NCBI GenBank assembly: GCA_020049775.1
Contig: JAGVLO010000007.1
Coordinates: 62,001 to 126,000 of the forward strand
Length of the DNA stretch: 64,000 nt
Source of the DNA: Alphaproteobacteria bacterium
Lineage (GTDB): Bacteria; Pseudomonadota; Alphaproteobacteria; Rickettsiales; SXRF01
Reading direction: 5' to 3'
Position 1 is the stretch's first letter; each line of letters begins with the position of its first letter. The notes below the pieces were generated by a model. The model was given only the letters and a program-made list of their open reading frames with translations, was not told the DNA's origin and made no database searches. The position numbers and the translations under genes were made by a program. Shown here one piece after another: positions 1 to 64,000 of this stretch.

Positions 1-1
1 C

Positions 2-970
2 GGACGTGGATATATACGCTCCAACGATTCCATGAGCATCCAGATTATCCGCGCCATCGAAAAAGAAGCAAGCACCGGTACATGGAGCGGCCTGCGTCTT
101 ATCGCACCGCAAGCACTTGCGTTACACCTGCTCAACAGCAAGCGTGATGCACTGCGCGCTCTCGAACAACGCCATAACGTATCCTTGCAGATACTCATTA
201 ATAACGACCTGCCGGATTCTGAATTCAACCTCGAAAAAATGCGCCGTTCGCAGACTGATCGTGGTAGCGAACGCAGTGAACGCAATGAACGTAGCGAGCG
301 CAGCGAACGTAATGACAATGACCGTGGGCGTGGCCGTGACCGTGGCCGCGATCGTGATAGGGATAGGGATCGCGACCGCAACCGCCATCAGGAACACGCA
401 GCACCCGCCGTAGAACCAGCCTCTGTTGATGATGTGTCTGGTGATAATATCACCGAGATTTCAGATCCACAGCGCGATGACACCTACAGCCCGGACGGCC
501 GCCGTGGCCGCCGTCGTGGCCGCCGCGGGGGACGCAACCGTGACCGCAACGACCGCCCACAACAACCATCGGATAATGTCATTCCGATGACAGCGGCTGA
601 ACCTGCCGCGGCAGAAGAAATCGATAGCAATGCACCCGAAGCAGGCAACCAGCCTGGTGACGACAACCGCCGTGAACGCCGTCAGCGCGGGGGACGCGGT
701 CGCCGCCGCTGGCGTGACCGTGATGATCGTAGCCCGCGTCGTGACGATGAGCAGAACAAATCTGAAAAGACTTGGAACACCGCAGAAGCTGCGTCTGCTT
801 CTGTTAATGTTTTACCGTCTTTTGCTGCTGAAAATCCGGTTAAGTCATCACCACCGCCACTGCCCACAAAAGAGGCCAAGGCGGTAAATGCGGCACCTTC
901 CACCCCGCGTGATCCGAATGCCCCCACCAAAAAAGGCTGGTGGCAGAAAATGATTCAGCTGGACGAATAA
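2..970 (+). CDS. rne: Ribonuclease E/G, C-terminal part (5' end outside window)
   Basis: Endoribonuclease of mRNA decay and rRNA processing; only the last ~323 codons lie in the window. The frame is already open at base 2, reading GRGYIRSNDS just before the first Met, which matches the end of the zinc-link and small domain of the RNase E/G catalytic core; the Met at base 32 is therefore internal. About 70 residues of folded core are followed by a long disordered tail: Ser-Glu-Arg/Asn and Asp-Arg dipeptide runs (bases ~260-400), then RGRRRGRRGG and GGRGRRRWR arginine patches typical of RNA-binding or degradosome scaffolds. It ends 5 bases before the M48 protease start. Confidence is high for the family and lower for E versus G. 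Confidence 0.85.
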   Translation, partial: GRGYIRSNDSMSIQIIRAIEKEASTGTWSGLRLIAPQALALHLLNSKRDALRALEQRHNVSLQILINNDLPDSEFNLEKMRRSQTDRGSERSERNERSERSERNDNDRGRGRDRGRDRDRDRDRDRNRHQEHAAPAVEPASVDDVSGDNITEISDPQRDDTYSPDGRRGRRRGRRGGRNRDRNDRPQQPSDNVIPMTAAEPAAAEEIDSNAPEAGNQPGDDNRRERRQRGGRGRRRWRDRDDRSPRRDDEQNKSEKTWNTAEAASASVNVLPSFAAENPVKSSPPPLPTKEAKAVNAAPSTPRDPNAPTKKGWWQKMIQLDE

Positions 971-975
971 CGATA

Positions 976-2349
976 ATGGCAAAAGCAACGCATAGATGCC
1001 TGCTTTCAGTTATTGGTATTATTTTTTGTCTATTGCTAAATACAGGGCAGGCACAAGCGGTGCCTCTTATCCGTGACGCAGAAATCGAGCATACGCTGCG
1101 CACCTATGCCAACCCTATTTTCCGTAGCAACGGGCTAAAACCGTCAGCCGTAAAAATATTCATTGTAAATGACGACATCCTCAATGCCTATGTCGCCGGT
1201 GGTTCAAACATGTTTCTCTACACAGGACTCATAAAGTCCTGCACCACACCCGATATGTTGCTTGGCGTTATAGCACACGAAACCGGCCACATCTCCGGCG
1301 GCCATCTCGCACAGGGCGCGGAAAAACTTAAAAACGCCGAGCTTGGTACAATCATGACATTCGTGCTTGGCGCTGCTGCCGCTGCCGCATCAGGCAGCCC
1401 AGATGTCGCCGCGGCGGTAATTACTGGCGGGCAAAGCACTGTCGCACGTAATTTTTTGGCCTTTACCCGCGCCCATGAAGAAGCTGCCGACCAGTCGGCA
1501 CTGAATGCGCTGGATAAACTCAATATCTCAGCAAGCGGCATGGTAAAAGTGTTTGAACTTCTGCGCCGTCATGACCGCGAACGCAGCAAATCACGAGACC
1601 CCTACCTGCTCACCCACCCCCTCACCAATCTGCGTATTGAGCATGTGCGCAATCACGTTGAAAAATCTAAAATTCCGGAAGGACACTACCCCAGCCAGTA
1701 TGAGCTGATGCATAAGCGCATGATAGCAAAACTTTACGGCTTTCTTGAAACACCAGAACGCACCTTGATGAAATACCCGCAGTCAGACAAGTCCGTAGCC
1801 GGACGTATGGCGCGCGCAATCGCCTATTACAAGATGCCGGATCTTAATAAATCAATGCAGGAAATGGAAAGCCTGCTGGCGGAATACCCTAACGACCCCT
1901 TTTTCCACGAACTTAAAGGGCAGATTCTATTTGAGAATAACCGTGTTAAGGAGTCTTTGACATCTTACCAAAGGGCCGTGCAACTGCTTCCGGATTCGGC
2001 ACTCATATTAGCTGAGCTAGCACGTGTTGAAATGGCAGAAAATAATCCCGCACAGTATGGTTCTGCCATAAAGCACCTGGAAAAATCAGTCGATATTGAT
2101 AATTCTAATCCCAGCACATGGCGCTTGCTGGCCACCGCATACGGCAAGGCAAAAAATGACGGACTTTCTGCTCTGGCATTGGCTGAAGAGGCAATACTGA
2201 TAGACGACCCCAATCAAGCATTATCCCAGCTTCACAAAGCCATTCCCATATTAAAAACCGGTACCCCCCCCTACCAGCGCGCACTGGACCTGAAAGCGCG
2301 TGCGCTAGATGTTCAACGTGAAAAGCAAAAAGAAAAATCACCGTTTTAA
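976..2349 (+). CDS. M48 family metalloprotease with TPR repeats (BepA-like), periplasmic
   Basis: Predicted periplasmic zinc protease of the BepA/YfgC type, a family acting on misassembled outer-membrane proteins. Residues 1-28 form a signal peptide ending QAQA. The zinc motif HETGH is at residues 101-105, and the third ligand is probably Glu167 in HEEAAD. A C-terminal TPR region spans about residues 285-457. Start chosen at the ATG at 976, six bases after the rne stop, because the in-frame Met at 940 lies inside rne and would put a charged stretch before the signal peptide. Length (457 aa) fits BepA-type proteins. Confidence 0.85.
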   Translation: MAKATHRCLLSVIGIIFCLLLNTGQAQAVPLIRDAEIEHTLRTYANPIFRSNGLKPSAVKIFIVNDDILNAYVAGGSNMFLYTGLIKSCTTPDMLLGVIAHETGHISGGHLAQGAEKLKNAELGTIMTFVLGAAAAAASGSPDVAAAVITGGQSTVARNFLAFTRAHEEAADQSALNALDKLNISASGMVKVFELLRRHDRERSKSRDPYLLTHPLTNLRIEHVRNHVEKSKIPEGHYPSQYELMHKRMIAKLYGFLETPERTLMKYPQSDKSVAGRMARAIAYYKMPDLNKSMQEMESLLAEYPNDPFFHELKGQILFENNRVKESLTSYQRAVQLLPDSALILAELARVEMAENNPAQYGSAIKHLEKSVDIDNSNPSTWRLLATAYGKAKNDGLSALALAEEAILIDDPNQALSQLHKAIPILKTGTPPYQRALDLKARALDVQREKQKEKSPF

Positions 2350-2427
2350 GCATTTATAAAACATATTTTTCTATACATTTCCAACTACAAAGCTAAAGTG
2401 TTGATTACACAAAACTGGGAGAATCCT

Positions 2428-3267
2428 ATGAAGCGCCTCAATCTTATTGCCGCCACCACCTGCCTTAGCTTGGCTATGCTGCATACCGCATGGGCGCAAA
2501 CTGCAGCCGCTCCCGCCGCTCCTGCCACAAACACTGTCATTGCACCGGCCGGAGATCCATCCACCCCCGTTACCCGCGGCGAAATCCAGCAGCTGGTAAA
2601 AGACGCTATCATGGCGGATCCCGAAGTGATTATGCAGGCTGTTCGCAAGCTGCGTGACAAGCAGGAAGAAGATGGGAAAAAAGCCAGCGCAGAAGCTTTT
2701 GAAAAGAACAAATCCGTTCTCTTGAACGACACCGTTTCCCCAAGCATTGGTGATCCCAAAACCTCTGATGTCACAATTATTGAATTTTTTGATTACCATT
2801 GTGGTTATTGCAAACAGCTACTTCCAACCGTACAGCAACTTGTAAATGAAGATAAAAAAGTGCGCGTTATTTTCCGCGAATACCCTATTCTCAGCGAAGA
2901 TTCCGTTACAGCAGCGCGTGCAGCACTTGCCGTTAATCGCATTGACCCCAATAAATACTGGGATTTCCACAGCGCTCTCATGAAATCACAAGGTAAGTAT
3001 GATGAAGCAAGCCTCAGTGCCATTGCTACACAGCTTGGCATTGACGCCAATAAGCTGAAAGCGGAAATGGTAAAGCCGGAAATCACTGAATATCTGGATA
3101 ACAACCGCAAAATTGGTGAAGATCTAGGAGTTCGCGGCACACCAGCTATGTTTATTGGTAACAAGATGCTGCCAGGTGCTGTCCCTTACGCTACGTTAAA
3201 ACGCCTTGTAGATGAAGTACGCAGTGGTAAAGCCGCGCCTGCCCCGGCTGCGCCTGCTGCACAGTAA
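2428..3267 (+). CDS. DsbA-family thiol:disulfide oxidoreductase (secreted)
   Basis: Predicted periplasmic oxidoreductase of the thioredoxin_4/BdbD-DsbA type. A signal peptide (residues 1-24, ending AWAQ) leads into an Ala/Pro-rich linker, a short helical N-terminal domain, then the thioredoxin fold with active-site Cys125-Gly-Tyr-Cys128 and a cis-Pro loop (RGTPAMF) near residue 237. Start taken at the ATG at 2428, preceded by GGGAGA; the in-frame start 30 bases upstream would spoil the signal peptide. The tail is Ala/Pro-rich. A second DsbA-like gene lies at 13049. Oxidase versus isomerase role cannot be told from sequence. Confidence 0.85.
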   Translation: MKRLNLIAATTCLSLAMLHTAWAQTAAAPAAPATNTVIAPAGDPSTPVTRGEIQQLVKDAIMADPEVIMQAVRKLRDKQEEDGKKASAEAFEKNKSVLLNDTVSPSIGDPKTSDVTIIEFFDYHCGYCKQLLPTVQQLVNEDKKVRVIFREYPILSEDSVTAARAALAVNRIDPNKYWDFHSALMKSQGKYDEASLSAIATQLGIDANKLKAEMVKPEITEYLDNNRKIGEDLGVRGTPAMFIGNKMLPGAVPYATLKRLVDEVRSGKAAPAPAAPAAQ

Positions 3268-3268
3268 T

Positions 3269-3685
3269 TCAACCTTCGGAAGCTTCCGCTTCATCTGGTG
3301 TGTAGTGTTCCCTGTAAGTGCGCATCAGGTTCTTCCCTGAGAGTTGCAATAACGTCTCGTGGCATATTCTATAGGTATCTATAGGGCGCTCCCGCTTGGC
3401 AAAGTGGTTTTCGCGGTTTTTAAAAATGTCACTTATAATCACAGGCTGCCAATCCCTGCCGTCATATACATCAACTTTGAAATAACCGGTAAAACCCGTG
3501 CTTTCATAGTCGCCCATGCGGGTTGAGTTAAGCGCGTCATTGTTTGGAAAGACCATCAGGTCACCTTTTTTGGCAAGCTCAATCGCTTCCTCATCGACAT
3601 AGCGCAGCAATACCTGCCCCGTGAGCGCGATGAGGATTTTAGGCTTTTTTTCTGCCTGATAGCGTATTTTATTTCGTTTTCCCAT
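3269..3685 (-). CDS. Conserved-looking hypothetical protein, last gene of TPR-ispE operon
   Basis: 138-residue basic, soluble protein with no signal peptide or membrane segment; I do not recognise a family. It has a predicted beta-rich centre (VDVYDGRDWQPVIISDIF) and an acidic C-terminus. The ATG lies 2 bases downstream of the ispE stop with a GAAGG ribosome site inside the ispE end, so it is almost certainly co-transcribed with ispE. It ends 1 base from the convergent DsbA-like gene; the palindrome CGGAAGCTTCCG (3277-3288) inside its last codons could serve as a shared hairpin at this junction. Confidence 0.65.
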   Translation of the reverse strand: MGKRNKIRYQAEKKPKILIALTGQVLLRYVDEEAIELAKKGDLMVFPNNDALNSTRMGDYESTGFTGYFKVDVYDGRDWQPVIISDIFKNRENHFAKRERPIDTYRICHETLLQLSGKNLMRTYREHYTPDEAEASEG

Positions 3686-3687
3686 AA

Positions 3688-4554
3688 TCAGCCTTCATAT
3701 AACAGGTGACTGGCCATTGTCCACCAATCCGGTTGCCTCGCCTGAATAGAATTGCTGGCCGCCTGTGCAGCCTCCTCGCTTGCATACAAGCCAAAGCAGG
3801 TTGCACCACTGCCCGACATACGCGCAATGCGGCAGTCTTTAGTTGCTTTTAGTGCATCCAGTATGGCTTGAACAGCGGGGAGCAGCACAATAGCAGGTTT
3901 TTCCAACACATTATGCGTGCTTGCCATGGCTTTCAGCAATATATCAAAGCTACTGATTCGCTCCAATGTCCGGCTTTCGGTGGTAAAGGCACCGGAATAT
4001 TTTCCAAACACTGTTTTCGTAAGCAGTGGCTTTTTGGGGTTTACAAGCACTATCCATGCTTTCCCGTTAAATGGCGCCGGAGTGATTTTTTCGCCTATGC
4101 CACGCATGTACGCCATGTGAGAATGCAGGCATACTGGCACGTCACTACCTAGCTGTAACGCTATCTCGCTTAATACATTACCAGACACTTCTATACCCCA
4201 GAAACAGCAAAGCCCGCGTAGCGCCGCAGCAGCATCTGCCGAACCACCACCCAGCCCTGCTCCGACAGGAATTGCTTTGGTAAGTGTGATATGCACCCCA
4301 TTATTGACAGAGGCGCTTTCCTTGAGTGCCTCGGCAGCCTTTAAAACAAGATTAGTCGCTTTTCCATGCGCCAGTTCATGCGCAAATTCGCCTTTTACAG
4401 TAAGGGATAAATCGCTCGATTCAGAAAACTCCAGCTCATCTCCGAAGGCAGCAAATGCCACAAGACTATCCAGTAGGTGATAACCATCGGCCCGTTTACC
4501 GGTAATTTGCAATGAAAGGTTTACTTTTGCAGGCGCAACGACACGCAATGTCAT
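3688..4554 (-). CDS. ispE: 4-diphosphocytidyl-2-C-methyl-D-erythritol kinase
   Basis: ATP-dependent kinase of the MEP (non-mevalonate) isoprenoid pathway, phosphorylating CDP-methylerythritol. GHMP-kinase fold: N-terminal APAKVNLSLQI substrate motif, ATP-binding PVGAGLGGGSADAAAAL near residues 95-111, and a C-terminal SGSGATCFGLY motif. 288 aa is the usual family length. Its ATG overlaps the last base of the upstream TPR gene stop, so translation is probably coupled. The TPR-ispE pairing is familiar in alphaproteobacteria. Confidence 0.96.
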   Translation of the reverse strand: MTLRVVAPAKVNLSLQITGKRADGYHLLDSLVAFAAFGDELEFSESSDLSLTVKGEFAHELAHGKATNLVLKAAEALKESASVNNGVHITLTKAIPVGAGLGGGSADAAAALRGLCCFWGIEVSGNVLSEIALQLGSDVPVCLHSHMAYMRGIGEKITPAPFNGKAWIVLVNPKKPLLTKTVFGKYSGAFTTESRTLERISSFDILLKAMASTHNVLEKPAIVLLPAVQAILDALKATKDCRIARMSGSGATCFGLYASEEAAQAASNSIQARQPDWWTMASHLLYEG

Positions 4555-6293
4555 TATTGCGTGCTGCTCTTTGCTGGTAATTGCGCCTGATTAGAGCTGA
4601 CACTTGTGGTAGCCGAACGCTCATCAATTTCCGGCAGGCCCTCTTTCAGTTTTTGCTGAAGACGGTTAGTGAGGTCTTCATCAGGCGAGAAGGTAAGCGA
4701 ACGTTCCCATTGGAAACGTGCTTCGGTTTTTCTGCCGATGCGCCAGTAAACATCCCCCAGATGGTCATTCACTGTGGCATCACCAGGCAGTAGTTCAACG
4801 GCTTTTTCAAGGTAAGGGGTGGCGCTCGCATAGTCTCCTTGCAGATAAAGCGCCCAGCCCATGCTATCGACAATCTCTGCATCATCGGGACGGGCTTTAA
4901 AAGCTTTTTCAATCATCTGATGCGCCTGATCACGATACATACCGCGCTCAAGCCACCCATAGCCCAGATAGTTGAGTACGTCGGGCTGGTCAGGTTTAAG
5001 CTCGAGGGCTTTCTTTAGGTCAATCTCCGCAAGCTCCCATTTACCTACGCGCTCGTAGCATGAACCGCGTGCAAACAGAACAGGCCAGTAAGAAGTTTTC
5101 AGTTCTTTAACCTCTGACAGTGCCAGCGAATAGGCGTCGATGGCCTCTGCGAATTTCGAATGTATGCGCAACAAATCACCTTTAGTGACCATAATCTCCA
5201 AATCGTCAGGATAACGCTTGTTGAGTGTATCAAGCACCGCAAGTGCTTTATCGAGGTTGGACGAACGCTCGTAATTAATCGCCACTCGCATCTGCGCACG
5301 TTTGAAATATTGGCTTTGCGGTTCAATCCTGCTGTAAGCCACGTTGGCCAGATCATGCTGCTGCAAATCGCTATAGGCATCGGCAAGAATTAGCGTTGAT
5401 TCCTCAAATTCAGGCCTAATGTATAGAGCCAACTGCTGGTATATAGCCGCGTCATTGCTCATGCCTGCACCCAGCATAATGCCGCCCATGGTGTAGAGTA
5501 CTTCAGCGACACCGTCTGTCATACCACTTACCATTGGCTCACTTATTTCAGCACTTTCAGGATTAGCTGCAATGAACTCATCCACGACAGGTTTCAGTGA
5601 TGCGGGCTTATTGTGCGCTTCGTAGAATGTAAGCAACTGCGCCATTACGCGCTCTGGCGGGTCTTTCGGGTTTTCAACCGCCTTGGTAAAGTTCATGGCA
5701 GCCTCTTCCGTAAAGCCTGCCTCACTGTTGATAAGCGCAAGATGGTAGTTCACCAGCGGAACGATGCGGCCCACATCAATTTTAAGAGTTTCAGCCTTAA
5801 CTGGCTTATCCATTTTTCCGTTTTCAAGCCTGATCCATGCTGTAATGAGCGGCTCCCACAACTGCACCTTGCCGAGTTCGGAAGAATTATTCAGCGCCTG
5901 TTGTGCATCTTGTGCGTTGTTATGCTTGATGGCCTTCAGCGAGAGCAGTAGATTTGAAAGCACGTCTTTCTTGCCGGAACGCTTGATATCCGCAGCCAGA
6001 GCCACTGCCTCATCAATCTTGCCTTGGAGCAGCAACATACCCTGCAACTGGCGAGCTATAGCAATATCATCCGGATTTTCTTTATAGACGCGCTGCAGAT
6101 AATAGACAGCAGACCCTATATCACCCCTATCTTTGGCATACTGGCCTGACAGGTAACTTCCTGCAAAATTTGCCTTTTTTGCAGATATTGAGGTTTTATC
6201 CGGCTCCTTATTTTCAGCCTGGGCAGGTGGCAAGCATGATGCCAGCGCCAGCAAAATGAGCGCAAGAAACGATATATTACTCTTTAATTTCAT
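4554..6293 (-). CDS. TPR-repeat lipoprotein upstream of ispE
   Basis: 579-residue tetratricopeptide-repeat protein. The N-terminus is a lipoprotein signal with lipobox LASC (Cys about residue 19), so it is probably membrane-anchored in the periplasm. TPR-like helical pairs run from about residue 45 to 550; the clearest are at 380-520 (motifs such as PDVLNYLGYGWLERG and AEIVDSMGWALYLQGDYASA). The tail is Ser/Gln-rich. It shares one base with ispE. Molecular role unknown; TPRs suggest a scaffold. The first Met (6293) directly begins a proper signal sequence. Confidence 0.85.
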   Translation of the reverse strand: MKLKSNISFLALILLALASCLPPAQAENKEPDKTSISAKKANFAGSYLSGQYAKDRGDIGSAVYYLQRVYKENPDDIAIARQLQGMLLLQGKIDEAVALAADIKRSGKKDVLSNLLLSLKAIKHNNAQDAQQALNNSSELGKVQLWEPLITAWIRLENGKMDKPVKAETLKIDVGRIVPLVNYHLALINSEAGFTEEAAMNFTKAVENPKDPPERVMAQLLTFYEAHNKPASLKPVVDEFIAANPESAEISEPMVSGMTDGVAEVLYTMGGIMLGAGMSNDAAIYQQLALYIRPEFEESTLILADAYSDLQQHDLANVAYSRIEPQSQYFKRAQMRVAINYERSSNLDKALAVLDTLNKRYPDDLEIMVTKGDLLRIHSKFAEAIDAYSLALSEVKELKTSYWPVLFARGSCYERVGKWELAEIDLKKALELKPDQPDVLNYLGYGWLERGMYRDQAHQMIEKAFKARPDDAEIVDSMGWALYLQGDYASATPYLEKAVELLPGDATVNDHLGDVYWRIGRKTEARFQWERSLTFSPDEDLTNRLQQKLKEGLPEIDERSATTSVSSNQAQLPAKSSTQ

Positions 6294-6374
6294 TTGGTTA
6301 TTTATTCAAGATGTGGAATTCAGTCTATTATAACCTGATTAGAATATAAATACACAAATTATATGACAAAATAC

Positions 6375-6402
6375 TTGCACCTTCGCCGGATATTAATAGA
6401 AT
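6375..6402 (+). promoter_or_regulatory. Candidate sigma70-type promoter for the 65-aa gene
   Basis: TTGCAC (6375-6380), 16-base spacer, TAGAAT (6397-6402), about 46 bases before the ATG at 6449. The -10 is good (5/6) but the -35 weak (3/6). It sits in the 155-base divergent spacer shared with the TPR-ispE operon. Confidence 0.3.
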
Positions 6403-6448
6403 CACCCGCTATCTGAAACTAAATATTTTTTTAAAGCGAGTCCATCTT

Positions 6449-6646
6449 ATGAGCAGCAAAGCCAGTAAAAATAATCCGGAAGCCCGTGGTAAAGTCACGG
6501 AACTACGCAAATATAACGGTAAGGCAGTAAAGCCTGTGCTGTTCATTCAGCGTGGCGTTGGCCGCTATATAGCCGCCATGTTTGAAGATGGTACAATGGC
6601 TATCGATAAGACAACCAAGCTGCCAATAGCTTACAAAAACGTCTGA
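6449..6646 (+). CDS. Small hypothetical protein (65 aa)
   Basis: Short basic protein: a charged N-terminal 25 residues, then a compact segment VLFIQRGVGRYIAAMFEDGTMAID that looks like a small beta structure. No family recognised. Evidence for coding: complete reading frame after a candidate promoter, codon use like its neighbours, and only 8 bases to the next gene on the same strand, suggesting a two-gene unit. The ribosome site is weak (GCGAG). Confidence 0.6.
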   Translation: MSSKASKNNPEARGKVTELRKYNGKAVKPVLFIQRGVGRYIAAMFEDGTMAIDKTTKLPIAYKNV

Positions 6647-6654
6647 TATAACAA

Positions 6655-7467
6655 ATGCCTGATGTCATCGTCACCGGTTTACCAAGATCGGGAGTGACGT
6701 TAGCTGCCGCACTTATCGACAGCCTGCCCAACGCCGTCTGCCTGAACACACCCGTGTGGCAAACAACGCAGGCGCGTCGCCTGCGCGGCGCTATTCCTTT
6801 TTGCAAATGGCTGGCCGGTGATTTCATCTGGCAGCGTAACCGGCTGATAAAATCACTGCCTGTAAATGACTACCGTGCGCCTGATGGTTCACCATTGCTT
6901 GACAGTATGGATGAACGTTTGCCAAAAGACGAAAACGGCGAACCGGTTGCGACGCAGATCCAGCCAAGTGGACTGCAGGGCGACTTTATTTTAGCCGTCA
7001 AGCATGATGTGCTTTATACTTGTGTGCTGCCTGCACTTGCTGAAATATCCTGCTTCAAAATTATAGCCATCATACGCCATCCTTTTGATGTCATCGACGA
7101 ATGGCAAGCATATCCCGAAACACAATTGGGCAAAGGACACCTTCCCTTTGCTGCCCATTACTGGCAGGAAGCAGCACTACAAAATCCCGAACAGAAAACC
7201 GACCTGCTGGACAGAATGGTGCAGTTGTATGAGCTGTTCATAAAGCGCTATCACGAATTACGCGCCCATGTGCAGATCATACGTTATGAAGATTATGTGG
7301 CTGATCCAAAAATTATAAGCCGCCTTTTTGACATAGAAACACTGCCGCCACTTGCAAATAAAATTGTCAGGAAAAACCCTGTCCGCGACGGAAAAGGGGT
7401 TGAAGCCTTACGCAGCCGCTTCGCCAAATACGGCACATACACACGGCATTATTACCCAACACTATAA
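6655..7467 (+). CDS. Sulfotransferase-family protein
   Basis: 270-residue P-loop protein of the PAPS-dependent sulfotransferase fold. The N-terminal GLPRSGVTL (residues 8-16) matches the 5'-phosphosulfate loop, and IIAIIRHPFDVIDEW (about residues 136-150) matches the 3'-phosphate motif of this family. Cytosolic; no signal peptide. The acceptor (sugar, lipid or protein) cannot be predicted. It follows the 65-aa gene by 8 bases and ends 5 bases from the convergent ETF-QO gene. Confidence 0.72.
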   Translation: MPDVIVTGLPRSGVTLAAALIDSLPNAVCLNTPVWQTTQARRLRGAIPFCKWLAGDFIWQRNRLIKSLPVNDYRAPDGSPLLDSMDERLPKDENGEPVATQIQPSGLQGDFILAVKHDVLYTCVLPALAEISCFKIIAIIRHPFDVIDEWQAYPETQLGKGHLPFAAHYWQEAALQNPEQKTDLLDRMVQLYELFIKRYHELRAHVQIIRYEDYVADPKIISRLFDIETLPPLANKIVRKNPVRDGKGVEALRSRFAKYGTYTRHYYPTL

Positions 7468-7472
7468 CAGAT

Positions 7473-9101
7473 TTACATGCCGGAATAATTCGGCCCACCA
7501 CCGCCTTCAGGTGGTACCCAGACAATATTTTGTTTGGGGTCTTTGATATCGCACGTTTTGCAATGCACGCAGTTTTGCGCATTTATCTGCAGACGCGCCT
7601 TGTTTTCATCCACCTTTACAATTTCATATACACCGGCCGGACAATAGCGCTGCTCAGGCGCATCATAGTCCTTAAGGTTGTGCGTAATCGCAATCTTGGG
7701 ATCTTTCAGCACGAGATGTGCTGGCTGGTCTTCCTCGTGGTTGGTACTGGACAGAAAAACCGACGACATGCGGTCAAAACTAACAACACCGTCCGGCTTC
7801 GGATATTCAATCGGCTTGCACTGCTTCGCTTTTTTAAGCGAGAGATGGTCATGATGGTGCTTATGCGTCCATGGCGCCCTGCCGCCCCATATATATGTGT
7901 CGATAGCAGCACTAATCAGCCCCCACCAAAGCCCTTTGCGGAAACCGGGGCGTATATTGCGAGCGCGGTACAGCTCGGGATATACCCAGCTTTGCCTGAG
8001 GTTATGCGGATAATCGATAAGCGTATCTTCTGCTTCACCGGTTAATGCCGCGAATACAGTTTCGGCGCACACCATGCCGGATTTCATTGCCGTGTGGGTG
8101 CCTTTGATTTTTGGAACATTGAGGAATCCTGCCGAGCAACCGATAAGCGCACCGCCGGGGAATATGAGTTTTGGTATAGACTGGTAACCACCTTCATTAA
8201 TCGCACGCGCGCCGTAAGATATACGTTTGCCGCCTTCAAAAAGCGGACGGATTTCAGGGTGATTCTTGAAGCGCTGGAATTCCATGAACGGGTCTAGATA
8301 CGGGTTTTCATAATCAAGACCGATAACAAAGCCCACCGCCACCTGACCGTTATTCAGGTGATATATAAATGAACCACCATAAGTGCCGGAATCCATAGGC
8401 CAGCCCACTGTGTGCGTAACCGAGCCAGATTTATGCTTGGCAGGATCCACCTGCCAGAGTTCCTTGATGCCAATACCATAGGTCTGCGGTGAAACACCAA
8501 GGCGTAAATTGAAGTGACTCATCAACCGCTGACTGAGCGCACCGCGGCAGCCCTCGGCAAACAACGTATATTTCCCGCGAACTTCTACCCCGGGCTGGTG
8601 CGATGGTTTGGGATTTCCCTCTTTGTCACGCCCAAATTCACCCGTAAGCACACCTGCAACCTGGTTGCCTTCCACCAGAACATCCACCGCCGGAAATCCG
8701 CAAAAGATTTGCACACCCATGGCTTCCGCCTGTGACCCCAGCCAGCGGCAGAAATTACCAAGGCTGATGATGTAATTTCCTTTGTTATGCATTTGGCGCG
8801 GAGTTGGCAGCCGCCATGATTTCTTTTCGCCCAACAGGAGGAATTTATCCTGCGTTACCGGAGTATCCAGCGGAGCGCCTTTTTCTTTCCAGTCGGGTAT
8901 CAATTCGTTCAGCGCACGTGGCTCAAGCACCGCTCCGGATAAAATATGCGCCCCTATTTCAGACCCCTTTTCCAGAACACAGACGCTGATGTCTTTTCCC
9001 GACTCCTGTGCAAGCTGACGCAGCCTGATAGCAGCCGAGAGACCTGCCGGCCCGCCACCAACGATTACCACATCATATTCCATTGCTTCTGTTTGGGACA
9101 T
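7473..9101 (-). CDS. Electron transfer flavoprotein-ubiquinone oxidoreductase
   Basis: Membrane-associated FAD/4Fe-4S enzyme passing electrons from ETF (fatty and amino acid oxidation) to ubiquinone. N-terminal dinucleotide motif [33 protein letters not shown] central motif; C-terminal ferredoxin-like cluster with CPAGVYE, then [12 protein letters not shown] and a closing [13 protein letters not shown] typical of ETF-QO. 542 aa is the family length. The ATG at 9101 is preferred over the in-frame GTG two codons upstream because AAAGG lies at proper distance. No ETF subunit genes are in the window. Confidence 0.95.
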
Positions 9102-9149
9102 CTTCACGAACCTTTACATTCTGGTTTTAGGCGGCCAATATAGCAGGCT

Positions 9150-9986
9150 ATGGATAAAAAATCGTTACTACAGTGGTATCTGGATGCCGGCGTCGATGAA
9201 GCCATCGGCAACGAACCCGTACAGTATTTTAGCATGCACGCTCCCGTGTCAAGCGAAGTGGGCGCAATTACCTCAATTAATACTGTGCCTGTGGCATCGG
9301 CACACACATCGTCGCTTGGCACTTATGCGCCTCCCTCGCCATCTAGCACACCCTTGCACCACACCCCTTCTGCCGCCGTCGCCATGGCACGCTCACTTGC
9401 CGATGGCGCACGCACGCTGGAAGAACTGGAAGAAACCGTTCGCGCTTTTGACGGCTGTGTTATCAAAAAAACAGCAAGTAAAACCGTGTTCAGCGATGGC
9501 AACCCCAAAGCCCGCGTCATGATTATCGGTGAAGCGCCCGGCGCTCAAGAAGACAAAGAAGGCATACCTTTCTGCGGCGCAAGCGGCCAACTGCTCGACC
9601 GTATGTTCGCCGCAATCGGGTTATCACGTAAAAATGATGTCTATATTTCCAACAGCGTGTTCTGGCGGCCTCCGGGAAACCGTACGCCGAATCCAGAAGA
9701 ATCTGCCATCTGCCTTCCATTCGTGGAGAAGCACATCGCACTCATAAAACCGGCGCTTCTGGTTCTTTGCGGCGGCAGTGCTACTACCAGCCTGCTGAAC
9801 AAGGATGCTTCCATCTCGCGGTTGCGTGGAAAAACATATGATTATACAAATAGTTATATCGATTCCCCCATCAAAACTGTCGTGATGTACCATCCCGCTT
9901 ACCTTCTGAGGCAGCCGGGACACAAGCGTTTGGCGTGGAATGACCTACTATTGGTTGAAAATGTCCTCAAGGGTCTAAGTAGTTAA
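9150..9986 (+). CDS. Uracil-DNA glycosylase, family 4-like
   Basis: Base-excision repair enzyme removing uracil from DNA. Motif A GEAPGAQEDKEGIPFCG (about residues 127-143) and the later MYHPAYLLRQPGHK motif are diagnostic of the family 4 superfamily; ISNSVFWRPPGNRTPNPEE lies between. An N-terminal ~85-residue part starts with LLQWYLDAGVDEAIG and continues as a low-complexity Ser/Pro/Ala linker. Family 4 enzymes usually carry four cluster-binding cysteines; here the first pair is reduced to one Cys (FDGC), so the Fe-S cluster is uncertain. Divergent from ETF-QO. Confidence 0.88.
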   Translation: MDKKSLLQWYLDAGVDEAIGNEPVQYFSMHAPVSSEVGAITSINTVPVASAHTSSLGTYAPPSPSSTPLHHTPSAAVAMARSLADGARTLEELEETVRAFDGCVIKKTASKTVFSDGNPKARVMIIGEAPGAQEDKEGIPFCGASGQLLDRMFAAIGLSRKNDVYISNSVFWRPPGNRTPNPEESAICLPFVEKHIALIKPALLVLCGGSATTSLLNKDASISRLRGKTYDYTNSYIDSPIKTVVMYHPAYLLRQPGHKRLAWNDLLLVENVLKGLSS

Positions 9987-10066
9987 TTTTTAGTTAATAC
10001 ATGGCATTTTAGCAAAATTTATCTCATTGATTGCTATAAAATTAATACTTTTTTCACGATTTAGGG

Positions 10067-10093
10067 TTGCTGAGCCGGTTTTTTTGGTATAAT
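10067..10093 (+). promoter_or_regulatory. Candidate promoter of the lytic transglycosylase gene
   Basis: TTGCTG (10067-10072), 15-base spacer, perfect TATAAT (10088-10093). The expected start (~10100) is only about 6 bases before the ATG at 10106, implying a very short leader. A second candidate, the extended -10 TGCTATAAA (10032-10040), would give a normal leader. Confidence 0.4.
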
Positions 10094-10105
10094 GGAAGTA
10101 CCCTT

Positions 10106-11818
10106 ATGGTTATACGCAAGCCATACGCCGCCAGGTTGTTAGTAAGGTATACAAAAACTTCATGGTGCGCTTCCCTGCTAATGTCTCTGGGGTTACTGGT
10201 AACAGTATCCAGTTGGCAGAAGACGGGGGAATATGCGTCGCTTTCCCCTTCGAGCGGCAATTCATTTCCTGTATCCTACATCGCCCTTCAACCGACTGAA
10301 AAGTCGATAGTTGAGCCATTGCTGACCGATCTCGGCCTGCAGGGACGCATGTTGCCTAATATATTGACTGAGAAAGACATTGAAACTTATAAAGCCATTT
10401 TTGCCGCCCAGCAATCCGGCGACTGGAATGATGCACACGCTATGATGGGCGATCTCCAAAACAATATCCTGGCTGGTCATGTACTCGCCAAGCACTACCT
10501 GAACTCATCCCACCAGAGTACCCCGCAGGAATTGGCCGACTGGCTGGCCAATTATGACGACCACCCGCAGGCAGCGACCATCTATAGCCTTGCCTTAGCC
10601 AAGAGTCCGGCGCTCAAGGAACAACTGCCGGTTGTACGTCGCCAAAATTCATTAAGCGGCTACGGTGACGATAATGGTCTCGCCATATTAGGTGGTGACG
10701 CTCCTTATTCCCAGACCTGGAACGCGGGCCTGAGTGCATTCCGTGCCGGAAATATGGCTGAAGCCGCTAAATTCTTTACCACCGTTGCAAAACGCCGTGA
10801 TGAAATCTCCCCGTGGATGTATTCCGCCGCGTCTTTCTGGTCTTACCGCGCTTATAACGCTCTTGGTGACAAGGCGGAAGCCAGCCGTTACCTTGAAATG
10901 GCTGCCGAGAATCCGCGCAGCTTCTATGGTATTATAGCACGCAAGCAGCTGCATCGTGGTTTAGATTTGGACGCCAGCCCCGTTAAGCTGACGGAAACCG
11001 ATGTACTGGAAATGATTGGCGATCCTTCGGTACGCCGTACCATCGCCCTTTCGCAGATTGGAATGACCGATCTAGCAGAGAACGAACTGCGCGCACGCTT
11101 CCCGCAGGCTGACGATATTGAAAAACCACGCCTGCTCGCACTCGCGCATGAGCTGAACCTTGCTGCCGTACAGATCAGCATGGCCCGCCAGCTGCGCGAT
11201 AAAGACAGCCGCCTCGATTTCGCCCGTTACCCGATTCCTAACTGGGAACCACAGGGCGGCTTTATCATCGACCCCGCGCTTATCTTTGCCATGATGAGGC
11301 AGGAATCCGGTTTCCGCATTTCCGCCGTCAGCCCGCAGGGCGCGCTGGGCCTGATGCAGATTATGCCGCAGACCGCCTCCCTGATGCAGAAGCGCATTAA
11401 CGTAAAAAATGAAATCGATATCCATGCGAATTCCAGTGCTGCCGAGCCGGTAACCAACGTTACCCTTGGCCAGAACTATATTGAACACCTCATGGAAACC
11501 AAGATGATTGAAGGCAACCTCTTCTACCTGCTGGCCTCGTATAACGCTGGCCCCGGCAGGCTGCAGGACTGGAAAAAGAGCCTCGCTTATAACGACGACC
11601 CGCTGCTGTTCGTGGAAAGCATTCCCTACGCTGAAACACGTAACTACGTAATGCAGGTCATGACCAACTACTGGATTTACTCCGAGCTGACCGGCAAGGC
11701 CAATTACTCGGTGTACGCGCTACTGCATGGCAACTGGCCGTGGTATGAGCCATACACTGGCCCCGTGGCTTCACGCTCCGTTCCTAAAGTTACCGTTTCC
11801 AACAAAACCGAGGGCTGA
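10106..11818 (+). CDS. Soluble lytic murein transglycosylase (Slt-like)
   Basis: Cleaves peptidoglycan glycan strands to anhydromuramyl products in the periplasm. A hydrophobic segment near residues 14-35 acts as signal or anchor. A long helical, superhelix-like region covers residues ~60-370, then the SLT domain with catalytic Glu400 in MMRQESGFR, the motif GALGLMQIMPQTA, and a later ASYNAGPGRLQDW. 570 aa is close to Slt70-type length. The ATG at 10106 is preferred to the Met 39 bases upstream because GGAAGT precedes it and the earlier Met would fall inside the best promoter. Confidence 0.93.
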   Translation: MVIRKPYAARLLVRYTKTSWCASLLMSLGLLVTVSSWQKTGEYASLSPSSGNSFPVSYIALQPTEKSIVEPLLTDLGLQGRMLPNILTEKDIETYKAIFAAQQSGDWNDAHAMMGDLQNNILAGHVLAKHYLNSSHQSTPQELADWLANYDDHPQAATIYSLALAKSPALKEQLPVVRRQNSLSGYGDDNGLAILGGDAPYSQTWNAGLSAFRAGNMAEAAKFFTTVAKRRDEISPWMYSAASFWSYRAYNALGDKAEASRYLEMAAENPRSFYGIIARKQLHRGLDLDASPVKLTETDVLEMIGDPSVRRTIALSQIGMTDLAENELRARFPQADDIEKPRLLALAHELNLAAVQISMARQLRDKDSRLDFARYPIPNWEPQGGFIIDPALIFAMMRQESGFRISAVSPQGALGLMQIMPQTASLMQKRINVKNEIDIHANSSAAEPVTNVTLGQNYIEHLMETKMIEGNLFYLLASYNAGPGRLQDWKKSLAYNDDPLLFVESIPYAETRNYVMQVMTNYWIYSELTGKANYSVYALLHGNWPWYEPYTGPVASRSVPKVTVSNKTEG

Positions 11819-11826
11819 TTTTCCTC

Positions 11827-12444
11827 ATGTCACTGCCTGACCTTTCCATCGAATCGTCAGTCAGAGGCATAGTGGCAGGTATCGACGAGGCAGGCCGCGG
11901 TCCATGGGCAGGCCCTGTAGTTGCCGCTTCCGCCATTATCATCCCCGAAAAATTACCCGCAGGCATCAACGACTCCAAAAAGCTAACGCATAGCAAGCGT
12001 GAGCAGCTTTTTGATAAAATCATGGCCTGTGCTATTACTGGTGTTGGCATGGCCAGTGTAGAGGAAATAGATACCCTGAACATCCTTGAGGCTACCAAGC
12101 TCGCCATGCGCCGCAGCCTTGAGCAATTATCGCAAATACCAGACATCGCACTGGTGGATGGCAACCGCGCCCCCACCCTTCCCTGCAAAGTGCAGACCGT
12201 TGTCGGCGGCGACGCCAAGAGTATCTCGATTGCGGCGGCCAGCATTATTGCCAAGGTCACCCGCGACCGGATAATGCAACAATTAGGCATCCAGTATCCC
12301 GGCTATGGCTGGGAACGCAACGCAGGCTATGGCACTGCCGAACACCAGAAGGGGCTGGCGGCGCTTGGTATCACCCCGCACCACCGCAGAAGCTTCGCCC
12401 CCATACGCGCCATCATTGAGGCCTCAGGGCGCAGCGCCGCCTGA
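11827..12444 (+). CDS. rnhB: Ribonuclease HII
   Basis: Removes RNA from RNA-DNA hybrids and single ribonucleotides from DNA. The motif GIDEAGRGPWAGP places catalytic Asp20 and Glu21; further acidic residues occur in ALVDGN (about residue 117) and the C-terminal half. 205 aa is the usual length. It lies 8 bases after the lytic transglycosylase on the same strand and may be co-transcribed with it. Confidence 0.96.
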   Translation: MSLPDLSIESSVRGIVAGIDEAGRGPWAGPVVAASAIIIPEKLPAGINDSKKLTHSKREQLFDKIMACAITGVGMASVEEIDTLNILEATKLAMRRSLEQLSQIPDIALVDGNRAPTLPCKVQTVVGGDAKSISIAAASIIAKVTRDRIMQQLGIQYPGYGWERNAGYGTAEHQKGLAALGITPHHRRSFAPIRAIIEASGRSAA

Positions 12445-12483
12445 TTCCTTTACAGCCAGTCAAAAACGGCTTAGTCTTTCGCC

Positions 12484-12969
12484 ATGAAACCGAATAAGCC
12501 CCGCTATAGCTCGCTATTCCCAAAAACGCTGGCGCAATGTATCGAGCCAATCACCCGTCCGGTGCTTAAAGCACAAGGCTTGGCAGGCTCACGCATTCTC
12601 ACCGAGTGGCCATCCATTGTTGGAAAAAAACTCGCAGCCCACAGCACCCCTGAAAAATTGCATTTTGCTGTCGGAAAGAAAACAGAAGGTACGCTGGTCA
12701 TTTCCGTGGAAAACGGCTTTGCACCGGAAATCCAGCACCAGCAACCCATGATATTAGAGCGCCTCGCCGCCTATTTTGGTTATCAGGCCGTTAACCGCAT
12801 CAATATTTCACACACCTACCTGCCACATCGCAAAGAAAATAAACCGCTCAAGAAAAAAACGGGGCAATTGCCGGAGTCCATCGCGAACGAAGCCTCCGTT
12901 GTTGAGGATAAAGAACTGCGGGAAACCCTTCAATCACTGGCAAAAACACTTTCTAAAACATCCGCCTGA
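12484..12969 (+). CDS. DUF721 / DciA-like protein
   Basis: 161-residue protein of the DUF721 family, which includes DciA, the replicative-helicase loader factor of bacteria lacking DnaC. The typical N-terminal pattern is present: a long helix ending in ITEWPSIVG-like sequence (ILTEWPSIVGKKLAAHSTPEKL), then beta strands with LVISVENGFAPEIQHQ. The C-terminal third is charged and probably flexible. Helicase loading is knowledge of the family, not shown here. Follows rnhB by 39 bases. Confidence 0.75.
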   Translation: MKPNKPRYSSLFPKTLAQCIEPITRPVLKAQGLAGSRILTEWPSIVGKKLAAHSTPEKLHFAVGKKTEGTLVISVENGFAPEIQHQQPMILERLAAYFGYQAVNRINISHTYLPHRKENKPLKKKTGQLPESIANEASVVEDKELRETLQSLAKTLSKTSA

Positions 12970-12971
12970 AT

Positions 12972-13016
12972 CTACTTATTGATTGCATAATTTCAAAAAA
13001 TAGACTTAATAAGTAG
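12972..13016 (+). repeat. Inverted repeat CTACTTATT / AATAAGTAG
   Basis: Perfect 9-base arms (12972-12980 and 13008-13016) around a 27-base AT-rich spacer, between the DUF721 gene and the second DsbA-like gene. It could be an operator or a weak 3'-end hairpin; there is no T run. Confidence 0.35.
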
Positions 13017-13048
13017 CCGTCATACATAACCTTGGGAGACTTTAATTT

Positions 13049-13810
13049 ATGCGCGCCATCCTTGCTGCATTTTCTGCAACCTTAATTCTTGGCGTAGCCG
13101 CCTCTGCCTACGCTACATCCGCTCCAGCACCGGCCGCAAGCACTGCTCCCGCAGCTATTACTCCCAGCACCGCCACTTCCCCCGTACCCGGCTCTGATTT
13201 TAAGGAACCCAATCTGAAAGCCCGCGCCGGCAGTGGCGGTATCGTCACTTCCACCATTATCACCAATGCCCCGCTTCCCAGCGATTTCGTTATGGGCAGC
13301 CCCAATGCCAAGCTGGTGATGGTTGAATATGCATCACTGACCTGCCCGCACTGCGCTCATTTCAGCAATAGCGTGCTGCCCGAACTGGAAAAGCGCTATA
13401 TTAACACCGGTAAGATGCGCTACATACTGCGCCAGTTCCCGCTTAACGAACCCGCCCTCAAGGGTGCCATGCTTCTCCACTGCGTAGGTGCGCAAAACAA
13501 GGATAAATATTACGTTTTCGCCCGCGTGCTGTTTGACGCCCAGAATAAATGGGCCTTTGACGGCAACTATATTTCCGGGCTGGAAACTATTGCCACCGTT
13601 GGCGGTATGACCAAGGAACAGTTTACAAGCTGTCTGGCCAGCACAGAACGCGAAATGGACGTATTAAGGGATAAAAAGCTTGCAAATGATGAGCTTAAAG
13701 TTCCGCATACCCCATATATCTATATCGGCAACGAGGTGTATGACGGCGACCGCGCGGTTGAACCCATCTCCAAATTTATTGATGCTAAGCTCGCTGAAAT
13801 CAATAAATAA
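13049..13810 (+). CDS. DsbA-family thiol:disulfide oxidoreductase (second copy)
   Basis: 253-residue secreted thioredoxin-fold protein with signal peptide residues 1-22 (ASAYA), an Ala/Pro/Thr-rich linker to about residue 50, and active site Cys99-Pro-His-Cys102 (the CPHC of classical DsbA). The cis-Pro loop is VPHTPYIYIG near residue 226. CPHC suggests an oxidase, unlike the CGYC of the paralogue at 2428. The ATG at 13049 follows CTTGGGAGAC. It lies directly upstream of the ATP synthase operon but a separate promoter intervenes. Confidence 0.88.
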   Translation: MRAILAAFSATLILGVAASAYATSAPAPAASTAPAAITPSTATSPVPGSDFKEPNLKARAGSGGIVTSTIITNAPLPSDFVMGSPNAKLVMVEYASLTCPHCAHFSNSVLPELEKRYINTGKMRYILRQFPLNEPALKGAMLLHCVGAQNKDKYYVFARVLFDAQNKWAFDGNYISGLETIATVGGMTKEQFTSCLASTEREMDVLRDKKLANDELKVPHTPYIYIGNEVYDGDRAVEPISKFIDAKLAEINK

Positions 13811-13823
13811 AAATTGCTGAAAT

Positions 13824-13856
13824 GCCCTTGACAGCAAAGGGCGATATTCATACATT
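13824..13856 (+). promoter_or_regulatory. Promoter of the ATP synthase Fo operon
   Basis: Perfect TTGACA (13828-13833), 17-base spacer, TACATT (13851-13856), 20 bases before the atpI ATG. The -35 lies inside a small hairpin GCCCTT/AAGGGC (13824-13829, 13837-13842), which may be coincidence, the 3' end of the dsbA transcript, or a regulatory site. Confidence 0.5.
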
Positions 13857-13876
13857 GCGCAGCGCCTGAGGGGACT

Positions 13877-14176
13877 ATGCCAGATTCAGACGATTCCTTG
13901 CCTTCACTAGGCAAATTGCAGGATCAGATTGATGAGGCAAAACGCCGTCAGGCCGATAAAGAACCAAAACCAGACGAGCCTGTAAGTCCGGGCGATGCCA
14001 TGCGAATGGGGCTTGAACTGGTTGCCGGTGTCGGTGTGGGTAGCACGTTTGGCTATTTCGTTGACCGCTGGCTGGGAACCATGCCCTTGTTCTTCATCGT
14101 GTGCTTCTTTCTTGGCGCAGCTGCAGGATTCCGCAATATGATCCTTCAAGCCTCCGGCAAGAAAGAAAAAGAATAA
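13877..14176 (+). CDS. atpI: ATP synthase protein I
   Basis: Small membrane protein at the head of the Fo operon; family members assist c-ring assembly. 99 residues: a charged N-terminal ~45 residues, then two transmembrane helices (about 51-69 and 73-90) with the GSTFGYFVDRWLGTMP and FFLGAAAGFRNM signatures of AtpI. The start follows GAGGGGACT. Confidence 0.88.
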   Translation: MPDSDDSLPSLGKLQDQIDEAKRRQADKEPKPDEPVSPGDAMRMGLELVAGVGVGSTFGYFVDRWLGTMPLFFIVCFFLGAAAGFRNMILQASGKKEKE

Positions 14177-14206
14177 AAAACGAATTTATTTATTAGGAAA
14201 TAAAAC

Positions 14207-14956
14207 GTGTCAGAAACCGGCCACGGCAACCACAGCCCTCTAGCGCAATTCGAAGTGTATCCCCTGCTGCCCCTGCAGTTTGGCCAGTATGACGTCAGCT
14301 TTACTAACGCCTCCCTGTGGATGGTTATCGCCATGGCTGCCACCGCCCTGCTAATGCTTATAGGGGCGCGTAAGAACCAGTTGGTCCCCGGCCGCTGGCA
14401 GTCCATGTCAGAAGTCATGGTGCAATTCGTCGGCAACACCGTGCGTGACTGTGCAGGTAGCGACGCCATGAAGTTCTTCCCCATGATTTTCACGCTGTTT
14501 ATGTTTATTCTCGCGTGCAATCTGCTGGGAATGCTCCCTTACTCTTTTACCGTTACCAGCCATATTATTGTTACATTCGCGCTGGCGCTGGGCATCTTCC
14601 TTGCCTGCACTGTGCTTGCCATTATCAAGCATGGCCCGGGCAAATTCCTGCACTCGTTCCTGCCGGAAGGCACGCCGTGGTGGATGGCGCCGCTAATGTA
14701 TTTCATTGAAGTGTTTTCCTATTTGGCCCGCCCTATCAGCCTTTCCGTACGTCTTGCCGCAAACATGATGGCCGGACACACCATGCTGAAGGTAATCGCC
14801 GGATTCGTAGTTATGCTGGGTGTGCTTGGCGGATGGGCGCCGTTCGCCCTGCTAGTAGTGCTAACTGGCTTTGAAATCGGCATTGCCGTGCTGCAAGCTT
14901 ACATCTTCACGGTACTTACTTGTGTTTACCTGAATAACGCACTTCACTTACACTAA
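14207..14956 (+). CDS. atpB: ATP synthase Fo subunit a
   Basis: Forms the proton half-channels against the c-ring. 249 residues with five or six transmembrane helices; the essential Arg lies in SLSVRLAANMMAGH (about residue 179), and the C-terminal helix contains the family EIGIAVLQAYIFTVLTCVYL motif. The start codon is GTG at 14207; no suitable ATG lies upstream. The Fo genes atpI-B-E-b'-b are together and the F1 genes are absent, the usual alphaproteobacterial split. Confidence 0.96.
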   Translation: MSETGHGNHSPLAQFEVYPLLPLQFGQYDVSFTNASLWMVIAMAATALLMLIGARKNQLVPGRWQSMSEVMVQFVGNTVRDCAGSDAMKFFPMIFTLFMFILACNLLGMLPYSFTVTSHIIVTFALALGIFLACTVLAIIKHGPGKFLHSFLPEGTPWWMAPLMYFIEVFSYLARPISLSVRLAANMMAGHTMLKVIAGFVVMLGVLGGWAPFALLVVLTGFEIGIAVLQAYIFTVLTCVYLNNALHLH

Positions 14957-15000
14957 TTTTTTAAACATTAACTTCTAACCAACAATAAGGATAAAAGATC

Positions 15001-15228
15001 ATGGAATATGTCGCTCTTAAATATATCGGTGCAGGCCTGATGTCGTTTGGGATGCTCGGCGCCGCTATCGGTGTGGGCAACGTTTTCGCCGCTATGTTGA
15101 CGGGTATCGCCCGCAATCCGGCCGCTGAAGGCAAGCTGTCAAAGTACGTGTATATCGGTGCCGGTCTGGCGGAAGCTATGGGCCTCTTCGCACTCGTTAT
15201 TGCACTGCTGCTCATTTACGCAGTATAA
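15001..15228 (+). CDS. atpE: ATP synthase Fo subunit c
   Basis: 75-residue hairpin of two transmembrane helices forming the rotor ring. The polar loop contains Arg38-Asn39-Pro40 in GIARNPAAE, and the ion-binding carboxylate is Glu58 in [13 protein letters not shown]. The pattern fits proton rather than sodium coupling (no clear sodium-ligand Gln/Ser set). Good spacing from AATAAGGATA. Confidence 0.97.
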
Positions 15229-15259
15229 CATAGGTCTTTAGTCATAGGTATTATTGGCC

Positions 15260-15751
15260 ATGCCACAACTTGATCCTACCTGGTTTGCCTCTCAGCTTTT
15301 CTGGCTGTTTATCGCCTTCACGCTGCTATATGCCGTGCTTTCACGCATGGTGTTGCCGCCGCTTCAGGGCATTATAACGCGCCGCCAAAGTACTATCGAT
15401 GGTGATATTGCCTCGGCAGAATCACTGAAGTCAGCTGCAGAGCAAGCCAGGCAGGATTATGAACGCGCACTGGCCGAAGCCCGTGACAAGGCCCAGCAGC
15501 TTATCGCTGATGCCATGGCCGCTCAGAAGGCGAAAGCCGACAAAGCCAGCAAGGACATGGACCAGCAAGTTGCCGCAAAACTTTCCGATGCTTCGACTAA
15601 AATCGCCACTAAGAAAAAAGAGCTGATTACCGCGCTGACACCAGCTACCGAAGAGCTGACTTCACTCATCGTGGAAAAGCTGACCAACCGCAATCCCGCC
15701 AAGGATAAGATTGGTTCTGTCGTCATGCAAATCTTTAAGTCTAACAGGTAA
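15260..15751 (+). CDS. atpF': ATP synthase Fo subunit b'
   Basis: Peripheral stalk subunit. An N-terminal helix (WFASQLFWLFIAFTLLYAVLS) anchors a long charged helical arm rich in Ala/Lys/Glu. Alphaproteobacteria and cyanobacteria use a b/b' heterodimer, and the second copy follows immediately. The ATG at 15260 is preferred over the in-frame TTG at 15254. 163 aa. Confidence 0.92.
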   Translation: MPQLDPTWFASQLFWLFIAFTLLYAVLSRMVLPPLQGIITRRQSTIDGDIASAESLKSAAEQARQDYERALAEARDKAQQLIADAMAAQKAKADKASKDMDQQVAAKLSDASTKIATKKKELITALTPATEELTSLIVEKLTNRNPAKDKIGSVVMQIFKSNR

Positions 15752-15754
15752 ACC

Positions 15755-16243
15755 ATGTCATTGCTTGCAGATCCAAAACTCTGGGTAACCGCTTCTTTCA
15801 TTACCTTTGTATTGCTGGCTTACAAAAAGATTGCTGCTTTTGCCTGCAAAGCGCTCGACGACCGCTCCGCACGTATCGCACACGAGCTGGAACAGGCCGC
15901 ACGCCTGCGCAAGGAAGCGGAAGAAGTGCTGGCTCAGTACAAGCAAAAGCAGCAGGAATACCTCAAGGAAGCAGAATCCATCCTTGATGCCGCCCGCAAA
16001 GACGCCGAGAAAATGCGCGAATATGCTGAAAACGAGCTGAAAGCCTCGCTTGATGCCCGTATGAAGCAAGCCATCGACCGTATTGCACAAGAAGAAAACA
16101 CTGCCGTTGGCGACGTGCGTGATCATGTGGTTGATATTGCGCTGGCTGCCGCACGCAGCATCATCGCCGACCATGTCGGTTCTATGTCGCAGGAAGAGTT
16201 GATTAAGCTCGCCCTTGCCGATATCGAACGCAAGGTGCATTAA
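15755..16243 (+). CDS. atpF: ATP synthase Fo subunit b
   Basis: Second peripheral stalk subunit, 162 aa: N-terminal membrane helix (LWVTASFITFVLLAYKKI), then the family motif LDDRSARIAHELEQA and a long coiled coil ending near IIADHVGSMSQEELIKLAL. It starts 3 bases after b'. Last gene of the Fo operon. Confidence 0.94.
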   Translation: MSLLADPKLWVTASFITFVLLAYKKIAAFACKALDDRSARIAHELEQAARLRKEAEEVLAQYKQKQQEYLKEAESILDAARKDAEKMREYAENELKASLDARMKQAIDRIAQEENTAVGDVRDHVVDIALAAARSIIADHVGSMSQEELIKLALADIERKVH

Positions 16244-16293
16244 TCCCCTAAACACAGCTATTATTATAGTTGCCCTGCCTACAGCCATTAGCT

Positions 16294-16320
16294 AGGGTTT
16301 AACCCTTCATCGTAAGGGTT
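16294..16320 (+). promoter_or_regulatory. Mutually exclusive hairpins covering the ribosome site of the barrel gene
   Basis: Three complementary blocks lie in a row: AGGGTT (16294-16299), AACCCTT (16301-16307) and AAGGGTT (16314-16320). The middle block can pair with either neighbour. Pairing with the third hides AAGGG (16314-16318), the likely ribosome site 7 bases before the GTG start at 16326. A switch is inference. Confidence 0.4.
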
Positions 16321-16325
16321 TCTCC

Positions 16326-17159
16326 GTGCGTCTTAGTTCAACTATTATTCCCGCTATTGTTATTGTGCTGTGCATGAACCGTCTTGCTTACGGTGGTGCA
16401 TGGACACAGAATGCAGGCAAAGGCCAGCTGATCATCAGCCAGAGCTATTACCAGACATCGAAATTCCGCGACAATAGCGGCCGCAAGCAGTCGCAGGCCA
16501 AATACCAGAAGCATGAGTTCAATCCCTACCTTGAATATGGCCTGTATGACGGCATAACGATGGGCGCCAATTTATTCCTGCAATATGCCAGCCAACGGCC
16601 AAGCGGAACCAACCTTGAACCCAACGATTACAATTATGGGCTGGGCGACAGCGAATTTTTTATACGCACGCGTCTGTGGCAACAAGACGGCTTCGTATTT
16701 TCCGCCGAGCCGATGGTAAAACTGCACTCGCCCGTTTCCTTTGACAAACAACCCGCCATCGGCAGCAACCACCCCGACACTGGCCTGACATTTTCTGCGG
16801 GCTATGGTTTCAGCAGCTATGGCCTGAACCATTTCGCCAATATCGACCTTGGCTACCGCTACCGCTTCGGCGAGGAAAAAGACCAAATCAAATTTGCTGC
16901 CACCTTCGGCATATCAGTGCATGAGCAGTTGATGATCATGCCGCAGCTGTTCGTCACACGCCGGACCAATTCCGGAAACGCGGGCGGTGCTTATGCCGAA
17001 TCTGCTGCCAATGACTACAACCTGACCAAACTACAACTCTCCGCCATTTATAAAATGGATGAGCAAACATCGTTGCAGCTGGGCGGATTTTACCACGCAC
17101 ACGCACGCAACACCGGAACGGGCAACGGCCTGATGCTGGCATGGTGGAGGCGTTTCTGA
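16326..17159 (+). CDS. Outer-membrane beta-barrel protein paired with c-di-GMP-type glycosyltransferase
   Basis: 277-residue secreted protein: a signal peptide (about residues 1-23, ending AYG), then alternating beta strands throughout and a terminal Phe (WWRRF), the outer-membrane insertion signature. No strong family match comes to mind. The next gene, a glycosyltransferase, starts on the last base of this stop codon, so the two are translationally coupled; by analogy with E. coli NfrA/NfrB or other synthase-dependent systems, this may be the export pore or an envelope partner of that polymer. Start is GTG; possible control by the hairpins just upstream. Confidence 0.7.
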   Translation: MRLSSTIIPAIVIVLCMNRLAYGGAWTQNAGKGQLIISQSYYQTSKFRDNSGRKQSQAKYQKHEFNPYLEYGLYDGITMGANLFLQYASQRPSGTNLEPNDYNYGLGDSEFFIRTRLWQQDGFVFSAEPMVKLHSPVSFDKQPAIGSNHPDTGLTFSAGYGFSSYGLNHFANIDLGYRYRFGEEKDQIKFAATFGISVHEQLMIMPQLFVTRRTNSGNAGGAYAESAANDYNLTKLQLSAIYKMDEQTSLQLGGFYHAHARNTGTGNGLMLAWWRRF

Positions 17160-19021
17160 TGCAGCTCCCACTAGGTGAAATCCTCAAATCGCAAAAATTT
17201 ATCAATGACGAGCAGCTCTCTTACGCGCTGGCATTGCAGCAACAAAATGGCGACCGCTTAGGCGATATTCTGGTCAGCACCGGTATGATGGGATATTACG
17301 ATCTGTACAAATCAATCGCCGCACATTGTGCACTACCATTTATCAACCTTGTCAAACAGGCGCCGGATGCCGAACTTTTACAAGCAACACACATAGAAGA
17401 TTATCTCCGGCTGCACACGCTGCCGCACCGTCGCAACGGCCAGTCTATCTGCATCGCCACCTGTAACCCCAATCCGGAAGTTACCGCATGGGCAAAGCAT
17501 CATTTTGGCAATGCGTACCATTTCGCCATCACCTCGCCCTTTGATATACGCAGGGCTATCGAAGCACGCTTCGGCCCGCAGCTCGAGGATAAATGTCGCC
17601 TTTCCCTATGGAACAAATCACCCGACTCTTCGGCACGCATTACAGTTCAGCCAAAACAAAAACAGCTTATATTGCTTTTCCTGTTGGCGATGACCCTGCT
17701 TGCCGTCGGTTCACCCGTACCCAGCGCGCTTGGTATCATCCTATTCTGTCATGTTATCTATGCCGTTACCATGCTGTTCAAGGCATGGATATTCGCCATG
17801 GGCAGCAAACCCATAGCGCGGCCCGACTGGAAAAAGCTGCTGACCACACTCGATGAGCGCCAACTACCCGTTTACACTATTCTCATCCCCATGTACCGCG
17901 AGGCAGAGTCATTGCCGCGAATGCTGGAAAACATGCGCCGCCTCGATTACCCGCCCTCCAAGCTCGATATCAAACTGGTGCTGGAAGCAGACGACAAGGA
18001 AACACTGGAGGCCGCCTGTGCGCTCAGGCCCAGTTACCATTTCGACATCATACGCGTGCCACCCAGTGCGCCGCGCACCAAGCCCAAAGCCTGCAATTAT
18101 GCGCTGCGTTTTGCTCGTGGTGAATTCGTCACCGTATTCGACGCCGACGACTGCCCGGAACCGTCGCAGCTGAAAAAAGCAGTCTATATGTTTCGCAATG
18201 GCGAACCAGACATGGCATGCCTGCAGGCAAGGCTGAATTACTATAATTTCAACGACAACTGGATTACGCGTTCCTTTTCACTGGAATACACTATCCTTTT
18301 CCATTTCATGCTGTATGGCCTGCAGAGGCTTTCCATCCCCATCCCTCTTGGTGGCACCAGCAACCATATGCCGCTGGCCAAGCTGCGCGAGCTGGGGGAA
18401 TGGGACCCTTATAACGTCACCGAAGATGCCGATTTAGGCACGCGCCTCGCCGCATGGGGCATGAAAACCACCATGCTCGATTCGTTTACGCTGGAAGAAG
18501 CGCCCTGCAGCCTTGGCGCGTGGATACGCCAACGCTCGCGCTGGATAAAAGGCTATATGCAGACATGGCTGGTGCATATGCGCAGCCCCGTCAAACTATA
18601 CAAAACACTAGGCCTGCGCGGTTTTATAGGCTTTCAGTTCTTTATCGGCTTTTCCAGCTTTGCCTTCCTGACCGCCCCTATCGTATGGGTGCTGTCCCTT
18701 TTGTGGGTGGGCAGCGTCGCCCAGTGGCACGCGATTCCATTCCCAGATTGGCTGGCTGCGCTCACCCTGATAAACCTCGCACTGAATATCATCACACACT
18801 GGTATTGTGCGCTTTATTGCGCCATGCGCTACCAAACGGGCCGCCTTTCTATCCTTTGGGCCGCTTTCCTATACCCCGTTTATCTGGTGCTGCACTCTAT
18901 CGCCAGTTATAAGGCCTTGTGGCAACTTATTGTAAAACCTCATTTTTGGGAAAAAACGGCCCATGGCTTTGCCAAGCATGTGCCTGTTTTAGGCCAAAGA
19001 TACGGCCCTATCGAACCTTAA
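17159..19021 (+). CDS. Membrane glycosyltransferase (GT2) with N-terminal MshEN/GspE-N domain
   Basis: 620-residue inner-membrane polysaccharide synthase. Residues 1-150 resemble the MshEN c-di-GMP-binding fold: tandem LG..L....(I/M) blocks [17 protein letters not shown] and [17 protein letters not shown] joined by ALALQQQ. Two membrane helices lie at about 168-212. The GT-A domain spans ~236-470 with DAD (328-330), TED (421-423) and QRSRW (458-462), the processive-synthase set. Further helices follow from ~480. The organisation recalls NfrB, where MshEN is C-terminal. Start ATG overlaps the previous stop (TGATG) after GGAGG. Sugar unknown. Confidence 0.88.
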
Positions 19022-19030
19022 GAAAAAGCG

Positions 19031-19060
19031 TTGACAGGCCACTGATATCTAAGCTAGAAG
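19031..19060 (+). promoter_or_regulatory. Candidate rpmJ promoter
   Basis: Perfect TTGACA (19031-19036), 18-base spacer, TAGAAG (19055-19060), 29 bases before the rpmJ ATG. The -10 is only 4/6. Confidence 0.4.
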
Positions 19061-19089
19061 TGACCCCTCATTTTAAGAAAGTATTGGTT

Positions 19090-19215
19090 ATGAAAGTTCT
19101 CAGCTCTTTGAAGTCTGCCAAAAAACGCGATAAGGATTGCCGCGTCGTACGCCGCAAGGGCCGCGTTTACGTTATCAACAAGAAAAACCCGCGCTTTAAA
19201 GCTCGCCAGGGTTAA
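19090..19215 (+). CDS. rpmJ: 50S ribosomal protein L36
   Basis: 41-residue ribosomal protein, highly basic, with the family core [25 protein letters not shown]-like sequence. It is the zinc-free type: only one Cys remains, as is usual in alphaproteobacteria. It has its own promoter candidate and is followed by a strong terminator. The longer in-frame reading from 18919 lies inside the glycosyltransferase gene and is not real. Confidence 0.95.
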
Positions 19216-19230
19216 CCCCACAGATACAAA

Positions 19231-19267
19231 AACACCCCTTGGAACAAAACCAAGGGGTGTTTTTTTA
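19231..19267 (+). terminator. Rho-independent terminator after rpmJ
   Basis: Perfect 12-base stem (19231-19242 with 19250-19261), loop AACAAAA, then a run of T to 19266. An A run before the stem (19228-19232) makes it potentially bidirectional for the convergent gene ending at 19298. Confidence 0.92.
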
Positions 19268-19297
19268 TGCCTGAAAGTTGGCCAGAGAAAAATTTAG

Positions 19298-19675
19298 CTA
19301 GTTGCGCACGAACACCTCTACCTTGTGATACGCAAGGTCTGATTCCTTGGTCCAGAGCTGGATATTCGACTTATCCACGCCGTTTTTCATCAGCATAGTG
19401 GCCACTTCACGCACATGCGGCGCTACGTTGCCTGTGCTGGCTACGGTGGGCTGGTAGCCTACAACATGGTATTTAGCGGTTGGCGTAATACCGTTCACCT
19501 GCTTTACCAGCGTTGAAATAACGCCTTCCGGATGAATGTTTGACTGGGTGTAATTGAGCGTTACCGCCGGACTTTCTGCCCCGCCATCCATTGCGTAGGC
19601 GGTCACGGATGTGGCTGAAACCAAGGAAATAAGCGACAGGAAACAAGCAAAACGGCGCATAGTCATCAACCTCAT
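19298..19675 (-). CDS. Small secreted protein, possibly OmpA-like C-terminal half
   Basis: 125 residues with a signal peptide (about residues 1-28, TAYA). The mature part, YHVVGYQP...VAPHVREVATMLMKNGVDKSNI...YHKVEVFVRN, resembles the second half of an OmpA/MotB peptidoglycan-binding domain (helix, then a beta strand with R-x-V-E-hydrophobic), but key Asp/Arg positions are not evident; treat this as weak. Several possible Met starts (residues 1, 4 and 6). The rpmJ terminator may also end this transcript. Confidence 0.65.
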   Translation of the reverse strand: MRLMTMRRFACFLSLISLVSATSVTAYAMDGGAESPAVTLNYTQSNIHPEGVISTLVKQVNGITPTAKYHVVGYQPTVASTGNVAPHVREVATMLMKNGVDKSNIQLWTKESDLAYHKVEVFVRN

Positions 19676-19818
19676 GAATGAATTTGTTTTTTCAAGCTAG
19701 AGGAAGCGCCTTTATCAGTCAATAATGATATGTTGGCGGCGTTAATAAAAGCCTTGTCTTTTTGCCGAGTTTTGCTAGTGTCCGCCACCTGCCAGAGGCC
19801 TAGCCTCTTCAAGGCTGC

Positions 19819-19895
19819 GCACCCGTAGCTCAGTTGGATAGAGCAACAGACTACGAATCTGTAGGTCGGGCGTTCGAGTCGCTCCGGGTGCGCCA
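19819..19895 (+). tRNA. tRNA-Arg (anticodon ACG)
   Basis: 77-base cloverleaf with encoded CCA. Acceptor stem GCACCCG/CGGGTGC; D arm with AGTTGGATA loop; anticodon stem ACAGA/TCTGT around loop CTACGAA (anticodon ACG, decoding CGN by inosine); T arm GGGCG-TTCGAGT-CGCTC with one G-T pair. Discriminator G. Confidence 0.97.
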
Positions 19896-19920
19896 TTTAT
19901 TCCCAAACAGCCTAATCGCC

Positions 19921-20598
19921 TCAGCAACATCCCTTAGCGTCGGACGTTGACTTTTCACAGCGGATGAGCTGGTAAAGAAGCCCTCCCGCCACCGTGCCGA
20001 TGAAAGGCGCAGTCATATATAGCCAGATTACGTTCAGGCTATCCTGATACAGCGCGGGCGCGAGCGATCGTGCAGGGTTCATGGACGCGCCGGTCAGCGA
20101 ACCGCCGACATAAGAACACAGGGCGACAATAGTGCCGATGGCGATGCCCGCCATTACCCCCTCCGCCCGCGTATCCGTTGCTACGGCAATAATCACGAAC
20201 ATCAGAAAGGCGGAAAGCACCACCTCCCATAAAAACGCTATGCCAAACTCCACCACGGGAATGGTAGCGCCATACCCTACCCCCTTTGGCATCAGCACAT
20301 AAAGCAGGCTCATAGCCGCAATGCCGCCGAGAAACTGCGCCAGCCAATAAGGAATCACCTGACGTGCGGGAAAATGCCTCGTTACTGCAAAGGCCAGTGT
20401 TACCGCCGGATTAAAATGCGCACCGGAAATATGCCCGACCGTGTAAATCATGGTTGCCACCACCGCGCCGAATATCAGGGGAATCGTAAAAACAGGGATT
20501 GTGCCGAAGCGCTCCGCAACCATAATCGCGCCGCAGCCGAAAAACAGGATAGCGAACGTACCGATACCTTCAGCGAGGCATTTTTGATACTGCATCAT
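19921..20598 (-). CDS. aqpS: Aquaglyceroporin (MIP family), arsenite channel AqpS-like
   Basis: 225-residue six-helix channel with both NPA boxes (HFNPAVT, residues 62-68; SMNPARS, 173-179). Context assigns the role: it is third in arsR-arsC-aqpS, the arrangement described in Sinorhizobium meliloti, where arsenite made by ArsC leaves the cell down its gradient through AqpS instead of an ArsB/Acr3 pump. Neither pump gene is nearby. It overlaps arsC by 4 bases. C-terminal KGCC might bind arsenite, which is speculative. Confidence 0.88.
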
Positions 20599-21074
20599 GC
20601 AAGCTGTCCTATCTCATGTAATCTGGTTTTTAACTGCTCGTTATTCATGGTCTCCACTGGCAGGGCCACCAGCGCCTTCACGCGCCGCTCGAGCATTGCG
20701 TAGATGCGGTCAAACTCCGCCTCAATTTCTGCCTGCGTACCCTGAAAATGCGCAGGGTCCGGCACGCCCCAGTGGGCTTTAACAGGACTACCGGGGAATA
20801 TCGGACATACCTCGCCCGCTGCATTGCCACAGACGGTGATTACAATATGCAGCTCGGTCTTATCTATAAACGCATCCCACGATTTGCTTTCGAAACCGGA
20901 TGACGGGATTTTATGACGCTGCAATGTGGCAAGGCTCATAGGGTGTACCTGCCCTGTGGGCTTGCTACCTGCGCTGAATGAGCAGAATCTGCCTTTGCCA
21001 AGCTCTTTGAGCAAGGCTTCCGCCATGATGCTGCGGCAGGAATTGCCGGTGCAAAGAAAAAGAACATTTAGCAT
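20595..21074 (-). CDS. arsC: Arsenate reductase, thioredoxin-coupled (LMW-phosphatase fold)
   Basis: Reduces arsenate to arsenite. The P-loop CX5R is C8-TGNSC-R14; the redox relay cysteines are Cys82 and Cys90, matching the Cys10/82/89 triad of Staphylococcus aureus ArsC; the general acid Asp106 sits in VPDPAHF. These relay cysteines distinguish it from plain tyrosine phosphatases. It overlaps arsR by 7 bases and aqpS by 4, so all three genes are translationally coupled. Confidence 0.93.
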   Translation of the reverse strand: MLNVLFLCTGNSCRSIMAEALLKELGKGRFCSFSAGSKPTGQVHPMSLATLQRHKIPSSGFESKSWDAFIDKTELHIVITVCGNAAGEVCPIFPGSPVKAHWGVPDPAHFQGTQAEIEAEFDRIYAMLERRVKALVALPVETMNNEQLKTRLHEIGQLA

Positions 21075-21403
21075 ATGCAGGACCTCAACAATTTTTCGAC
21101 ATCCTTGCAGGTGGATTTATTGATTGCACAGCAATCTTTCAGGAGGAACTGTACTAAATTCTGCAGCGCGTCGAATTTTACAAAATAGATAACCGAGCGC
21201 CCTTGTTTTTTGGATGATATCAAACCGGAATTAGTAAGTTGGGAGAGATGAAAAGACAGTGTGTTGTGCGGAATACCAAGCTTTTCGCTGAGTGCGCCCG
21301 CCGCTAATCCCTCTTTGCCATTCTCAACTAGAATACGTAGCGCCTGCAGGCGTGTTTCCTGCGAAAGCGCAGCAAATGCTGTAAGTGCGTTTTCTATTTG
21401 CAT
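21068..21403 (-). CDS. arsR: ArsR-family arsenic-responsive repressor
   Basis: 111-residue winged-helix repressor with recognition helix HNTLSFHLSQLTNSGLI. The classical alpha-3 ELCVC metal site is absent; instead cysteines lie at the C-terminus: Cys91-Cys92, Cys99, Cys109 and Cys111. This resembles the Acidithiobacillus ferrooxidans ArsR type (Cys95/96/102). The start codon is inside the operator palindrome and only 6 bases beyond the -10, so the mRNA is probably leaderless. No alternative start is available soon downstream. Confidence 0.93.
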   Translation of the reverse strand: MQIENALTAFAALSQETRLQALRILVENGKEGLAAGALSEKLGIPHNTLSFHLSQLTNSGLISSKKQGRSVIYFVKFDALQNLVQFLLKDCCAINKSTCKDVEKLLRSCIC

Positions 21404-21437
21404 ATGTCCACAATAATGGACATATTTTTATTGTCTA
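21402..21437 (-). promoter_or_regulatory. ars promoter with ArsR operator palindrome
   Basis: Minus strand TAGACA (21432-21437), 16-base spacer, TATTGT (21410-21415). A perfect 9-base inverted repeat ATATGTCCA...TGGACATAT (21402-21410 and 21417-21425) with a 6-base spacer covers the -10 and the arsR ATG, placed to block polymerase when ArsR binds. Confidence 0.6.
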
Positions 21438-21489
21438 GCTTGATTTGAAGTATGCATCATCATCGCATGACGTTTACTTACCTTTTTAT

Positions 21490-21498
21490 TGCTATAAT
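21490..21498 (+). promoter_or_regulatory. Extended -10 promoter of the glycosylation trio
   Basis: TGC plus perfect TATAAT (21493-21498), without a good -35. The predicted start near 21505 leaves about 11 bases to the first ATG (21516) or 35 to the second (21540). Confidence 0.4.
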
Positions 21499-21515
21499 CT
21501 CCTGTACATATACAC

Positions 21516-22289
21516 ATGATTAATTGTATAAAATCTAGTATGTTACTTATTATTCAAATACCATGCTACAATGAAGAATCGTGCATTGCACAAACCCTTA
21601 GCCATCTTCCAAAATCCATCCCCGGATTTGACTCGTTAGAAATCCTTATAATCAATGATGGGTCCACAGACCACACCATGGAGATTGCCCGCCAGAACGG
21701 CGTTAGGCATATTCTTGACTTGAAGCATGTAGGCTTGGCGCAAGCATTTCAGGCCGGACTCAAAGAGTCATGTAGAATGGGGGCGGATATTGTTGTTAAT
21801 CTCGACGCTGATAACCAGTACAACGCGCAGGACATAGGAGCCGTTGTTAAACCTTTGGTACTTGGTACGCATCAGGTTGCTATCGGAGAAAGAGACTTAC
21901 AAAATCTGCCTTATTTCTCAAAATCAAAGCGCTTCCTCCACCACATCGGTAATAAGTTTATACGCCTGCTTAGCGGCCTGCCGGTGAATGATGCCACTTC
22001 AGGTTTTCGCGCTTTGCATAAAGATGTAGCTCAAGAAATAGCCATTCGTTCCAGCTATACATACACCGTGGAAATGCTGTTTTACATATCTTACAATAAA
22101 ATAAGGACAGCCTTTATTCCCATACGCTGTAACGACAAGGTTTTACGACCGTCCCGCCTCATACGCTCCAATACGGAATATATCGTACGCACGTCGATGA
22201 TAATCCTACGTAGCCTTATCAGATATAAGCCGATATATTTTTATGGTATTTTTTTAATACTCTTATTCCTTATTATTTGCGCCTTATGA
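21516..22289 (+). CDS. Glycosyltransferase family 2 (polyprenyl-phosphate type)
   Basis: 257-residue GT-A enzyme like dolichol/undecaprenyl-phosphate sugar transferases: IPCYNEESCIAQTL, IINDGSTDHT, and the DADNQY metal motif (about residues 98-103), followed by SGFRAL; one C-terminal hydrophobic segment (PIYFYGIFLILLFLIICAL) anchors it. It probably charges a lipid carrier with the sugar used by the third gene of this unit. The start could be 21516 or 21540 (MLLIIQIPCYNEE); neither has a clear ribosome site. ATGA overlap with the next gene. Confidence 0.85.
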   Translation: MINCIKSSMLLIIQIPCYNEESCIAQTLSHLPKSIPGFDSLEILIINDGSTDHTMEIARQNGVRHILDLKHVGLAQAFQAGLKESCRMGADIVVNLDADNQYNAQDIGAVVKPLVLGTHQVAIGERDLQNLPYFSKSKRFLHHIGNKFIRLLSGLPVNDATSGFRALHKDVAQEIAIRSSYTYTVEMLFYISYNKIRTAFIPIRCNDKVLRPSRLIRSNTEYIVRTSMIILRSLIRYKPIYFYGIFLILLFLIICAL

Positions 22290-22906
22290 ATAAGAATATC
22301 ACAGGAAACCATTACAACAAGTACGAGAGCAAAAACCCGCTTGTACGCATATTAATGAACGGTTTTTTAAATGCTTTTGACAAGCTGCTAAAATGTACAG
22401 ATGCAAAAACCGTTTATGAATGCGGCTGCGGCGAAGGCTACCTTAGCCTGCATTTATTCAAATCCGGATATAATGTTAGCGGGTGCGATATTGGCCCGGA
22501 AGTAGTCGCGCAAACACTCAGCAGGATTCAAAGCGCAGGCTATAACGGTGATTTTATTGTAAGAGATATCGCAGAGCTGCGTGACAAAACCAGCATTGCA
22601 GACCTTATAGTATGTTGCGAAGTGCTTGAACACACTAGCAACCCCGAGGAGACACTCAAAACTATTGTTAGCCTAAGCAAAAAATGGGTTATCCTTTCCG
22701 TTCCAAACGAACCATGGTGGCGCATGATGAATATGGCACGCCTAAAATATCTCAGCCAGCTAGGTAACACACCTGGACATACTCAACACTGGTCTGCAAG
22801 GAAATTTGTAACACTGGTGAGCCTCTACTTTGATGTAATAGATGTTCAACTCACTTTTCCATGGACTGTGGTACTTTGCAAAAAGAAGGAGCAGACATCT
22901 CCATGA
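22286..22906 (+). CDS. Class I SAM-dependent methyltransferase
   Basis: 206 residues with a Rossmann methyltransferase fold: SAM motif I VYECGCGEGYLSLHLF, acidic loop CDIGPEV, and LIVCCEVLEHTSNPEETL (motif II/post-II), as in Methyltransf_11/23 enzymes of sugar, lipid or quinone modification. The ATG at 22286 overlaps the previous stop (ATGA), and the next gene overlaps its stop in the same way. It probably methylates a glycan or lipid intermediate of this cluster; the substrate is unknown. Confidence 0.85.
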   Translation: MNKNITGNHYNKYESKNPLVRILMNGFLNAFDKLLKCTDAKTVYECGCGEGYLSLHLFKSGYNVSGCDIGPEVVAQTLSRIQSAGYNGDFIVRDIAELRDKTSIADLIVCCEVLEHTSNPEETLKTIVSLSKKWVILSVPNEPWWRMMNMARLKYLSQLGNTPGHTQHWSARKFVTLVSLYFDVIDVQLTFPWTVVLCKKKEQTSP

Positions 22907-24402
22907 ATATGAAACTTCAGCCAGATAATAGCCTTCTATGGACCATCGCGGCCGTTATTATTAGTGCTGGCACACTATTATTATGTAGTTTGATATCGTA
23001 CTTCATACTCCTCGATTACCAGCCTTCAGGTGATGAATATAATTACCTTTATCAGGCAAAAATCTTTGCAAAAGGTCTTTTGGCGATCCCTGCAGAGCCA
23101 TGGCAGCAAAGCATCCGTGAGACATACATGCTTACATACAATAATCATGTATTTGCTAAATACCCTCCCGGATGGCCAGCTGTACTCTCCCTGGGTGTGC
23201 ATTTAGATATAACCGGAATAATTAATCCCCTGCTCTCAGCCGCAACGGTAATTGCATTGTATTTTGCGATCCGTGAGGCCACATCAGCAAAAACTGCGGC
23301 ACTAACCTTAACTATCCTTATAACTAACGTGTATTTTTTAGTTTATGGATCTAGCTATTTCGCACAACCTCTGGTTTTGTTTATATGGGCTACCACCATG
23401 AGGTGCCTTGTTGCATGCTATTTCAGAGGTAACTCCAAGTGGTATTTATCTACAGGCGCACTGATAGCTTTGCTTTGGTTTGTAAGGCCACTTGACGCTT
23501 TTTGCCTGCTTACAACCGTTTTGACAGCGATTCTTGCCTATACAAGAAGAAGTGGCACAACACCACTAGCTGAGTTTTATAAATCCAAACACCTCATACG
23601 TCCTGTATGTCTTATAGCTATTCCTTCCATAATATCTGTTTTTCTTTTGTACACTTATAACTGGATTGTTTCAGACTGTTTTTGTATCGCTACCTATAGA
23701 ATATGGGATTTTGAATTCAGGGTACACAACCCGAGAGTAGAAGGTTTATGGAGCAATATTCAAGATGTGGCCGTTTCATATTATAATTCATTTATAAAGC
23801 ACCAGTTACAGCTCTTCTTTGTTTACTTTGCGCCCATCGCAGGATGGCCGTTTTTTCTACTCCTAGTACTCGGGGCTTATTGTACCCCAAGGTATCTATT
23901 GCTGCCCTGCGTATTATCAATAGTCCTGATTGTATTGCTGTATAACTTTCATCACACAACTGGCTGGCCCGTATATGGAGCGCGCTATTGGTATCCCCTC
24001 ATAGCACCCATATCGTTGTTAATTGCATATGGCATTAATTACCTTGTTATAAATATACCGAAGCCAATGGGCATTGTAATATATATGGCAATTATTGCTG
24101 CCCAGCTAACAAACCAATCACCTTATATCAATAAATATTCTAACGAAAGCAGGCTAACATTACGTCTGCTGGAAACAAGACAACATATTATGGAGAAATG
24201 CCCTTCTAAAAGCGTGGTGTTGATAAATGCAAAAAAAGATCGTTCTGTAAATGCGCTACAAATGTGCCGGAACATGTTTGTCGATGGCATACCAGAGTAT
24301 ATATTTATATGTGAAGAAACGCATGCCAACTCTGCACTCGCAGCACTACCAGATTATACGAAGTGTGTAATTAACGAATGGCCGCAAAAACTAATTCAAT
24401 GA
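22903..24402 (+). CDS. GT-C fold membrane glycosyltransferase (GT39/ArnT-like)
   Basis: 499 residues, about 11 transmembrane segments. The first large loop carries PSGDEYNYLYQAK, the acidic pair typical of PMT/ArnT GT-C enzymes that use polyprenyl-phosphate sugars, followed by YPPGWPAVLSL comparable to the KPP motif. It would complete the lipid-linked sugar route started by the GT2 two genes upstream. ATG at 22903 (ATGA overlap, AGAAGGAG upstream). Codon use is more AT-rich than the flanks. It overlaps the convergent gene by 12 bases. Confidence 0.8.
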   Translation: MNMKLQPDNSLLWTIAAVIISAGTLLLCSLISYFILLDYQPSGDEYNYLYQAKIFAKGLLAIPAEPWQQSIRETYMLTYNNHVFAKYPPGWPAVLSLGVHLDITGIINPLLSAATVIALYFAIREATSAKTAALTLTILITNVYFLVYGSSYFAQPLVLFIWATTMRCLVACYFRGNSKWYLSTGALIALLWFVRPLDAFCLLTTVLTAILAYTRRSGTTPLAEFYKSKHLIRPVCLIAIPSIISVFLLYTYNWIVSDCFCIATYRIWDFEFRVHNPRVEGLWSNIQDVAVSYYNSFIKHQLQLFFVYFAPIAGWPFFLLLVLGAYCTPRYLLLPCVLSIVLIVLLYNFHHTTGWPVYGARYWYPLIAPISLLIAYGINYLVINIPKPMGIVIYMAIIAAQLTNQSPYINKYSNESRLTLRLLETRQHIMEKCPSKSVVLINAKKDRSVNALQMCRNMFVDGIPEYIFICEETHANSALAALPDYTKCVINEWPQKLIQ

Positions 24403-24813
24403 GAATGGGTCATCGCGCGAAGATCTGCGCCTATGCTTGACTTCTTCCTGATGTGTTTTGGCGGGTTTACTGCGCTCTTTTGCAAGGAGCGCTGTTTCCG
24501 CAAGCATCTTTCTGGAGTTCGCTTCGGCATTGGTATGGTCTATAGCCGAGTTGACGGTAAAGTAGCGCTGTAAAAGCTGGTCCTCAACTTCCGTCAACGC
24601 CATGGCTCGCTCAAGCATCTTGCTGCCACCGACGGCCAATTTTAGCTCTGCCGTCATTTGCTCGAATTGCACCTCAAGGGCGGCGGCTTCCGCAATAGCA
24701 TACACCAACTGCGGCTCGGTAAAACGATAGCTGGCGGCCATACGCTGCGACGGGTATTCCTTGGGCAACTGTACTATCTTGACTGCCGGCCCACCTGAAT
24801 TTCCAGAGTTCAT
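24391..24813 (-). CDS. Hypothetical protein, helical
   Basis: 140 residues, no signal or membrane segment. The central part (residues ~32-115) is predicted helical and rich in Ala, Glu and Leu; the tail is basic (KHRRRSSRDD). No family recognised. It lies 19 bases after another unknown gene on the same strand, and its end overlaps the GT-C gene in convergent orientation. Absence of stops, neighbour-like codons and an ATG after a T/A-rich leader support coding. Confidence 0.55.
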   Translation of the reverse strand: MNSGNSGGPAVKIVQLPKEYPSQRMAASYRFTEPQLVYAIAEAAALEVQFEQMTAELKLAVGGSKMLERAMALTEVEDQLLQRYFTVNSAIDHTNAEANSRKMLAETALLAKERSKPAKTHQEEVKHRRRSSRDDPFSLN

Positions 24814-24832
24814 AAATATATATTATTGAAGA

Positions 24833-25141
24833 CTATAAAGGAGGAAGTTGCTGCGTAGCATTAACGTTAAACTCATCCAGCAAGTCGTGCATTTCCATTA
24901 TACCAACACGGCTTTGATCGGGCTGTTTACCCCACGACACTTTAGCAAACAGACTAAATGCACCCCCGCCCACAGGTTGGGCATTTATATGACAATGCAC
25001 GCCAAGAAGATTATACTCTTTTGCCACTTTATTAAGGCGTTCAAGAAATTCCTGCTGACGCTCGTTGCGTGTTTCCACATCATCGAATTTCCCAAGCATG
25101 ATGGTTACTTGGCTGCTTATTGTCGGAGGCATCGGGGCCAT
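24833..25141 (-). CDS. Hypothetical protein
   Basis: 102 residues with start at the ATG at 25141, which follows AGGAAC at 10 bases; the frame is open 30 codons further upstream to an ATG at 25231 without a ribosome site. Features are a helical region (ETRNERQQEFLERLNKVAKEY) followed by a beta-like VHCHINAQPVGGGAFSLFAKVSWG. No family recognised. First of a two-gene unit with the gene at 24391. Confidence 0.55.
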   Translation of the reverse strand: MAPMPPTISSQVTIMLGKFDDVETRNERQQEFLERLNKVAKEYNLLGVHCHINAQPVGGGAFSLFAKVSWGKQPDQSRVGIMEMHDLLDEFNVNATQQLPPL

Positions 25142-25337
25142 AAAAACCAGTTCCTGAATGTTCCAGTCAATGATAATAGAGCCAGAGCATAAATTCAAGA
25201 AGTGGGGATGCCTTACCCTCACTTTATACATGTAAGCTGAAGTTGCTGATTTTTATTGTATTTATTGTTTATAATCAACTTGAGCTTGTTAAAATAACCA
25301 TTTAAAATACCTATATATTTAGAATATTGGCATCTCC

Positions 25338-26492
25338 ATGGGCGAAAAGAACATAACCCTCGTTATCACCGGCAGCATTGCTGCCGTAAAAAGCTATGAC
25401 CTGATACAGCAGTTACAGGCCAAAGGGATTGGTGTGTCTGTAGTGCTTACCGACTCAGCACAGCAATGGATTACCCCGGATGCTGCTAAAGTGCTGACCG
25501 CACTTCCCGTAATCACCAGCTCTGAAATACGCGCGCAGCCCGACCAGTTGAAGCAATTGCTGGCCAAAAGCGATGCGATAGTAGCCGCACCTGCCAGCGC
25601 AGACTTTATCAAGCAACTGGTCTATAACGACAGCGAATTGGCAAAAGCCATAAACAACTGCCAGAAACCTGTTGCCGTAGCACCCGCCATGAATGTGATG
25701 ATGTGGCAGCACCCCGCCACGCAGCGCAACAGCAAAAAACTCCTGTCACAGGGCGTTCAGATACTCGGACCCGTACTGGGTAAAATGGCCTGCGGTGACG
25801 AAGGCTATGGCCGTTTTATGGAACCATCGGACATTGCGCCTGCGCTGGAATCATTGCTTGCTGGCAAAAGCCACCCTGCATTCGAGTTGGTGAACAAATC
25901 GTTTTCGCCCAAGCCCGCCCTGCCCGCCATTGATGTGTCACTGGCGGCAAAGAAAAGTAAAAAACTTTTGCTGATGATACAGGGCGGCAAAGACGCGCTG
26001 GCCACATACGCCCTGATAAGCAGCCTGCGCTCGCGCGGGTATCAGGTTACTTGCGCCACCGGCGATGAAGCAACAAAACTCCTGCCCGCCGAGGGGCTGG
26101 CTACCATTTCTGGCTGTACTGCCTATAACAGGCATTATCAGGATGATGTGCAGGGCATGGAGCATATACGCCTGCCTGAACAATCGGACATCGTGCTTAT
26201 CACCCCTGCAACCTGTGACGGCGTAAAGGAAATGGCAGAGGGCGGCGCACAAAGCTTCCTTGGCTGTGCTTACCTTGCCACCAAGAAACCCGTGGTGCTT
26301 GTTCCCTCCACAGACATTGAAAAACAACCCAATGCTGCCGATCTCGAGCGCATACGGCAGGACGGCGTCAATATCCTGACCGTGCCAAAGCAGTTGCACC
26401 CCGCCAGCAAAGAGCGTGCAGACGCCATTGCCGACGGCATTGACGAACTCATAAAGCAACAGACGTTAGAGAGAAAAATCCATGGAAACTGA
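25338..26492 (+). CDS. coaC: Duplicated phosphopantothenoylcysteine decarboxylase (CoaC-CoaC')
   Basis: Flavin-dependent decarboxylase of coenzyme A synthesis, giving 4'-phosphopantetheine. 384 aa, twice a normal CoaC domain. Copy 1 (residues 1-177) has TGSIAAVKSYDL, APASAD, PAMN (Asn119) and ACGDEGYGR (Cys152), but the catalytic His position is Leu71. Copy 2 (~205-372) has MIQGGKDALATYAL, MEHIRL with His276 and TPATCD, but PSTD replaces PAMN (Asp326) and the Cys loop is gone. The active-site set is thus divided between the halves. It overlaps the CoaB-like gene by 11 bases. Function is inferred; the FMN chemistry is family knowledge. Confidence 0.88.
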   Translation: MGEKNITLVITGSIAAVKSYDLIQQLQAKGIGVSVVLTDSAQQWITPDAAKVLTALPVITSSEIRAQPDQLKQLLAKSDAIVAAPASADFIKQLVYNDSELAKAINNCQKPVAVAPAMNVMMWQHPATQRNSKKLLSQGVQILGPVLGKMACGDEGYGRFMEPSDIAPALESLLAGKSHPAFELVNKSFSPKPALPAIDVSLAAKKSKKLLLMIQGGKDALATYALISSLRSRGYQVTCATGDEATKLLPAEGLATISGCTAYNRHYQDDVQGMEHIRLPEQSDIVLITPATCDGVKEMAEGGAQSFLGCAYLATKKPVVLVPSTDIEKQPNAADLERIRQDGVNILTVPKQLHPASKERADAIADGIDELIKQQTLERKIHGN

Positions 26493-27789
26493 AGACCTCA
26501 GCGGCAAGAAAATACTGGTTATCGGCGGTAGCGCCCACGAAGTAATTGACGGCGTGCGCCATTATGCGAACCATGGCAGGCCAGAACAACATGGGCTGCA
26601 GGCGGCAAAGCGGCTTGCAGAACTTGGCGCAAAGGTAACACTGGTTACCACACGCCTGCATGATGGAATACCGCAGGGCATTGCCGTTGTATCCGAGGAC
26701 AGTAACCACAAAGCACTTGTTGGCGCCGAGTCATTGCTCAATGCCGCCGCGCAACAGGCACAGGCAACAGGCTATGATGCCGTGCTGCAACTTGCGAATA
26801 TTCCTGCCGTGAAAGCTGCGAAGCAATCCGAACATAAGCTGAAAGTCAAAAAGGATGCTGGCGCACTTATTCCGATGGATGTGGCGGGTAACATCGATGT
26901 CGTAGGCAGCCTGCAGGCAGCCTTTTCAGGCAGTGTTATTGCGGGCTATGACAGCCAGCAACAATGGTTTGCTTCCGGCGATGCTGGCCTTGCCAAATCA
27001 ATGGCGGATATTGCAAGCCAGACGGCCTCTGCGCCCCTGCCCGCCACGCAAGACAATGTCTCGGCACTTCCGCGCACCGGTGGCAAGCTCAGCGGCAAAA
27101 AAATTATCATCACCAGCGGCCCTACAGCTGAACCCATCAGCAGCAGCGGCGACGTTATCACCAACTTCTCATCAGGAAAACAGGGCCACGCCGTTGCAGA
27201 GTCGCTGGCGGCCATGGGCGCTCAAGTAGTGCTGGTATCCGGTCCCACCCATATCCCTGACCCGTCACACCCCAATATCACGACCATCCACACCGAATCT
27301 GCTCGCAACATGCGCGACGCCGTGGTAGCGCAATTGCCCGCTGATGCCTTTGTTGCCGTTGCCGCTGTTGCCGATTTTGGCATGGCTAATCCCGGCAAAC
27401 TCGCCCTCAAGCCGGCGGAGCTGGCAACACTTGAGCTATCGCAGAACCCTGACATCCTGCAAACCATAGGCACACACGGCAGCAAGCGTCCGTCTGTAGT
27501 AATAGGCTTTGCCGCCGAAACGCATGATTTACTCATCTATGCACGCGGCAAACTAGAGAAAAAAGGCGCCGATGCAATCTGCGCCAATCAGGTAGGCAGC
27601 GCCATGGTTGCACGCGGCAGCGACAAAAATCAGATTACATGGGTAAGCGCCGAAGGCAACGAACCGTGGGAAACCATGGGTAAGTCAGACGTAGGTAACC
27701 GTATCGGCGATAAAATCGCCCTGTTGCTGCAACGCAAGAAGTCCATATCTGCAGGCAGCGGCTCTTCCGGCCTCTTAAGTATGCTTTAA
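26482..27789 (+). CDS. coaB: Duplicated phosphopantothenate-cysteine ligase (CoaB'-CoaB)
   Basis: CTP-dependent ligase joining cysteine to 4'-phosphopantothenate. 435 aa, two CoaB-like Rossmann domains. The N-terminal copy (~8-170) keeps DGVRHYAN (Arg26, Asn30) and KVKK (121-124) but has lost GPT, SSGKxG and AAVAD. The C-terminal copy (~203-418) keeps SGPTAEP, TNFSSGKQG, AAVADF, NPDIL and GFAAET, but lacks the Arg of the DPVR motif and the KxKK lysines. In E. coli these parts lie in one CoaBC polypeptide. It is coupled to coaC upstream; about 10 Ser/Gly residues form a loose tail. Confidence 0.86.
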   Translation: METEDLSGKKILVIGGSAHEVIDGVRHYANHGRPEQHGLQAAKRLAELGAKVTLVTTRLHDGIPQGIAVVSEDSNHKALVGAESLLNAAAQQAQATGYDAVLQLANIPAVKAAKQSEHKLKVKKDAGALIPMDVAGNIDVVGSLQAAFSGSVIAGYDSQQQWFASGDAGLAKSMADIASQTASAPLPATQDNVSALPRTGGKLSGKKIIITSGPTAEPISSSGDVITNFSSGKQGHAVAESLAAMGAQVVLVSGPTHIPDPSHPNITTIHTESARNMRDAVVAQLPADAFVAVAAVADFGMANPGKLALKPAELATLELSQNPDILQTIGTHGSKRPSVVIGFAAETHDLLIYARGKLEKKGADAICANQVGSAMVARGSDKNQITWVSAEGNEPWETMGKSDVGNRIGDKIALLLQRKKSISAGSGSSGLLSML

Positions 27790-27848
27790 CCGGAATATGA
27801 TGTAACCTTTAATGGGTAGCCTGCGAATAACTCCCAGAGAGTCAAATC

Positions 27849-28571
27849 ATGGCATTTAAACGACTATATTTTTTACTGTTACTGGCAATGGCTGCCGGAC
27901 CCGCGATGGCGGAGAGGCCCGTAGTGGTTGAGCTGTTCACCGCGCAGGGTTGTTCCTCCTGTCCGGCTGCGGACGAATTTCTGCGTGAGCTTTCAAACGA
28001 TAAAACATTGTTGCCGTTTTCGTTGCATGTCACCTACTGGGACCGCCTAGGCTGGAAAGACCCCTACGCCACGGAAACAAACACCAGCCGTCAGCGCTCC
28101 TATATGCAGGTCAACAAGCAGCGTAGCGTGTACACACCGCAAATAGTTGTTGATGGTCATTATTCAGCCGTAGGCAACAACCGCGAAGCCGTCAACGCAG
28201 CAATCCGCAATGCCCAGAACGAAAAATAAGAAGTGCCGATTTCTGTCACAGGTGACGAATACGGCATAAAAGTTTCTATCGGTAAGCGCCCTGACTCTGC
28301 CATAGCCACCCCGTCCGGCGGCATATTATGGGCGTTTCATTATATCCCTGCAAATGCTACCCCTGTAAACGCCGGTGAGAATAGTGGTAAAACATTGGTC
28401 AGCACCAACACGGTGGTGGCTATAGAGCGCGTCGGCTTCTGGCATAACAGCGCCGATAGTTACCAGATACCACATGGAAAAATGTACACCGAAGATATGG
28501 CGCTGGTACTGCAAAGCAGTCCGCATCACAAAATACTTGGCGTGGCCACCTATCACCGTAGCAAACAATAG
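27849..28571 (+). pseudogene. DUF1223 secreted thioredoxin-like protein interrupted by an in-frame TAA
   Basis: Residues 1-126 (27849-28226) carry a signal peptide (ending AMA) and the family start RPVVVELFTAQGCSSCPAAD with a CxxC motif. A TAA at 28227-28229 stops the frame, yet the very next codons continue the same family in the same frame (EVPISVTGDEYGI to the stop at 28571). One substitution (AAA, GAA or CAA to TAA) explains it. The downstream half has a GTG at 28233 but no good ribosome site. It may be a recent pseudogene, a sequencing error or readthrough. Confidence 0.75.
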
Positions 28572-28633
28572 CCAATTTTAGGTCGTGTGGATATTCGCAC
28601 TAGGCCGCAAGCGAAAATGCTGGTTTTCAAGAA

Positions 28634-28670
28634 CCGCAGCGCAGCGTACATGTAGGTACGTGAGCAGCGG
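28634..28670. repeat. Long imperfect hairpin after the DUF1223 gene
   Basis: The 37 bases fold as CCGCaGCgCAgCGTAC / GTACGtGaGCaGCGG around a 6-base loop ATGTAG. It lies in the 152-base gap between convergent genes, where several overlapping short ORFs in all frames look spurious. It may be a dispersed palindromic element or a transcript-end structure; no second copy was noticed here. Confidence 0.35.
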
Positions 28671-28723
28671 AAGCGCAGATAACCACGTTTGCAGCAAGGT
28701 ATAGTAGTGAATTCCCACATGAC

Positions 28724-30022
28724 CTAGGCGCTTTTCTTTTTCTCGCGCAGCTTCTGCCAATATTCAAGGCGCTTGATGATTTCACGCTCAAAACCACGCT
28801 CTGCCGGTTGGTAATAGTCCTGCCGCTGCATGCCATCGGGGAAATAATTCTGGCCTGAAAAGCCATCTTCTTCGTTATGGTCGTAGGCGTAATCCTTGCC
28901 GTAACCCAGCTCTTTCATCATTTTGGTGGGTGCGTTCAGTATGTGCATTGGCGGCATCAATGAACCATAGTTTGCCGCATCGCGCTTGGCAGCGCCATAT
29001 GCAGTATAAGCCGCGTTGGATTTGGGCGCAGTGGCAAGATATAAAACCAGCTGCACCAGCGCCAGTTCACCTTCCGGTGAACCAAGGAATTCATATGCTT
29101 CTTTGGCGGCAATCGCCTGCTGTAACGCCTGCGGGTCAGCCAGCCCGATATCCTCAACGGCAAAACGCACTAGCCTGCGGGCGATATAAAGCGGTTCTTC
29201 ACCGCCTTCCAGCATACGACAAAACCAGTACAGCGCAGCATTGGCGTCTGACCCACGCAATGACTTGTGCAATGCGCTTATCAGGTTGTAATGTCCTTCC
29301 TGCTTCTTATCGTAAAGCGGCGCACGCTTTTGCAGGTACGACGATAGTGCTGCACCGTCCATGGCTTTTTTGCCTTTATAGGCAAAAAGTATTTCACAGA
29401 AATTGAGCAGCGCGCGGCCATCACCATCAGCCATGCCGATAAGGATTTTCCGCGCATCATCAGTAAGCGGAAGTTTGCCGCCCGTATGTGCCTCCGCCCT
29501 CGCAATCAGTTGTTCTATCGCCTCGGCATTCAGGCGTTGTAGCACCACAACCTGCATACGCGATAAAAGCGCCGAGTTGACCTCAAACGAAGGATTTTCG
29601 GTCGTTGCGCCGACGAGCGTTATGGTGCCGTCCTCCACCACTGGCAGGAATGCATCCTGCTGCGAGCGGTTGAAGCGGTGTATTTCATCCACAAACATCA
29701 GGGTCTTTTTGCCGTCTTTCTTTCTGGCGCGTGCGCGCTCGAAAATGGCCTTAAGCTCAGCAACACCTGAAGCGACTGCCGATACTGTTTCCAATTCATA
29801 ACTGCTTTTATCGGCGATGATACGAGCCAGCGTTGTTTTCCCACAACCAGGCGGACCCCATAATATCATGGAAACAGGTGGCGCACCTTCCAGCACTGCC
29901 TTTAGCATGTGACTGTCCGAAAGCACATGCGCCTGCCCGATTACCTCTTCCAGCGAACGTGGGCGCAGGCGGTCAGCCAGCGGTGCATTGTCTTCCATAG
30001 TATGTTCAAACAGTGATTTCAT
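28724..30022 (-). CDS. rarA: Replication-associated recombination protein A (MgsA/RarA AAA+ ATPase)
   Basis: 432-residue AAA+ ATPase acting at stalled replication forks. N-terminal PLADRLRPRSLEEVIGQ, Walker A GPPGCGKTTLARII, Walker B LMFVDEIHRF, sensor 1 LVGATTENPSF; the C-terminal tetramerisation region contains KSLRGSDANAALYW and the family motif PEGELALVQLVLYLATAPKSNAAY. Full length. It ends convergent to the broken DUF1223 gene. Confidence 0.95.
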   Translation of the reverse strand: MKSLFEHTMEDNAPLADRLRPRSLEEVIGQAHVLSDSHMLKAVLEGAPPVSMILWGPPGCGKTTLARIIADKSSYELETVSAVASGVAELKAIFERARARKKDGKKTLMFVDEIHRFNRSQQDAFLPVVEDGTITLVGATTENPSFEVNSALLSRMQVVVLQRLNAEAIEQLIARAEAHTGGKLPLTDDARKILIGMADGDGRALLNFCEILFAYKGKKAMDGAALSSYLQKRAPLYDKKQEGHYNLISALHKSLRGSDANAALYWFCRMLEGGEEPLYIARRLVRFAVEDIGLADPQALQQAIAAKEAYEFLGSPEGELALVQLVLYLATAPKSNAAYTAYGAAKRDAANYGSLMPPMHILNAPTKMMKELGYGKDYAYDHNEEDGFSGQNYFPDGMQRQDYYQPAERGFEREIIKRLEYWQKLREKKKSA

Positions 30023-30157
30023 ATCCCCAATCTAGAGCTAAGTGGCCTGTAATGCAAAAGAAACCCTGTATTGCGTTTTTTGCCCGCCATGATAGTGACA
30101 AACCGGTATTTTATGATAACTTACCTGCTTTATTGCTGATTACATAAGAGTTTAGTC

Positions 30158-30676
30158 ATGAACAAAGACCGCCTGATCACCTTGAGCCTTATTATACTTG
30201 CCGCTGCCGCTTCGCGGCTGCTGCCGCATCCGGACAATGTCGCTCCGATTGCCGCCATGGCGCTTTTTGCTGGCGCCAAGTTTGAAAACAAACAGCTGGC
30301 TTTTGCTATTCCTGCCATGGCCATGCTGCTTAGCGATGCCGTCATCGGTTTTTATTCAGGCATGTGGATTACCTATATGGCATTTGCCGCCGTAGTCTGC
30401 ATCGGCTTCATGCTTCGCAGCAAACAGGATGTTATGCACACGGCACTGGCAACTGTTGCAGGCTCTGTTTTATTCTTCCTCGTTACCAATTTTGCGCTGT
30501 GGTCTTCCCATGGGCTGTATTCACATACGCTAGACGGCATCATGCAAAGCTACACTATGGCCCTGCCCTTTTTCCGCAACAGCCTGCTGGGTGACGCGTT
30601 CTATTCAGCTATTCTGTTTGGTGGTTTTGCACTCGCAGAGCGCCGCTACTCCCGACTACAGGCAGCTTCAGCCTAA
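30158..30676 (+). CDS. Integral membrane protein, DUF6580-like
   Basis: 172 residues with five or six hydrophobic helices. The N-terminal RLLPHPDNVAPIAAMALFAGA is the recognisable signature of a small conserved membrane family (now DUF6580), which I associate with ECF/BioY-like folds, though the substrate is unknown. It ends 1 base from the convergent glycosyltransferase gene. Single-gene unit, preceded by a 135-base spacer. Confidence 0.75.
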   Translation: MNKDRLITLSLIILAAAASRLLPHPDNVAPIAAMALFAGAKFENKQLAFAIPAMAMLLSDAVIGFYSGMWITYMAFAAVVCIGFMLRSKQDVMHTALATVAGSVLFFLVTNFALWSSHGLYSHTLDGIMQSYTMALPFFRNSLLGDAFYSAILFGGFALAERRYSRLQAASA

Positions 30677-30677
30677 T

Positions 30678-31490
30678 TTACCAGCTAATACGGCTGGCAA
30701 GCCTGCTTAACAATATATCCGTAATAGCACGCATGGTGGAAAAAAGATTCCGCCATGCTGATGAAGCATTTGAATGGCGCATGATAATGCTGCGGCACGG
30801 CACCTGCTTGCACGTAAATCCAAGGTCAAGAAGCTGGCACAGCAGTACTGTCTGAAATCCTGCACGGCTTGTACCCGGATGCCAGCGCATTACGTTATAG
30901 CGCAAGTGTATCTGCAAACCGCTATAGTCATTGATGCGGTGTCCGGTCATAAAATTGATGAAATTGTTGGCTGCACCGGATATCACCTCGTACCATGTGC
31001 TTTTTGAGATAGCTGTAATGTCATATGGTATAATAATATCGGCTTCGCCAACCGTGCGCAGTATATCCACCAGCGTTTCCACCGGTTCGGAATTGTCACC
31101 GTGAATAAGACAAAAATATTTACCGCAGCCAATAAAGGCCGCATCAAGATAATTTTGTGAAAGTCCCTTGTTCTGCTTGTTAGCGCGCAGCACAACGTTA
31201 ATATCGGGATGCTCGAAAATATATGCGCGTAGGCGTTCATACGATCCATCCGTCGAAGCATCATCGACAATAATAATCTCGTAACGCTTATTAATGATTT
31301 TCATCGCCTCGATAATGGTGTCAAGCGTGCTGATGATGCTAGTTGACTCATTGAAGCAGGAAACAAAAACAGTCAGTTCTAGCGGGCTGTTTTCATAAGG
31401 CGAGGTTACGGTCAATGGGCTGTGATACCTTTGCGCAGACGGCGTTAGCGCTACCGAGGCCGACCAGAAATCCCTGCCGTTGTAGCTCAT
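30678..31490 (-). CDS. Glycosyltransferase family 2
   Basis: 270 residues. GT-A motifs are VFVSCFNESTSII, IIIVDDASTDGSYE and a HGDN acidic motif in place of DxD (LIHGDNSEP); SGLQIH occurs where related enzymes have SGFR. No obvious membrane anchor. Its ATG overlaps the stop of the upstream flippase-like gene (ATGA), so the two work together, probably attaching a sugar to a lipid carrier. The C-terminal ~40 residues are less typical. Confidence 0.82.
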   Translation of the reverse strand: MSYNGRDFWSASVALTPSAQRYHSPLTVTSPYENSPLELTVFVSCFNESTSIISTLDTIIEAMKIINKRYEIIIVDDASTDGSYERLRAYIFEHPDINVVLRANKQNKGLSQNYLDAAFIGCGKYFCLIHGDNSEPVETLVDILRTVGEADIIIPYDITAISKSTWYEVISGAANNFINFMTGHRINDYSGLQIHLRYNVMRWHPGTSRAGFQTVLLCQLLDLGFTCKQVPCRSIIMRHSNASSAWRNLFSTMRAITDILLSRLASRISW

Positions 31491-32518
31491 GACTGCATAT
31501 CTTTCTGTAGTGCCTCATTCACTTCTGACAGATCAGCTTTTCCCTTACGTTTACGGTATGACATCCAGAATGCGCCACCCGGAAGGCTATTGATGATATT
31601 GAGTATGCCAAGCTCAATGGATAGCATAAGCGCTGCCTCCTGAGATATACCAATCAGGCTAAGCATAGCTATCATTGCTGTTTCACGCACCCCCCACCCG
31701 CCTATGGAAATAGGTAATGTCGTTAGCAAAACTACCGGCGGTATAAGAATAAGGCTCTCCGCCAGCGAAAACTCCATGGAAAGGCTGGAGGCCAGCACAA
31801 CCGCCGCCCAGCAAAACATAACATGGCCGATAACAGCGTATAAAAGCGACAGAAAACAAATTTTGCGATGCGAAAGCAGCAGGCGGATACTGGAAATAAA
31901 ATAAATCAATACCCGCACGATCCTGAAAGCATTAAACTGCTCCAGCAGCTTGCCGAGTTGCAGCAATAGCCATAAACCTGCAATACCAAGTGCAAGAACC
32001 AAAGGCGTGAGCCAGTAACCGTCAAAACCAAAGAATCCGCCAAGCGCAGGTAGAGCAAAAACTATCATTAGCCCCAGCCCAACCAGCGCAATCACACGGT
32101 CGATGATAATGACGTGAATGGCTGTGGATAATGGTATATTCTCTAGCTTGGTTAGCCATACGCGCACCACGTCGCCGCCAACCGTCCCCGGCAGGCATAC
32201 ACCAAAGAATGACCCGATATAGGTGATTTTTATTGCCTGAAACATGGGCATGACCGCACTGCCAAGCTTTGCAACCGCCGCAAGTACCATTCTCCAGCGT
32301 ATAGCCGCAAATATGGCTTGTATGTTGAGCAGAATATAGGCCGCAAACACCGGCCATAGCTCCTGCAAATAAAAAATGCGTTTCAGTTCAACAAAATCAA
32401 CTTCATGGAAAGCAAACCACAGGGCTAAAAAAGTCAGGCCAAGCTTTAGCGCCAACTTCACAAAAGCGGAGCGCTGGAGACGTTGAAAAGCCCAGGAAGC
32501 AAAATGTGGCATGTACAA
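31487..32518 (-). CDS. Lysylphosphatidylglycerol synthase TM region / flippase-like membrane protein
   Basis: 343 residues, about eight transmembrane helices, of the UPF0104 (LPG_synthase_TM) family: GLTFLALWFAFHEVDF near the start, then a region around FFGVCLPGTVGGDVVRVWL, and PPVVLLTTLPISIGGWGVRE. In other bacteria such stand-alone domains accompany glycosyltransferases and are thought to flip lipid-linked sugars or lipids; this one lacks the MprF aminoacyl-transferase domain. Coupled to the GT2 downstream. Start could be residue 1 or 3. Confidence 0.85.
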   Translation of the reverse strand: MYMPHFASWAFQRLQRSAFVKLALKLGLTFLALWFAFHEVDFVELKRIFYLQELWPVFAAYILLNIQAIFAAIRWRMVLAAVAKLGSAVMPMFQAIKITYIGSFFGVCLPGTVGGDVVRVWLTKLENIPLSTAIHVIIIDRVIALVGLGLMIVFALPALGGFFGFDGYWLTPLVLALGIAGLWLLLQLGKLLEQFNAFRIVRVLIYFISSIRLLLSHRKICFLSLLYAVIGHVMFCWAAVVLASSLSMEFSLAESLILIPPVVLLTTLPISIGGWGVRETAMIAMLSLIGISQEAALMLSIELGILNIINSLPGGAFWMSYRKRKGKADLSEVNEALQKDMQS

Positions 32519-32593
32519 TATATAGCGTTAAAAAACGCACTATTTTTGCCTGATATACAACAGGATGTCTAGCGAATATGTATCGGCTAAAAT

Positions 32594-33349
32594 TTAGCCG
32601 ACCAATACATCTTTATGGTGGGTTTGCTGGAATTCTTCACGCGCCGACTTGCTGTTACGAACCAGCAGGCTCAAGTCCATGATGCTTACGACCATCTGTA
32701 TGCCTTCATACTCTTCGCGTTCCGGCACTTTGATATCCTGACGGATATCCCACTTGAGGCCAAAAAGCTGAACAGCCTGGCGATAGCCACGCGCAAGCGG
32801 CACAGGCGCAAGATTAAATGCATATTCCACACCATTACTTACCGCTTTTTTGATAAAGCGGCGCGCTATTTCAGGAAATACAGCACCAGCCCTGAATTCA
32901 GGAAGGATGGCAAGGCGCGAAAATTCACCGTAAGTAGTCTCCGGCAGGTCGAGCTGCGGGAATATGTCCTTCAGACGGAAATCATCCCTTTCCATCGGCA
33001 TTTTCTGCGGGTTAGAAGCCGAAGAAACGGTCAGCCTGCCGCCAGCGATACACTGGAGGCCTTTTCTGGCGACCATAATGTCACTGATATCGTCAAATCC
33101 ATCATGCTGTCCGGAAAAATGCTTCAAGCCCCAAACGCTGATAAACATATCCTCGCGCAGGCGGAAATACTGGTGCAATAGGCCGGGATCGCGGGTAAAT
33201 TCAAATTCAACATTTTGTTGTAGCTTCGCCGGACGCATAAACCTGCGGGCAAGATGCTCTTCAGAGAGTTCCGTATCAAGGGAATGGTTATATACCGGCA
33301 ACTGCTTTGACGCTGAAACAGGTGTATTGTTGCTTACCAAGTTAGTCAT
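32594..33349 (-). CDS. LuxI-like / N-acyl amino acid synthase family acyltransferase
   Basis: 251 residues with a GNAT-related autoinducer-synthase fold. Residues matching the invariant LuxI set can be placed: Arg65, Phe69, Trp73, Asp83, Asp86 (DGFD), Arg105 (GGRL), Phe130, Glu142 and Arg145 (GEFSR). LuxI enzymes use SAM and acyl-ACP; related FeeM-type enzymes acylate amino acids, so homoserine-lactone production is not assured. Spacing between Arg105 and Phe130 is longer than in LuxI. No LuxR regulator is adjacent. The upstream region carries direct repeats ATCACTAT (33373-33380 and 33387-33394). Confidence 0.7.
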   Translation of the reverse strand: MTNLVSNNTPVSASKQLPVYNHSLDTELSEEHLARRFMRPAKLQQNVEFEFTRDPGLLHQYFRLREDMFISVWGLKHFSGQHDGFDDISDIMVARKGLQCIAGGRLTVSSASNPQKMPMERDDFRLKDIFPQLDLPETTYGEFSRLAILPEFRAGAVFPEIARRFIKKAVSNGVEYAFNLAPVPLARGYRQAVQLFGLKWDIRQDIKVPEREEYEGIQMVVSIMDLSLLVRNSKSAREEFQQTHHKDVLVG

Positions 33350-33739
33350 GTTGCCGGCACTCCGCGGTTACTATCACTATAATTTCATCACTATTATCCG
33401 CCGAGGTAACAGCATTAAATGTGCCACAAAGGAGATAGTTAATTTTTAGTAAATAATCAGTAAAATCTCTTAATTTCAAATAGTATTTTTAAGAATAATA
33501 CAAGTCACCGTACATATTAGTTTTTTTAGACAACTATATAGGCTGGCAGCACCCATTATATAATCTATTTGTTGATTTATTAACTATTGGATAGGAAATT
33601 ATTGCCTACTTATTGGTGCCAATATACTACGCATTCGAGGTTTTTGCAACTTCCTATTGCCTAACAATTCTGCAGCCCATATCTTGCGAGCCGACTTTAA
33701 TATCCCACCTTATAGTTTGATAATTTAAGGACAAATGCT
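33350..33739. other. 390-base AT-rich spacer upstream of glmS and the LuxI-like gene
   Basis: No convincing gene. Contents are two direct repeats ATCACTAT 14 bases apart (33373-33394) near the LuxI-like start, a perfect TATAAT (33559-33564) pointing towards glmS without a clear -35, and several poly-T/A tracts. No glmS ribozyme structure was recognised. Confidence 0.5.
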
Positions 33740-35560
33740 GTGTGCGGAATAATCGGTATAACGGGCCACCGAGAGGCCGCGCCGCTCATACTGAGCAGCC
33801 TGAAGCACCTTGAATACCGCGGCTATGACTCAGCCGGAATCGCCACCATCAACAACCTAAAAATCGACCGCGCACGTGCCGAAGGCAAGCTGGTGAACCT
33901 TGAACAACTGCTCACTAAGAACCCACTGGCAGGCATAGTGGGTATTGGACATACGCGCTGGGCCACCCATGGCCATCCCAACGAAACTAACGCACATCCA
34001 CATGCCACTGAGAAAGTAGCCGTCGTGCATAACGGCATTATCGAAAATTTCCGCGAACTACGTGAAGAATTGACGGGTAAAGGCTACAAATTCTACAGCC
34101 AGACCGACACCGAGGTAGTGCCAGTACTTACCACCTTCTATCTGGATCAAGGGTTGACACCTCAGGCAGCCGTCGAAAAAACCCTCAAAAGGCTGGAAGG
34201 CGCATTCGCGCTCGCCTTTATTTTTACTGACAACCCAAACCTTATCATCGGCGCAAGGCAAGGCCCGCCGCTGGCTGTGGGTTATGGCGAGAATGAAATG
34301 TTCCTCGGATCAGACGCTATTGCGCTGGCACACCTTACATCGCGCATCAGCTATCTGGAAGATGGCGACTGGGCGGAAATTACCCCCGAGCAGATAATTA
34401 TACACGACGCCAATGGCAACCTTGCCAACCGCGCCGTAACACAAACCGGATATAACGGCGCCACCGCCGCAAAGGGCAATTACCGCCACTACATGCAAAA
34501 AGAAATATTCGAGCAGCCCGCCGTAGTGGGCGAAACCGCCAAGATATACTGCAATCCCGTTACGCTGGAAGTGAACATCCCCGACCTACCGTTCGAGCTT
34601 TCCAAAATCAAGCGCATACAGCTCATCGCCTGCGGCACGTCTTACTACGCTGCCAACGTGGCCAAATACTGGCTGGAAACGATCGCCCGCATTCCAACCG
34701 ATGTGGATATCGCCTCGGAATACCGCTACCGTTCCCCTATTCTCGAAAAAGACACGCTGACCGTGGTCATTTCACAATCCGGTGAAACGGCGGATACGCT
34801 GGCCGTGCTGCGCTTTGCAAAACAGGTTGGGCCTGTACTTGCCATCGTCAATGTACCGGAAAGCACCATAGCGCGTGAAGCAAACGCAGTACTCTATACC
34901 TATGCAGGACCGGAAATCGGTGTGGCATCGACCAAGGCATTCACCACCCAACTGGTCACACTCGCCTGCCTGACCATTGTCACCGCGAAGGCACGCAAAA
35001 CAATTGATAAAAAAGAAAGCCAGCGCCTGTGCCAGTTAGTGTTGGAAGCCCCGACACATATGACAGAAGCCTTGAAGCTCGATGAATTCCTGCAAACCAT
35101 GGCCGCCAACCTTATCCATATCAACGACATGCTCTATATCGGCCGCGGTACCAGCTATGCGCTGGCCATGGAAGGCGCGCTAAAAATGAAAGAAATCTCG
35201 TATATCCACGCCGAAGCCTATGCTGCGGGTGAACTCAAGCACGGGCCAATTGCGCTGATTGATGAAAAAGTGCCAGTCGTTGTACTTGCGCCGTCTGACA
35301 ATTTGTTTGAGAAAACGACGTCAAACCTGCAGGAAGCAGCTGCACGCGGCGGAAGGATTATTATGATAAGCGACGAAAAAGGTATCAACAACCTGCGAGA
35401 TATGCCTGCATCATTCATCAAAATGCCAGCGGCAGACCCATTCATAACCCCTATTCTATACGCATTGCCCGTGCAGCTTCTGGCTTATCATGTAGCTGTC
35501 CTCAAAGGCACTGATGTGGACCAGCCACGCAATCTGGCTAAATCCGTTACAGTGGAATAA
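33740..35560 (+). CDS. glmS: Glutamine-fructose-6-phosphate transaminase (isomerising)
   Basis: Makes glucosamine-6-phosphate, the entry to peptidoglycan and LPS amino sugars. The N-terminal glutaminase domain begins CGIIGI, with Cys2 the nucleophile; this fixes the GTG at 33740 as the start, since the ATG at 33735 is out of frame. Two SIS isomerase domains follow (ACGTSYYAA, SQSGETADT; GRGTSYALAMEGALKMKE), and it ends QPRNLAKSVTVE. 606 aa is standard. It ends 1 base from the convergent SGNH gene. Confidence 0.97.
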   Translation: MCGIIGITGHREAAPLILSSLKHLEYRGYDSAGIATINNLKIDRARAEGKLVNLEQLLTKNPLAGIVGIGHTRWATHGHPNETNAHPHATEKVAVVHNGIIENFRELREELTGKGYKFYSQTDTEVVPVLTTFYLDQGLTPQAAVEKTLKRLEGAFALAFIFTDNPNLIIGARQGPPLAVGYGENEMFLGSDAIALAHLTSRISYLEDGDWAEITPEQIIIHDANGNLANRAVTQTGYNGATAAKGNYRHYMQKEIFEQPAVVGETAKIYCNPVTLEVNIPDLPFELSKIKRIQLIACGTSYYAANVAKYWLETIARIPTDVDIASEYRYRSPILEKDTLTVVISQSGETADTLAVLRFAKQVGPVLAIVNVPESTIAREANAVLYTYAGPEIGVASTKAFTTQLVTLACLTIVTAKARKTIDKKESQRLCQLVLEAPTHMTEALKLDEFLQTMAANLIHINDMLYIGRGTSYALAMEGALKMKEISYIHAEAYAAGELKHGPIALIDEKVPVVVLAPSDNLFEKTTSNLQEAAARGGRIIMISDEKGINNLRDMPASFIKMPAADPFITPILYALPVQLLAYHVAVLKGTDVDQPRNLAKSVTVE

Positions 35561-36640
35561 CTACTGATTAAATAATTTTTTCAGCACAGCGTTATCTAAC
35601 AAGCATTCCGCCAAAACTTCAAAACCCCTGTGGTTTAAATGCGAATCATGCGGCTGGTAAACAGGCTCGCGCTTCTTGGCCACAAGAAGGCATGACTTGG
35701 AATTAAAAGTCTTTAGCCCTTCCTTGGAAAATTTTTCAGTTATCGTATCAATAAAATTAAGTGTCGAAGGAGGCGGTGTGAGGTTAACGTCTGTGCCGTA
35801 TATAGTCTGGTGTGCAGGAAAATACAGGAAGCCAACAACAAAACCTTTTGATGCAAAAAACTTCTGCAATCTTTTAGCGCAGTTAATTTCATCATTAATA
35901 TAACCATCTATTACGTCATCCTTAAAGACATGCCCAAAAGCAATAATATTTTTTTCAGGCGCAGTTAAACCATATTTTACGGAATCCAGTATTGCTCGCA
36001 TTCTGCTTTGCAGGTATCCGATAACAAAATTATGTATATTTCTATAATAGGTATAATCCGTATCTTTGCTGTTAATGATCATTTCATCTGCTTTTAAAGG
36101 AGTATCATAAAGTTGCTCAAACTTATCAAAACTACTGCAATAGGTTTTATTAAAACCCGCTCTTTCCGTTGTGGTAAACAATAACACGTCAAAAATCATA
36201 TCTTTGTTGCGCAGAAAGCCCAACCCATAATTGGCAGACATACCTCTTACGGCAGCGTTAAAAATACTGGCAGATGTTTTTTTACACAGATGTGAGGTGA
36301 AGACACCACTATCATCCGTACTGGACCCCAGCATCTGTGAATCACCTAGCGCCAGAACTGAAGGTTTTTTGCGCCCATCTTCTTGATAACACGCAGTACG
36401 AGATCCATATGCATTAGTTGAAAATCTGTTTTTCTGGACATATCTTTGTATTAAATATTTCCGAGCAGAATCGCCTGATTCATACATTTCAATACTGGCC
36501 TCGGCATATCTTTCTTCAATGAATAACCTGTTTGCCTTATAGTGAAAATACTCAGGTTTATACATATATAAAGCATATATGAGGCCGTAGCCAAATATAG
36601 GAAATGCAATAAACAGTGCTATGAATTTCAGCGCTTTCAT
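35561..36640 (-). CDS. SGNH-hydrolase-like protein partnered with MBOAT (O-acetylation)
   Basis: 359 residues with one N-terminal membrane anchor (about residues 5-27) and a periplasmic SGNH/AlgX-AlgJ-like domain. Block I is ALGDSQMLG (nucleophile Ser), and the catalytic Asp-His is in PHDSHLNHRGFEV. It lies 6 bases downstream of an MBOAT gene; in alginate and similar systems the MBOAT moves acetyl across the membrane and an SGNH partner places it on the polysaccharide. The acceptor polymer is unknown. AT-richer than the flanks. Confidence 0.78.
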   Translation of the reverse strand: MKALKFIALFIAFPIFGYGLIYALYMYKPEYFHYKANRLFIEERYAEASIEMYESGDSARKYLIQRYVQKNRFSTNAYGSRTACYQEDGRKKPSVLALGDSQMLGSSTDDSGVFTSHLCKKTSASIFNAAVRGMSANYGLGFLRNKDMIFDVLLFTTTERAGFNKTYCSSFDKFEQLYDTPLKADEMIINSKDTDYTYYRNIHNFVIGYLQSRMRAILDSVKYGLTAPEKNIIAFGHVFKDDVIDGYINDEINCAKRLQKFFASKGFVVGFLYFPAHQTIYGTDVNLTPPPSTLNFIDTITEKFSKEGLKTFNSKSCLLVAKKREPVYQPHDSHLNHRGFEVLAECLLDNAVLKKLFNQ

Positions 36641-36646
36641 ATCAGC

Positions 36647-38125
36647 TCAGAAATCGAAGTACAAAAATGGCGTTGGGCGATGCATGGCTAGTAGTGACAG
36701 CACGAAAAGAGATACTGAAAATATCAGCCAGAGATAGTTTGAAACAAAAATTAGCCTTGTTTCACTGTAGTTATTTTTATTTGTGTCATGATTCTCAAAT
36801 GCTATGGATGCAATATTTTTTCCAAAAAAGGTAATCGAGGACGCAAGACACAAAAAAACAAATATCATGTAATTCTCTACAGGTTTTATGCCATGCAATC
36901 CAAACATGCCTTTATACATATACAAAGCTGATTGCGCTGAATCCGCCCTGAACAGAACAAATGTCAGGCAAACGCACATAAAGGTAACGAATCCGCAAAA
37001 CATCTGACCTATTCGGCCATATCTAATCCTGTAGCCTATTAGCGAGCGCCATATGTGATTGATGATAAGCAGTACACCGTGAGCAGCCCCCCACATTACA
37101 AATGTCCAGCCTGCCCCATGCCATAAGCCCCCAAGCAGCATTGTAATCATAATGTTCTTGTAGCGCGAGATCGGGCCGTTTCTGTTGCCGCCTAACGGCT
37201 TGTACAGATAATCACGTAAAAATGTTGATAAGGAAATATGCCACCTACGCCAGAAATCAATGATGCTGGTAGCCTTGTATGGAGAATTAAAGTTAAGCGG
37301 CAAATATATGCCAAAAAATAATGATATGCCTATTGCCATGTCAGAGTAGCCGGAGAAGTCGAAATAAATCTGGAATGTGTATGCCAGTACGCCACACCAC
37401 GACATAATCAAATCATTGGAAGTTACATATTTTGCATTATGAAACACATAGTCTGCATATGTACCCAAGGGATCGGCAATCAGTAATTTTTTTGCAAAAC
37501 CAACGGAAAGAAAGACCAAACCTAGTGCAATTTTATCAAAACTGATTCGGTATATCCTGTCATTCAGGAATTGGGGGATCATCTGGCTATGATGCAACAC
37601 AGGCCCAGCAAGCAAGTGAGGAAAATATGTGACAAATAGCAGATAATAGGCAAAGCCTTTTTCTCTCACCTTGCCTGCCCAGCAATCCACAAGAAATGCA
37701 ATTTGGGTAAATGTATAAAATGAAATGCCAATAGGCACCATGAGTTCAAGAGTATCTATCGGTACTATGCCAGCACCACTCAACAGCAGGTTTGTGTTGC
37801 TTATAAAAAAATTGGCATATTTAAAAATACCAAGCACCAGAAGGTTGGCAAAAATAGCAAAAAACAAATACCGCTTACGCACTACTTCATTCGCGCCTAA
37901 TGCCTCGCTCCCAGGGTCAATTTTCTTGCTGATTAAATAATTAAAGACAACTGATCCCATCAAAATGGGTAGCGCATTAATATTCCAGTAACCGTAAAAA
38001 AAAAGTGAGGCTAAGCCTAGTACGGATGCCGCCACTTTTTTATGGCTGGACCACCCTATTAAAAAAAAAGCCGCTAATACTGCGGGTAAGAAGTAGAAAA
38101 TAAACTCATAGGAATTGAATAGCAA
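36647..38125 (-). CDS. MBOAT family O-acyltransferase (AlgI-like)
   Basis: 492-residue polytopic membrane protein. Diagnostic AlgI motifs are DFWRRWHISLSTFLRDYLY, PLGGNR and LLGGLWHGAGWTFVMWGAAHG, containing the two conserved His residues. It supplies acetyl groups for O-acetylation of an exported polysaccharide together with the SGNH protein downstream. It starts 4 bases after the prepilin-peptidase-like gene. AT-rich codon use suggests transfer of this pair or weak selection. Confidence 0.9.
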   Translation of the reverse strand: MLFNSYEFIFYFLPAVLAAFFLIGWSSHKKVAASVLGLASLFFYGYWNINALPILMGSVVFNYLISKKIDPGSEALGANEVVRKRYLFFAIFANLLVLGIFKYANFFISNTNLLLSGAGIVPIDTLELMVPIGISFYTFTQIAFLVDCWAGKVREKGFAYYLLFVTYFPHLLAGPVLHHSQMIPQFLNDRIYRISFDKIALGLVFLSVGFAKKLLIADPLGTYADYVFHNAKYVTSNDLIMSWCGVLAYTFQIYFDFSGYSDMAIGISLFFGIYLPLNFNSPYKATSIIDFWRRWHISLSTFLRDYLYKPLGGNRNGPISRYKNIMITMLLGGLWHGAGWTFVMWGAAHGVLLIINHIWRSLIGYRIRYGRIGQMFCGFVTFMCVCLTFVLFRADSAQSALYMYKGMFGLHGIKPVENYMIFVFLCLASSITFFGKNIASIAFENHDTNKNNYSETRLIFVSNYLWLIFSVSLFVLSLLAMHRPTPFLYFDF

Positions 38126-38129
38126 AACG

Positions 38130-38909
38130 CTACCAAAGAAAAGCGAGTATAAGGTTGGGATATAAAATCGGTATCATCAGCGCAACGGCAAATGGCTTTG
38201 TAATCAGCACAGCCTTATCAGAACCTGATAGCTGCTTAAATACCCATGCAACAACGTAGCACACTGCAAATACCCCCCAGAACAAAAACATTTGGAATGC
38301 GCCTACACACATACCGCCTACCAGAAGCAGCAATACAGGGGCTGGTACGCTATAAACATGCGCCACTGGTTTTATCTGTTTACGCCACAGCAATACACCA
38401 GCCAGCCCGCTATATAATGCACCGTCAAAAGCGTTATAAATTGTGTGATCCTGCAACACGCGGAACAACAAACCAAAAATTGCGATGCATAAAACAACGC
38501 GCCCCATAACAACATCCTCATTGGTGTGTATGGCAGCAAGCGTAATCAGGAATGTGCCAATAAGTACAATGAACAAAAACTGCTCGGAAAAATTATATTG
38601 GAGGAAGGCCAGCACAAAAACTAGCCCCACTATAATTTCCGTCCATGTATGCGACAGCGGAAAAGATTGTTTGCAATAACGGCAGCGATGACCGAGCGAC
38701 ACAGCAGAAATCACAGGAAATAGGTCTTTTACGGCAAGCATAGTGCCGCAATTGCCGCAATAGGGTTTTTTATCCAGCAAAAGCCGCCCGCGCGGCAGGC
38801 GGTGTACAAGGCTACAAGCATAGTTACCCGCAGCAAAACCAAGGGCCAGCGCCCATATCACACCCGCTGCAACTAAATTCCACTCTAATCCTTCAACTGC
38901 ATCAAACAT
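38130..38909 (-). CDS. Prepilin-peptidase-like membrane protein lacking catalytic aspartates
   Basis: 259 residues, about seven membrane helices. The N-terminus matches the A24 prepilin peptidase/methylase cytoplasmic domain: GNYACSLVHRLPRG in place of GSFLNVVIYRLPRG, zinc-type cysteines CGNC (51-54) and CRYC (76-79). The peptidase half fails: the first Asp of the ID...PD motif is His (AIHTNEDVVMG) and the GxGDxK motif is missing. It probably has no protease activity; a methyltransferase-only or other membrane role is possible. It follows the EAL-like gene by 10 bases. Confidence 0.7.
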   Translation of the reverse strand: MFDAVEGLEWNLVAAGVIWALALGFAAGNYACSLVHRLPRGRLLLDKKPYCGNCGTMLAVKDLFPVISAVSLGHRCRYCKQSFPLSHTWTEIIVGLVFVLAFLQYNFSEQFLFIVLIGTFLITLAAIHTNEDVVMGRVVLCIAIFGLLFRVLQDHTIYNAFDGALYSGLAGVLLWRKQIKPVAHVYSVPAPVLLLLVGGMCVGAFQMFLFWGVFAVCYVVAWVFKQLSGSDKAVLITKPFAVALMIPILYPNLILAFLW

Positions 38910-38919
38910 AATTATCCTG

Positions 38920-40263
38920 CTAATTATTTACCTTAGAAGTGGGATCAAGAAGACTGTCGATATAGCGTCCCTGAAAGAGAGATATGCCAAGTGCATGCCC
39001 GAATTCAATGGCAGAGCGGTTGTCACAACGGCATAATATCACACGGTTGCTGCCAGCAGCGCGAACTGCATCAGCCAGCTCTTTATTTTCCTGACTATTC
39101 AGATCACTTTGCACGTCGGCATTCCATTGTACTTTTACCAAATCGACGCCTAACTGTTCACGGCTAATATTGTGGAAGCTGGCTGTGGTAAGTCCGTCAA
39201 GGCACACGCGGTAGCCAAGTTTCTGCACTTCCTGACGCGCAAGATTAAACGCCGCCATATCCGCAAAAGCATCCACCACCGGCACTTCAAACACAATCGA
39301 AATACGCGCCATTGGATTGATGGCCGCATCAAACTCAGTAAACCATGACGAAAGCAGCGTTTCCGCATTAATGTTAATGCTGATGGGGTCTTTAAGATGT
39401 TGCTCCGGCTTTTCCCTTAGCAATTGTAAAACGCGCTGATCGAGTACACACGTTACGTATTTAAACAGCCAACGATTGCTGAAATAATCCGATTCAATTT
39501 TTACACTACTGCGAAGCTGCGGTATCAGGGTATATACCTCGTCAAACACGCGGCGGATGGTCATGTTCGACAATACGGCACACACCGGCTGTTTGCGAAT
39601 CACACTACTAAGATCAACATTACGTAATTCCTCAACTACTGACTCAATCCCCTTAGGTTGCGCCGAGAGCGCCTTAGCCGCTTCAGCAGGCTTGTTTGGC
39701 ATCTTGGATATTGCAGGTGCGCGCGGAGTTTCAGACGGAGCTGCCAAAACCTTGTTTTCTGGGTTTGCATCGGCGCCTTCATTTAATTTCAGCGGTGCAG
39801 AATCAGGGTCAATACTTGATTTTACAGGTCTGCCCAATGAGTTCACGCTGCGTCGTGCGGTACTCATGTACTTTGTGTACATCTCATAGAATGCCTTCCA
39901 TGAGTGCTTCAGCTCATAAACCGTACATAATTCCTGATTTTCCTGCCCGTTGCCGCTGTAGGCAAGTGGGTCATCCATATAAAGGTAGCGAATCTGGAAG
40001 ATAAGTTTGTTCTGGATTGTTTTTTCAAGCTTATAACAGATAACCAGCATGTCATTGTTTTCGAGCAGGTAGATACCGCCTTCATATTTCTTGAGCAGAT
40101 CATGCATCAGGTTGATAGCGATTTTAGACTGGTATTCGTTTTTATATTCTTCCATCAGGTGTGAAAGATGGAAATGAATTGCCTGCCAGCCGATAGGCAC
40201 ATCGCGTATCTCGGCCAGCTTTTTCATTACCTGCATTTCTGCTGCTCTATCGTATAGCTGCAT
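38920..40263 (-). CDS. Degenerate EAL-domain-like protein
   Basis: 447 residues, soluble. The N-terminal ~125 residues form an unrecognised domain, a Pro/Ala-rich linker lies at ~145-205, and the C-terminal part (~225-440) has the outline of an EAL phosphodiesterase: a strand with INAETLLSS, FEVPVVDAF where E-x-L would be, and closing FGHALGISLFQGRYID, which resembles the end of EAL domains. The metal-binding acidic residues are not evident, so c-di-GMP hydrolysis is unlikely; binding or regulation is possible. Similar proteins occur in alphaproteobacteria near this locus type, but I cannot name the family. Confidence 0.6.
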   Translation of the reverse strand: MQLYDRAAEMQVMKKLAEIRDVPIGWQAIHFHLSHLMEEYKNEYQSKIAINLMHDLLKKYEGGIYLLENNDMLVICYKLEKTIQNKLIFQIRYLYMDDPLAYSGNGQENQELCTVYELKHSWKAFYEMYTKYMSTARRSVNSLGRPVKSSIDPDSAPLKLNEGADANPENKVLAAPSETPRAPAISKMPNKPAEAAKALSAQPKGIESVVEELRNVDLSSVIRKQPVCAVLSNMTIRRVFDEVYTLIPQLRSSVKIESDYFSNRWLFKYVTCVLDQRVLQLLREKPEQHLKDPISININAETLLSSWFTEFDAAINPMARISIVFEVPVVDAFADMAAFNLARQEVQKLGYRVCLDGLTTASFHNISREQLGVDLVKVQWNADVQSDLNSQENKELADAVRAAGSNRVILCRCDNRSAIEFGHALGISLFQGRYIDSLLDPTSKVNN

Positions 40264-40294
40264 ATGCGCCCTTATGCCTGATATGTGTTAAACA

Positions 40295-43200
40295 TCATTT
40301 GCTGATAATCCTTTTTGCTACATACGCCTCAAGTGAGGAGGTATCCGTCTTGATTTTAGTGTTTTCAATCGGACCTGCGTTCTGCACGACAAGTGTGGGT
40401 ATAGTTTCAGATGTAATCGTTGGGAACTGGAACAGCGTTGAAAGTTCCATAGTCCACGGAACCATCCTTATTTCTCCGGTGAGGTCACCGATAATATTAC
40501 CGGTCCTGAGCGTTATACCCGGTGTTTTAATGCTGCCACCGCGAACGTTAAGGTTACCATCGACATTGAATGTAGTATTACCATTGATAAGTGCAAGGTT
40601 CACGTTATTAAACACGTCAGCTGCAGTACGCGAGACCGCGAGTGTTTCCACCACACCCTGCAGGTTGATGCCCTTTACATACACACCACGCGCGGCCAGT
40701 ACCAGCTTTGCCTCTGATTGGGAAATCCACGATAGGTAATTAACACCGGATGTGGTGATACTACCACTCAGGCTTGCGCGGCCAGTTATGTTTTCACGCC
40801 CCGACAATTCTTTGATCATGTCCTTAAGTTCTACGTTAAAGAGCGTAAAGCTTAGTGAAAGCCCCGGCACTTTTCCGCCGTAAATGGAACCTAAAATACT
40901 GCAACGCCCTTGCCAGTACATAAACGCAAGATTTTGTATGGCTACCATGTTGTTTTCAAGCTTTGCCTGCATTTTAAGGCGGTCAAACACAAGATTGCCA
41001 TGTATAAGCCTGCCGACGCTGATGTCGAATGTTCCGTGAAATCCTTCGAGTCCACTCATGTCTATCAGTTCAGAAGACCATAGAGAGATAGCCGTGCCGG
41101 TTTTGTCGCGAATGATATTATTTTTTTCGCGCGGGTTATAAACGCTCTTTTCATCAGATACCAATTCATCCACTGGCTCATTATCATTGGCGGCAAGAAA
41201 CAGGGGTTCTGCCTGAGGTTTTATTTCATAGCGCCTTTGTTCATTAATCCCACTTGCTGTGGGTAATACTGCACCTTGCGGCAATATAGCTCCGTCAATA
41301 CCAATAAAGGTTGATGTAACAGGAGCCATAGTCCATGCCGGAGCTTGCACACCATCTATACCCATGAATGACTGGGAAATACCGACTATCCCATCAACTG
41401 GCGGGATTGCCCCCTTTATACCAACGAACGTAGTTACTTTTGACATTTCATCTTCCGGAGGGATAGCACCTGGAATTCCTTTGAATGTAATGCTGGGGCG
41501 TAAAACCACAGGAACCTTGGCAGGCTCGAGATTGAAATAGTCCATATTCAGTTCGTTGGTGTTCAATACCACGTTGATATAAGGCTGTTCGTTCATCACA
41601 TTGAGGTTAAAGCTCGCCTGCAACGTTTCATAAGGATAATTCAGACGAATGTCATAAATACCGAATTCGCTTGGCTTGACGAATATGCGGAAAGAAGCAC
41701 TGTCACCCGGGCGTTCAAGGAAAGTAAAGCCATCTACCGCCACTTTAAGGTCGATATTGGTGTGCAATTTGCGCAGCCAGTTGAACTTCATGCTACGGTC
41801 AAAACGCAGGAAGAATGCTTCCTCTTTTGACTTTTTGTTCCTTTCGCGCCAGACGTCACGGAAATAGTCGAAGCTGATATTTTTGAGTTTTACGTCTGCC
41901 TCAAGTCGTGGGCTGGCATCAAAATATGCCACCATACCGCCGTTAAGCCTGAGATCGCTGATTTTCACGTCCGCTTCAGATAAACGTATCTGTTCCGGTG
42001 AAATAAACAGGTTGGCGCGCGCAAAGAAATCGCCAAAGCCCGTTTCAGGTAAATCAGAAGCCGATTCGTCAAATACGGTTAGCATCTGACGCAGTGATTT
42101 TCCGGAAGTTTCCATGCTGCCTTCAAAGCGCAGCCCTCCGGTATTACCTTGTGAGACTAGGCCAAAAAGTGTCAGGTTAGATTCGCCAGGCAAGTTAATG
42201 CTGAAATTATTCACGGTTATGGAAGCGTCAAGCATATCGGCAGAAAGTTCAAAATTTTTCCATATCTGCGAGCTTACATAGAACTGCTCCGAGGAGACAC
42301 GCAGTGAAAGCTGAATATCTGTAGGAAGCGGATTGCCCGGCTGGTATTCATCACCACGCTGTTTTTTCTTTTTTTCTTCTTCATGCTTGCTTACAAACAC
42401 ACCTTCAAGAAACCGGCTCCACTGGTTGTAGTCAAGCCCTGCAAAATTAAAGTCTGCGTTTATATGCGGACGCCACTCTTCCCATGTAACTTTGGCTTTG
42501 CCTTTACCGCTTGAATTGAAGCCTTCAAGCTGCATTTTGCTGATTGTTATAATGCCATCTTCCTGCAGCCAATTGCCACTTACTTTCAGCGGAACCGGAG
42601 TTTTATCCACCTCTTCTACAATCATCTGCCTGCCTTCAAGTTTATCGAAAACGGCCAGTTCTTTTTGTTCATGTTTTATTTTTGCCTGCACCCAGCGCAT
42701 TAAATCTGCCATTTCAAGACTCAAAGCGGCTTTCACTTTAATGTCTTCCTGTGTGGTATCAATAGTCCCCTTAAGAGTGATAGATCCCTTATCGCCGCCA
42801 TCCAGTTTTACGAACAAGGGACGCTCACCACCCTCATGCTTGTTGCCGTCTGGCTTTGTACTTGTGTTAAACCTCAACTCTGTGCCAATAACCATGAAAG
42901 CGCCGGTAATTTCCAGATCGCTCAGGTTGGAGGAAGATAGATTGACATTTTCGATGGTAAAAGCTTCATCAGTACGCCTGTCGAAGTAGGTGATTTTACC
43001 ACCATGTATTTCAAGCGAAAGCCCGTTTTTACTCTGGCCATCTGAAAGGCTGCGGAACATCTTTGAATTAAGCCAACCCCAGTGGATATAATTATCACGC
43101 GCCCTTGTAATTTCCAGCAACGGGGCTTCAAGCACCACGCCTGTTACATCCGGATTGTCGGTCAATATGGTCGTCGGCGATACAAACACCTTGGTCATTG

Positions 43201-43510
43201 GAATGACGACTGCCGGTTCTAGTTCTTCGCTGGGTTTGCCGCGCAGCTCAAGGCCCGGGATGGTGATAGTTGGCGTCGGCAACAAGGAAATGGAAATCCT
43301 TCCCCCGAGCGTTACTTCCTGCCCCGTCTTTTCTTTGATTGCCTGACGAATGGCCTCGCGGAAGCTTTTCGTATCCACCATGCTCTGGGCGATTAGAATG
43401 ACTGCCAAAACGAACACGACAAAAACTAGCACCCCCATAAAAAGTTTTGGAAGTAAGGATTTTTTGCGTTTAGCTTTGCGTGCGGGTCTTGTTTTTGGTT
43501 TTGTAATCAT
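40295..43510 (-). CDS. AsmA-family envelope protein with internal repeats
   Basis: 1071 residues: basic cytoplasmic start, one membrane helix (about 23-44), then a long periplasmic beta-rich domain of the AsmA/VPS13-like lipid-transfer superfamily. The AsmA signature TGQEVTLGGRISISLLPTPTITIPGLELRG is at about 62-92, and the C-terminal AsmA_2 region contains GRASLSGSITTSG. Family members bridge the envelope in lipid homeostasis. An unusual block of four ~20-residue repeats ([ST]F-x-GI-x-G) occupies 676-748. Larger than E. coli AsmA (617 aa). Confidence 0.88.
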   Translation of the reverse strand: MITKPKTRPARKAKRKKSLLPKLFMGVLVFVVFVLAVILIAQSMVDTKSFREAIRQAIKEKTGQEVTLGGRISISLLPTPTITIPGLELRGKPSEELEPAVVIPMTKVFVSPTTILTDNPDVTGVVLEAPLLEITRARDNYIHWGWLNSKMFRSLSDGQSKNGLSLEIHGGKITYFDRRTDEAFTIENVNLSSSNLSDLEITGAFMVIGTELRFNTSTKPDGNKHEGGERPLFVKLDGGDKGSITLKGTIDTTQEDIKVKAALSLEMADLMRWVQAKIKHEQKELAVFDKLEGRQMIVEEVDKTPVPLKVSGNWLQEDGIITISKMQLEGFNSSGKGKAKVTWEEWRPHINADFNFAGLDYNQWSRFLEGVFVSKHEEEKKKKQRGDEYQPGNPLPTDIQLSLRVSSEQFYVSSQIWKNFELSADMLDASITVNNFSINLPGESNLTLFGLVSQGNTGGLRFEGSMETSGKSLRQMLTVFDESASDLPETGFGDFFARANLFISPEQIRLSEADVKISDLRLNGGMVAYFDASPRLEADVKLKNISFDYFRDVWRERNKKSKEEAFFLRFDRSMKFNWLRKLHTNIDLKVAVDGFTFLERPGDSASFRIFVKPSEFGIYDIRLNYPYETLQASFNLNVMNEQPYINVVLNTNELNMDYFNLEPAKVPVVLRPSITFKGIPGAIPPEDEMSKVTTFVGIKGAIPPVDGIVGISQSFMGIDGVQAPAWTMAPVTSTFIGIDGAILPQGAVLPTASGINEQRRYEIKPQAEPLFLAANDNEPVDELVSDEKSVYNPREKNNIIRDKTGTAISLWSSELIDMSGLEGFHGTFDISVGRLIHGNLVFDRLKMQAKLENNMVAIQNLAFMYWQGRCSILGSIYGGKVPGLSLSFTLFNVELKDMIKELSGRENITGRASLSGSITTSGVNYLSWISQSEAKLVLAARGVYVKGINLQGVVETLAVSRTAADVFNNVNLALINGNTTFNVDGNLNVRGGSIKTPGITLRTGNIIGDLTGEIRMVPWTMELSTLFQFPTITSETIPTLVVQNAGPIENTKIKTDTSSLEAYVAKRIISK
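41267..41485 (-). repeat. Four tandem ~20-aa repeats within the AsmA protein
   Basis: Units begin at residues 676, 695, 715 and 735: FKGIPGAIPPEDEM, FVGIKGAIPPVDGI, FMGIDGVQAPAWTM and FIGIDGAILPQGAV. The period is 19-20 residues. DNA copies have diverged, so the repeat is old and kept at protein level. Confidence 0.75.
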
Positions 43511-43586
43511 GAAGCAACCGGTTTTATGCCATTCTTACTCTAGGCATAAAACTATAATTTTTTACTAATATCATAAGCCTAACCGC

Positions 43587-44294
43587 TTATCGGCGTATCA
43601 TGAAAATGCCCTGCTCGCCGAAGATGTTTGCGAATGGGCCTTTTTCGTAGAAATAGGTAGGAATTCCCTGATGTGTAAGGTACAGGCGCTTCTCAATAGT
43701 TAGCCCCAGATCCTCACAAAGATTAACAAAATCCGTAATGGTGCAGAAATGGATGTTTGGAGTATCATACCATTGATATTTAAGCGTTTTTGTTACCGGC
43801 ATCCGTCCGTATAAACTTAGGTACAACCTATTCTTCCAATGCCCGAAATTTGGCACAGAGACAATCGCATGACGCGCGATCCTTACCAATTGCTCAAGGA
43901 TTTCTTTAGGATTGTGTAACGTTTGTAGCGTCTGCCCGAGTACAGCATAGTCGTATGCCTTGTCGGGATAATATTTCAGATCAGCTTCAGCGTCTCCCTG
44001 AATCACGGAAAGGCCGCGCGCAAGGCATTTGTTCACACCACTGACACTAAGCTCGATTCCCCTGCCCGACACGTGTTTTTCGCGTTGCAACCATTCCAGC
44101 AAGTCGCCCTCGCCGCAGCCAATATCCAGCAGCGAAGCATTTGGCTTAACCATATCAGCAATGGCGCGCAGGTCACCGCGCAGGCCGTTGGATAACTGCT
44201 GCGCCGCTTCTTCTGCAGGCCGCTCGGAAGAAGCCGTATAAGAACCGCTGAACGCCCTATCGCGCAGGCCTTGTGTATGTTCATCACCTGTCAT
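43587..44294 (-). CDS. metW: Methionine biosynthesis protein MetW
   Basis: 235-residue SAM-methyltransferase-fold protein that accompanies MetX in alphaproteobacterial methionine synthesis. SAM motif LLDIGCGEGDLLEWL; downstream VLGQTLQTLHNP and SVPNFGHWKNR, which are MetW signatures. Start placed at the ATG at 44294, one base after the metX stop; the longer reading from 44402 would run backwards through metX. In several species MetX needs MetW for full activity. Confidence 0.93.
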   Translation of the reverse strand: MTGDEHTQGLRDRAFSGSYTASSERPAEEAAQQLSNGLRGDLRAIADMVKPNASLLDIGCGEGDLLEWLQREKHVSGRGIELSVSGVNKCLARGLSVIQGDAEADLKYYPDKAYDYAVLGQTLQTLHNPKEILEQLVRIARHAIVSVPNFGHWKNRLYLSLYGRMPVTKTLKYQWYDTPNIHFCTITDFVNLCEDLGLTIEKRLYLTHQGIPTYFYEKGPFANIFGEQGIFMIRR

Positions 44295-44295
44295 A

Positions 44296-45456
44296 TCACC
44301 CAACCCCGTAAAGCAACGCGGAACCATTGATAAATCCGCGGATGGTTGCATCAAATTCCGGCACTTCCAACAGGAAGGAATCATGCCCCTTGTCAGTTTC
44401 AATCTCGGTAAAGCTTACATTTGCAGCCACGGCATTAAGTGCGCGCACCAGGTTACGGCTTTCAATCGAGGAATACAGCCAGTCACTTGAAAACGACACA
44501 AGGCAGAAGCGCAGCTTGGTTCCGGCAAAAACTTCCGGCAGGGTTTTGCTACCGCCCTGCGTCAGGTCAAAATAACTGGCGGCACGTGTAAGGTAGAGAT
44601 AGGAATTGGCGTCAAACCGCTCAACAAAGCTCATGCCCTGATGACGCAGGTAGCTTTCAATGCTGAAGTCCGCATCAAAGCCGTATGTCACTTTTTCACG
44701 GTTTTGCAGGCTCCGGCCAAATTTCTGCTGCAACATAGCCTCGGAGAGATAGGTAACGTGCGCGGCCATACGCGCCACAGCCAGCCCCTTAGACGGATAT
44801 TTGCGGTGCAGCAAATAGTCGCCGTCACACCAGTCAGGATCGGCCATAATGGCCTGCCTGCCGATTTCATGAAATGCGATATTCTGTGCAGATTGCCGGC
44901 TGGCCGTGGCAATAGGCGCGACGGAAAATACCCGTTCGGGAAAGCGCGTTGCCCATTCCAACACCTGCATTCCCCCCATAGATCCGCCAATGGCACAGAA
45001 CAGTTTCTCTACTCCCAAATGATCAATCAGCAGTGCCTGCGCACGTACAATATCGCCCATAGTAATGAACGGGAATGAAAGGCCGTAGGGCTTCCCTGTC
45101 GCCGGATTGGTTTCCTTGGGGCCGAAAGACCCCATGCAACTGCCAATCACATTTGCGCAGATAACAAAGAAACGGTTGGTATCAATCGGTTTGCCGGGGC
45201 CAACCATGCGGTCCCACCAGCCAGGCTTGCCCGTAACGGGGTGTGTACCCGTCACATACTGGTCACCCGACAGGGCGTGACATATTAGTATAGCGTTATT
45301 TCGCTTGGCATTCAGTGTACCATAGGTTTGGTAGGCCAGCGGAAAATCTGAAATCTCCACCCCGCATTCCAGAACAAATGGCTTGTCGCGTGCGAGCATC
45401 ACTATCTCGCCGACATCCACTTCCCTGTAATTGGCACCAAAGGCATGTTTGACCAT
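44296..45456 (-). CDS. metX: Homoserine O-acyltransferase
   Basis: Activates homoserine for methionine synthesis; alpha/beta-hydrolase fold, 386 aa. Nucleophile elbow [12 protein letters not shown] (Ser about residue 152), oxyanion region [10 protein letters not shown], and the C-terminal Asp/His pair in [11 protein letters not shown] and KGHDSFLLE. Acetyl versus succinyl specificity is not decided here. The promoter lies only 9 bases from the ATG and no ribosome site is seen, so the mRNA is probably leaderless. Divergent from the aromatic amino acid genes. Confidence 0.94.
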
Positions 45457-45465
45457 AAGCGCTTA

Positions 45466-45494
45466 TATTTATTGATATTCCCTCGGTGGGTCAA
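45466..45494 (-). promoter_or_regulatory. metX promoter, predicted leaderless
   Basis: Minus strand TTGACC (45489-45494), 17-base spacer, TAAATA (45466-45471). Only 9 bases (with the palindrome AAGCGCTT) separate the -10 from the ATG, giving a leader of about 0-3 bases. No SAM-II riboswitch fits in this space. Confidence 0.55.
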
Positions 45495-45654
45495 GCGCAT
45501 GCGCAAACTATATGTAAATTAATTGTTTCAGGCGTCAAAGCCGCACAATTTGGCTTACGCAGCCCTTGCCTTGGGCGTGGTTTTACTTTATTTATGGCAA
45601 TCCGGCTGGCGAGGAATCCGCCTGTCCACAAAACCTTGTTTTTTAAAGCACAGC

Positions 45655-46593
45655 ATGACCAGCAGTAACCCCGGCGACAATAGTGAATTCAACAGCGAAC
45701 TTGCCGCCTTCCGCAAGCAGATCGACGATATCGACGACAAGCTTATCGAGCTGCTGATACAGCGCATCGGTATCGTGAAGCAGGTCGGCGCGCTGAAAAT
45801 GTCCAATGCTCCTGGCCAATGCCCCATCCGCGCCGGACGCGAGGCGGACATGGTGCGTCGTATCATGAAAAAATTCGAGGGAACTTCGTTTTTCCCCGCC
45901 GCTGCCGGAGCCATATGGCGCACGCTTATCGGCGCATCCACTTCGGTGGAATCCCAGTTGACCATTTCTGTATTCGCTCCCGGGCAGAACAATGATTACT
46001 ACTGGCTTGGCAGAGAATATTTTGGGGCCTTCAACCCCACTATAAAACAGCCGAATATCAAGCGTGTCATTGGCGATGTCATGGACGGCAAAGCATCCGT
46101 CGGCATCATTCCCATGCCGCACCACACCGACACCGAACATTGGTGGACCAATCTTATGCAACCTAGCAAGGAAATGCCGCGCATTTTTGCACAAGTCCCG
46201 TTCATCTATCCGGACAGCATGGATAAAGATGCACCCATCGGCCTCGCCCTTGCCTGCATTGAGCCGGAAGAAACCGCAGACGACCTGTCGCTGGTGGTTA
46301 TGGAAACAGATTACAATGTCAGCCAGCACCGCCTGCAAACCGCTTTTGCTACCGTAAAAATGGAAGCACGCTGGATTACTATCGCCAGCCTCTCGCCTTC
46401 TAGCCGCCACCACTTGCTGGAAATACCGGGCTTCATTACCCCCGAACATGCTGGCATGAAGTCATTGCTGGCGTCGCTCGGACCAGCGTCGGTATTGCAA
46501 ACGTACTATCTCGGCTCATATGCCGCCCCTGTACTGATGTCCAACACAGAAAAAAAGCCTGCACTCCATGCCTCAGGAAACGGTAAAAAATAA
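45655..46593 (+). CDS. Chorismate mutase (AroQ type) with C-terminal extension
   Basis: 312 residues from the ATG at 45655. The N-terminal AroQ helix bundle (about 12-95) has FRKQIDDIDDKLIELLIQRIGIVKQVGALK and a later READMVRRI; it converts chorismate to prephenate for Phe/Tyr. The remaining ~210 residues show a repeated beta/alpha pattern with a regulatory ACT-like feel (LSLVVMETDYNVSQHRLQTAF) but no prephenate dehydratase TxxxT motif; its role is unknown. An in-frame TTG 132 bases upstream is less likely. It overlaps hisC by 26 bases. The mutase-hisC-tyrC order is common in Rhodospirillales-type genomes. Confidence 0.85.
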   Translation: MTSSNPGDNSEFNSELAAFRKQIDDIDDKLIELLIQRIGIVKQVGALKMSNAPGQCPIRAGREADMVRRIMKKFEGTSFFPAAAGAIWRTLIGASTSVESQLTISVFAPGQNNDYYWLGREYFGAFNPTIKQPNIKRVIGDVMDGKASVGIIPMPHHTDTEHWWTNLMQPSKEMPRIFAQVPFIYPDSMDKDAPIGLALACIEPEETADDLSLVVMETDYNVSQHRLQTAFATVKMEARWITIASLSPSSRHHLLEIPGFITPEHAGMKSLLASLGPASVLQTYYLGSYAAPVLMSNTEKKPALHASGNGKK

Positions 46594-47692
46594 ATCTGCA
46601 GGCAATTCCCTGCCCCAGCCAAAAACCGGAGTGCTGGACATTGCGCCTTATGTCGCCGGAAAATCCAAGGCAAAGTCCGGCGTTACAGTTATAAAGCTCT
46701 CCTCCAACGAAAGCCCGCTAGGTGCAAGCCCAAAAGCCGCGAAGTCATTCACTGATTCTGCAGACAGCCTGCACCGCTACCCAGACGGCAGCGCCGCTAC
46801 ACTGCGCGAGTCTATCTCCAAAGTGCATGGCCTTCCCGCCGACAGATTGATTTGCGGTTCCGGATCTGACGAGCTGATAGGCCTGCTCATCCATGCCTAC
46901 GCGGGCGCCGGTGACGAAGTCCTCTACAGCGAACACGGCTTTCTAATGTATAAAATCTACGCGCAGGGATGCGGCGCAACGCCCGTAACCGCACCGGAAA
47001 AGAACTTGCGCGGAAATGTTGACGCCCTGCTTGCAGCAGTAACTCCACGTACAAAAATTGTGTTTGTTGCCAACCCCAACAACCCAACTGGTACTTACCT
47101 CACCAAATCAGAAATGAAACGCCTTCATGACGGCCTGCCCTCCAGCGTCATATTGGCCATTGACGGCGCCTATGCGGAATACCCAAGGCTTGATGATTAC
47201 AGCGACGGACGCGAGCTGGTTGCCGCATCGGAAAATGCAGTAATGCTGCGCACCTTCTCAAAAATTTACGGACTTTCAGCACTGCGGCTCGGCTGGGCTT
47301 ATGCACCTGCCCATATGATTGATGTGCTTAACCGTATCCGCAGCCCGTTTAACGTATCCACACCCGCCATGAACGCGGGCATCGCTGCTGTCGAGGACAC
47401 CGCCTTCACCGAAAAAGCACGCATGTTTAATGATCAATGGCTGCCGTGGCTTACTACCGAGCTGACAAGTCTTGGCCTGAAAGTGTATCCCAGTATTGCC
47501 AACTTCATTCTGGTAGAATTCCCCAAGGGTAAGCACAGCTCCGCCAATGCCAACACCTATATGATGGAGCGCGGCCTTATCCCCCGTGAAGTGATGAATT
47601 ATGGCCTGCCGGACTGCCTGCGCATTACCATCGGCCTTGAGGAACATAATCGCGCCGTTGTAAAAACTCTGGCGGATTTCCTGAAATCATAG
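46568..47692 (+). CDS. hisC: Histidinol-phosphate / aromatic amino acid aminotransferase
   Basis: 374-residue fold-type I PLP enzyme. SSNESPLGASP substrate motif, NPNNPTGTY, and the Schiff-base Lys in RTFSKIYGLSALRLG. The HisC family often serves both histidine and Tyr/Phe synthesis; placement between chorismate mutase and prephenate dehydrogenase argues for an aromatic role here. The ATG lies 26 bases inside the upstream gene, so translation is coupled. Confidence 0.92.
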   Translation: MPQETVKNKSAGNSLPQPKTGVLDIAPYVAGKSKAKSGVTVIKLSSNESPLGASPKAAKSFTDSADSLHRYPDGSAATLRESISKVHGLPADRLICGSGSDELIGLLIHAYAGAGDEVLYSEHGFLMYKIYAQGCGATPVTAPEKNLRGNVDALLAAVTPRTKIVFVANPNNPTGTYLTKSEMKRLHDGLPSSVILAIDGAYAEYPRLDDYSDGRELVAASENAVMLRTFSKIYGLSALRLGWAYAPAHMIDVLNRIRSPFNVSTPAMNAGIAAVEDTAFTEKARMFNDQWLPWLTTELTSLGLKVYPSIANFILVEFPKGKHSSANANTYMMERGLIPREVMNYGLPDCLRITIGLEEHNRAVVKTLADFLKS

Positions 47693-47699
47693 GACCCAT

Positions 47700-48818
47700 G
47701 TGACAGACCAGCCGCTTTTTGAACGCATCACCGTTATCGGCCTTGGCCTTATTGGCAGCTCGATTGCCCGTGCAGTGAAAGCAAACCATCTTGCAGGCAC
47801 TATCATCGGCTGTGACGAAAACGAAATTTCACTGGCATATGCACGCAAGCACGGCTTTATCGACACTGCCATGCATGATGCAAAGGCTGCTGTAAGCGGT
47901 AGTGACCTTGTGATTATAGCTACACCATTGTCGTCACTGTCAGCTGTTGCGCAATCTATTGCCCCCGGCCTGCGTGCCGGAGCCATTGTAATGGATACCT
48001 GCTCAGTCAAGCAGGAAGCCATACAGGCCATCGCTCCTCACCTTCCGGCAAATGTTGATTTTGTGCCTACGCACCCCATTGCAGGCAGCGAGCAATCAGG
48101 CGTAAGCGCCGGCAGGGCAGACATGTTTGAACGCAAACGTGTTATCATCACGCCAAACGACCCTTCACAAAAGAGCCAGGTATTGCAAATAGTCACCAGC
48201 TTCTGGCAAGGCATGGGCGCAAAGCTCGAAGGTATGCCACCTCACCTGCACGACATGATATACGCCTATGTTTCGCACTTACCGCAACTGTTGGCGCGTA
48301 TTGCCGCCAAACAATGCACGCCCGAGGCACTGGCATCAAAATCTGACGAACTGATCCAAAAATTCACACGCCTCAGCCATTCCGACCTCGACTTGTGGAT
48401 TGAGATATTCATGCATAACCGTGAAAACATGCTGGCTGCTCTCGACCGCTACATGGACGTTGTCGCCCACATCACTCATGAGCTGGCAGAAGCCCCCGCC
48501 GACAGCTCCAACCCCGCAGGCGACGCAGCCATACACTCCGCGCTCTTTCCACGCATTGCCGCCTCATGCCTAATTACCACCGTCATGGAAGCCGAAAAGA
48601 AAGCAGGCTTTACTTTTTCACGCTATGCAGGCACCGGTTTTGCCGATTTTACCTATCCCGCCAGTCAGCCGCCGGATGAGGATATCGAGAGCATCTCCAA
48701 TCATCACAGCGCCGTTCTGCGAATCATGATTGAATACCAGAAAGCACTGAAAGAAATTTACAGCGCACTGTCAAACGATGACGCAGGTGCGCTGAACACG
48801 GCGCTTACGCAGCGCTAA
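47700..48818 (+). CDS. tyrC: Prephenate/arogenate dehydrogenase
   Basis: Oxidative decarboxylation of prephenate (or arogenate) towards tyrosine. N-terminal NAD(P) motif ITVIGLGLIGSSIARAV, the DTCSVK motif, and HPIAGSEQSG with the catalytic His; a helical dimerisation domain follows with THPIAG and FTRLSHSDLDLW. 372 aa, longer than the usual ~310 because of a C-terminal ~70 residues. GTG start at 47700; the neighbouring ATG is followed at once by a stop. It overlaps the convergent HAD gene by 14 bases. Confidence 0.92.
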   Translation: MTDQPLFERITVIGLGLIGSSIARAVKANHLAGTIIGCDENEISLAYARKHGFIDTAMHDAKAAVSGSDLVIIATPLSSLSAVAQSIAPGLRAGAIVMDTCSVKQEAIQAIAPHLPANVDFVPTHPIAGSEQSGVSAGRADMFERKRVIITPNDPSQKSQVLQIVTSFWQGMGAKLEGMPPHLHDMIYAYVSHLPQLLARIAAKQCTPEALASKSDELIQKFTRLSHSDLDLWIEIFMHNRENMLAALDRYMDVVAHITHELAEAPADSSNPAGDAAIHSALFPRIAASCLITTVMEAEKKAGFTFSRYAGTGFADFTYPASQPPDEDIESISNHHSAVLRIMIEYQKALKEIYSALSNDDAGALNTALTQR

Positions 48819-49485
48819 CCATTTCCTGCAATAGTTCTATGGTCTGCACGTGATTATGCACATGTGCATGGTAAGGAAATCCCTGAAAATGCGTTTTGCT
48901 GTAATCAGGATGTTCGCTGGCCGACTCACCATATAATATGCCAGTGCAACCGCTGTTCATGGCACATTCAAGATCAATTTCACTGTCACCGATGAACCAT
49001 ACGTCACGCCCGGGTTTGATATGGCTTTTTTTAAAGGCCATATGCACAGGGTCAGCATGCGGCTTGTCACGCACCGCGTCATGTGCGCCGATAACCACAT
49101 CAAAATATTCCTGCCAGCCGAGCGCATTCACTTCTTCGCGTAGGTTTGGGCCTTTCTTGTTACTGACCACAGCATTATACAACTTGCGGCGTTTAACTTC
49201 CCTGAGCAGTTCCACAGCCATAGGCAACGCTTCCAGCCGCCCGAGGTGGCTGGCGCGGTAATGGCTCTGGTAGAGTTCACCGGCCTTTTCCCATTTATCA
49301 CCGAATATTTCAGGAAACGAGTCGCGCATTGATTTGCGCACACGTGCCTTAGTTTGATCAATAGTCCATAGCGGCACGCCCATCTCTTTAAAGGTGGCAT
49401 TCAACGCATCATGAATAATCGGCCATGTATTGACCAACGTGTTATCCCAATCGAAAATAATCGCCCTAGGCGCAGGCAGAGGCAT
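48805..49485 (-). CDS. HAD-superfamily phosphatase (phosphoglycolate-phosphatase-like)
   Basis: 226 residues. Motif I IIFDWDNTL (nucleophile and acid Asp), motif II VSNKKG, motif IV GDSEIDLECAMNSG; a helical cap domain lies between I and II. The fold is like Gph or related sugar-phosphate phosphatases; the exact substrate is unknown. Its ATG overlaps the stop of the transaminase gene (TGATG), so it is coupled to that gene. Confidence 0.85.
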   Translation of the reverse strand: MPLPAPRAIIFDWDNTLVNTWPIIHDALNATFKEMGVPLWTIDQTKARVRKSMRDSFPEIFGDKWEKAGELYQSHYRASHLGRLEALPMAVELLREVKRRKLYNAVVSNKKGPNLREEVNALGWQEYFDVVIGAHDAVRDKPHADPVHMAFKKSHIKPGRDVWFIGDSEIDLECAMNSGCTGILYGESASEHPDYSKTHFQGFPYHAHVHNHVQTIELLQEMVSAA

Positions 49486-50351
49486 CAGAGCATCCTTCCG
49501 GTTTGTTTGAAAATATAGGTTAAGTACAATTCCTGCAATTTACGCGTAACCGGCCCGGGTTTACCGCTGCCAACCGCTTTGCCGTCAATCTTCACTACGG
49601 GCAGGATATTTGCGCTGGTGGATGTAATGAAAGCTTCTGCTGCACTATTCATTTCCACGCTGTTGAAGCTGCGCTCCTCTACTGAAATACCCGCTTTGCG
49701 CGCCAGCCTCAGCACCACATCACGCGTGATACCGCCCAGCACTTTTTCATCAAGCCCATGCGTTACTAATACACCCTTGTCCGTAATTATATAAGCGTTG
49801 GAAACTGCGCCTTCCGTTACCGAGCGGTCATCACGAACTAGTATTGATTCACGCGCCTTCTGCTCGGTGGCCTTCTGCTTGGCCAACACGTTTGCCAGCA
49901 ATGATACCGATTTTATATCACAGCGGCCCCAGCGTATGTCGGCAGTGGTAATCACCGCCACACCGTCTTTTACTTCATGCGGCTTGGGAGTTTTTGGTCC
50001 GCATACCGTCATCACCAGCACGGGCCTTATTTTCTTTGGAAACGGATGGTCGCGCTTGGCCACACCGCGCGTGACCTGGATATACAGCCCGCCGTCCTCA
50101 CGGCTATTGCGCACAATCAACTCGCGGATAATCAACATCATCGCTGTCATGGAAACGGGCATCTCAATCCGCAATTCATTCAGGCTACGCTCTAGGCGGC
50201 GCAAATGCAGCTCTCCGTCCAGCAGCGTGCGATTATAAAAGGCGATATATTCATAGATGCCGTCGGCAAACTGATAGCCGCGATCTTCCACATCCACCAC
50301 CGCTTCCTGATGATGCACATAACTGCCATTCACATATGAAATCCTTGCCAT
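49485..50351 (-). CDS. dat: D-amino-acid transaminase (class IV)
   Basis: PLP fold-type IV enzyme, 288 aa, making D-Glu/D-Ala for peptidoglycan from the opposite D-amino acid. Features: ISYVNGSYV start, EDRGYQFADGIYEYI, the Schiff-base Lys in CDIKSVSLLANVLAKQKA, and EGAVSNAYII plus TSTSANILPV phosphate-binding segments. The closest alternative is a branched-chain or 4-amino-4-deoxychorismate enzyme, but the DRGYQFADG and ITTADIRWGRCDIKS patterns favour Dat. It follows the GT-SDR fusion by 6 bases. Confidence 0.9.
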   Translation of the reverse strand: MARISYVNGSYVHHQEAVVDVEDRGYQFADGIYEYIAFYNRTLLDGELHLRRLERSLNELRIEMPVSMTAMMLIIRELIVRNSREDGGLYIQVTRGVAKRDHPFPKKIRPVLVMTVCGPKTPKPHEVKDGVAVITTADIRWGRCDIKSVSLLANVLAKQKATEQKARESILVRDDRSVTEGAVSNAYIITDKGVLVTHGLDEKVLGGITRDVVLRLARKAGISVEERSFNSVEMNSAAEAFITSTSANILPVVKIDGKAVGSGKPGPVTRKLQELYLTYIFKQTGRML

Positions 50352-50357
50352 GCCTGC

Positions 50358-52187
50358 TTAAAATCCTTCAATATCATTAATGCCACCCTTCAGGAAACGG
50401 CGGGGTGAAAACCCGAAATCCTTCTTTGCATCGTCATGGAAAAACATCAAATCGTCATTCATACGATAGGCAATTTCACCATTTATATGCTTCTTACGCA
50501 GCACAAAACCAGCAATATTTAGCAGGAATGGCAACATTGTAGTAACAACAATACGCGGCTTTTCACGGTATATCATGAACAGACGCTCGAGCATCTCACG
50601 GTAGGTAATGGTTTCACTGCCGCTGAGATTGTAAGATTTTCCGTAAGTGTTTTCGTCCTGCATGGCCTGTAAAACCGCAATTGCAAGATCATCGGTATGT
50701 ACCGGCTGCCGCTTGCCGAACGCTGGAGGATAAACAGGGAAGAAGCCGAAATTCTCAATACATTTGGCAAGGCTGGTGATATTCAGATCCAGCCCTACTC
50801 CATACGTCATGGTCGGGCGGAAGATAGTCCAGTTTCTCATACCCTTGTCTGCACAATGCTCCGCTATAGCAGCCTCTGCAGTGGTCAGCTTCTCCACTAC
50901 ATTTTTCTCATAGCTATTACGCGTACCTGCATTGGCAAATACAGACGTTGAGCCAAAGGCAATAATACGTTTAACCTCGGCATCAATCAGTAAATCAATA
51001 ATAGGAGGCAGGTGCCACAGCGGTGCGCAATGTACCACCGCATCGACCAGATAGCCTTCGAGATGTAAATCATCTGCAGTAAGATCGCCTATAATCCAAC
51101 GCAATTGCTCATGATGAAAGGCAATAATCGGCCCTCTGCTTATAGCCAGCACCGCCGCGCCAGAAGCCAGAAGGCGCTTTACCACACACAAACCCACCTG
51201 ACTGGTCGCACCCGTTACCAGCACCACCTTGCCGTGCAGTGATTGTGTCTCGGGTAATTCGGCAAGGCCAGTGGCAAGAATCATCAACCGCTTGTCGATT
51301 GCGCTGTTGTGTTTATTTTGCCTGCTCTTGGCGTAGCGGTACAAACGCTTGAAACTTGAATTGACAACATAGCGCACAATAACTGCCGCATACACCAGCA
51401 ACAAAAAACCCGGCACATAGCGTCCTTCAAAATGCTTTTTGCAATAGCGCATATAACCCTTGGCACGCTGCCATTCTATGAAGCGTATTTTCTTTTTTTT
51501 GCGCTTGTCCGACAAAAATGTCAGCTTTACCAACGGCACAGAAATTACCTTGCCACCTATTTTCTGCACACGCATACACATATCAAGCCCTGCACTTTGC
51601 AGGAAAAAGCCTTCATCAAGCCCAAAAAGGCGCTGATAATCAGCATTGCGCATGCACATGCACGCCGCAGGTACAGAGGCCGCTTCACACACGCTGTCAT
51701 CGGTTTTTGGGTGCAAATATACATTGCTAATTTTACGCAGACGGTTAAGGCCAAGTGACTCCATTAGTATCGTCACAGGCGTGGTGACATCTTTTTGCGG
51801 ACCACGGAAATAGCTGCCATCGGGGTTATGAAGCTCGCCGCCTGCAAGCATTGCTTCCGGATATTCTTTAAGCGCCTTTATAAGATTCGCCAGAGCATCC
51901 GGCGGCAACAGACAATCCGGATCAAGCAGCAAGATAAACTCACCCGTAGTTTGTTTTGCGGCCAGATTACAGGACTTGGCAAATCCGATATTGCCCTGTC
52001 CGGTAATAATCGACAGGCGGTCTTCACCCAGTGCCAGCTGCTGCATACGCGCTACAACGTCAGGAGGGTTGCCGTTATCCACCACCAACAGCTGCGCAAG
52101 TTGCTTTTGCCGCAGCACGCTTTTGATACAGGCAAAGAGAAGCGGGCCAGTGTAGTAACTGACAATGACGACTGAGCAGTCGTTCAT
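50358..52187 (-). CDS. Glycosyltransferase (GT2, rhamnosyl-type) fused to an NAD-dependent epimerase domain
   Basis: 609 residues. Residues 1-230 form a GT2 domain like WbbL-type rhamnosyltransferases: VVIVSYYTGPLL, DNGNPP, GNIGFAKSCN and DPD (89-91). A membrane-associated segment lies near 258-282. Residues ~320-600 are an extended SDR with VTGATSQVG (324-332) and a YxxxK-like NSYEKNV motif. The ATG overlaps the rfbC stop (TAATG) after GGAGAAGG, placing it in the dTDP-rhamnose operon; rhamnose from RfbBADC is the likely donor. What the SDR half modifies is unknown. Confidence 0.85.
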   Translation of the reverse strand: MNDCSVVIVSYYTGPLLFACIKSVLRQKQLAQLLVVDNGNPPDVVARMQQLALGEDRLSIITGQGNIGFAKSCNLAAKQTTGEFILLLDPDCLLPPDALANLIKALKEYPEAMLAGGELHNPDGSYFRGPQKDVTTPVTILMESLGLNRLRKISNVYLHPKTDDSVCEAASVPAACMCMRNADYQRLFGLDEGFFLQSAGLDMCMRVQKIGGKVISVPLVKLTFLSDKRKKKKIRFIEWQRAKGYMRYCKKHFEGRYVPGFLLLVYAAVIVRYVVNSSFKRLYRYAKSRQNKHNSAIDKRLMILATGLAELPETQSLHGKVVLVTGATSQVGLCVVKRLLASGAAVLAISRGPIIAFHHEQLRWIIGDLTADDLHLEGYLVDAVVHCAPLWHLPPIIDLLIDAEVKRIIAFGSTSVFANAGTRNSYEKNVVEKLTTAEAAIAEHCADKGMRNWTIFRPTMTYGVGLDLNITSLAKCIENFGFFPVYPPAFGKRQPVHTDDLAIAVLQAMQDENTYGKSYNLSGSETITYREMLERLFMIYREKPRIVVTTMLPFLLNIAGFVLRKKHINGEIAYRMNDDLMFFHDDAKKDFGFSPRRFLKGGINDIEGF

Positions 52188-52747
52188 TACGCCTTCTCCC
52201 ATTTCGGCGGGTTGGCACAATAATCTTTCCAACTGGGCAGGTTCTGGTCACGGGTAGAAATTTGCGGGCTGCCCACCGGCCATTTGACGCCAATTTCGGG
52301 GTCATCATATTTTATGCCGCCCTCACCCGCCGGATTGTAGAGGCCTGTCACTTTGTAAAGCATATCTGCCGGCTTATCGCCCAGCACGCAGAACCCATGG
52401 GCAAAGCCTGCAGGTATCCAAAATAGTTTACCGTTTTCGTCGCTAAGTTCTTCGGCTTGATATTGCCCGAAGGTCGGCGAATCCGGCCGTATATCAACAG
52501 CAATATCCAATACGCGGCCACTGGTAACGCCTACAAGTTTTCCTTGTGCCGGTGTATGCTGGTAATGCAGGCCGCGTAAAATTCCGGGAGCGGAGCGCGA
52601 ATGATTGTCCTGCACAAACTGGGTGGGAAGCCCTGCAGCCTTAAAGCTATCCTGATTGAAGCGCTCTACGAAAAAGCCACGGCTATCGCCATGCACCTTA
52701 AGTTGTATGATTTTTAGACCGGCTAGCTTGCATTCCAGAATTTGCAT
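52187..52747 (-). CDS. rfbC: dTDP-4-dehydrorhamnose 3,5-epimerase
   Basis: Third step of dTDP-L-rhamnose synthesis. 186 residues, cupin fold: VHGDSRGFFVERFNQ, the catalytic His in HNRG-like VQDNHSRSAPGILRGLHYQ, and FWIPAGFAHGFCVL. The start at 52747 gives the expected N-terminus ([15 protein letters not shown]), so the 50-base overlap with rfbD appears real. Gene order in the operon is B-A-D-C. Confidence 0.95.
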   Translation of the reverse strand: MQILECKLAGLKIIQLKVHGDSRGFFVERFNQDSFKAAGLPTQFVQDNHSRSAPGILRGLHYQHTPAQGKLVGVTSGRVLDIAVDIRPDSPTFGQYQAEELSDENGKLFWIPAGFAHGFCVLGDKPADMLYKVTGLYNPAGEGGIKYDDPEIGVKWPVGSPQISTRDQNLPSWKDYCANPPKWEKA

Positions 52748-53648
52748 AAATTTGCTCGAAACATTCCCGAAGCCCTGCTTCCCAATGCGGCAGGGAAACG
52801 CCTAAAATCTTGCGGGCTTTTTGTGTATCAAGCCGTGAGTTTAGCGGACGTTTTGCTGGCAAGGGATACTCAGAGGACGGTATTGGGTTGACCTGCTGAC
52901 ATTTGATTTTTGTACTACCCTCATACTCCCTTGATTCATATTCTCTGGCAAGCATAAAAATGGCCTGCGCGAACCCATGCCAGCTTGTTTCCCCAGCATT
53001 ACAGAGATGGTACAAGCCAGACGGAAACTGCGGCAGACCATTCGTTTTTTCCAACGCATCCAGCGTGGCATGCGCAAGATGTGGTGCATAGGTAGGCGCA
53101 CCCACCTGGTCAGCTACTACTTTTAATGATTCGCGTTCACCAATCAGGCGGCGGATGGTGTTAACAAAATTCTTGCCCTCTGCATCATACACCCATGACG
53201 TGCGGAAAATGAGATACTTTCCACCTTCGGAAATAATGGCCTGCTCACCTTCCAGCTTACTCTGGCCATAAGCATTAATGGGATTTGTTTCACTATCTTC
53301 CGTACGGGCGTTATGGCCACTGCCGTCCATTACATAATCGGTGGAGTAATGTACAAGTACCAAGCCCTGCTTCTTGCACCATGCCGCCAGTTCCTTAACC
53401 GCTTCTGCGTTGGTACGGAAAGCGTCCTGCCTGCCTTCGCCTTCGGCAATATCAACCTTTGTGTAGGCGGCCGCGTTAATGACGGCAGTAAGAGGCTTTT
53501 TAGCTACAAATTTTTCCAACTCACCGATGAAATTTTCGTGCAACAGGTTGATGTCGGATGAGCTTGCTGCCAGAGCGTGGCTACCGAGCAGCTGCACAAG
53601 TGCGCGGCCAACCTGCCCGTTGTTGCCAAGAACCAGTACGTTACTCAT
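52698..53648 (-). CDS. rfbD: dTDP-4-dehydrorhamnose reductase
   Basis: Final step of dTDP-L-rhamnose synthesis. 316 residues, [18 protein letters not shown] nucleotide motif, [21 protein letters not shown], and the catalytic pair in [13 protein letters not shown]. Start at the second of two adjacent ATGs (53648), which has AAGGAA at a better distance; the longer reading to 53711 lies in rfbA. The C-terminal ~16 residues extend over the start of rfbC. Confidence 0.94.
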
Positions 53649-54516
53649 CATATTCCTTCGCCATCTGTCGCAGGTAGTGGCCATAGTCGTTGTTGCCATA
53701 GCTTTCAGCAATTTTGGTAAAAGCCGTCAGATCAATAAATTTCATACGCAGTGCAACTTCTTCAAGGCAGGCAATCTTCAGGCCTTGCCTAGCCTCAACA
53801 GTCTGAACGAATTGTGATGCCGCAATCAGCGCATCCGGCGTGCCGGTGTCCAGCCATGCCGTGCCGCGCCTGAGTATGCGCACGTCCAGCTTGCCTGCCT
53901 GCAGGTAAGTCTTGTTTACGTCCGTTATTTCCAACTCGCCACGAGCTGACGGTTTCAGCCCTTTTACAATATCCACCACCTTAGAATCGTAGAAATAAAT
54001 GCCCGTGACCGCCATGGATGATTTAGGCTGCTTGGGTTTTTCTTCAATCGAAAGCGCCTTGCCGTTTTTGTCCATCTCCACCACGCCGTAGCGCTCGGGA
54101 TCGGTTACGCGGTAGGCAAATATAACGCCGCCTTCCTTAAGGGTAGCTACATTTTGCATGGAAACGGCAAGCGAATCGCCATAAAAAATATTATCACCCA
54201 GAATAAGGCAAACCGGTTCGCCTTTGATGAACGACTCGCCAATAAGGAAAGCCTGCGCGATACCTTCTGGTTTGGGTTGCTCCCTGTACTCAATGTTCAG
54301 GCCAAGTTGCCTGCCGTCACCCAGCAGTTGCTTCATATGCGGCAAATCACGCGGTGTCGAAATAATCAATATTTCACGCACGCCAGCCAGCATAAGCACC
54401 GAAAGCGGGTAGTACAGCATCGGCTTGTCATAAATGGGCAGCATCTGCTTGCTTACCGCTGCCGTCATTGGCGCAAGCCGCGTACCCGATCCACCTGCGA
54501 GGATTATGCCCTTCAT
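53641..54516 (-). CDS. rfbA: Glucose-1-phosphate thymidylyltransferase
   Basis: First step of dTDP-rhamnose synthesis. 291 residues: [16 protein letters not shown] nucleotidyl signature, [23 protein letters not shown] metal site, [10 protein letters not shown] and [11 protein letters not shown]. The ATG at 54516 overlaps the rfbB stop (ATGA). Length and motifs are those of RmlA. Confidence 0.96.
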
Positions 54517-55556
54517 GCCGCCTTCTCCATAACCGTTTTGCACCACGCGTCATTGGCAAGATACCAGTCAATGGTAGCCTCCAGCCCCTGCTCGAAGCGG
54601 TAGTTGCGTTTAAAACCTAGTTCCTTTTGTGATTTGCTATCGTCGATGGCATAGCGCCTGTCATGGCCCAGCCTGTCGGTGACAAAGCTTATCTGATCGC
54701 TGTAGCTGCCCTGTTTTTTGGGACGCTTGCGGTCGAGTGACGCACAAAGCTGCGTAACAAGAGCAATATTCTCAACTTCCGCATCGCCGCCGAAATCATA
54801 GGCCTGACCTGGTTTACCCTTATTCAGCGCCAGCAGCACACCGTCGCAATGGTCCTCGACGTGAATCCAGTCGCGTACATTTTTTCCGTCACCATACACA
54901 GGCAGTTTTTTGCCTGATAGCGCACAATGAATCATGTGCGGTATGAGTTTTTCAGGAAACTGCCTTGGGCCGTAATTGTTAGTACAATGCGTCACTATCA
55001 CGGGAAGGCCGTAGGTTTCGTACCACGCCCGCGCCAGATGGTCGGCCGCAGCTTTGGAGGCTGAATAGGGCGAATTTGGCTTCATGGGTGATTCTTCGCT
55101 GAATTTTCCGGTGGGACCGAGTGATCCATAAACTTCATCTGTTGAAATTTGTAGCATACGGAAATCATTCTTTTGTGTAGCCGCCAGCCCTCCCCAATAC
55201 TCACGGCACGCCTCAAGCATCTGGAAGGTGCCGGTGATGTTGGTATCGATAAAAAGCCTGGGGCCGGAAATCGAATTATCCACATGCGATTCGGCAGCGA
55301 AATTGACCACACTGCCAATGGAGTGCTGCTTAAACAACTCAAGCACAAGGTTGTGGTCAGCAATGTCGCCCTTTACGAGCTTCCAGCTGCCCGCGCCTTG
55401 CTGCTTTATCCATTCAAGGTTTGCCTTGTGGCCCGCATAGGTCAGTGCATCCAGCACAATGACGTTGTTGCCACGCGCGACGCACTTGGCCACGAAAGTG
55501 CTTCCGATAAAGCCGGCACCTCCGGCAACAAGCAGATTATTTGTAAAAGCAGTCAT
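54513..55556 (-). CDS. rfbB: dTDP-glucose 4,6-dehydratase
   Basis: Second step of dTDP-rhamnose synthesis. 347 residues, extended [37 protein letters not shown], catalytic [11 protein letters not shown] and [14 protein letters not shown]. It begins 11 bases after the TonB-like gene, so the rhamnose genes may be transcribed from the ExbB promoter region. Confidence 0.96.
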
Positions 55557-55567
55557 GAAAAATAAGG

Positions 55568-56392
55568 TTATTGTAAGTGGAAGGTTACAGGTATGAGGAA
55601 TTCCATCAGGTCACCGGGGGGATAGTCGTGCGGCACTGCCGGAACAGGATTGGCGCGGCGGATCATATCGATGGCCGCCCTGTCAAGCAACTGGTAACCC
55701 GTGCTGCGCTCAAGGATGTAATAACGCACATTGCCCTGACGATCAATACGGATACGCACCACCGTTTCCCCCTGCAGGCCCTGTGTTCGTGCCTCTTCAG
55801 GATATAGTTTGAATTTTTGAATCCACAGTGAAATCATCTGTTCATAACGGCGCATGACTTCTGCATGGCTGGCCGTGCTGTTACCCAGCGCCGTACCCTC
55901 ACCTTTGGTGCGGCTTTCGCGCACATATTGCTTGGGTGTGGTCAGCTTGCTCAGGTAATCCTGTGTCAATTCTTTGTCCAACGCGTTGGGCGCAACTTTC
56001 TTGGCCATATTGTCTATGGCGTTTTCCATGGTGGAAAGCACCGATTTGGCGCGGTCGTATTTCATTTCCCCCGGCTGATACACCAGCTTGGAGAGCGTGT
56101 CTTCCACCTGAGATTTGTTAGAAGCGTCGGGTTTTGCATTTTCAATCTGCTCATCAGCTGCGATATCGGCATCACCCAGCTTGATATTCAGCGCACGCAC
56201 GGGAATATCCGTCACCTGCTGGACGGGGCTTAGATGCCACGCATAAAGCGCAAGCATATGCAGAACGACAGTAGCCGCTATGACGCCCGCAAACCAGCTA
56301 TGACCGAGATACTCGTTGCCCGCAGGAGCGCCACTTGCGCCAGCCAGCCTCTTTGCCAGCAACATCTGCTTTATATCGATCTTATTCGACAT
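55568..56392 (-). CDS. TonB-family energy transducer
   Basis: 274 residues. One N-terminal membrane helix (about 32-52, GVIAATVVLHMLALYAW), a periplasmic helical region without the usual Pro-rich spacer, and a C-terminal TonB-like fold (EEARTQGLQGETVVRIRIDRQGNV, DRAAIDMIRRANPVPAVP). With ExbB and two ExbD genes upstream it forms a proton-motive-force complex for outer-membrane transport or envelope work. No TonB-dependent receptor gene is nearby. It overlaps the second ExbD by 11 bases. Confidence 0.85.
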   Translation of the reverse strand: MSNKIDIKQMLLAKRLAGASGAPAGNEYLGHSWFAGVIAATVVLHMLALYAWHLSPVQQVTDIPVRALNIKLGDADIAADEQIENAKPDASNKSQVEDTLSKLVYQPGEMKYDRAKSVLSTMENAIDNMAKKVAPNALDKELTQDYLSKLTTPKQYVRESRTKGEGTALGNSTASHAEVMRRYEQMISLWIQKFKLYPEEARTQGLQGETVVRIRIDRQGNVRYYILERSTGYQLLDRAAIDMIRRANPVPAVPHDYPPGDLMEFLIPVTFHLQ

Positions 56393-56798
56393 GCATGATC
56401 GCCTTTGACTGGGTCACAACAGAAAGATTCTTGCCACCCGCCATCTTGATGGCGTCCATCACCTCAATCATGCGGTTGGCGGGTACAGTAGCATCAGCCT
56501 TCACCGTAATCACCTTACCGGGATGTTCTTTGAGCTGCGGAGATAGCATTTTCTTCATTTCCTCCATGGGTACAATCTCATCATTCACGATGATTTCGTC
56601 ATGATAGCCAAGCAGGATAATGATATGTCCCTCGTCCATCAGCTTGCCGTTCTGGGCTACCGGCGGGTCAATCGGTATAAGCTCGAATTTTTCGACCGAA
56701 CCTGCCAGCATGAAGAAAATAAGCAGGAACATGGAAACGTCGATCATCGGCACAAGGCTGATTTCAATTTTCTTTTTTATGGTGCGTGGAAAATCCAT
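56382..56798 (-). CDS. exbD: ExbD/TolR-family protein (second copy)
   Basis: 138 residues: a short basic start, one membrane helix SLVPMIDVSMFLLIFFMLAG with the conserved Asp (about residue 22), and a periplasmic domain with KVITVKADATVPANRMIEVMDAIKMAGG. Start at 56798, three bases after the first ExbD; the longer reading to 56858 overlaps that gene. It works with ExbB to use the proton gradient. Confidence 0.9.
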   Translation of the reverse strand: MDFPRTIKKKIEISLVPMIDVSMFLLIFFMLAGSVEKFELIPIDPPVAQNGKLMDEGHIIILLGYHDEIIVNDEIVPMEEMKKMLSPQLKEHPGKVITVKADATVPANRMIEVMDAIKMAGGKNLSVVTQSKAIMHVE

Positions 56799-56800
56799 GG

Positions 56801-57247
56801 CTAGTTCACCTTTTTCTGGCTGGCAGCCGGTGCGCCGGATTTGGGTGCGTTTTCCCACTTGCGAACAAACAAACTGCGCCCACCCACCGTGTACACACGG
56901 TCCATAATATTCACCAGTTGTTGCATGGTAACACCGTCAGCCGTTAGCAGCATAATTTTAGTCGCAGGATCTTTATCGAACATACGCACCAGCGATTCTT
57001 TAAGCTCATCGCTATCCAGCTTGCGCTGGCCAAGGAACATATCGCCATTAGGCTGAATGAAAAGATGCAGCGCCGTTTGTTTCTCGGGCGCATTTCCTGA
57101 TGCCGATGGCAACATCAGCTCCAGCGACTCGATACGCATAAACGAGGTGGTAAGCATGAAGAAAATGATCAATATAAACATAATATCAATCATTGGCGTC
57201 AGTATGAGCGCTCCAATTTTCCGACGTGCCGTGCGTTCAAATTCCAT
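56801..57247 (-). CDS. exbD: ExbD/TolR-family protein (first copy)
   Basis: 148 residues: membrane helix LTPMIDIMFILIIFFMLTTSF with the proton-relay Asp (about residue 20), then a periplasmic domain MLLTADGVTMQQLVNIMDRVYTVGG. It is clearly diverged from the neighbouring ExbD, so the complex may contain an ExbD heterodimer. The C-terminal tail is Lys/Ala-rich. Confidence 0.9.
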   Translation of the reverse strand: MEFERTARRKIGALILTPMIDIMFILIIFFMLTTSFMRIESLELMLPSASGNAPEKQTALHLFIQPNGDMFLGQRKLDSDELKESLVRMFDKDPATKIMLLTADGVTMQQLVNIMDRVYTVGGRSLFVRKWENAPKSGAPAASQKKVN

Positions 57248-57270
57248 GGCGGAACCGTTTTACAAAGATA

Positions 57271-58266
57271 TCAGGCGGTGTATTTCGGGCTTAGCAGATG
57301 CAATGTGGAATTGTTCTTAGGGCCGTTTCTTTTTTGGTCTTCAGCCCAGCGCTCAGCCTCCTGCTTTTTCTTAAGGTCTTCGGTTTCCAGCAAGCGGCGC
57401 TGCGATTCTTCCTGAAGTTTAAGTTCCATTTCGTGCCTTTGCCTTTCAGCCTCCAGTGCACGCAACTCTGCGTCTTCGCGTACACGGCGTTCAACTTCAA
57501 AAGCATGAACCTCGGCGTCCCTTGCACGCTGTTCCGCCTCGGCGCGCGCACGGCGCTCTACTTCAACCAATTCGCTTTCCTCACGCGCACGGCGTTCGGC
57601 TTCGGCACGCTTGGACTCTTCAATGGCAAACATGCGTTCATTGCGACGGAACTCGTCTTCCAGCGAAAGAATTTGTACCGATACGTCTTTCATAGTCGCG
57701 CGCACTTTTTCGATGATGCCGTCCAGAACGTAATGTGCCGCCATCGCAGGAATAGCAACGGCAAGGCCGCCTGCGGTTGTAAGCAGCGCTTCCCAGATAC
57801 CGCCTGCAAGCAGCGTGGGGTCAACGCGCGTTCCGGCAAGGCTGAGCTTGGAAAACGAGGTAATCATGCCGATAACTGTACCCAGCAGCCCCATAAGTGG
57901 CGCCACACTTGCGGTCATTTCCAGTCCACGCAGGTGTGACTCGAGGTAGCGTATGTCGCTGGAACCTACGCGCATGATTTCGGCTTCTTTACTTTTCTGC
58001 GACATTTCGCGGTTTGCCACGCACTCGAATGTAACACGCATGATTCTGGCAATTGGGCCTTTGATGCCCGCGAGTATGCGTGTTGCGCGCTCGCGGTCAC
58101 CCTGCTTGATTTCGCGAAGGGCAGGTTCTATGAAGCTACGGTCAAAAACATTGGCCTTTTTAAACTGTATCACTTTGAAAATGACGACAGCCACAGCGTA
58201 CACCGACATCGCCGCCAGACCGTACATTACCAAACCGCCTTTTTCGAATATTAACAACTCTTGCAT
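57271..58266 (-). CDS. exbB: MotA/TolQ/ExbB proton channel with long coiled-coil tail
   Basis: 331 residues. Three membrane helices (about 10-32, 110-138, 150-175) with the family motifs LRGLEMTASVAPLMGLLGTVIGMI and LLTTAGGLAVAIPAMAAH. From about residue 205 a ~110-residue charged helix of EAERRAREE-type repeats extends the protein; ordinary ExbB proteins are about 240 aa. The tail lies on the cytoplasmic side by ExbB topology. First gene of the ExbB-ExbD-ExbD-TonB unit. Confidence 0.9.
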   Translation of the reverse strand: MQELLIFEKGGLVMYGLAAMSVYAVAVVIFKVIQFKKANVFDRSFIEPALREIKQGDRERATRILAGIKGPIARIMRVTFECVANREMSQKSKEAEIMRVGSSDIRYLESHLRGLEMTASVAPLMGLLGTVIGMITSFSKLSLAGTRVDPTLLAGGIWEALLTTAGGLAVAIPAMAAHYVLDGIIEKVRATMKDVSVQILSLEDEFRRNERMFAIEESKRAEAERRAREESELVEVERRARAEAEQRARDAEVHAFEVERRVREDAELRALEAERQRHEMELKLQEESQRRLLETEDLKKKQEAERWAEDQKRNGPKNNSTLHLLSPKYTA

Positions 58267-58397
58267 AGAAGCTTAGTCCCCTCAATATACAGTGATTTTT
58301 CTCTATAGATGGTTCTACTACCACTATGGCTTGTGGTCTAGCTTTATGTTTAATCTTTTATTCATTTTGATTTGCTACCACTGGATGTAATAAACAC

Positions 58398-59390
58398 ATG
58401 CACACAAAGCATTTTTTGCAAATGATCGCCGATAAAAACCAGTCTGGACAGTCCCCTTTGCTGAGTATCGTTATACCCATGTATAACGAAGCCGAAAGTA
58501 TTGATGTTTTGTTCAGCCAGCTGACCCCCGTGTTGCAGGCCATTACAAGCTCATGGGAAATTATCTGCATCAATGATGGCAGCACCGACGGCACATTGGC
58601 TGGAATCAAGCATAAATGCGCTCAGGACAGCCGCGTAAAACTGGTGTCGTTATCCCGTAATTTTGGCAAGGAAGCCGCCTTGACGGCGGGTTTGGCGCAC
58701 TCCTCCGGACAAGCGGTGATACCGTTTGACGCCGACCTGCAAGACCCTCCGGAAGTCATTACAGAAATGGTCACCAAGTGGAAAGAAGGCCACAAGGTTG
58801 TGCTGGCCACGCGCAAAAGCCGTAGGGGCGATTCCCTTGGCAAACGATTTTCTGCATTCATGTATTACAAGCTTCTGGGACGCATGTCCTCTACACCCAT
58901 TCCACCCAACACAGGTGATTTCAGGCTAATGGACCGGCAGGTGGTGAACGCACTCCAGCTGTTGCCGGAAAGAACACGCTTCATGAAAGGGCTTTTCGCA
59001 TGGGCAGGGTTCAGCACTGTTCAGGTATATTTTGACCGCCCCTCACGGAATAGCGGAAAGACCAAGCAAGGACTCTGCAAACTATGGCAACTCGCTAAAG
59101 ATGGCTTGTTTTCCTTTACCACTGCCCCACTTCGCATGACCACCTATCTTGGCATTATCATTTCATTCTTTGCCTTCAGTTATGCCGGTTGGCTGCTGGT
59201 GCGCACTATTATATTTGGCGTCGATGTGCCAGGTTATGCATCTATAATGGCTTCTGTGCTATGCATGGGTGGTGTTCAACTGGTTTGTCTGGGTATCATG
59301 GGTGAATATTTAGGCCGCGTGTATCAGGAATCAAAACAGCGCCCTCTTTTTATTGTGGAAGAGACGCTGGGCCTCGATAAGGCAAAATAA
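58398..59390 (+). CDS. Polyprenyl-phosphate glycosyltransferase (GT2, GtrB/ArnC-like)
   Basis: 330 residues: GT-A domain with VIPMYNEAESI, CINDGSTDGT, DADLQDPPE and NTGDFRLMDRQV, followed by two C-terminal membrane helices (about 235-257 and 270-292), the GtrB/DPM1-type layout. It loads a sugar on undecaprenyl phosphate on the cytosolic face. The GT-C protein at 61009 could be a user of this donor. The first ATG is used; Met9 is an alternative. Confidence 0.9.
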   Translation: MHTKHFLQMIADKNQSGQSPLLSIVIPMYNEAESIDVLFSQLTPVLQAITSSWEIICINDGSTDGTLAGIKHKCAQDSRVKLVSLSRNFGKEAALTAGLAHSSGQAVIPFDADLQDPPEVITEMVTKWKEGHKVVLATRKSRRGDSLGKRFSAFMYYKLLGRMSSTPIPPNTGDFRLMDRQVVNALQLLPERTRFMKGLFAWAGFSTVQVYFDRPSRNSGKTKQGLCKLWQLAKDGLFSFTTAPLRMTTYLGIIISFFAFSYAGWLLVRTIIFGVDVPGYASIMASVLCMGGVQLVCLGIMGEYLGRVYQESKQRPLFIVEETLGLDKAK

Positions 59391-59537
59391 GCTATTCACT
59401 TTAAGTGTTTATCATTCTGTTTGGCGTGTTTTGATTTATAAAATGCCATCTTTTATTTACCCATATTTATTAATTTATTAACGTTAACTTATCGCCTGTT
59501 AAGTATTATAGGGGCATAACCTCAATGGAGGAATGCC

Positions 59538-59717
59538 ATGAAAACCAAGCTTTTCCCCAAAATTTGTCTGCTGGCTGTTGTATTGGTCCAGCTGAGCGGC
59601 TGTATTGTGACCCCGCGCATTGAACTGGAAGACAAAATCACATTCGACGCCATACAGGCAGAACCGAAGCCTCTGACCTATAACGACACGCTCTGCTGCT
59701 GGCGCTGTACCGCATAA
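59538..59717 (+). CDS. Small lipoprotein (59 aa), Cys-rich end
   Basis: Too short for routine calling but well supported: a strong GGAGG ribosome site 7 bases before the ATG, a basic start, a hydrophobic stretch, lipobox LSGC (Cys22), and codon use like the neighbours. The mature part is acidic and ends CCWRCTA, giving three more cysteines. Its role is unknown; small lipoproteins of this size are common in the envelope. It stands alone between two plus-strand genes. Confidence 0.72.
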   Translation: MKTKLFPKICLLAVVLVQLSGCIVTPRIELEDKITFDAIQAEPKPLTYNDTLCCWRCTA

Positions 59718-59755
59718 AAACTAATAATATAAGAATAAAATAAGCATTTAATAGA

Positions 59756-60508
59756 ATGCATTTATTTGATATGGGACAGGCTATGCCGGGTCCCATTTCT
59801 TTTTCCTATAGCCCTGATTTCCTGCTAAATCGCCTATTGTACCGCGACGCCCTGATGCTTGTGGTCAATAAGCCGTCTGGCATACCTGTGCATAAAGGCA
59901 TGGGTGGTGGCGAGACGCTTGAGCATTATTTCGACGCCCTCCGCTTTGGCCTGCCCCAACTGCCAGCGCTGGCGCACAGGCTGGACCGTGAAACCAGCGG
60001 CTGCCTTGTACTCGGCAGACAGAAACATGCCCTGCAAACGCTCGGGAAGCTCTTTTCTGACAATAAAATCAATAAAATCTACTGGGCGCTGGTCGATGGC
60101 GTACCCGCTGCCAGCGAAGGTAGCATTAACCTGCCACTAGCCAAGCAAAGCGAGAGCAAAAAACGCTGGTGGATGAAGGTGGCTGATAATGGCCAAACCG
60201 CGATCACCCATTATAAAACCCTTGGAGAACACGAAAATATCAGCTGGCTGGAACTAACACCGGAAACCGGCCGTACCCACCAGTTACGTGTCCATTGTGC
60301 CGCTAGCGGCTACGCCATACTGGGTGACAGAATATACGGCAACAATAAGGAAGCGCCACAAGGCAGCCTGATGCTGCATGCCCGCAGCATCGAAGTGCCG
60401 CTATATAGTAAAAAACCACCCATTACGGTAGTTGCCCCTGTACCTGATCATATGAAGGATTTATTGGAAAAATGCGGCTGGAATCCGGCTGCCGACACTA
60501 AAATTTGA
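59756..60508 (+). CDS. RluA-family pseudouridine synthase
   Basis: 250 residues. Catalytic Asp in HRLDRETSGCLVLG (about residue 80), and the RluA motif GRTHQLRVHCAASGYAILGD. No S4 domain is present, like RluA/TruC rather than RluC/D, so it modifies rRNA or tRNA, with exact sites unknown. The start could also be Met10 (59783). It overlaps the convergent secreted protein by 11 bases. Confidence 0.9.
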   Translation: MHLFDMGQAMPGPISFSYSPDFLLNRLLYRDALMLVVNKPSGIPVHKGMGGGETLEHYFDALRFGLPQLPALAHRLDRETSGCLVLGRQKHALQTLGKLFSDNKINKIYWALVDGVPAASEGSINLPLAKQSESKKRWWMKVADNGQTAITHYKTLGEHENISWLELTPETGRTHQLRVHCAASGYAILGDRIYGNNKEAPQGSLMLHARSIEVPLYSKKPPITVVAPVPDHMKDLLEKCGWNPAADTKI

Positions 60509-60866
60509 GCTTATAATTAAACATCACGCCGCGGGTGCTTGCCCGGACTTCCGCGTTAGAATTTTCCGGTGCATACATCAACTCTAGCTGCTTAATCCCT
60601 TGTTTTCCACTGAGTTTATAGTGCAGTAGCAGACGCCCACCCATCACCTGTTCTTCGGCAATATTGAGATAGCCTTTTTCTATTCGGCCATCCACAGCAG
60701 TCAACATATCTCTGATTTCTTTGTTATTGATGCCCAGCATATCGAGGGTGGCGAGTACCTTCACCGCATTTTTGGAATGCTGCGGTTTGTCTTCTTCTGC
60801 CGCTACTGCCACATTGGCTTGGCCAGTTAGTAGCAGCGCGGCTACTACTAACACATATCTGGTCAT
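60498..60866 (-). CDS. Small secreted hypothetical protein
   Basis: 122 residues with a signal peptide (about 1-22, AVA). The mature part has a helical segment (NAVKVLATLDMLGINNKEIRDML) and C-terminal alternating strands (RLLLHYKLSGKQGIKQLELMYAP, GVMFNYKLKF) that might form a small beta structure. No family recognised. Confidence 0.6.
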   Translation of the reverse strand: MTRYVLVVAALLLTGQANVAVAAEEDKPQHSKNAVKVLATLDMLGINNKEIRDMLTAVDGRIEKGYLNIAEEQVMGGRLLLHYKLSGKQGIKQLELMYAPENSNAEVRASTRGVMFNYKLKF

Positions 60867-61008
60867 ACTCTATATGTATCATAAATGCAACAGTCACGCA
60901 ACTAACAAATAGGCTGAAACCTAGGCTCAGCCTTAATTAGCGGGGATTGAACAGTATTTTAGATAATTACAATATTACCGCACATAACCAAGATGCTGCA
61001 ACGCAACA

Positions 61009-62700
61009 TTAATTCGCTCCCTTACGGACATAAATTTCATAGGCACAATTCTGGGTAGCGTATTGGTTACAGGCGTTGGGCGTTTCCGTAAGTTCATAGT
61101 TGGCCAGCTGCTCCATAAAGAGCTTATGTTCCCTTAAAGCAGCTATCACGCTATAGGAAGTTGGCAAAGAACGCTGCTGCGGGCTGATATCACTAATAAT
61201 GATACCTGGCTTGAAACGCTGCAAATCTTCTGCAAGGCTGTTGCCGAGATAGTCCATCAGTTGCTGCACCTCGTGACGGCGGTGAGGCTTTTTGGCAATC
61301 TCTACAATACCGGGCAGAAACCATAGAAAATCAAAGCGCCCTACATGGGCAGCGGGAGACCCTTCAGATTCAAGATTCACGCCCCATAGGTTAGTAGCAA
61401 GGAACATGAATTTAGGATGCTGCTCTATGTAATAGTAGATTCTTGCGGCGGCCCCGCCCTCTATACTCCTTGTTCCAAGGGGATGCCCCTTCTCACGCGT
61501 TGTGCGCATATCCCACGACGCCCGTTCCAATGCCGGAAGCATGTAGGAATAAGACATTGTGCCACCAAAAATAAGTGCCACTAGCAATATAGAAAATCGC
61601 TGGTGAATCTTCTTTTTCACTTTGCCGCATATCTTAAAATGCAGCGCCGCCACCAGCACCAGCAACATCCACGCATACGTCATAAACGGATACTGCGTGT
61701 AGTGCCAGCCACCATTCATGAGATAATAGCCAATGCAGGCCAGCAACAAAAACAGCAGATAATTAATCGCAGGAACATATAGGCTGGGTGCGGTTAGCCA
61801 GACAATCAAAATGCCTACCAATGAAATTGAGGCGTAGCGCGTCAGGAATTCCTGCTCGATTATGTCCACTTTGCTGGAAAAAAGCCAGTTGATAGCCCAG
61901 TATGTTTTTGAAGCCAGCGGCACAATCTCAGTCAACCATGCGCTAAAGTAAGTCAGCATTGCAATCAGGTAAATTAAGGCCAAGCCGATAACAATATAGT
62001 GTTCAAACTGCTTTATCAGATCCTTCAACGTTGTGCCACGCATCATCCAATATGCAATCGTAGCAATATAAAAAATGTAGCAATAGGGTTTGATGGCAAA
62101 ACCGAATGCTGCAAACGCAGCTATAAAAACACGCCATTTTACCGGCACCATTTCACGCCGCACCAACGGCGAGAACAGCACAAACCACGGTGCCGTCAGA
62201 ACTATCATCAGATGTTCGCGATCACCGAATGCCTGATGTATGAATGATACGGTAAACAAAGCCAATGCCAATGAGGATACAACAAGATTGCGCGTGTAAG
62301 CACTAGCCGTACTGTGCAGTAACGCCACATAGCTAAGCAAAAGACTTACGAACACCAGCAAAGTAACGTATGCGTTCAGCACATCTTTGAGAAAAACACC
62401 AGTGGCATGGGAAATAAAAATGGGAATGCTGTATATAAAATGAATCATCGGCGGATTAACATCCACCCAGTCCACATAGGGTTTTGCACCAGCAAACAAC
62501 TTCTTTGCCTGCGATGTCAGATCAAGATGATCGTTGCTCATAGCAATCTGCATGTGCCCAAACACAGAAAAAATGACAATCACAAATGAAACAATAAACC
62601 ATAGATTTATCAAGCTGCGCTGCCACACTGGCAATTCTATGGTTTCGTGGATAGAGGCAGGCCCAATTATGGGCGGAGAAGTTTTCTTCATATTATTCAT
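61009..62700 (-). CDS. GT-C-like multipass membrane protein (putative glycosyltransferase)
   Basis: 563 residues, about 11-12 membrane helices. After the first helix the loop carries SNDHLDLTSQAKKL, and further on YVDWVDVNPPMIHF; acidic residue plus NPP resemble the D/E and KPP features of GT-C enzymes using polyprenyl-phosphate sugars. The C-terminal ~150 residues are soluble, probably periplasmic. It is less typical than the GT-C gene at 22903. Start at residue 1 or 4. Confidence 0.68.
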   Translation of the reverse strand: MNNMKKTSPPIIGPASIHETIELPVWQRSLINLWFIVSFVIVIFSVFGHMQIAMSNDHLDLTSQAKKLFAGAKPYVDWVDVNPPMIHFIYSIPIFISHATGVFLKDVLNAYVTLLVFVSLLLSYVALLHSTASAYTRNLVVSSLALALFTVSFIHQAFGDREHLMIVLTAPWFVLFSPLVRREMVPVKWRVFIAAFAAFGFAIKPYCYIFYIATIAYWMMRGTTLKDLIKQFEHYIVIGLALIYLIAMLTYFSAWLTEIVPLASKTYWAINWLFSSKVDIIEQEFLTRYASISLVGILIVWLTAPSLYVPAINYLLFLLLACIGYYLMNGGWHYTQYPFMTYAWMLLVLVAALHFKICGKVKKKIHQRFSILLVALIFGGTMSYSYMLPALERASWDMRTTREKGHPLGTRSIEGGAAARIYYYIEQHPKFMFLATNLWGVNLESEGSPAAHVGRFDFLWFLPGIVEIAKKPHRRHEVQQLMDYLGNSLAEDLQRFKPGIIISDISPQQRSLPTSYSVIAALREHKLFMEQLANYELTETPNACNQYATQNCAYEIYVRKGAN

Positions 62701-62825
62701 CTGCTCAATAGTTCACATGGCTAAATAATTTACAAGGTATGATATTAATACTAATCCTCTGAAATCATGCATGATTCATAGTATTTACAATTACTGTCAA
62801 TACCACATTTTTTTCAGACGCAACA

Positions 62826-62858
62826 TTGACAGTCAATCATTAACCAATTATTAATTGG
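62826..62858 (+). promoter_or_regulatory. Promoter with palindrome over the -10
   Basis: Perfect TTGACA (62826-62831), 17-base spacer, TATTAA (62849-62854), 58 bases before the ATG at 62913. The perfect palindrome CCAATTATTAATTGG (62844-62858) covers the -10, a good operator position. Confidence 0.5.
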
Positions 62859-62912
62859 ATAACCTGCAAAGACAGGAAATAAAAAAAGAAATTCTGTAAC
62901 GGGAGAAAAATT

Positions 62913-63377
62913 ATGGCGCACTCGCTCGATGATGCGATAGCGGAAAATAACCGCTGGCAGCAGCAAGTCAAAGATATAGATAAAAAATGGGATGAGTCGG
63001 TACGCGGTCCTGCCGCAAATGTGCCACCACCTGCCCCCACTTTTAATGCTGAAATTGAAGCGTTCAAAACAACGCATGCAAAAACCATAAGCGAATATGC
63101 AAATTTCCTCAAGAAAACTGCATATGGCTCTGGCAATGAACAGTTTGTACGCTACCGCGCCAGCCACCTGCAGCTACTACTAGACCTGATGCTCAGCAAC
63201 CCACACAAATTATTCCGCGAAAACCATGACCGCCCGATGCGCGAAGCGCTACTGGAAGGTGCAAACACCGCCATGTCTGCCTATTCATCTGACCATGCCG
63301 TACGGCTACGGGTAGCCGCTGATGAAATAGAAAAACTGTCAAAACTTTACACCGCCGACCACGGCCCCATGCTTTAA
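62913..63377 (+). CDS. Hypothetical helical protein
   Basis: 154 residues, soluble, mostly helical: N-terminal MAHSLDDAIAENNRWQQQVKDID, a short Pro-rich stretch (VPPPAPT), then helices to the end. No family recognised. It has a good promoter and a GGGAG ribosome site, and the next gene starts 14 bases later, suggesting a two-gene unit with the acetyltransferase. Confidence 0.62.
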   Translation: MAHSLDDAIAENNRWQQQVKDIDKKWDESVRGPAANVPPPAPTFNAEIEAFKTTHAKTISEYANFLKKTAYGSGNEQFVRYRASHLQLLLDLMLSNPHKLFRENHDRPMREALLEGANTAMSAYSSDHAVRLRVAADEIEKLSKLYTADHGPML

Positions 63378-63391
63378 ACACGGAAGGCGAC

Positions 63392-64000
63392 ATGAGCGAT
63401 AAAAAACCGATTAAGATTTCACGGATAAACGAAGACGATTTTGCCAATATCGCTTTTGTAGAAAATGATCAGGACAGTGTCGAACCCTGGGACGAAGAAA
63501 AGCTGGCACACCGTTTTTTAAAAACCATGACGCTGGGCTTCAAGGCAGAAGTCAGTGGCAGGCTGGCAGGCTATGTCGTTTATGAGCGCGACGAGACACA
63601 CCACCAGAACAGCATTTTAAAACTAGTGGTCGCGCCTGAATTCCAGCACGACCCAGAAACAGTCTGGAGTGCTTTGCTGCAACCGGTAAAGCAGGATATG
63701 ACTTATGAAGGACGGCATCATATCGTAATTTATACAAGCGCACGCGAGGATGATCTGGTGCAATTTCTTAAAAAACCGGAGATGGGCTACAAAATAATGC
63801 GTGCAGCAGGTACAGACCATATCATGGCTATTTACGAAATGCCGAAACGTGAACAGGGTACGCCCATTGCACAGGCCACCCTCGACCCCAATCTGGTCAA
63901 TCAATCGATTGATACGAGTTCATTCCTGTCCGTGCCGCCATTAGAGGGGTTTAACTTGTACCAGCCACCCCTCACAGACTTATCAGGTTTCACCAACACA
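63392..64000 (+). CDS. GNAT-family N-acetyltransferase (3' end outside window)
   Basis: 203 codons open to the window end without a stop. The start at 63392 follows GGAAGG. The order of elements is that of RimI-type GNAT enzymes: IKISRINEDDFANIAFVEND, PWDEEKLAHRF, then strands FKAEVSGRLAGYVVYE and ILKLVVAPEFQ, and GYKIMRA. The acetyl-CoA loop Q/R-x-x-G-x-G/A is replaced by APEFQHDPETVWSA, so binding may differ. The substrate (ribosomal protein or other) is unknown. Confidence 0.7.
   Translation, partial: MSDKKPIKISRINEDDFANIAFVENDQDSVEPWDEEKLAHRFLKTMTLGFKAEVSGRLAGYVVYERDETHHQNSILKLVVAPEFQHDPETVWSALLQPVKQDMTYEGRHHIVIYTSAREDDLVQFLKKPEMGYKIMRAAGTDHIMAIYEMPKREQGTPIAQATLDPNLVNQSIDTSSFLSVPPLEGFNLYQPPLTDLSGFTNT

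Follow-up and report, generated by a model that had tools for sequence, protein, structure and literature searches.

Tandem CoaC and CoaB genes with active-site residues partitioned between fused copies in alphaproteobacterial genomes

Heteromeric phosphopantothenoylcysteine decarboxylase (PPCDC) has been presented as peculiar to certain yeasts. In canonical bacterial CoaBC (e.g., E. coli Dfp and the M. smegmatis protein, 6TGV), each chain has one CoaC and one CoaB domain, and the protein is a homododecamer with identical sites. Stand-alone CoaC and CoaB genes of the streptococcal type encode canonical, single-domain polypeptides, and they also occur in some genomes of the order to which the DNA studied here belongs. 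PPCDC of the AtHal3 type and of yeast builds each site from two neighboring protomers, one contributing the His and the other the Cys. The yeast enzyme takes its His from Hal3 or Vhs3 and its Cys and PXMNXXMW motif from Cab3; no subunit has the full catalytic set, and the trimer has one site (PMC4626798, PMC9604783). In M. smegmatis CoaB, a K-X-K-K loop that closes the site and Arg207, which gates it, are both contributed by the opposing protomer, while D281 binds a cation (PMC7794376).

The window analyzed here, a stretch of 64,000 nucleotides, carries two adjacent genes that match canonical CoaBC in their domains, in the pathway steps they would serve and, once the copies are summed, in their motifs, but that together comprise two CoaC and two CoaB domains with complementary losses. 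As with stand-alone CoaC and CoaB, the activities would lie on separate polypeptides, although neither polypeptide is canonical or single-domain. The first gene (25338–26492, + strand, 384 aa) contained two flavoprotein domains, as the preliminary description had it, and PF02441 (cut-off 22.7 bits) matched each half when the halves were searched separately. The next gene (26482–27789) was a tandem CoaB partitioned along the same lines, and its overlap with the CoaC tandem suggests that the two are translationally coupled. The pair would encode PPCDC (CoaC) and phosphopantothenate-cysteine ligase (CoaB) of the CoA pathway.

Table 1. Features of the CoaC and CoaB tandem genes in the window (donor and acceptor are predicted roles; residues are numbered within each protein).
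Feature	Position	Strand	Observations
CoaC copy 1 (C1, predicted acceptor half)	25338..25871	+	PF02441 74.4 bits alone; alignments; retention 7/7
C1, FMN-type motif			GSIAAxK (K18)
C1, Asn119	25692-25694	+	in PAMN
C1, Cys152	25791-25793	+	in ACGDEGYGR
CoaC copy 2 (C2, predicted donor half)	25956..26489	+	PF02441 45.2 bits alone; His 7/7, Asn and Cys 0/7 across tandems
C2, His276	26163-26165	+	in MEHIRL
CoaC/CoaB gene overlap, 11 bases	26482..26492	+	CoaB start codon inside the 3' end of the CoaC tandem; ORF list and sequence
CoaB copy 1 (B1, predicted donor half)	26482..26976	+	PF04127 50.8 bits alone; Arg 8/8, first Lys 8/8; dN/dS 0.21 (rough)
B1, Asp23			
B1, Arg26	26557-26559	+	equivalent of M. 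smegmatis R207
B1, K-loop	26836-26853	+	KLKVKK, residues 119-124
Linker between CoaB copies	26977..27084	+	dN/dS 0.96 (rough); almost no constraint
CoaB copy 2 (B2, predicted acceptor half)	27085..27741	+	PF04127 best stretch 203-387; Asp298-equivalent 9/9, Arg 0/9
B2, SSGK			retained, from residue 230
B2, Asp298	27373-27375	+	in AAVADF, retained
B2, GFAAET			retained

The catalytic His, the PXMN Asn and the redox Cys were all present in the CoaC chain, but divided over C1 and C2, neither of which had all three. Alignments with canonical proteins revealed that the catalytic His segment was missing from C1 through a deletion of about four residues, the earliest His of this copy being H125. The preliminary description was right that C1 has no catalytic His, but its reading of Leu71 as the substitute was slightly off, since the position is better seen as deleted than as substituted. 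Its numbering of Asn119, Cys152 and His276 was correct, and the alignments likewise confirmed that C2 has PSTD (residues 323–326) at the PAMN position and no Cys loop; the FMN motif of C2 was degenerate. A second His in C2 (residue 266, in an H-Y/F motif about 10 residues before the catalytic His) was invariant in all seven C2 copies and absent at this place from canonical CoaC, and may serve the active site or the interface in the tandem proteins specifically.

Canonical CoaBC provided the closest solved folds of both C1 and B2. For C1, alignment to 6TGV and AtHAL3a gave Z of 22–25, and the top fold matches held no separate representation of C2. AlphaFold2 modeled the CoaC tandem with a pLDDT of 92 and a pTM of 0.90. 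A fold search with this two-domain model returned GT-B-like matches only, at an rmsd of about 7 Å, which were uninformative on how the halves are placed relative to each other. For B2, the closest folds were E. coli and M. smegmatis CoaB (Z 26–31). In the AlphaFold2 model of the CoaB tandem (pTM 0.57), the halves were packed with low confidence and the K-loop had a pLDDT below 50.

In the CoaB tandem, the PF04127 match was strong for B2, and B1 had neither the CTP-site motifs (SSGK, AAVAD) nor the C-terminal third of the domain. B2 had Asp224 (27151–27153) at the Arg position, and its K-X-K-K loop was shortened and lost. The preliminary description had read the CoaC gene as a covalently fused pseudo-heteromer; the sequences support this for CoaC, but its scope was too narrow, as CoaB is likewise duplicated and split.

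The same architecture was looked for in alphaproteobacterial genomes, and further tandems were found in two orders, giving seven CoaC and nine CoaB tandems, spread over nine genomes and encoded either by separate genes or by one chain of about 800 aa. An alphaproteobacterial MAG of the window's family (G009, JANYES010000023.1) had a single 807-aa frame in the order C1-C2-B1-B2, the CoaC part of which was 57% identical to the CoaC tandem of the window, and G457, from another order, had an 800-aa chain with all four domains. The CoaC-tandem and CoaB-tandem genes were adjacent in three genomes of the order of G457 (G736, G737, and G743). Because separate adjacent genes recur in these three genomes and a single chain is found in G009 and G457, a sequencing frameshift was rejected as the sole cause of the two genes. 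G560 carried tandem CoaC and tandem CoaB at two loci, its C2 ending soon after the His segment. In G001, of the window's genus, the CoaB tandem was truncated by the contig, with the same neighbors as in the window (a DUF1223-like gene and mgsA).

G011 had a single canonical CoaC, and a CoaB tandem at another place was the only CoaB found in this genome, which is 87% complete, so that a canonical coaB might have been missed. In the relatives G004, G006, G007, G010, and G012, coaBC lay between mutS and dut, where G011 had coaC alone, and the tandem of G011 seems to replace the CoaB domain missing from that place. The order mutS-coaBC-dut is a conserved neighborhood in the window's family (L069; L046, L047, L049, L050, L053). 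Several other candidates were rejected as tandems: the further matches of 54–59 bits in the window's order and most of those of 55–67 bits in the class sample had frames of canonical CoaBC length, and G053, which scored above other canonical genomes, had one canonical CoaC gene lying close to an ordinary CoaB gene, the stand-alone arrangement mentioned above.

Comparison of the copies revealed the same partition throughout. C1 had lost the His in all seven proteins and kept the Asn, the Cys and the K18-equivalent in all seven, while C2 kept the His in 7/7 and had none of the other three in any (0/7). Six tandem CoaC proteins besides that of the window, from two orders, show exactly the same division, so the split is not due to chance; the tandem proteins are of one origin, and these counts are hence not independent trials. 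Of 42 CoaC columns conserved in canonical proteins, 25 were retained in C1 only, 7 in C2 only, 2 in both and 8 in neither, a complementary distribution (Fisher p = 0.0055). In CoaB, counted over the eight tandems with a readable B1 and over nine B2 copies, the Arg was present in 8/8 B1 and 0/9 B2 (Asp in 9/9), the first Lys of K-X-K-K in 8/8 and 0/9, and the metal Asp in 0/8 and 9/9. The K-X-K-K motif was degenerate in G009 and G457 (K-L-Q-K and K-I-Q-K). Over all CoaB columns, complementarity was not significant (p = 0.75), because most of the domain is gone from B1, and the CoaB case therefore rests on a few known residues. The mean identity within each copy group was 31–46%, and with members this divergent the survival of individual residues is informative. 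Both enzymes thus appear to be split alike, with one copy that would hold the reaction site and another that would hold the lent residues.

The tandems are very probably working enzymes in which each homo-oligomer has been turned into a covalent pseudo-heteromer with one composite site per pair. C1, with its FMN motif, PAMN Asn and redox Cys, would be the acceptor for CoaC, and B2, with residues for CTP, metal and the acyl site, the acceptor for CoaB. The putative donors C2 and B1 would retain the fold and the residues lent across the interface: His276 of C2 would complete the FMN site in C1, and Arg26 and the K-loop of B1 would serve the CTP site in B2. Both reciprocal sites would be dead, as C2 and B1 have no cofactor motifs and C1 and B2 no residues to lend; such double loss is expected when selection is relaxed on one site out of two. 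FMN-dependent PPC decarboxylation is the predicted activity of the CoaC tandem. Three points are predictions made from sequence: contact of the lent residues with the partner site, the two activities, and the make-up of the oligomer. In a three-fold trimer, two kinds of domain cannot alternate, so not every C1 would have a C2 on the right side; some sites would then be missing, as in the yeast single-site trimer, or the assembly would be different.

It could be argued that C1 and B2 are self-sufficient without the His and the Arg, and that the second copies have no more than a structural or regulatory role. C1 and B2 were indeed better conserved relative to canonical proteins (34 and 37% identity) than C2 and B1 (21 and 24%), and the constant Asp at the Arg position of B2 could be an adaptation. 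However, the residues lost from C1 and B2 are conserved in canonical proteins, and the equivalents of the His and the Arg are critical elsewhere. Furthermore, the few invariant positions of C2 were clustered around H..GxEHI..PE and included the catalytic His and an Ile, those of B1 included the Asp, the Arg and the first Lys, and G560 has dropped most of C2 yet retains the His segment. Self-sufficient acceptors are consequently considered improbable. All nine B2 copies had the same Asp in place of the lost Arg (residue 224) and an invariant His about 39 residues further on (residue 263), which may be compensating changes.

A second canonical coaBC, which had been named beforehand as a finding that would speak against the divided-site reading, was not found in the window's genome by PF02441 and PF04127 searches. 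In this genome (2.54 Mb, rated 100% complete), there was no further PF04127 match above the cut-off, and the one other PF02441 match above the cut-off was a stand-alone gene, which, by its score and length, we take to be UbiX; CoaD and CoaE were both present. In the four tandem-bearing genomes covered by PF02441 searches for it, G000 (the window's genome), G009, G457, and G560, a canonical coaBC was not found. These results bear on another explanation, that the CoaC tandem acts on a different substrate, such as a peptidyl cysteine in the manner of EpiD or CypD, or regulates a protein as Hal3 does. The weak matches of copy 2 to CypD and MrsD are in line with it, but copy 1 matched CoaBC best, and the gene, which overlaps CoaB or is joined to it in one frame, is the sole CoaC in its genome; in G743, it and the CoaB tandem gene cluster on one strand with a gene for a CoaD-CoaE fusion. 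A role outside CoA synthesis is thus very unlikely. In G743 (L108:22-1872, L102), the genes downstream of the tandems on the same strand encode a Peptidase_M23-domain protein and a 617-aa CoaD/CoaE protein, the latter an unusual CoA-pathway fusion with both domains and additional C-terminal sequence.

Between the window (G000) and G001, dN/dS was 0.21 for B1, 0.96 for the linker and 0.12 for B2, values that are rough as dS was near saturation, with a clear contrast to the linker. Both CoaB halves are under purifying selection, and the linker between them is nearly neutral. Between G000 and G009, identity was 58% for C2 and 56% for C1; C2 is conserved and not decaying. The loss of canonical motifs in each copy would also be expected of relic or decaying genes in cells that obtain CoA precursors from elsewhere. 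Against such decay stand the purifying selection on the CoaB halves, the equal conservation of C2 and C1, frames that are open in two orders, and the presence of CoaD and CoaE with no other CoaB or CoaC, which make relic genes the least credible of the explanations considered, with hardly any probability left to them.

In phylogenetic trees, C1, C2, B1, and B2 each formed one group, which fits a single origin of the tandems, though long branches make the finer points of the trees unsafe. The CoaC part of G009 grouped with that of the window, while both CoaB copies of G009 grouped with G457 from the other order (L045, L082), and relatives within G009's own genus have canonical coaBC. This mosaic grouping and the canonical relatives point to horizontal transfer and module exchange. 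The order C1-C2-B1-B2 could have arisen either by insertion of a coaBC into the linker of a second one or by two separate domain duplications. Read as C1-[C2-B1]-B2, it would represent a donor CoaBC protomer nested in the linker of an acceptor protomer. On balance, it seems rather probable that a whole CoaBC protomer has been turned into a dedicated donor pseudoenzyme, possibly nested in the linker of the catalytic protomer, with both enzymes covalently symmetry-broken in the same way, and that the system has moved between orders.

The CoaC tandem resembled Hal3/Vhs3-Cab3 in the complementary distribution of the His vs. the Asn and Cys (7/7 tandems), a likeness in working for which no common descent is claimed. 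The yeast copies are separate genes and free subunits, whereas the bacterial copies are fused. Cab3 retains a non-functional His, while in C1 the His is deleted; unlike in Hal3/Cab3, the tandem donor C2 is also devoid of the FMN-site motif, and CoaB is split too. In fungi, Hal3 and Vhs3 moonlight as phosphatase inhibitors. The preliminary description knew of no bacterial case, and a literature search confined to open-access PMC turned up no earlier account; nor did it yield a precedent for the extension of the split to CoaB. For CoaC, yeast already provides the principle; the bacterial covalent form and the parallel CoaB split look new.

If the proposed explanation is true, the tandems represent an independent, bacterial heteromeric PPCDC fused in one chain. 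They also make the decay of composite interface active sites by reciprocal loss after duplication a testable question, for which several stages are available: a split of CoaB only, a split of both enzymes in separate genes, a four-domain chain, and a donor reduced to scarcely more than its His segment. Most tandem proteins scored below the NCBIfam curated cut-off for CoaBC, and genes of this kind can be overlooked or wrongly named when pathways are annotated with domain models. Among 71 relatives, 11 had no PF02441 match (including G017, G024, G027, G028, G032, G047, and G067); several of these are rated 97–99% complete, and CoaBC may be missing or replaced there. Elsewhere in the window (19921–21403, - strand), genes for an ArsR-like regulator, a low-molecular-weight arsenate reductase-like protein and an aquaporin-like channel form a likely arsenic-resistance cluster.
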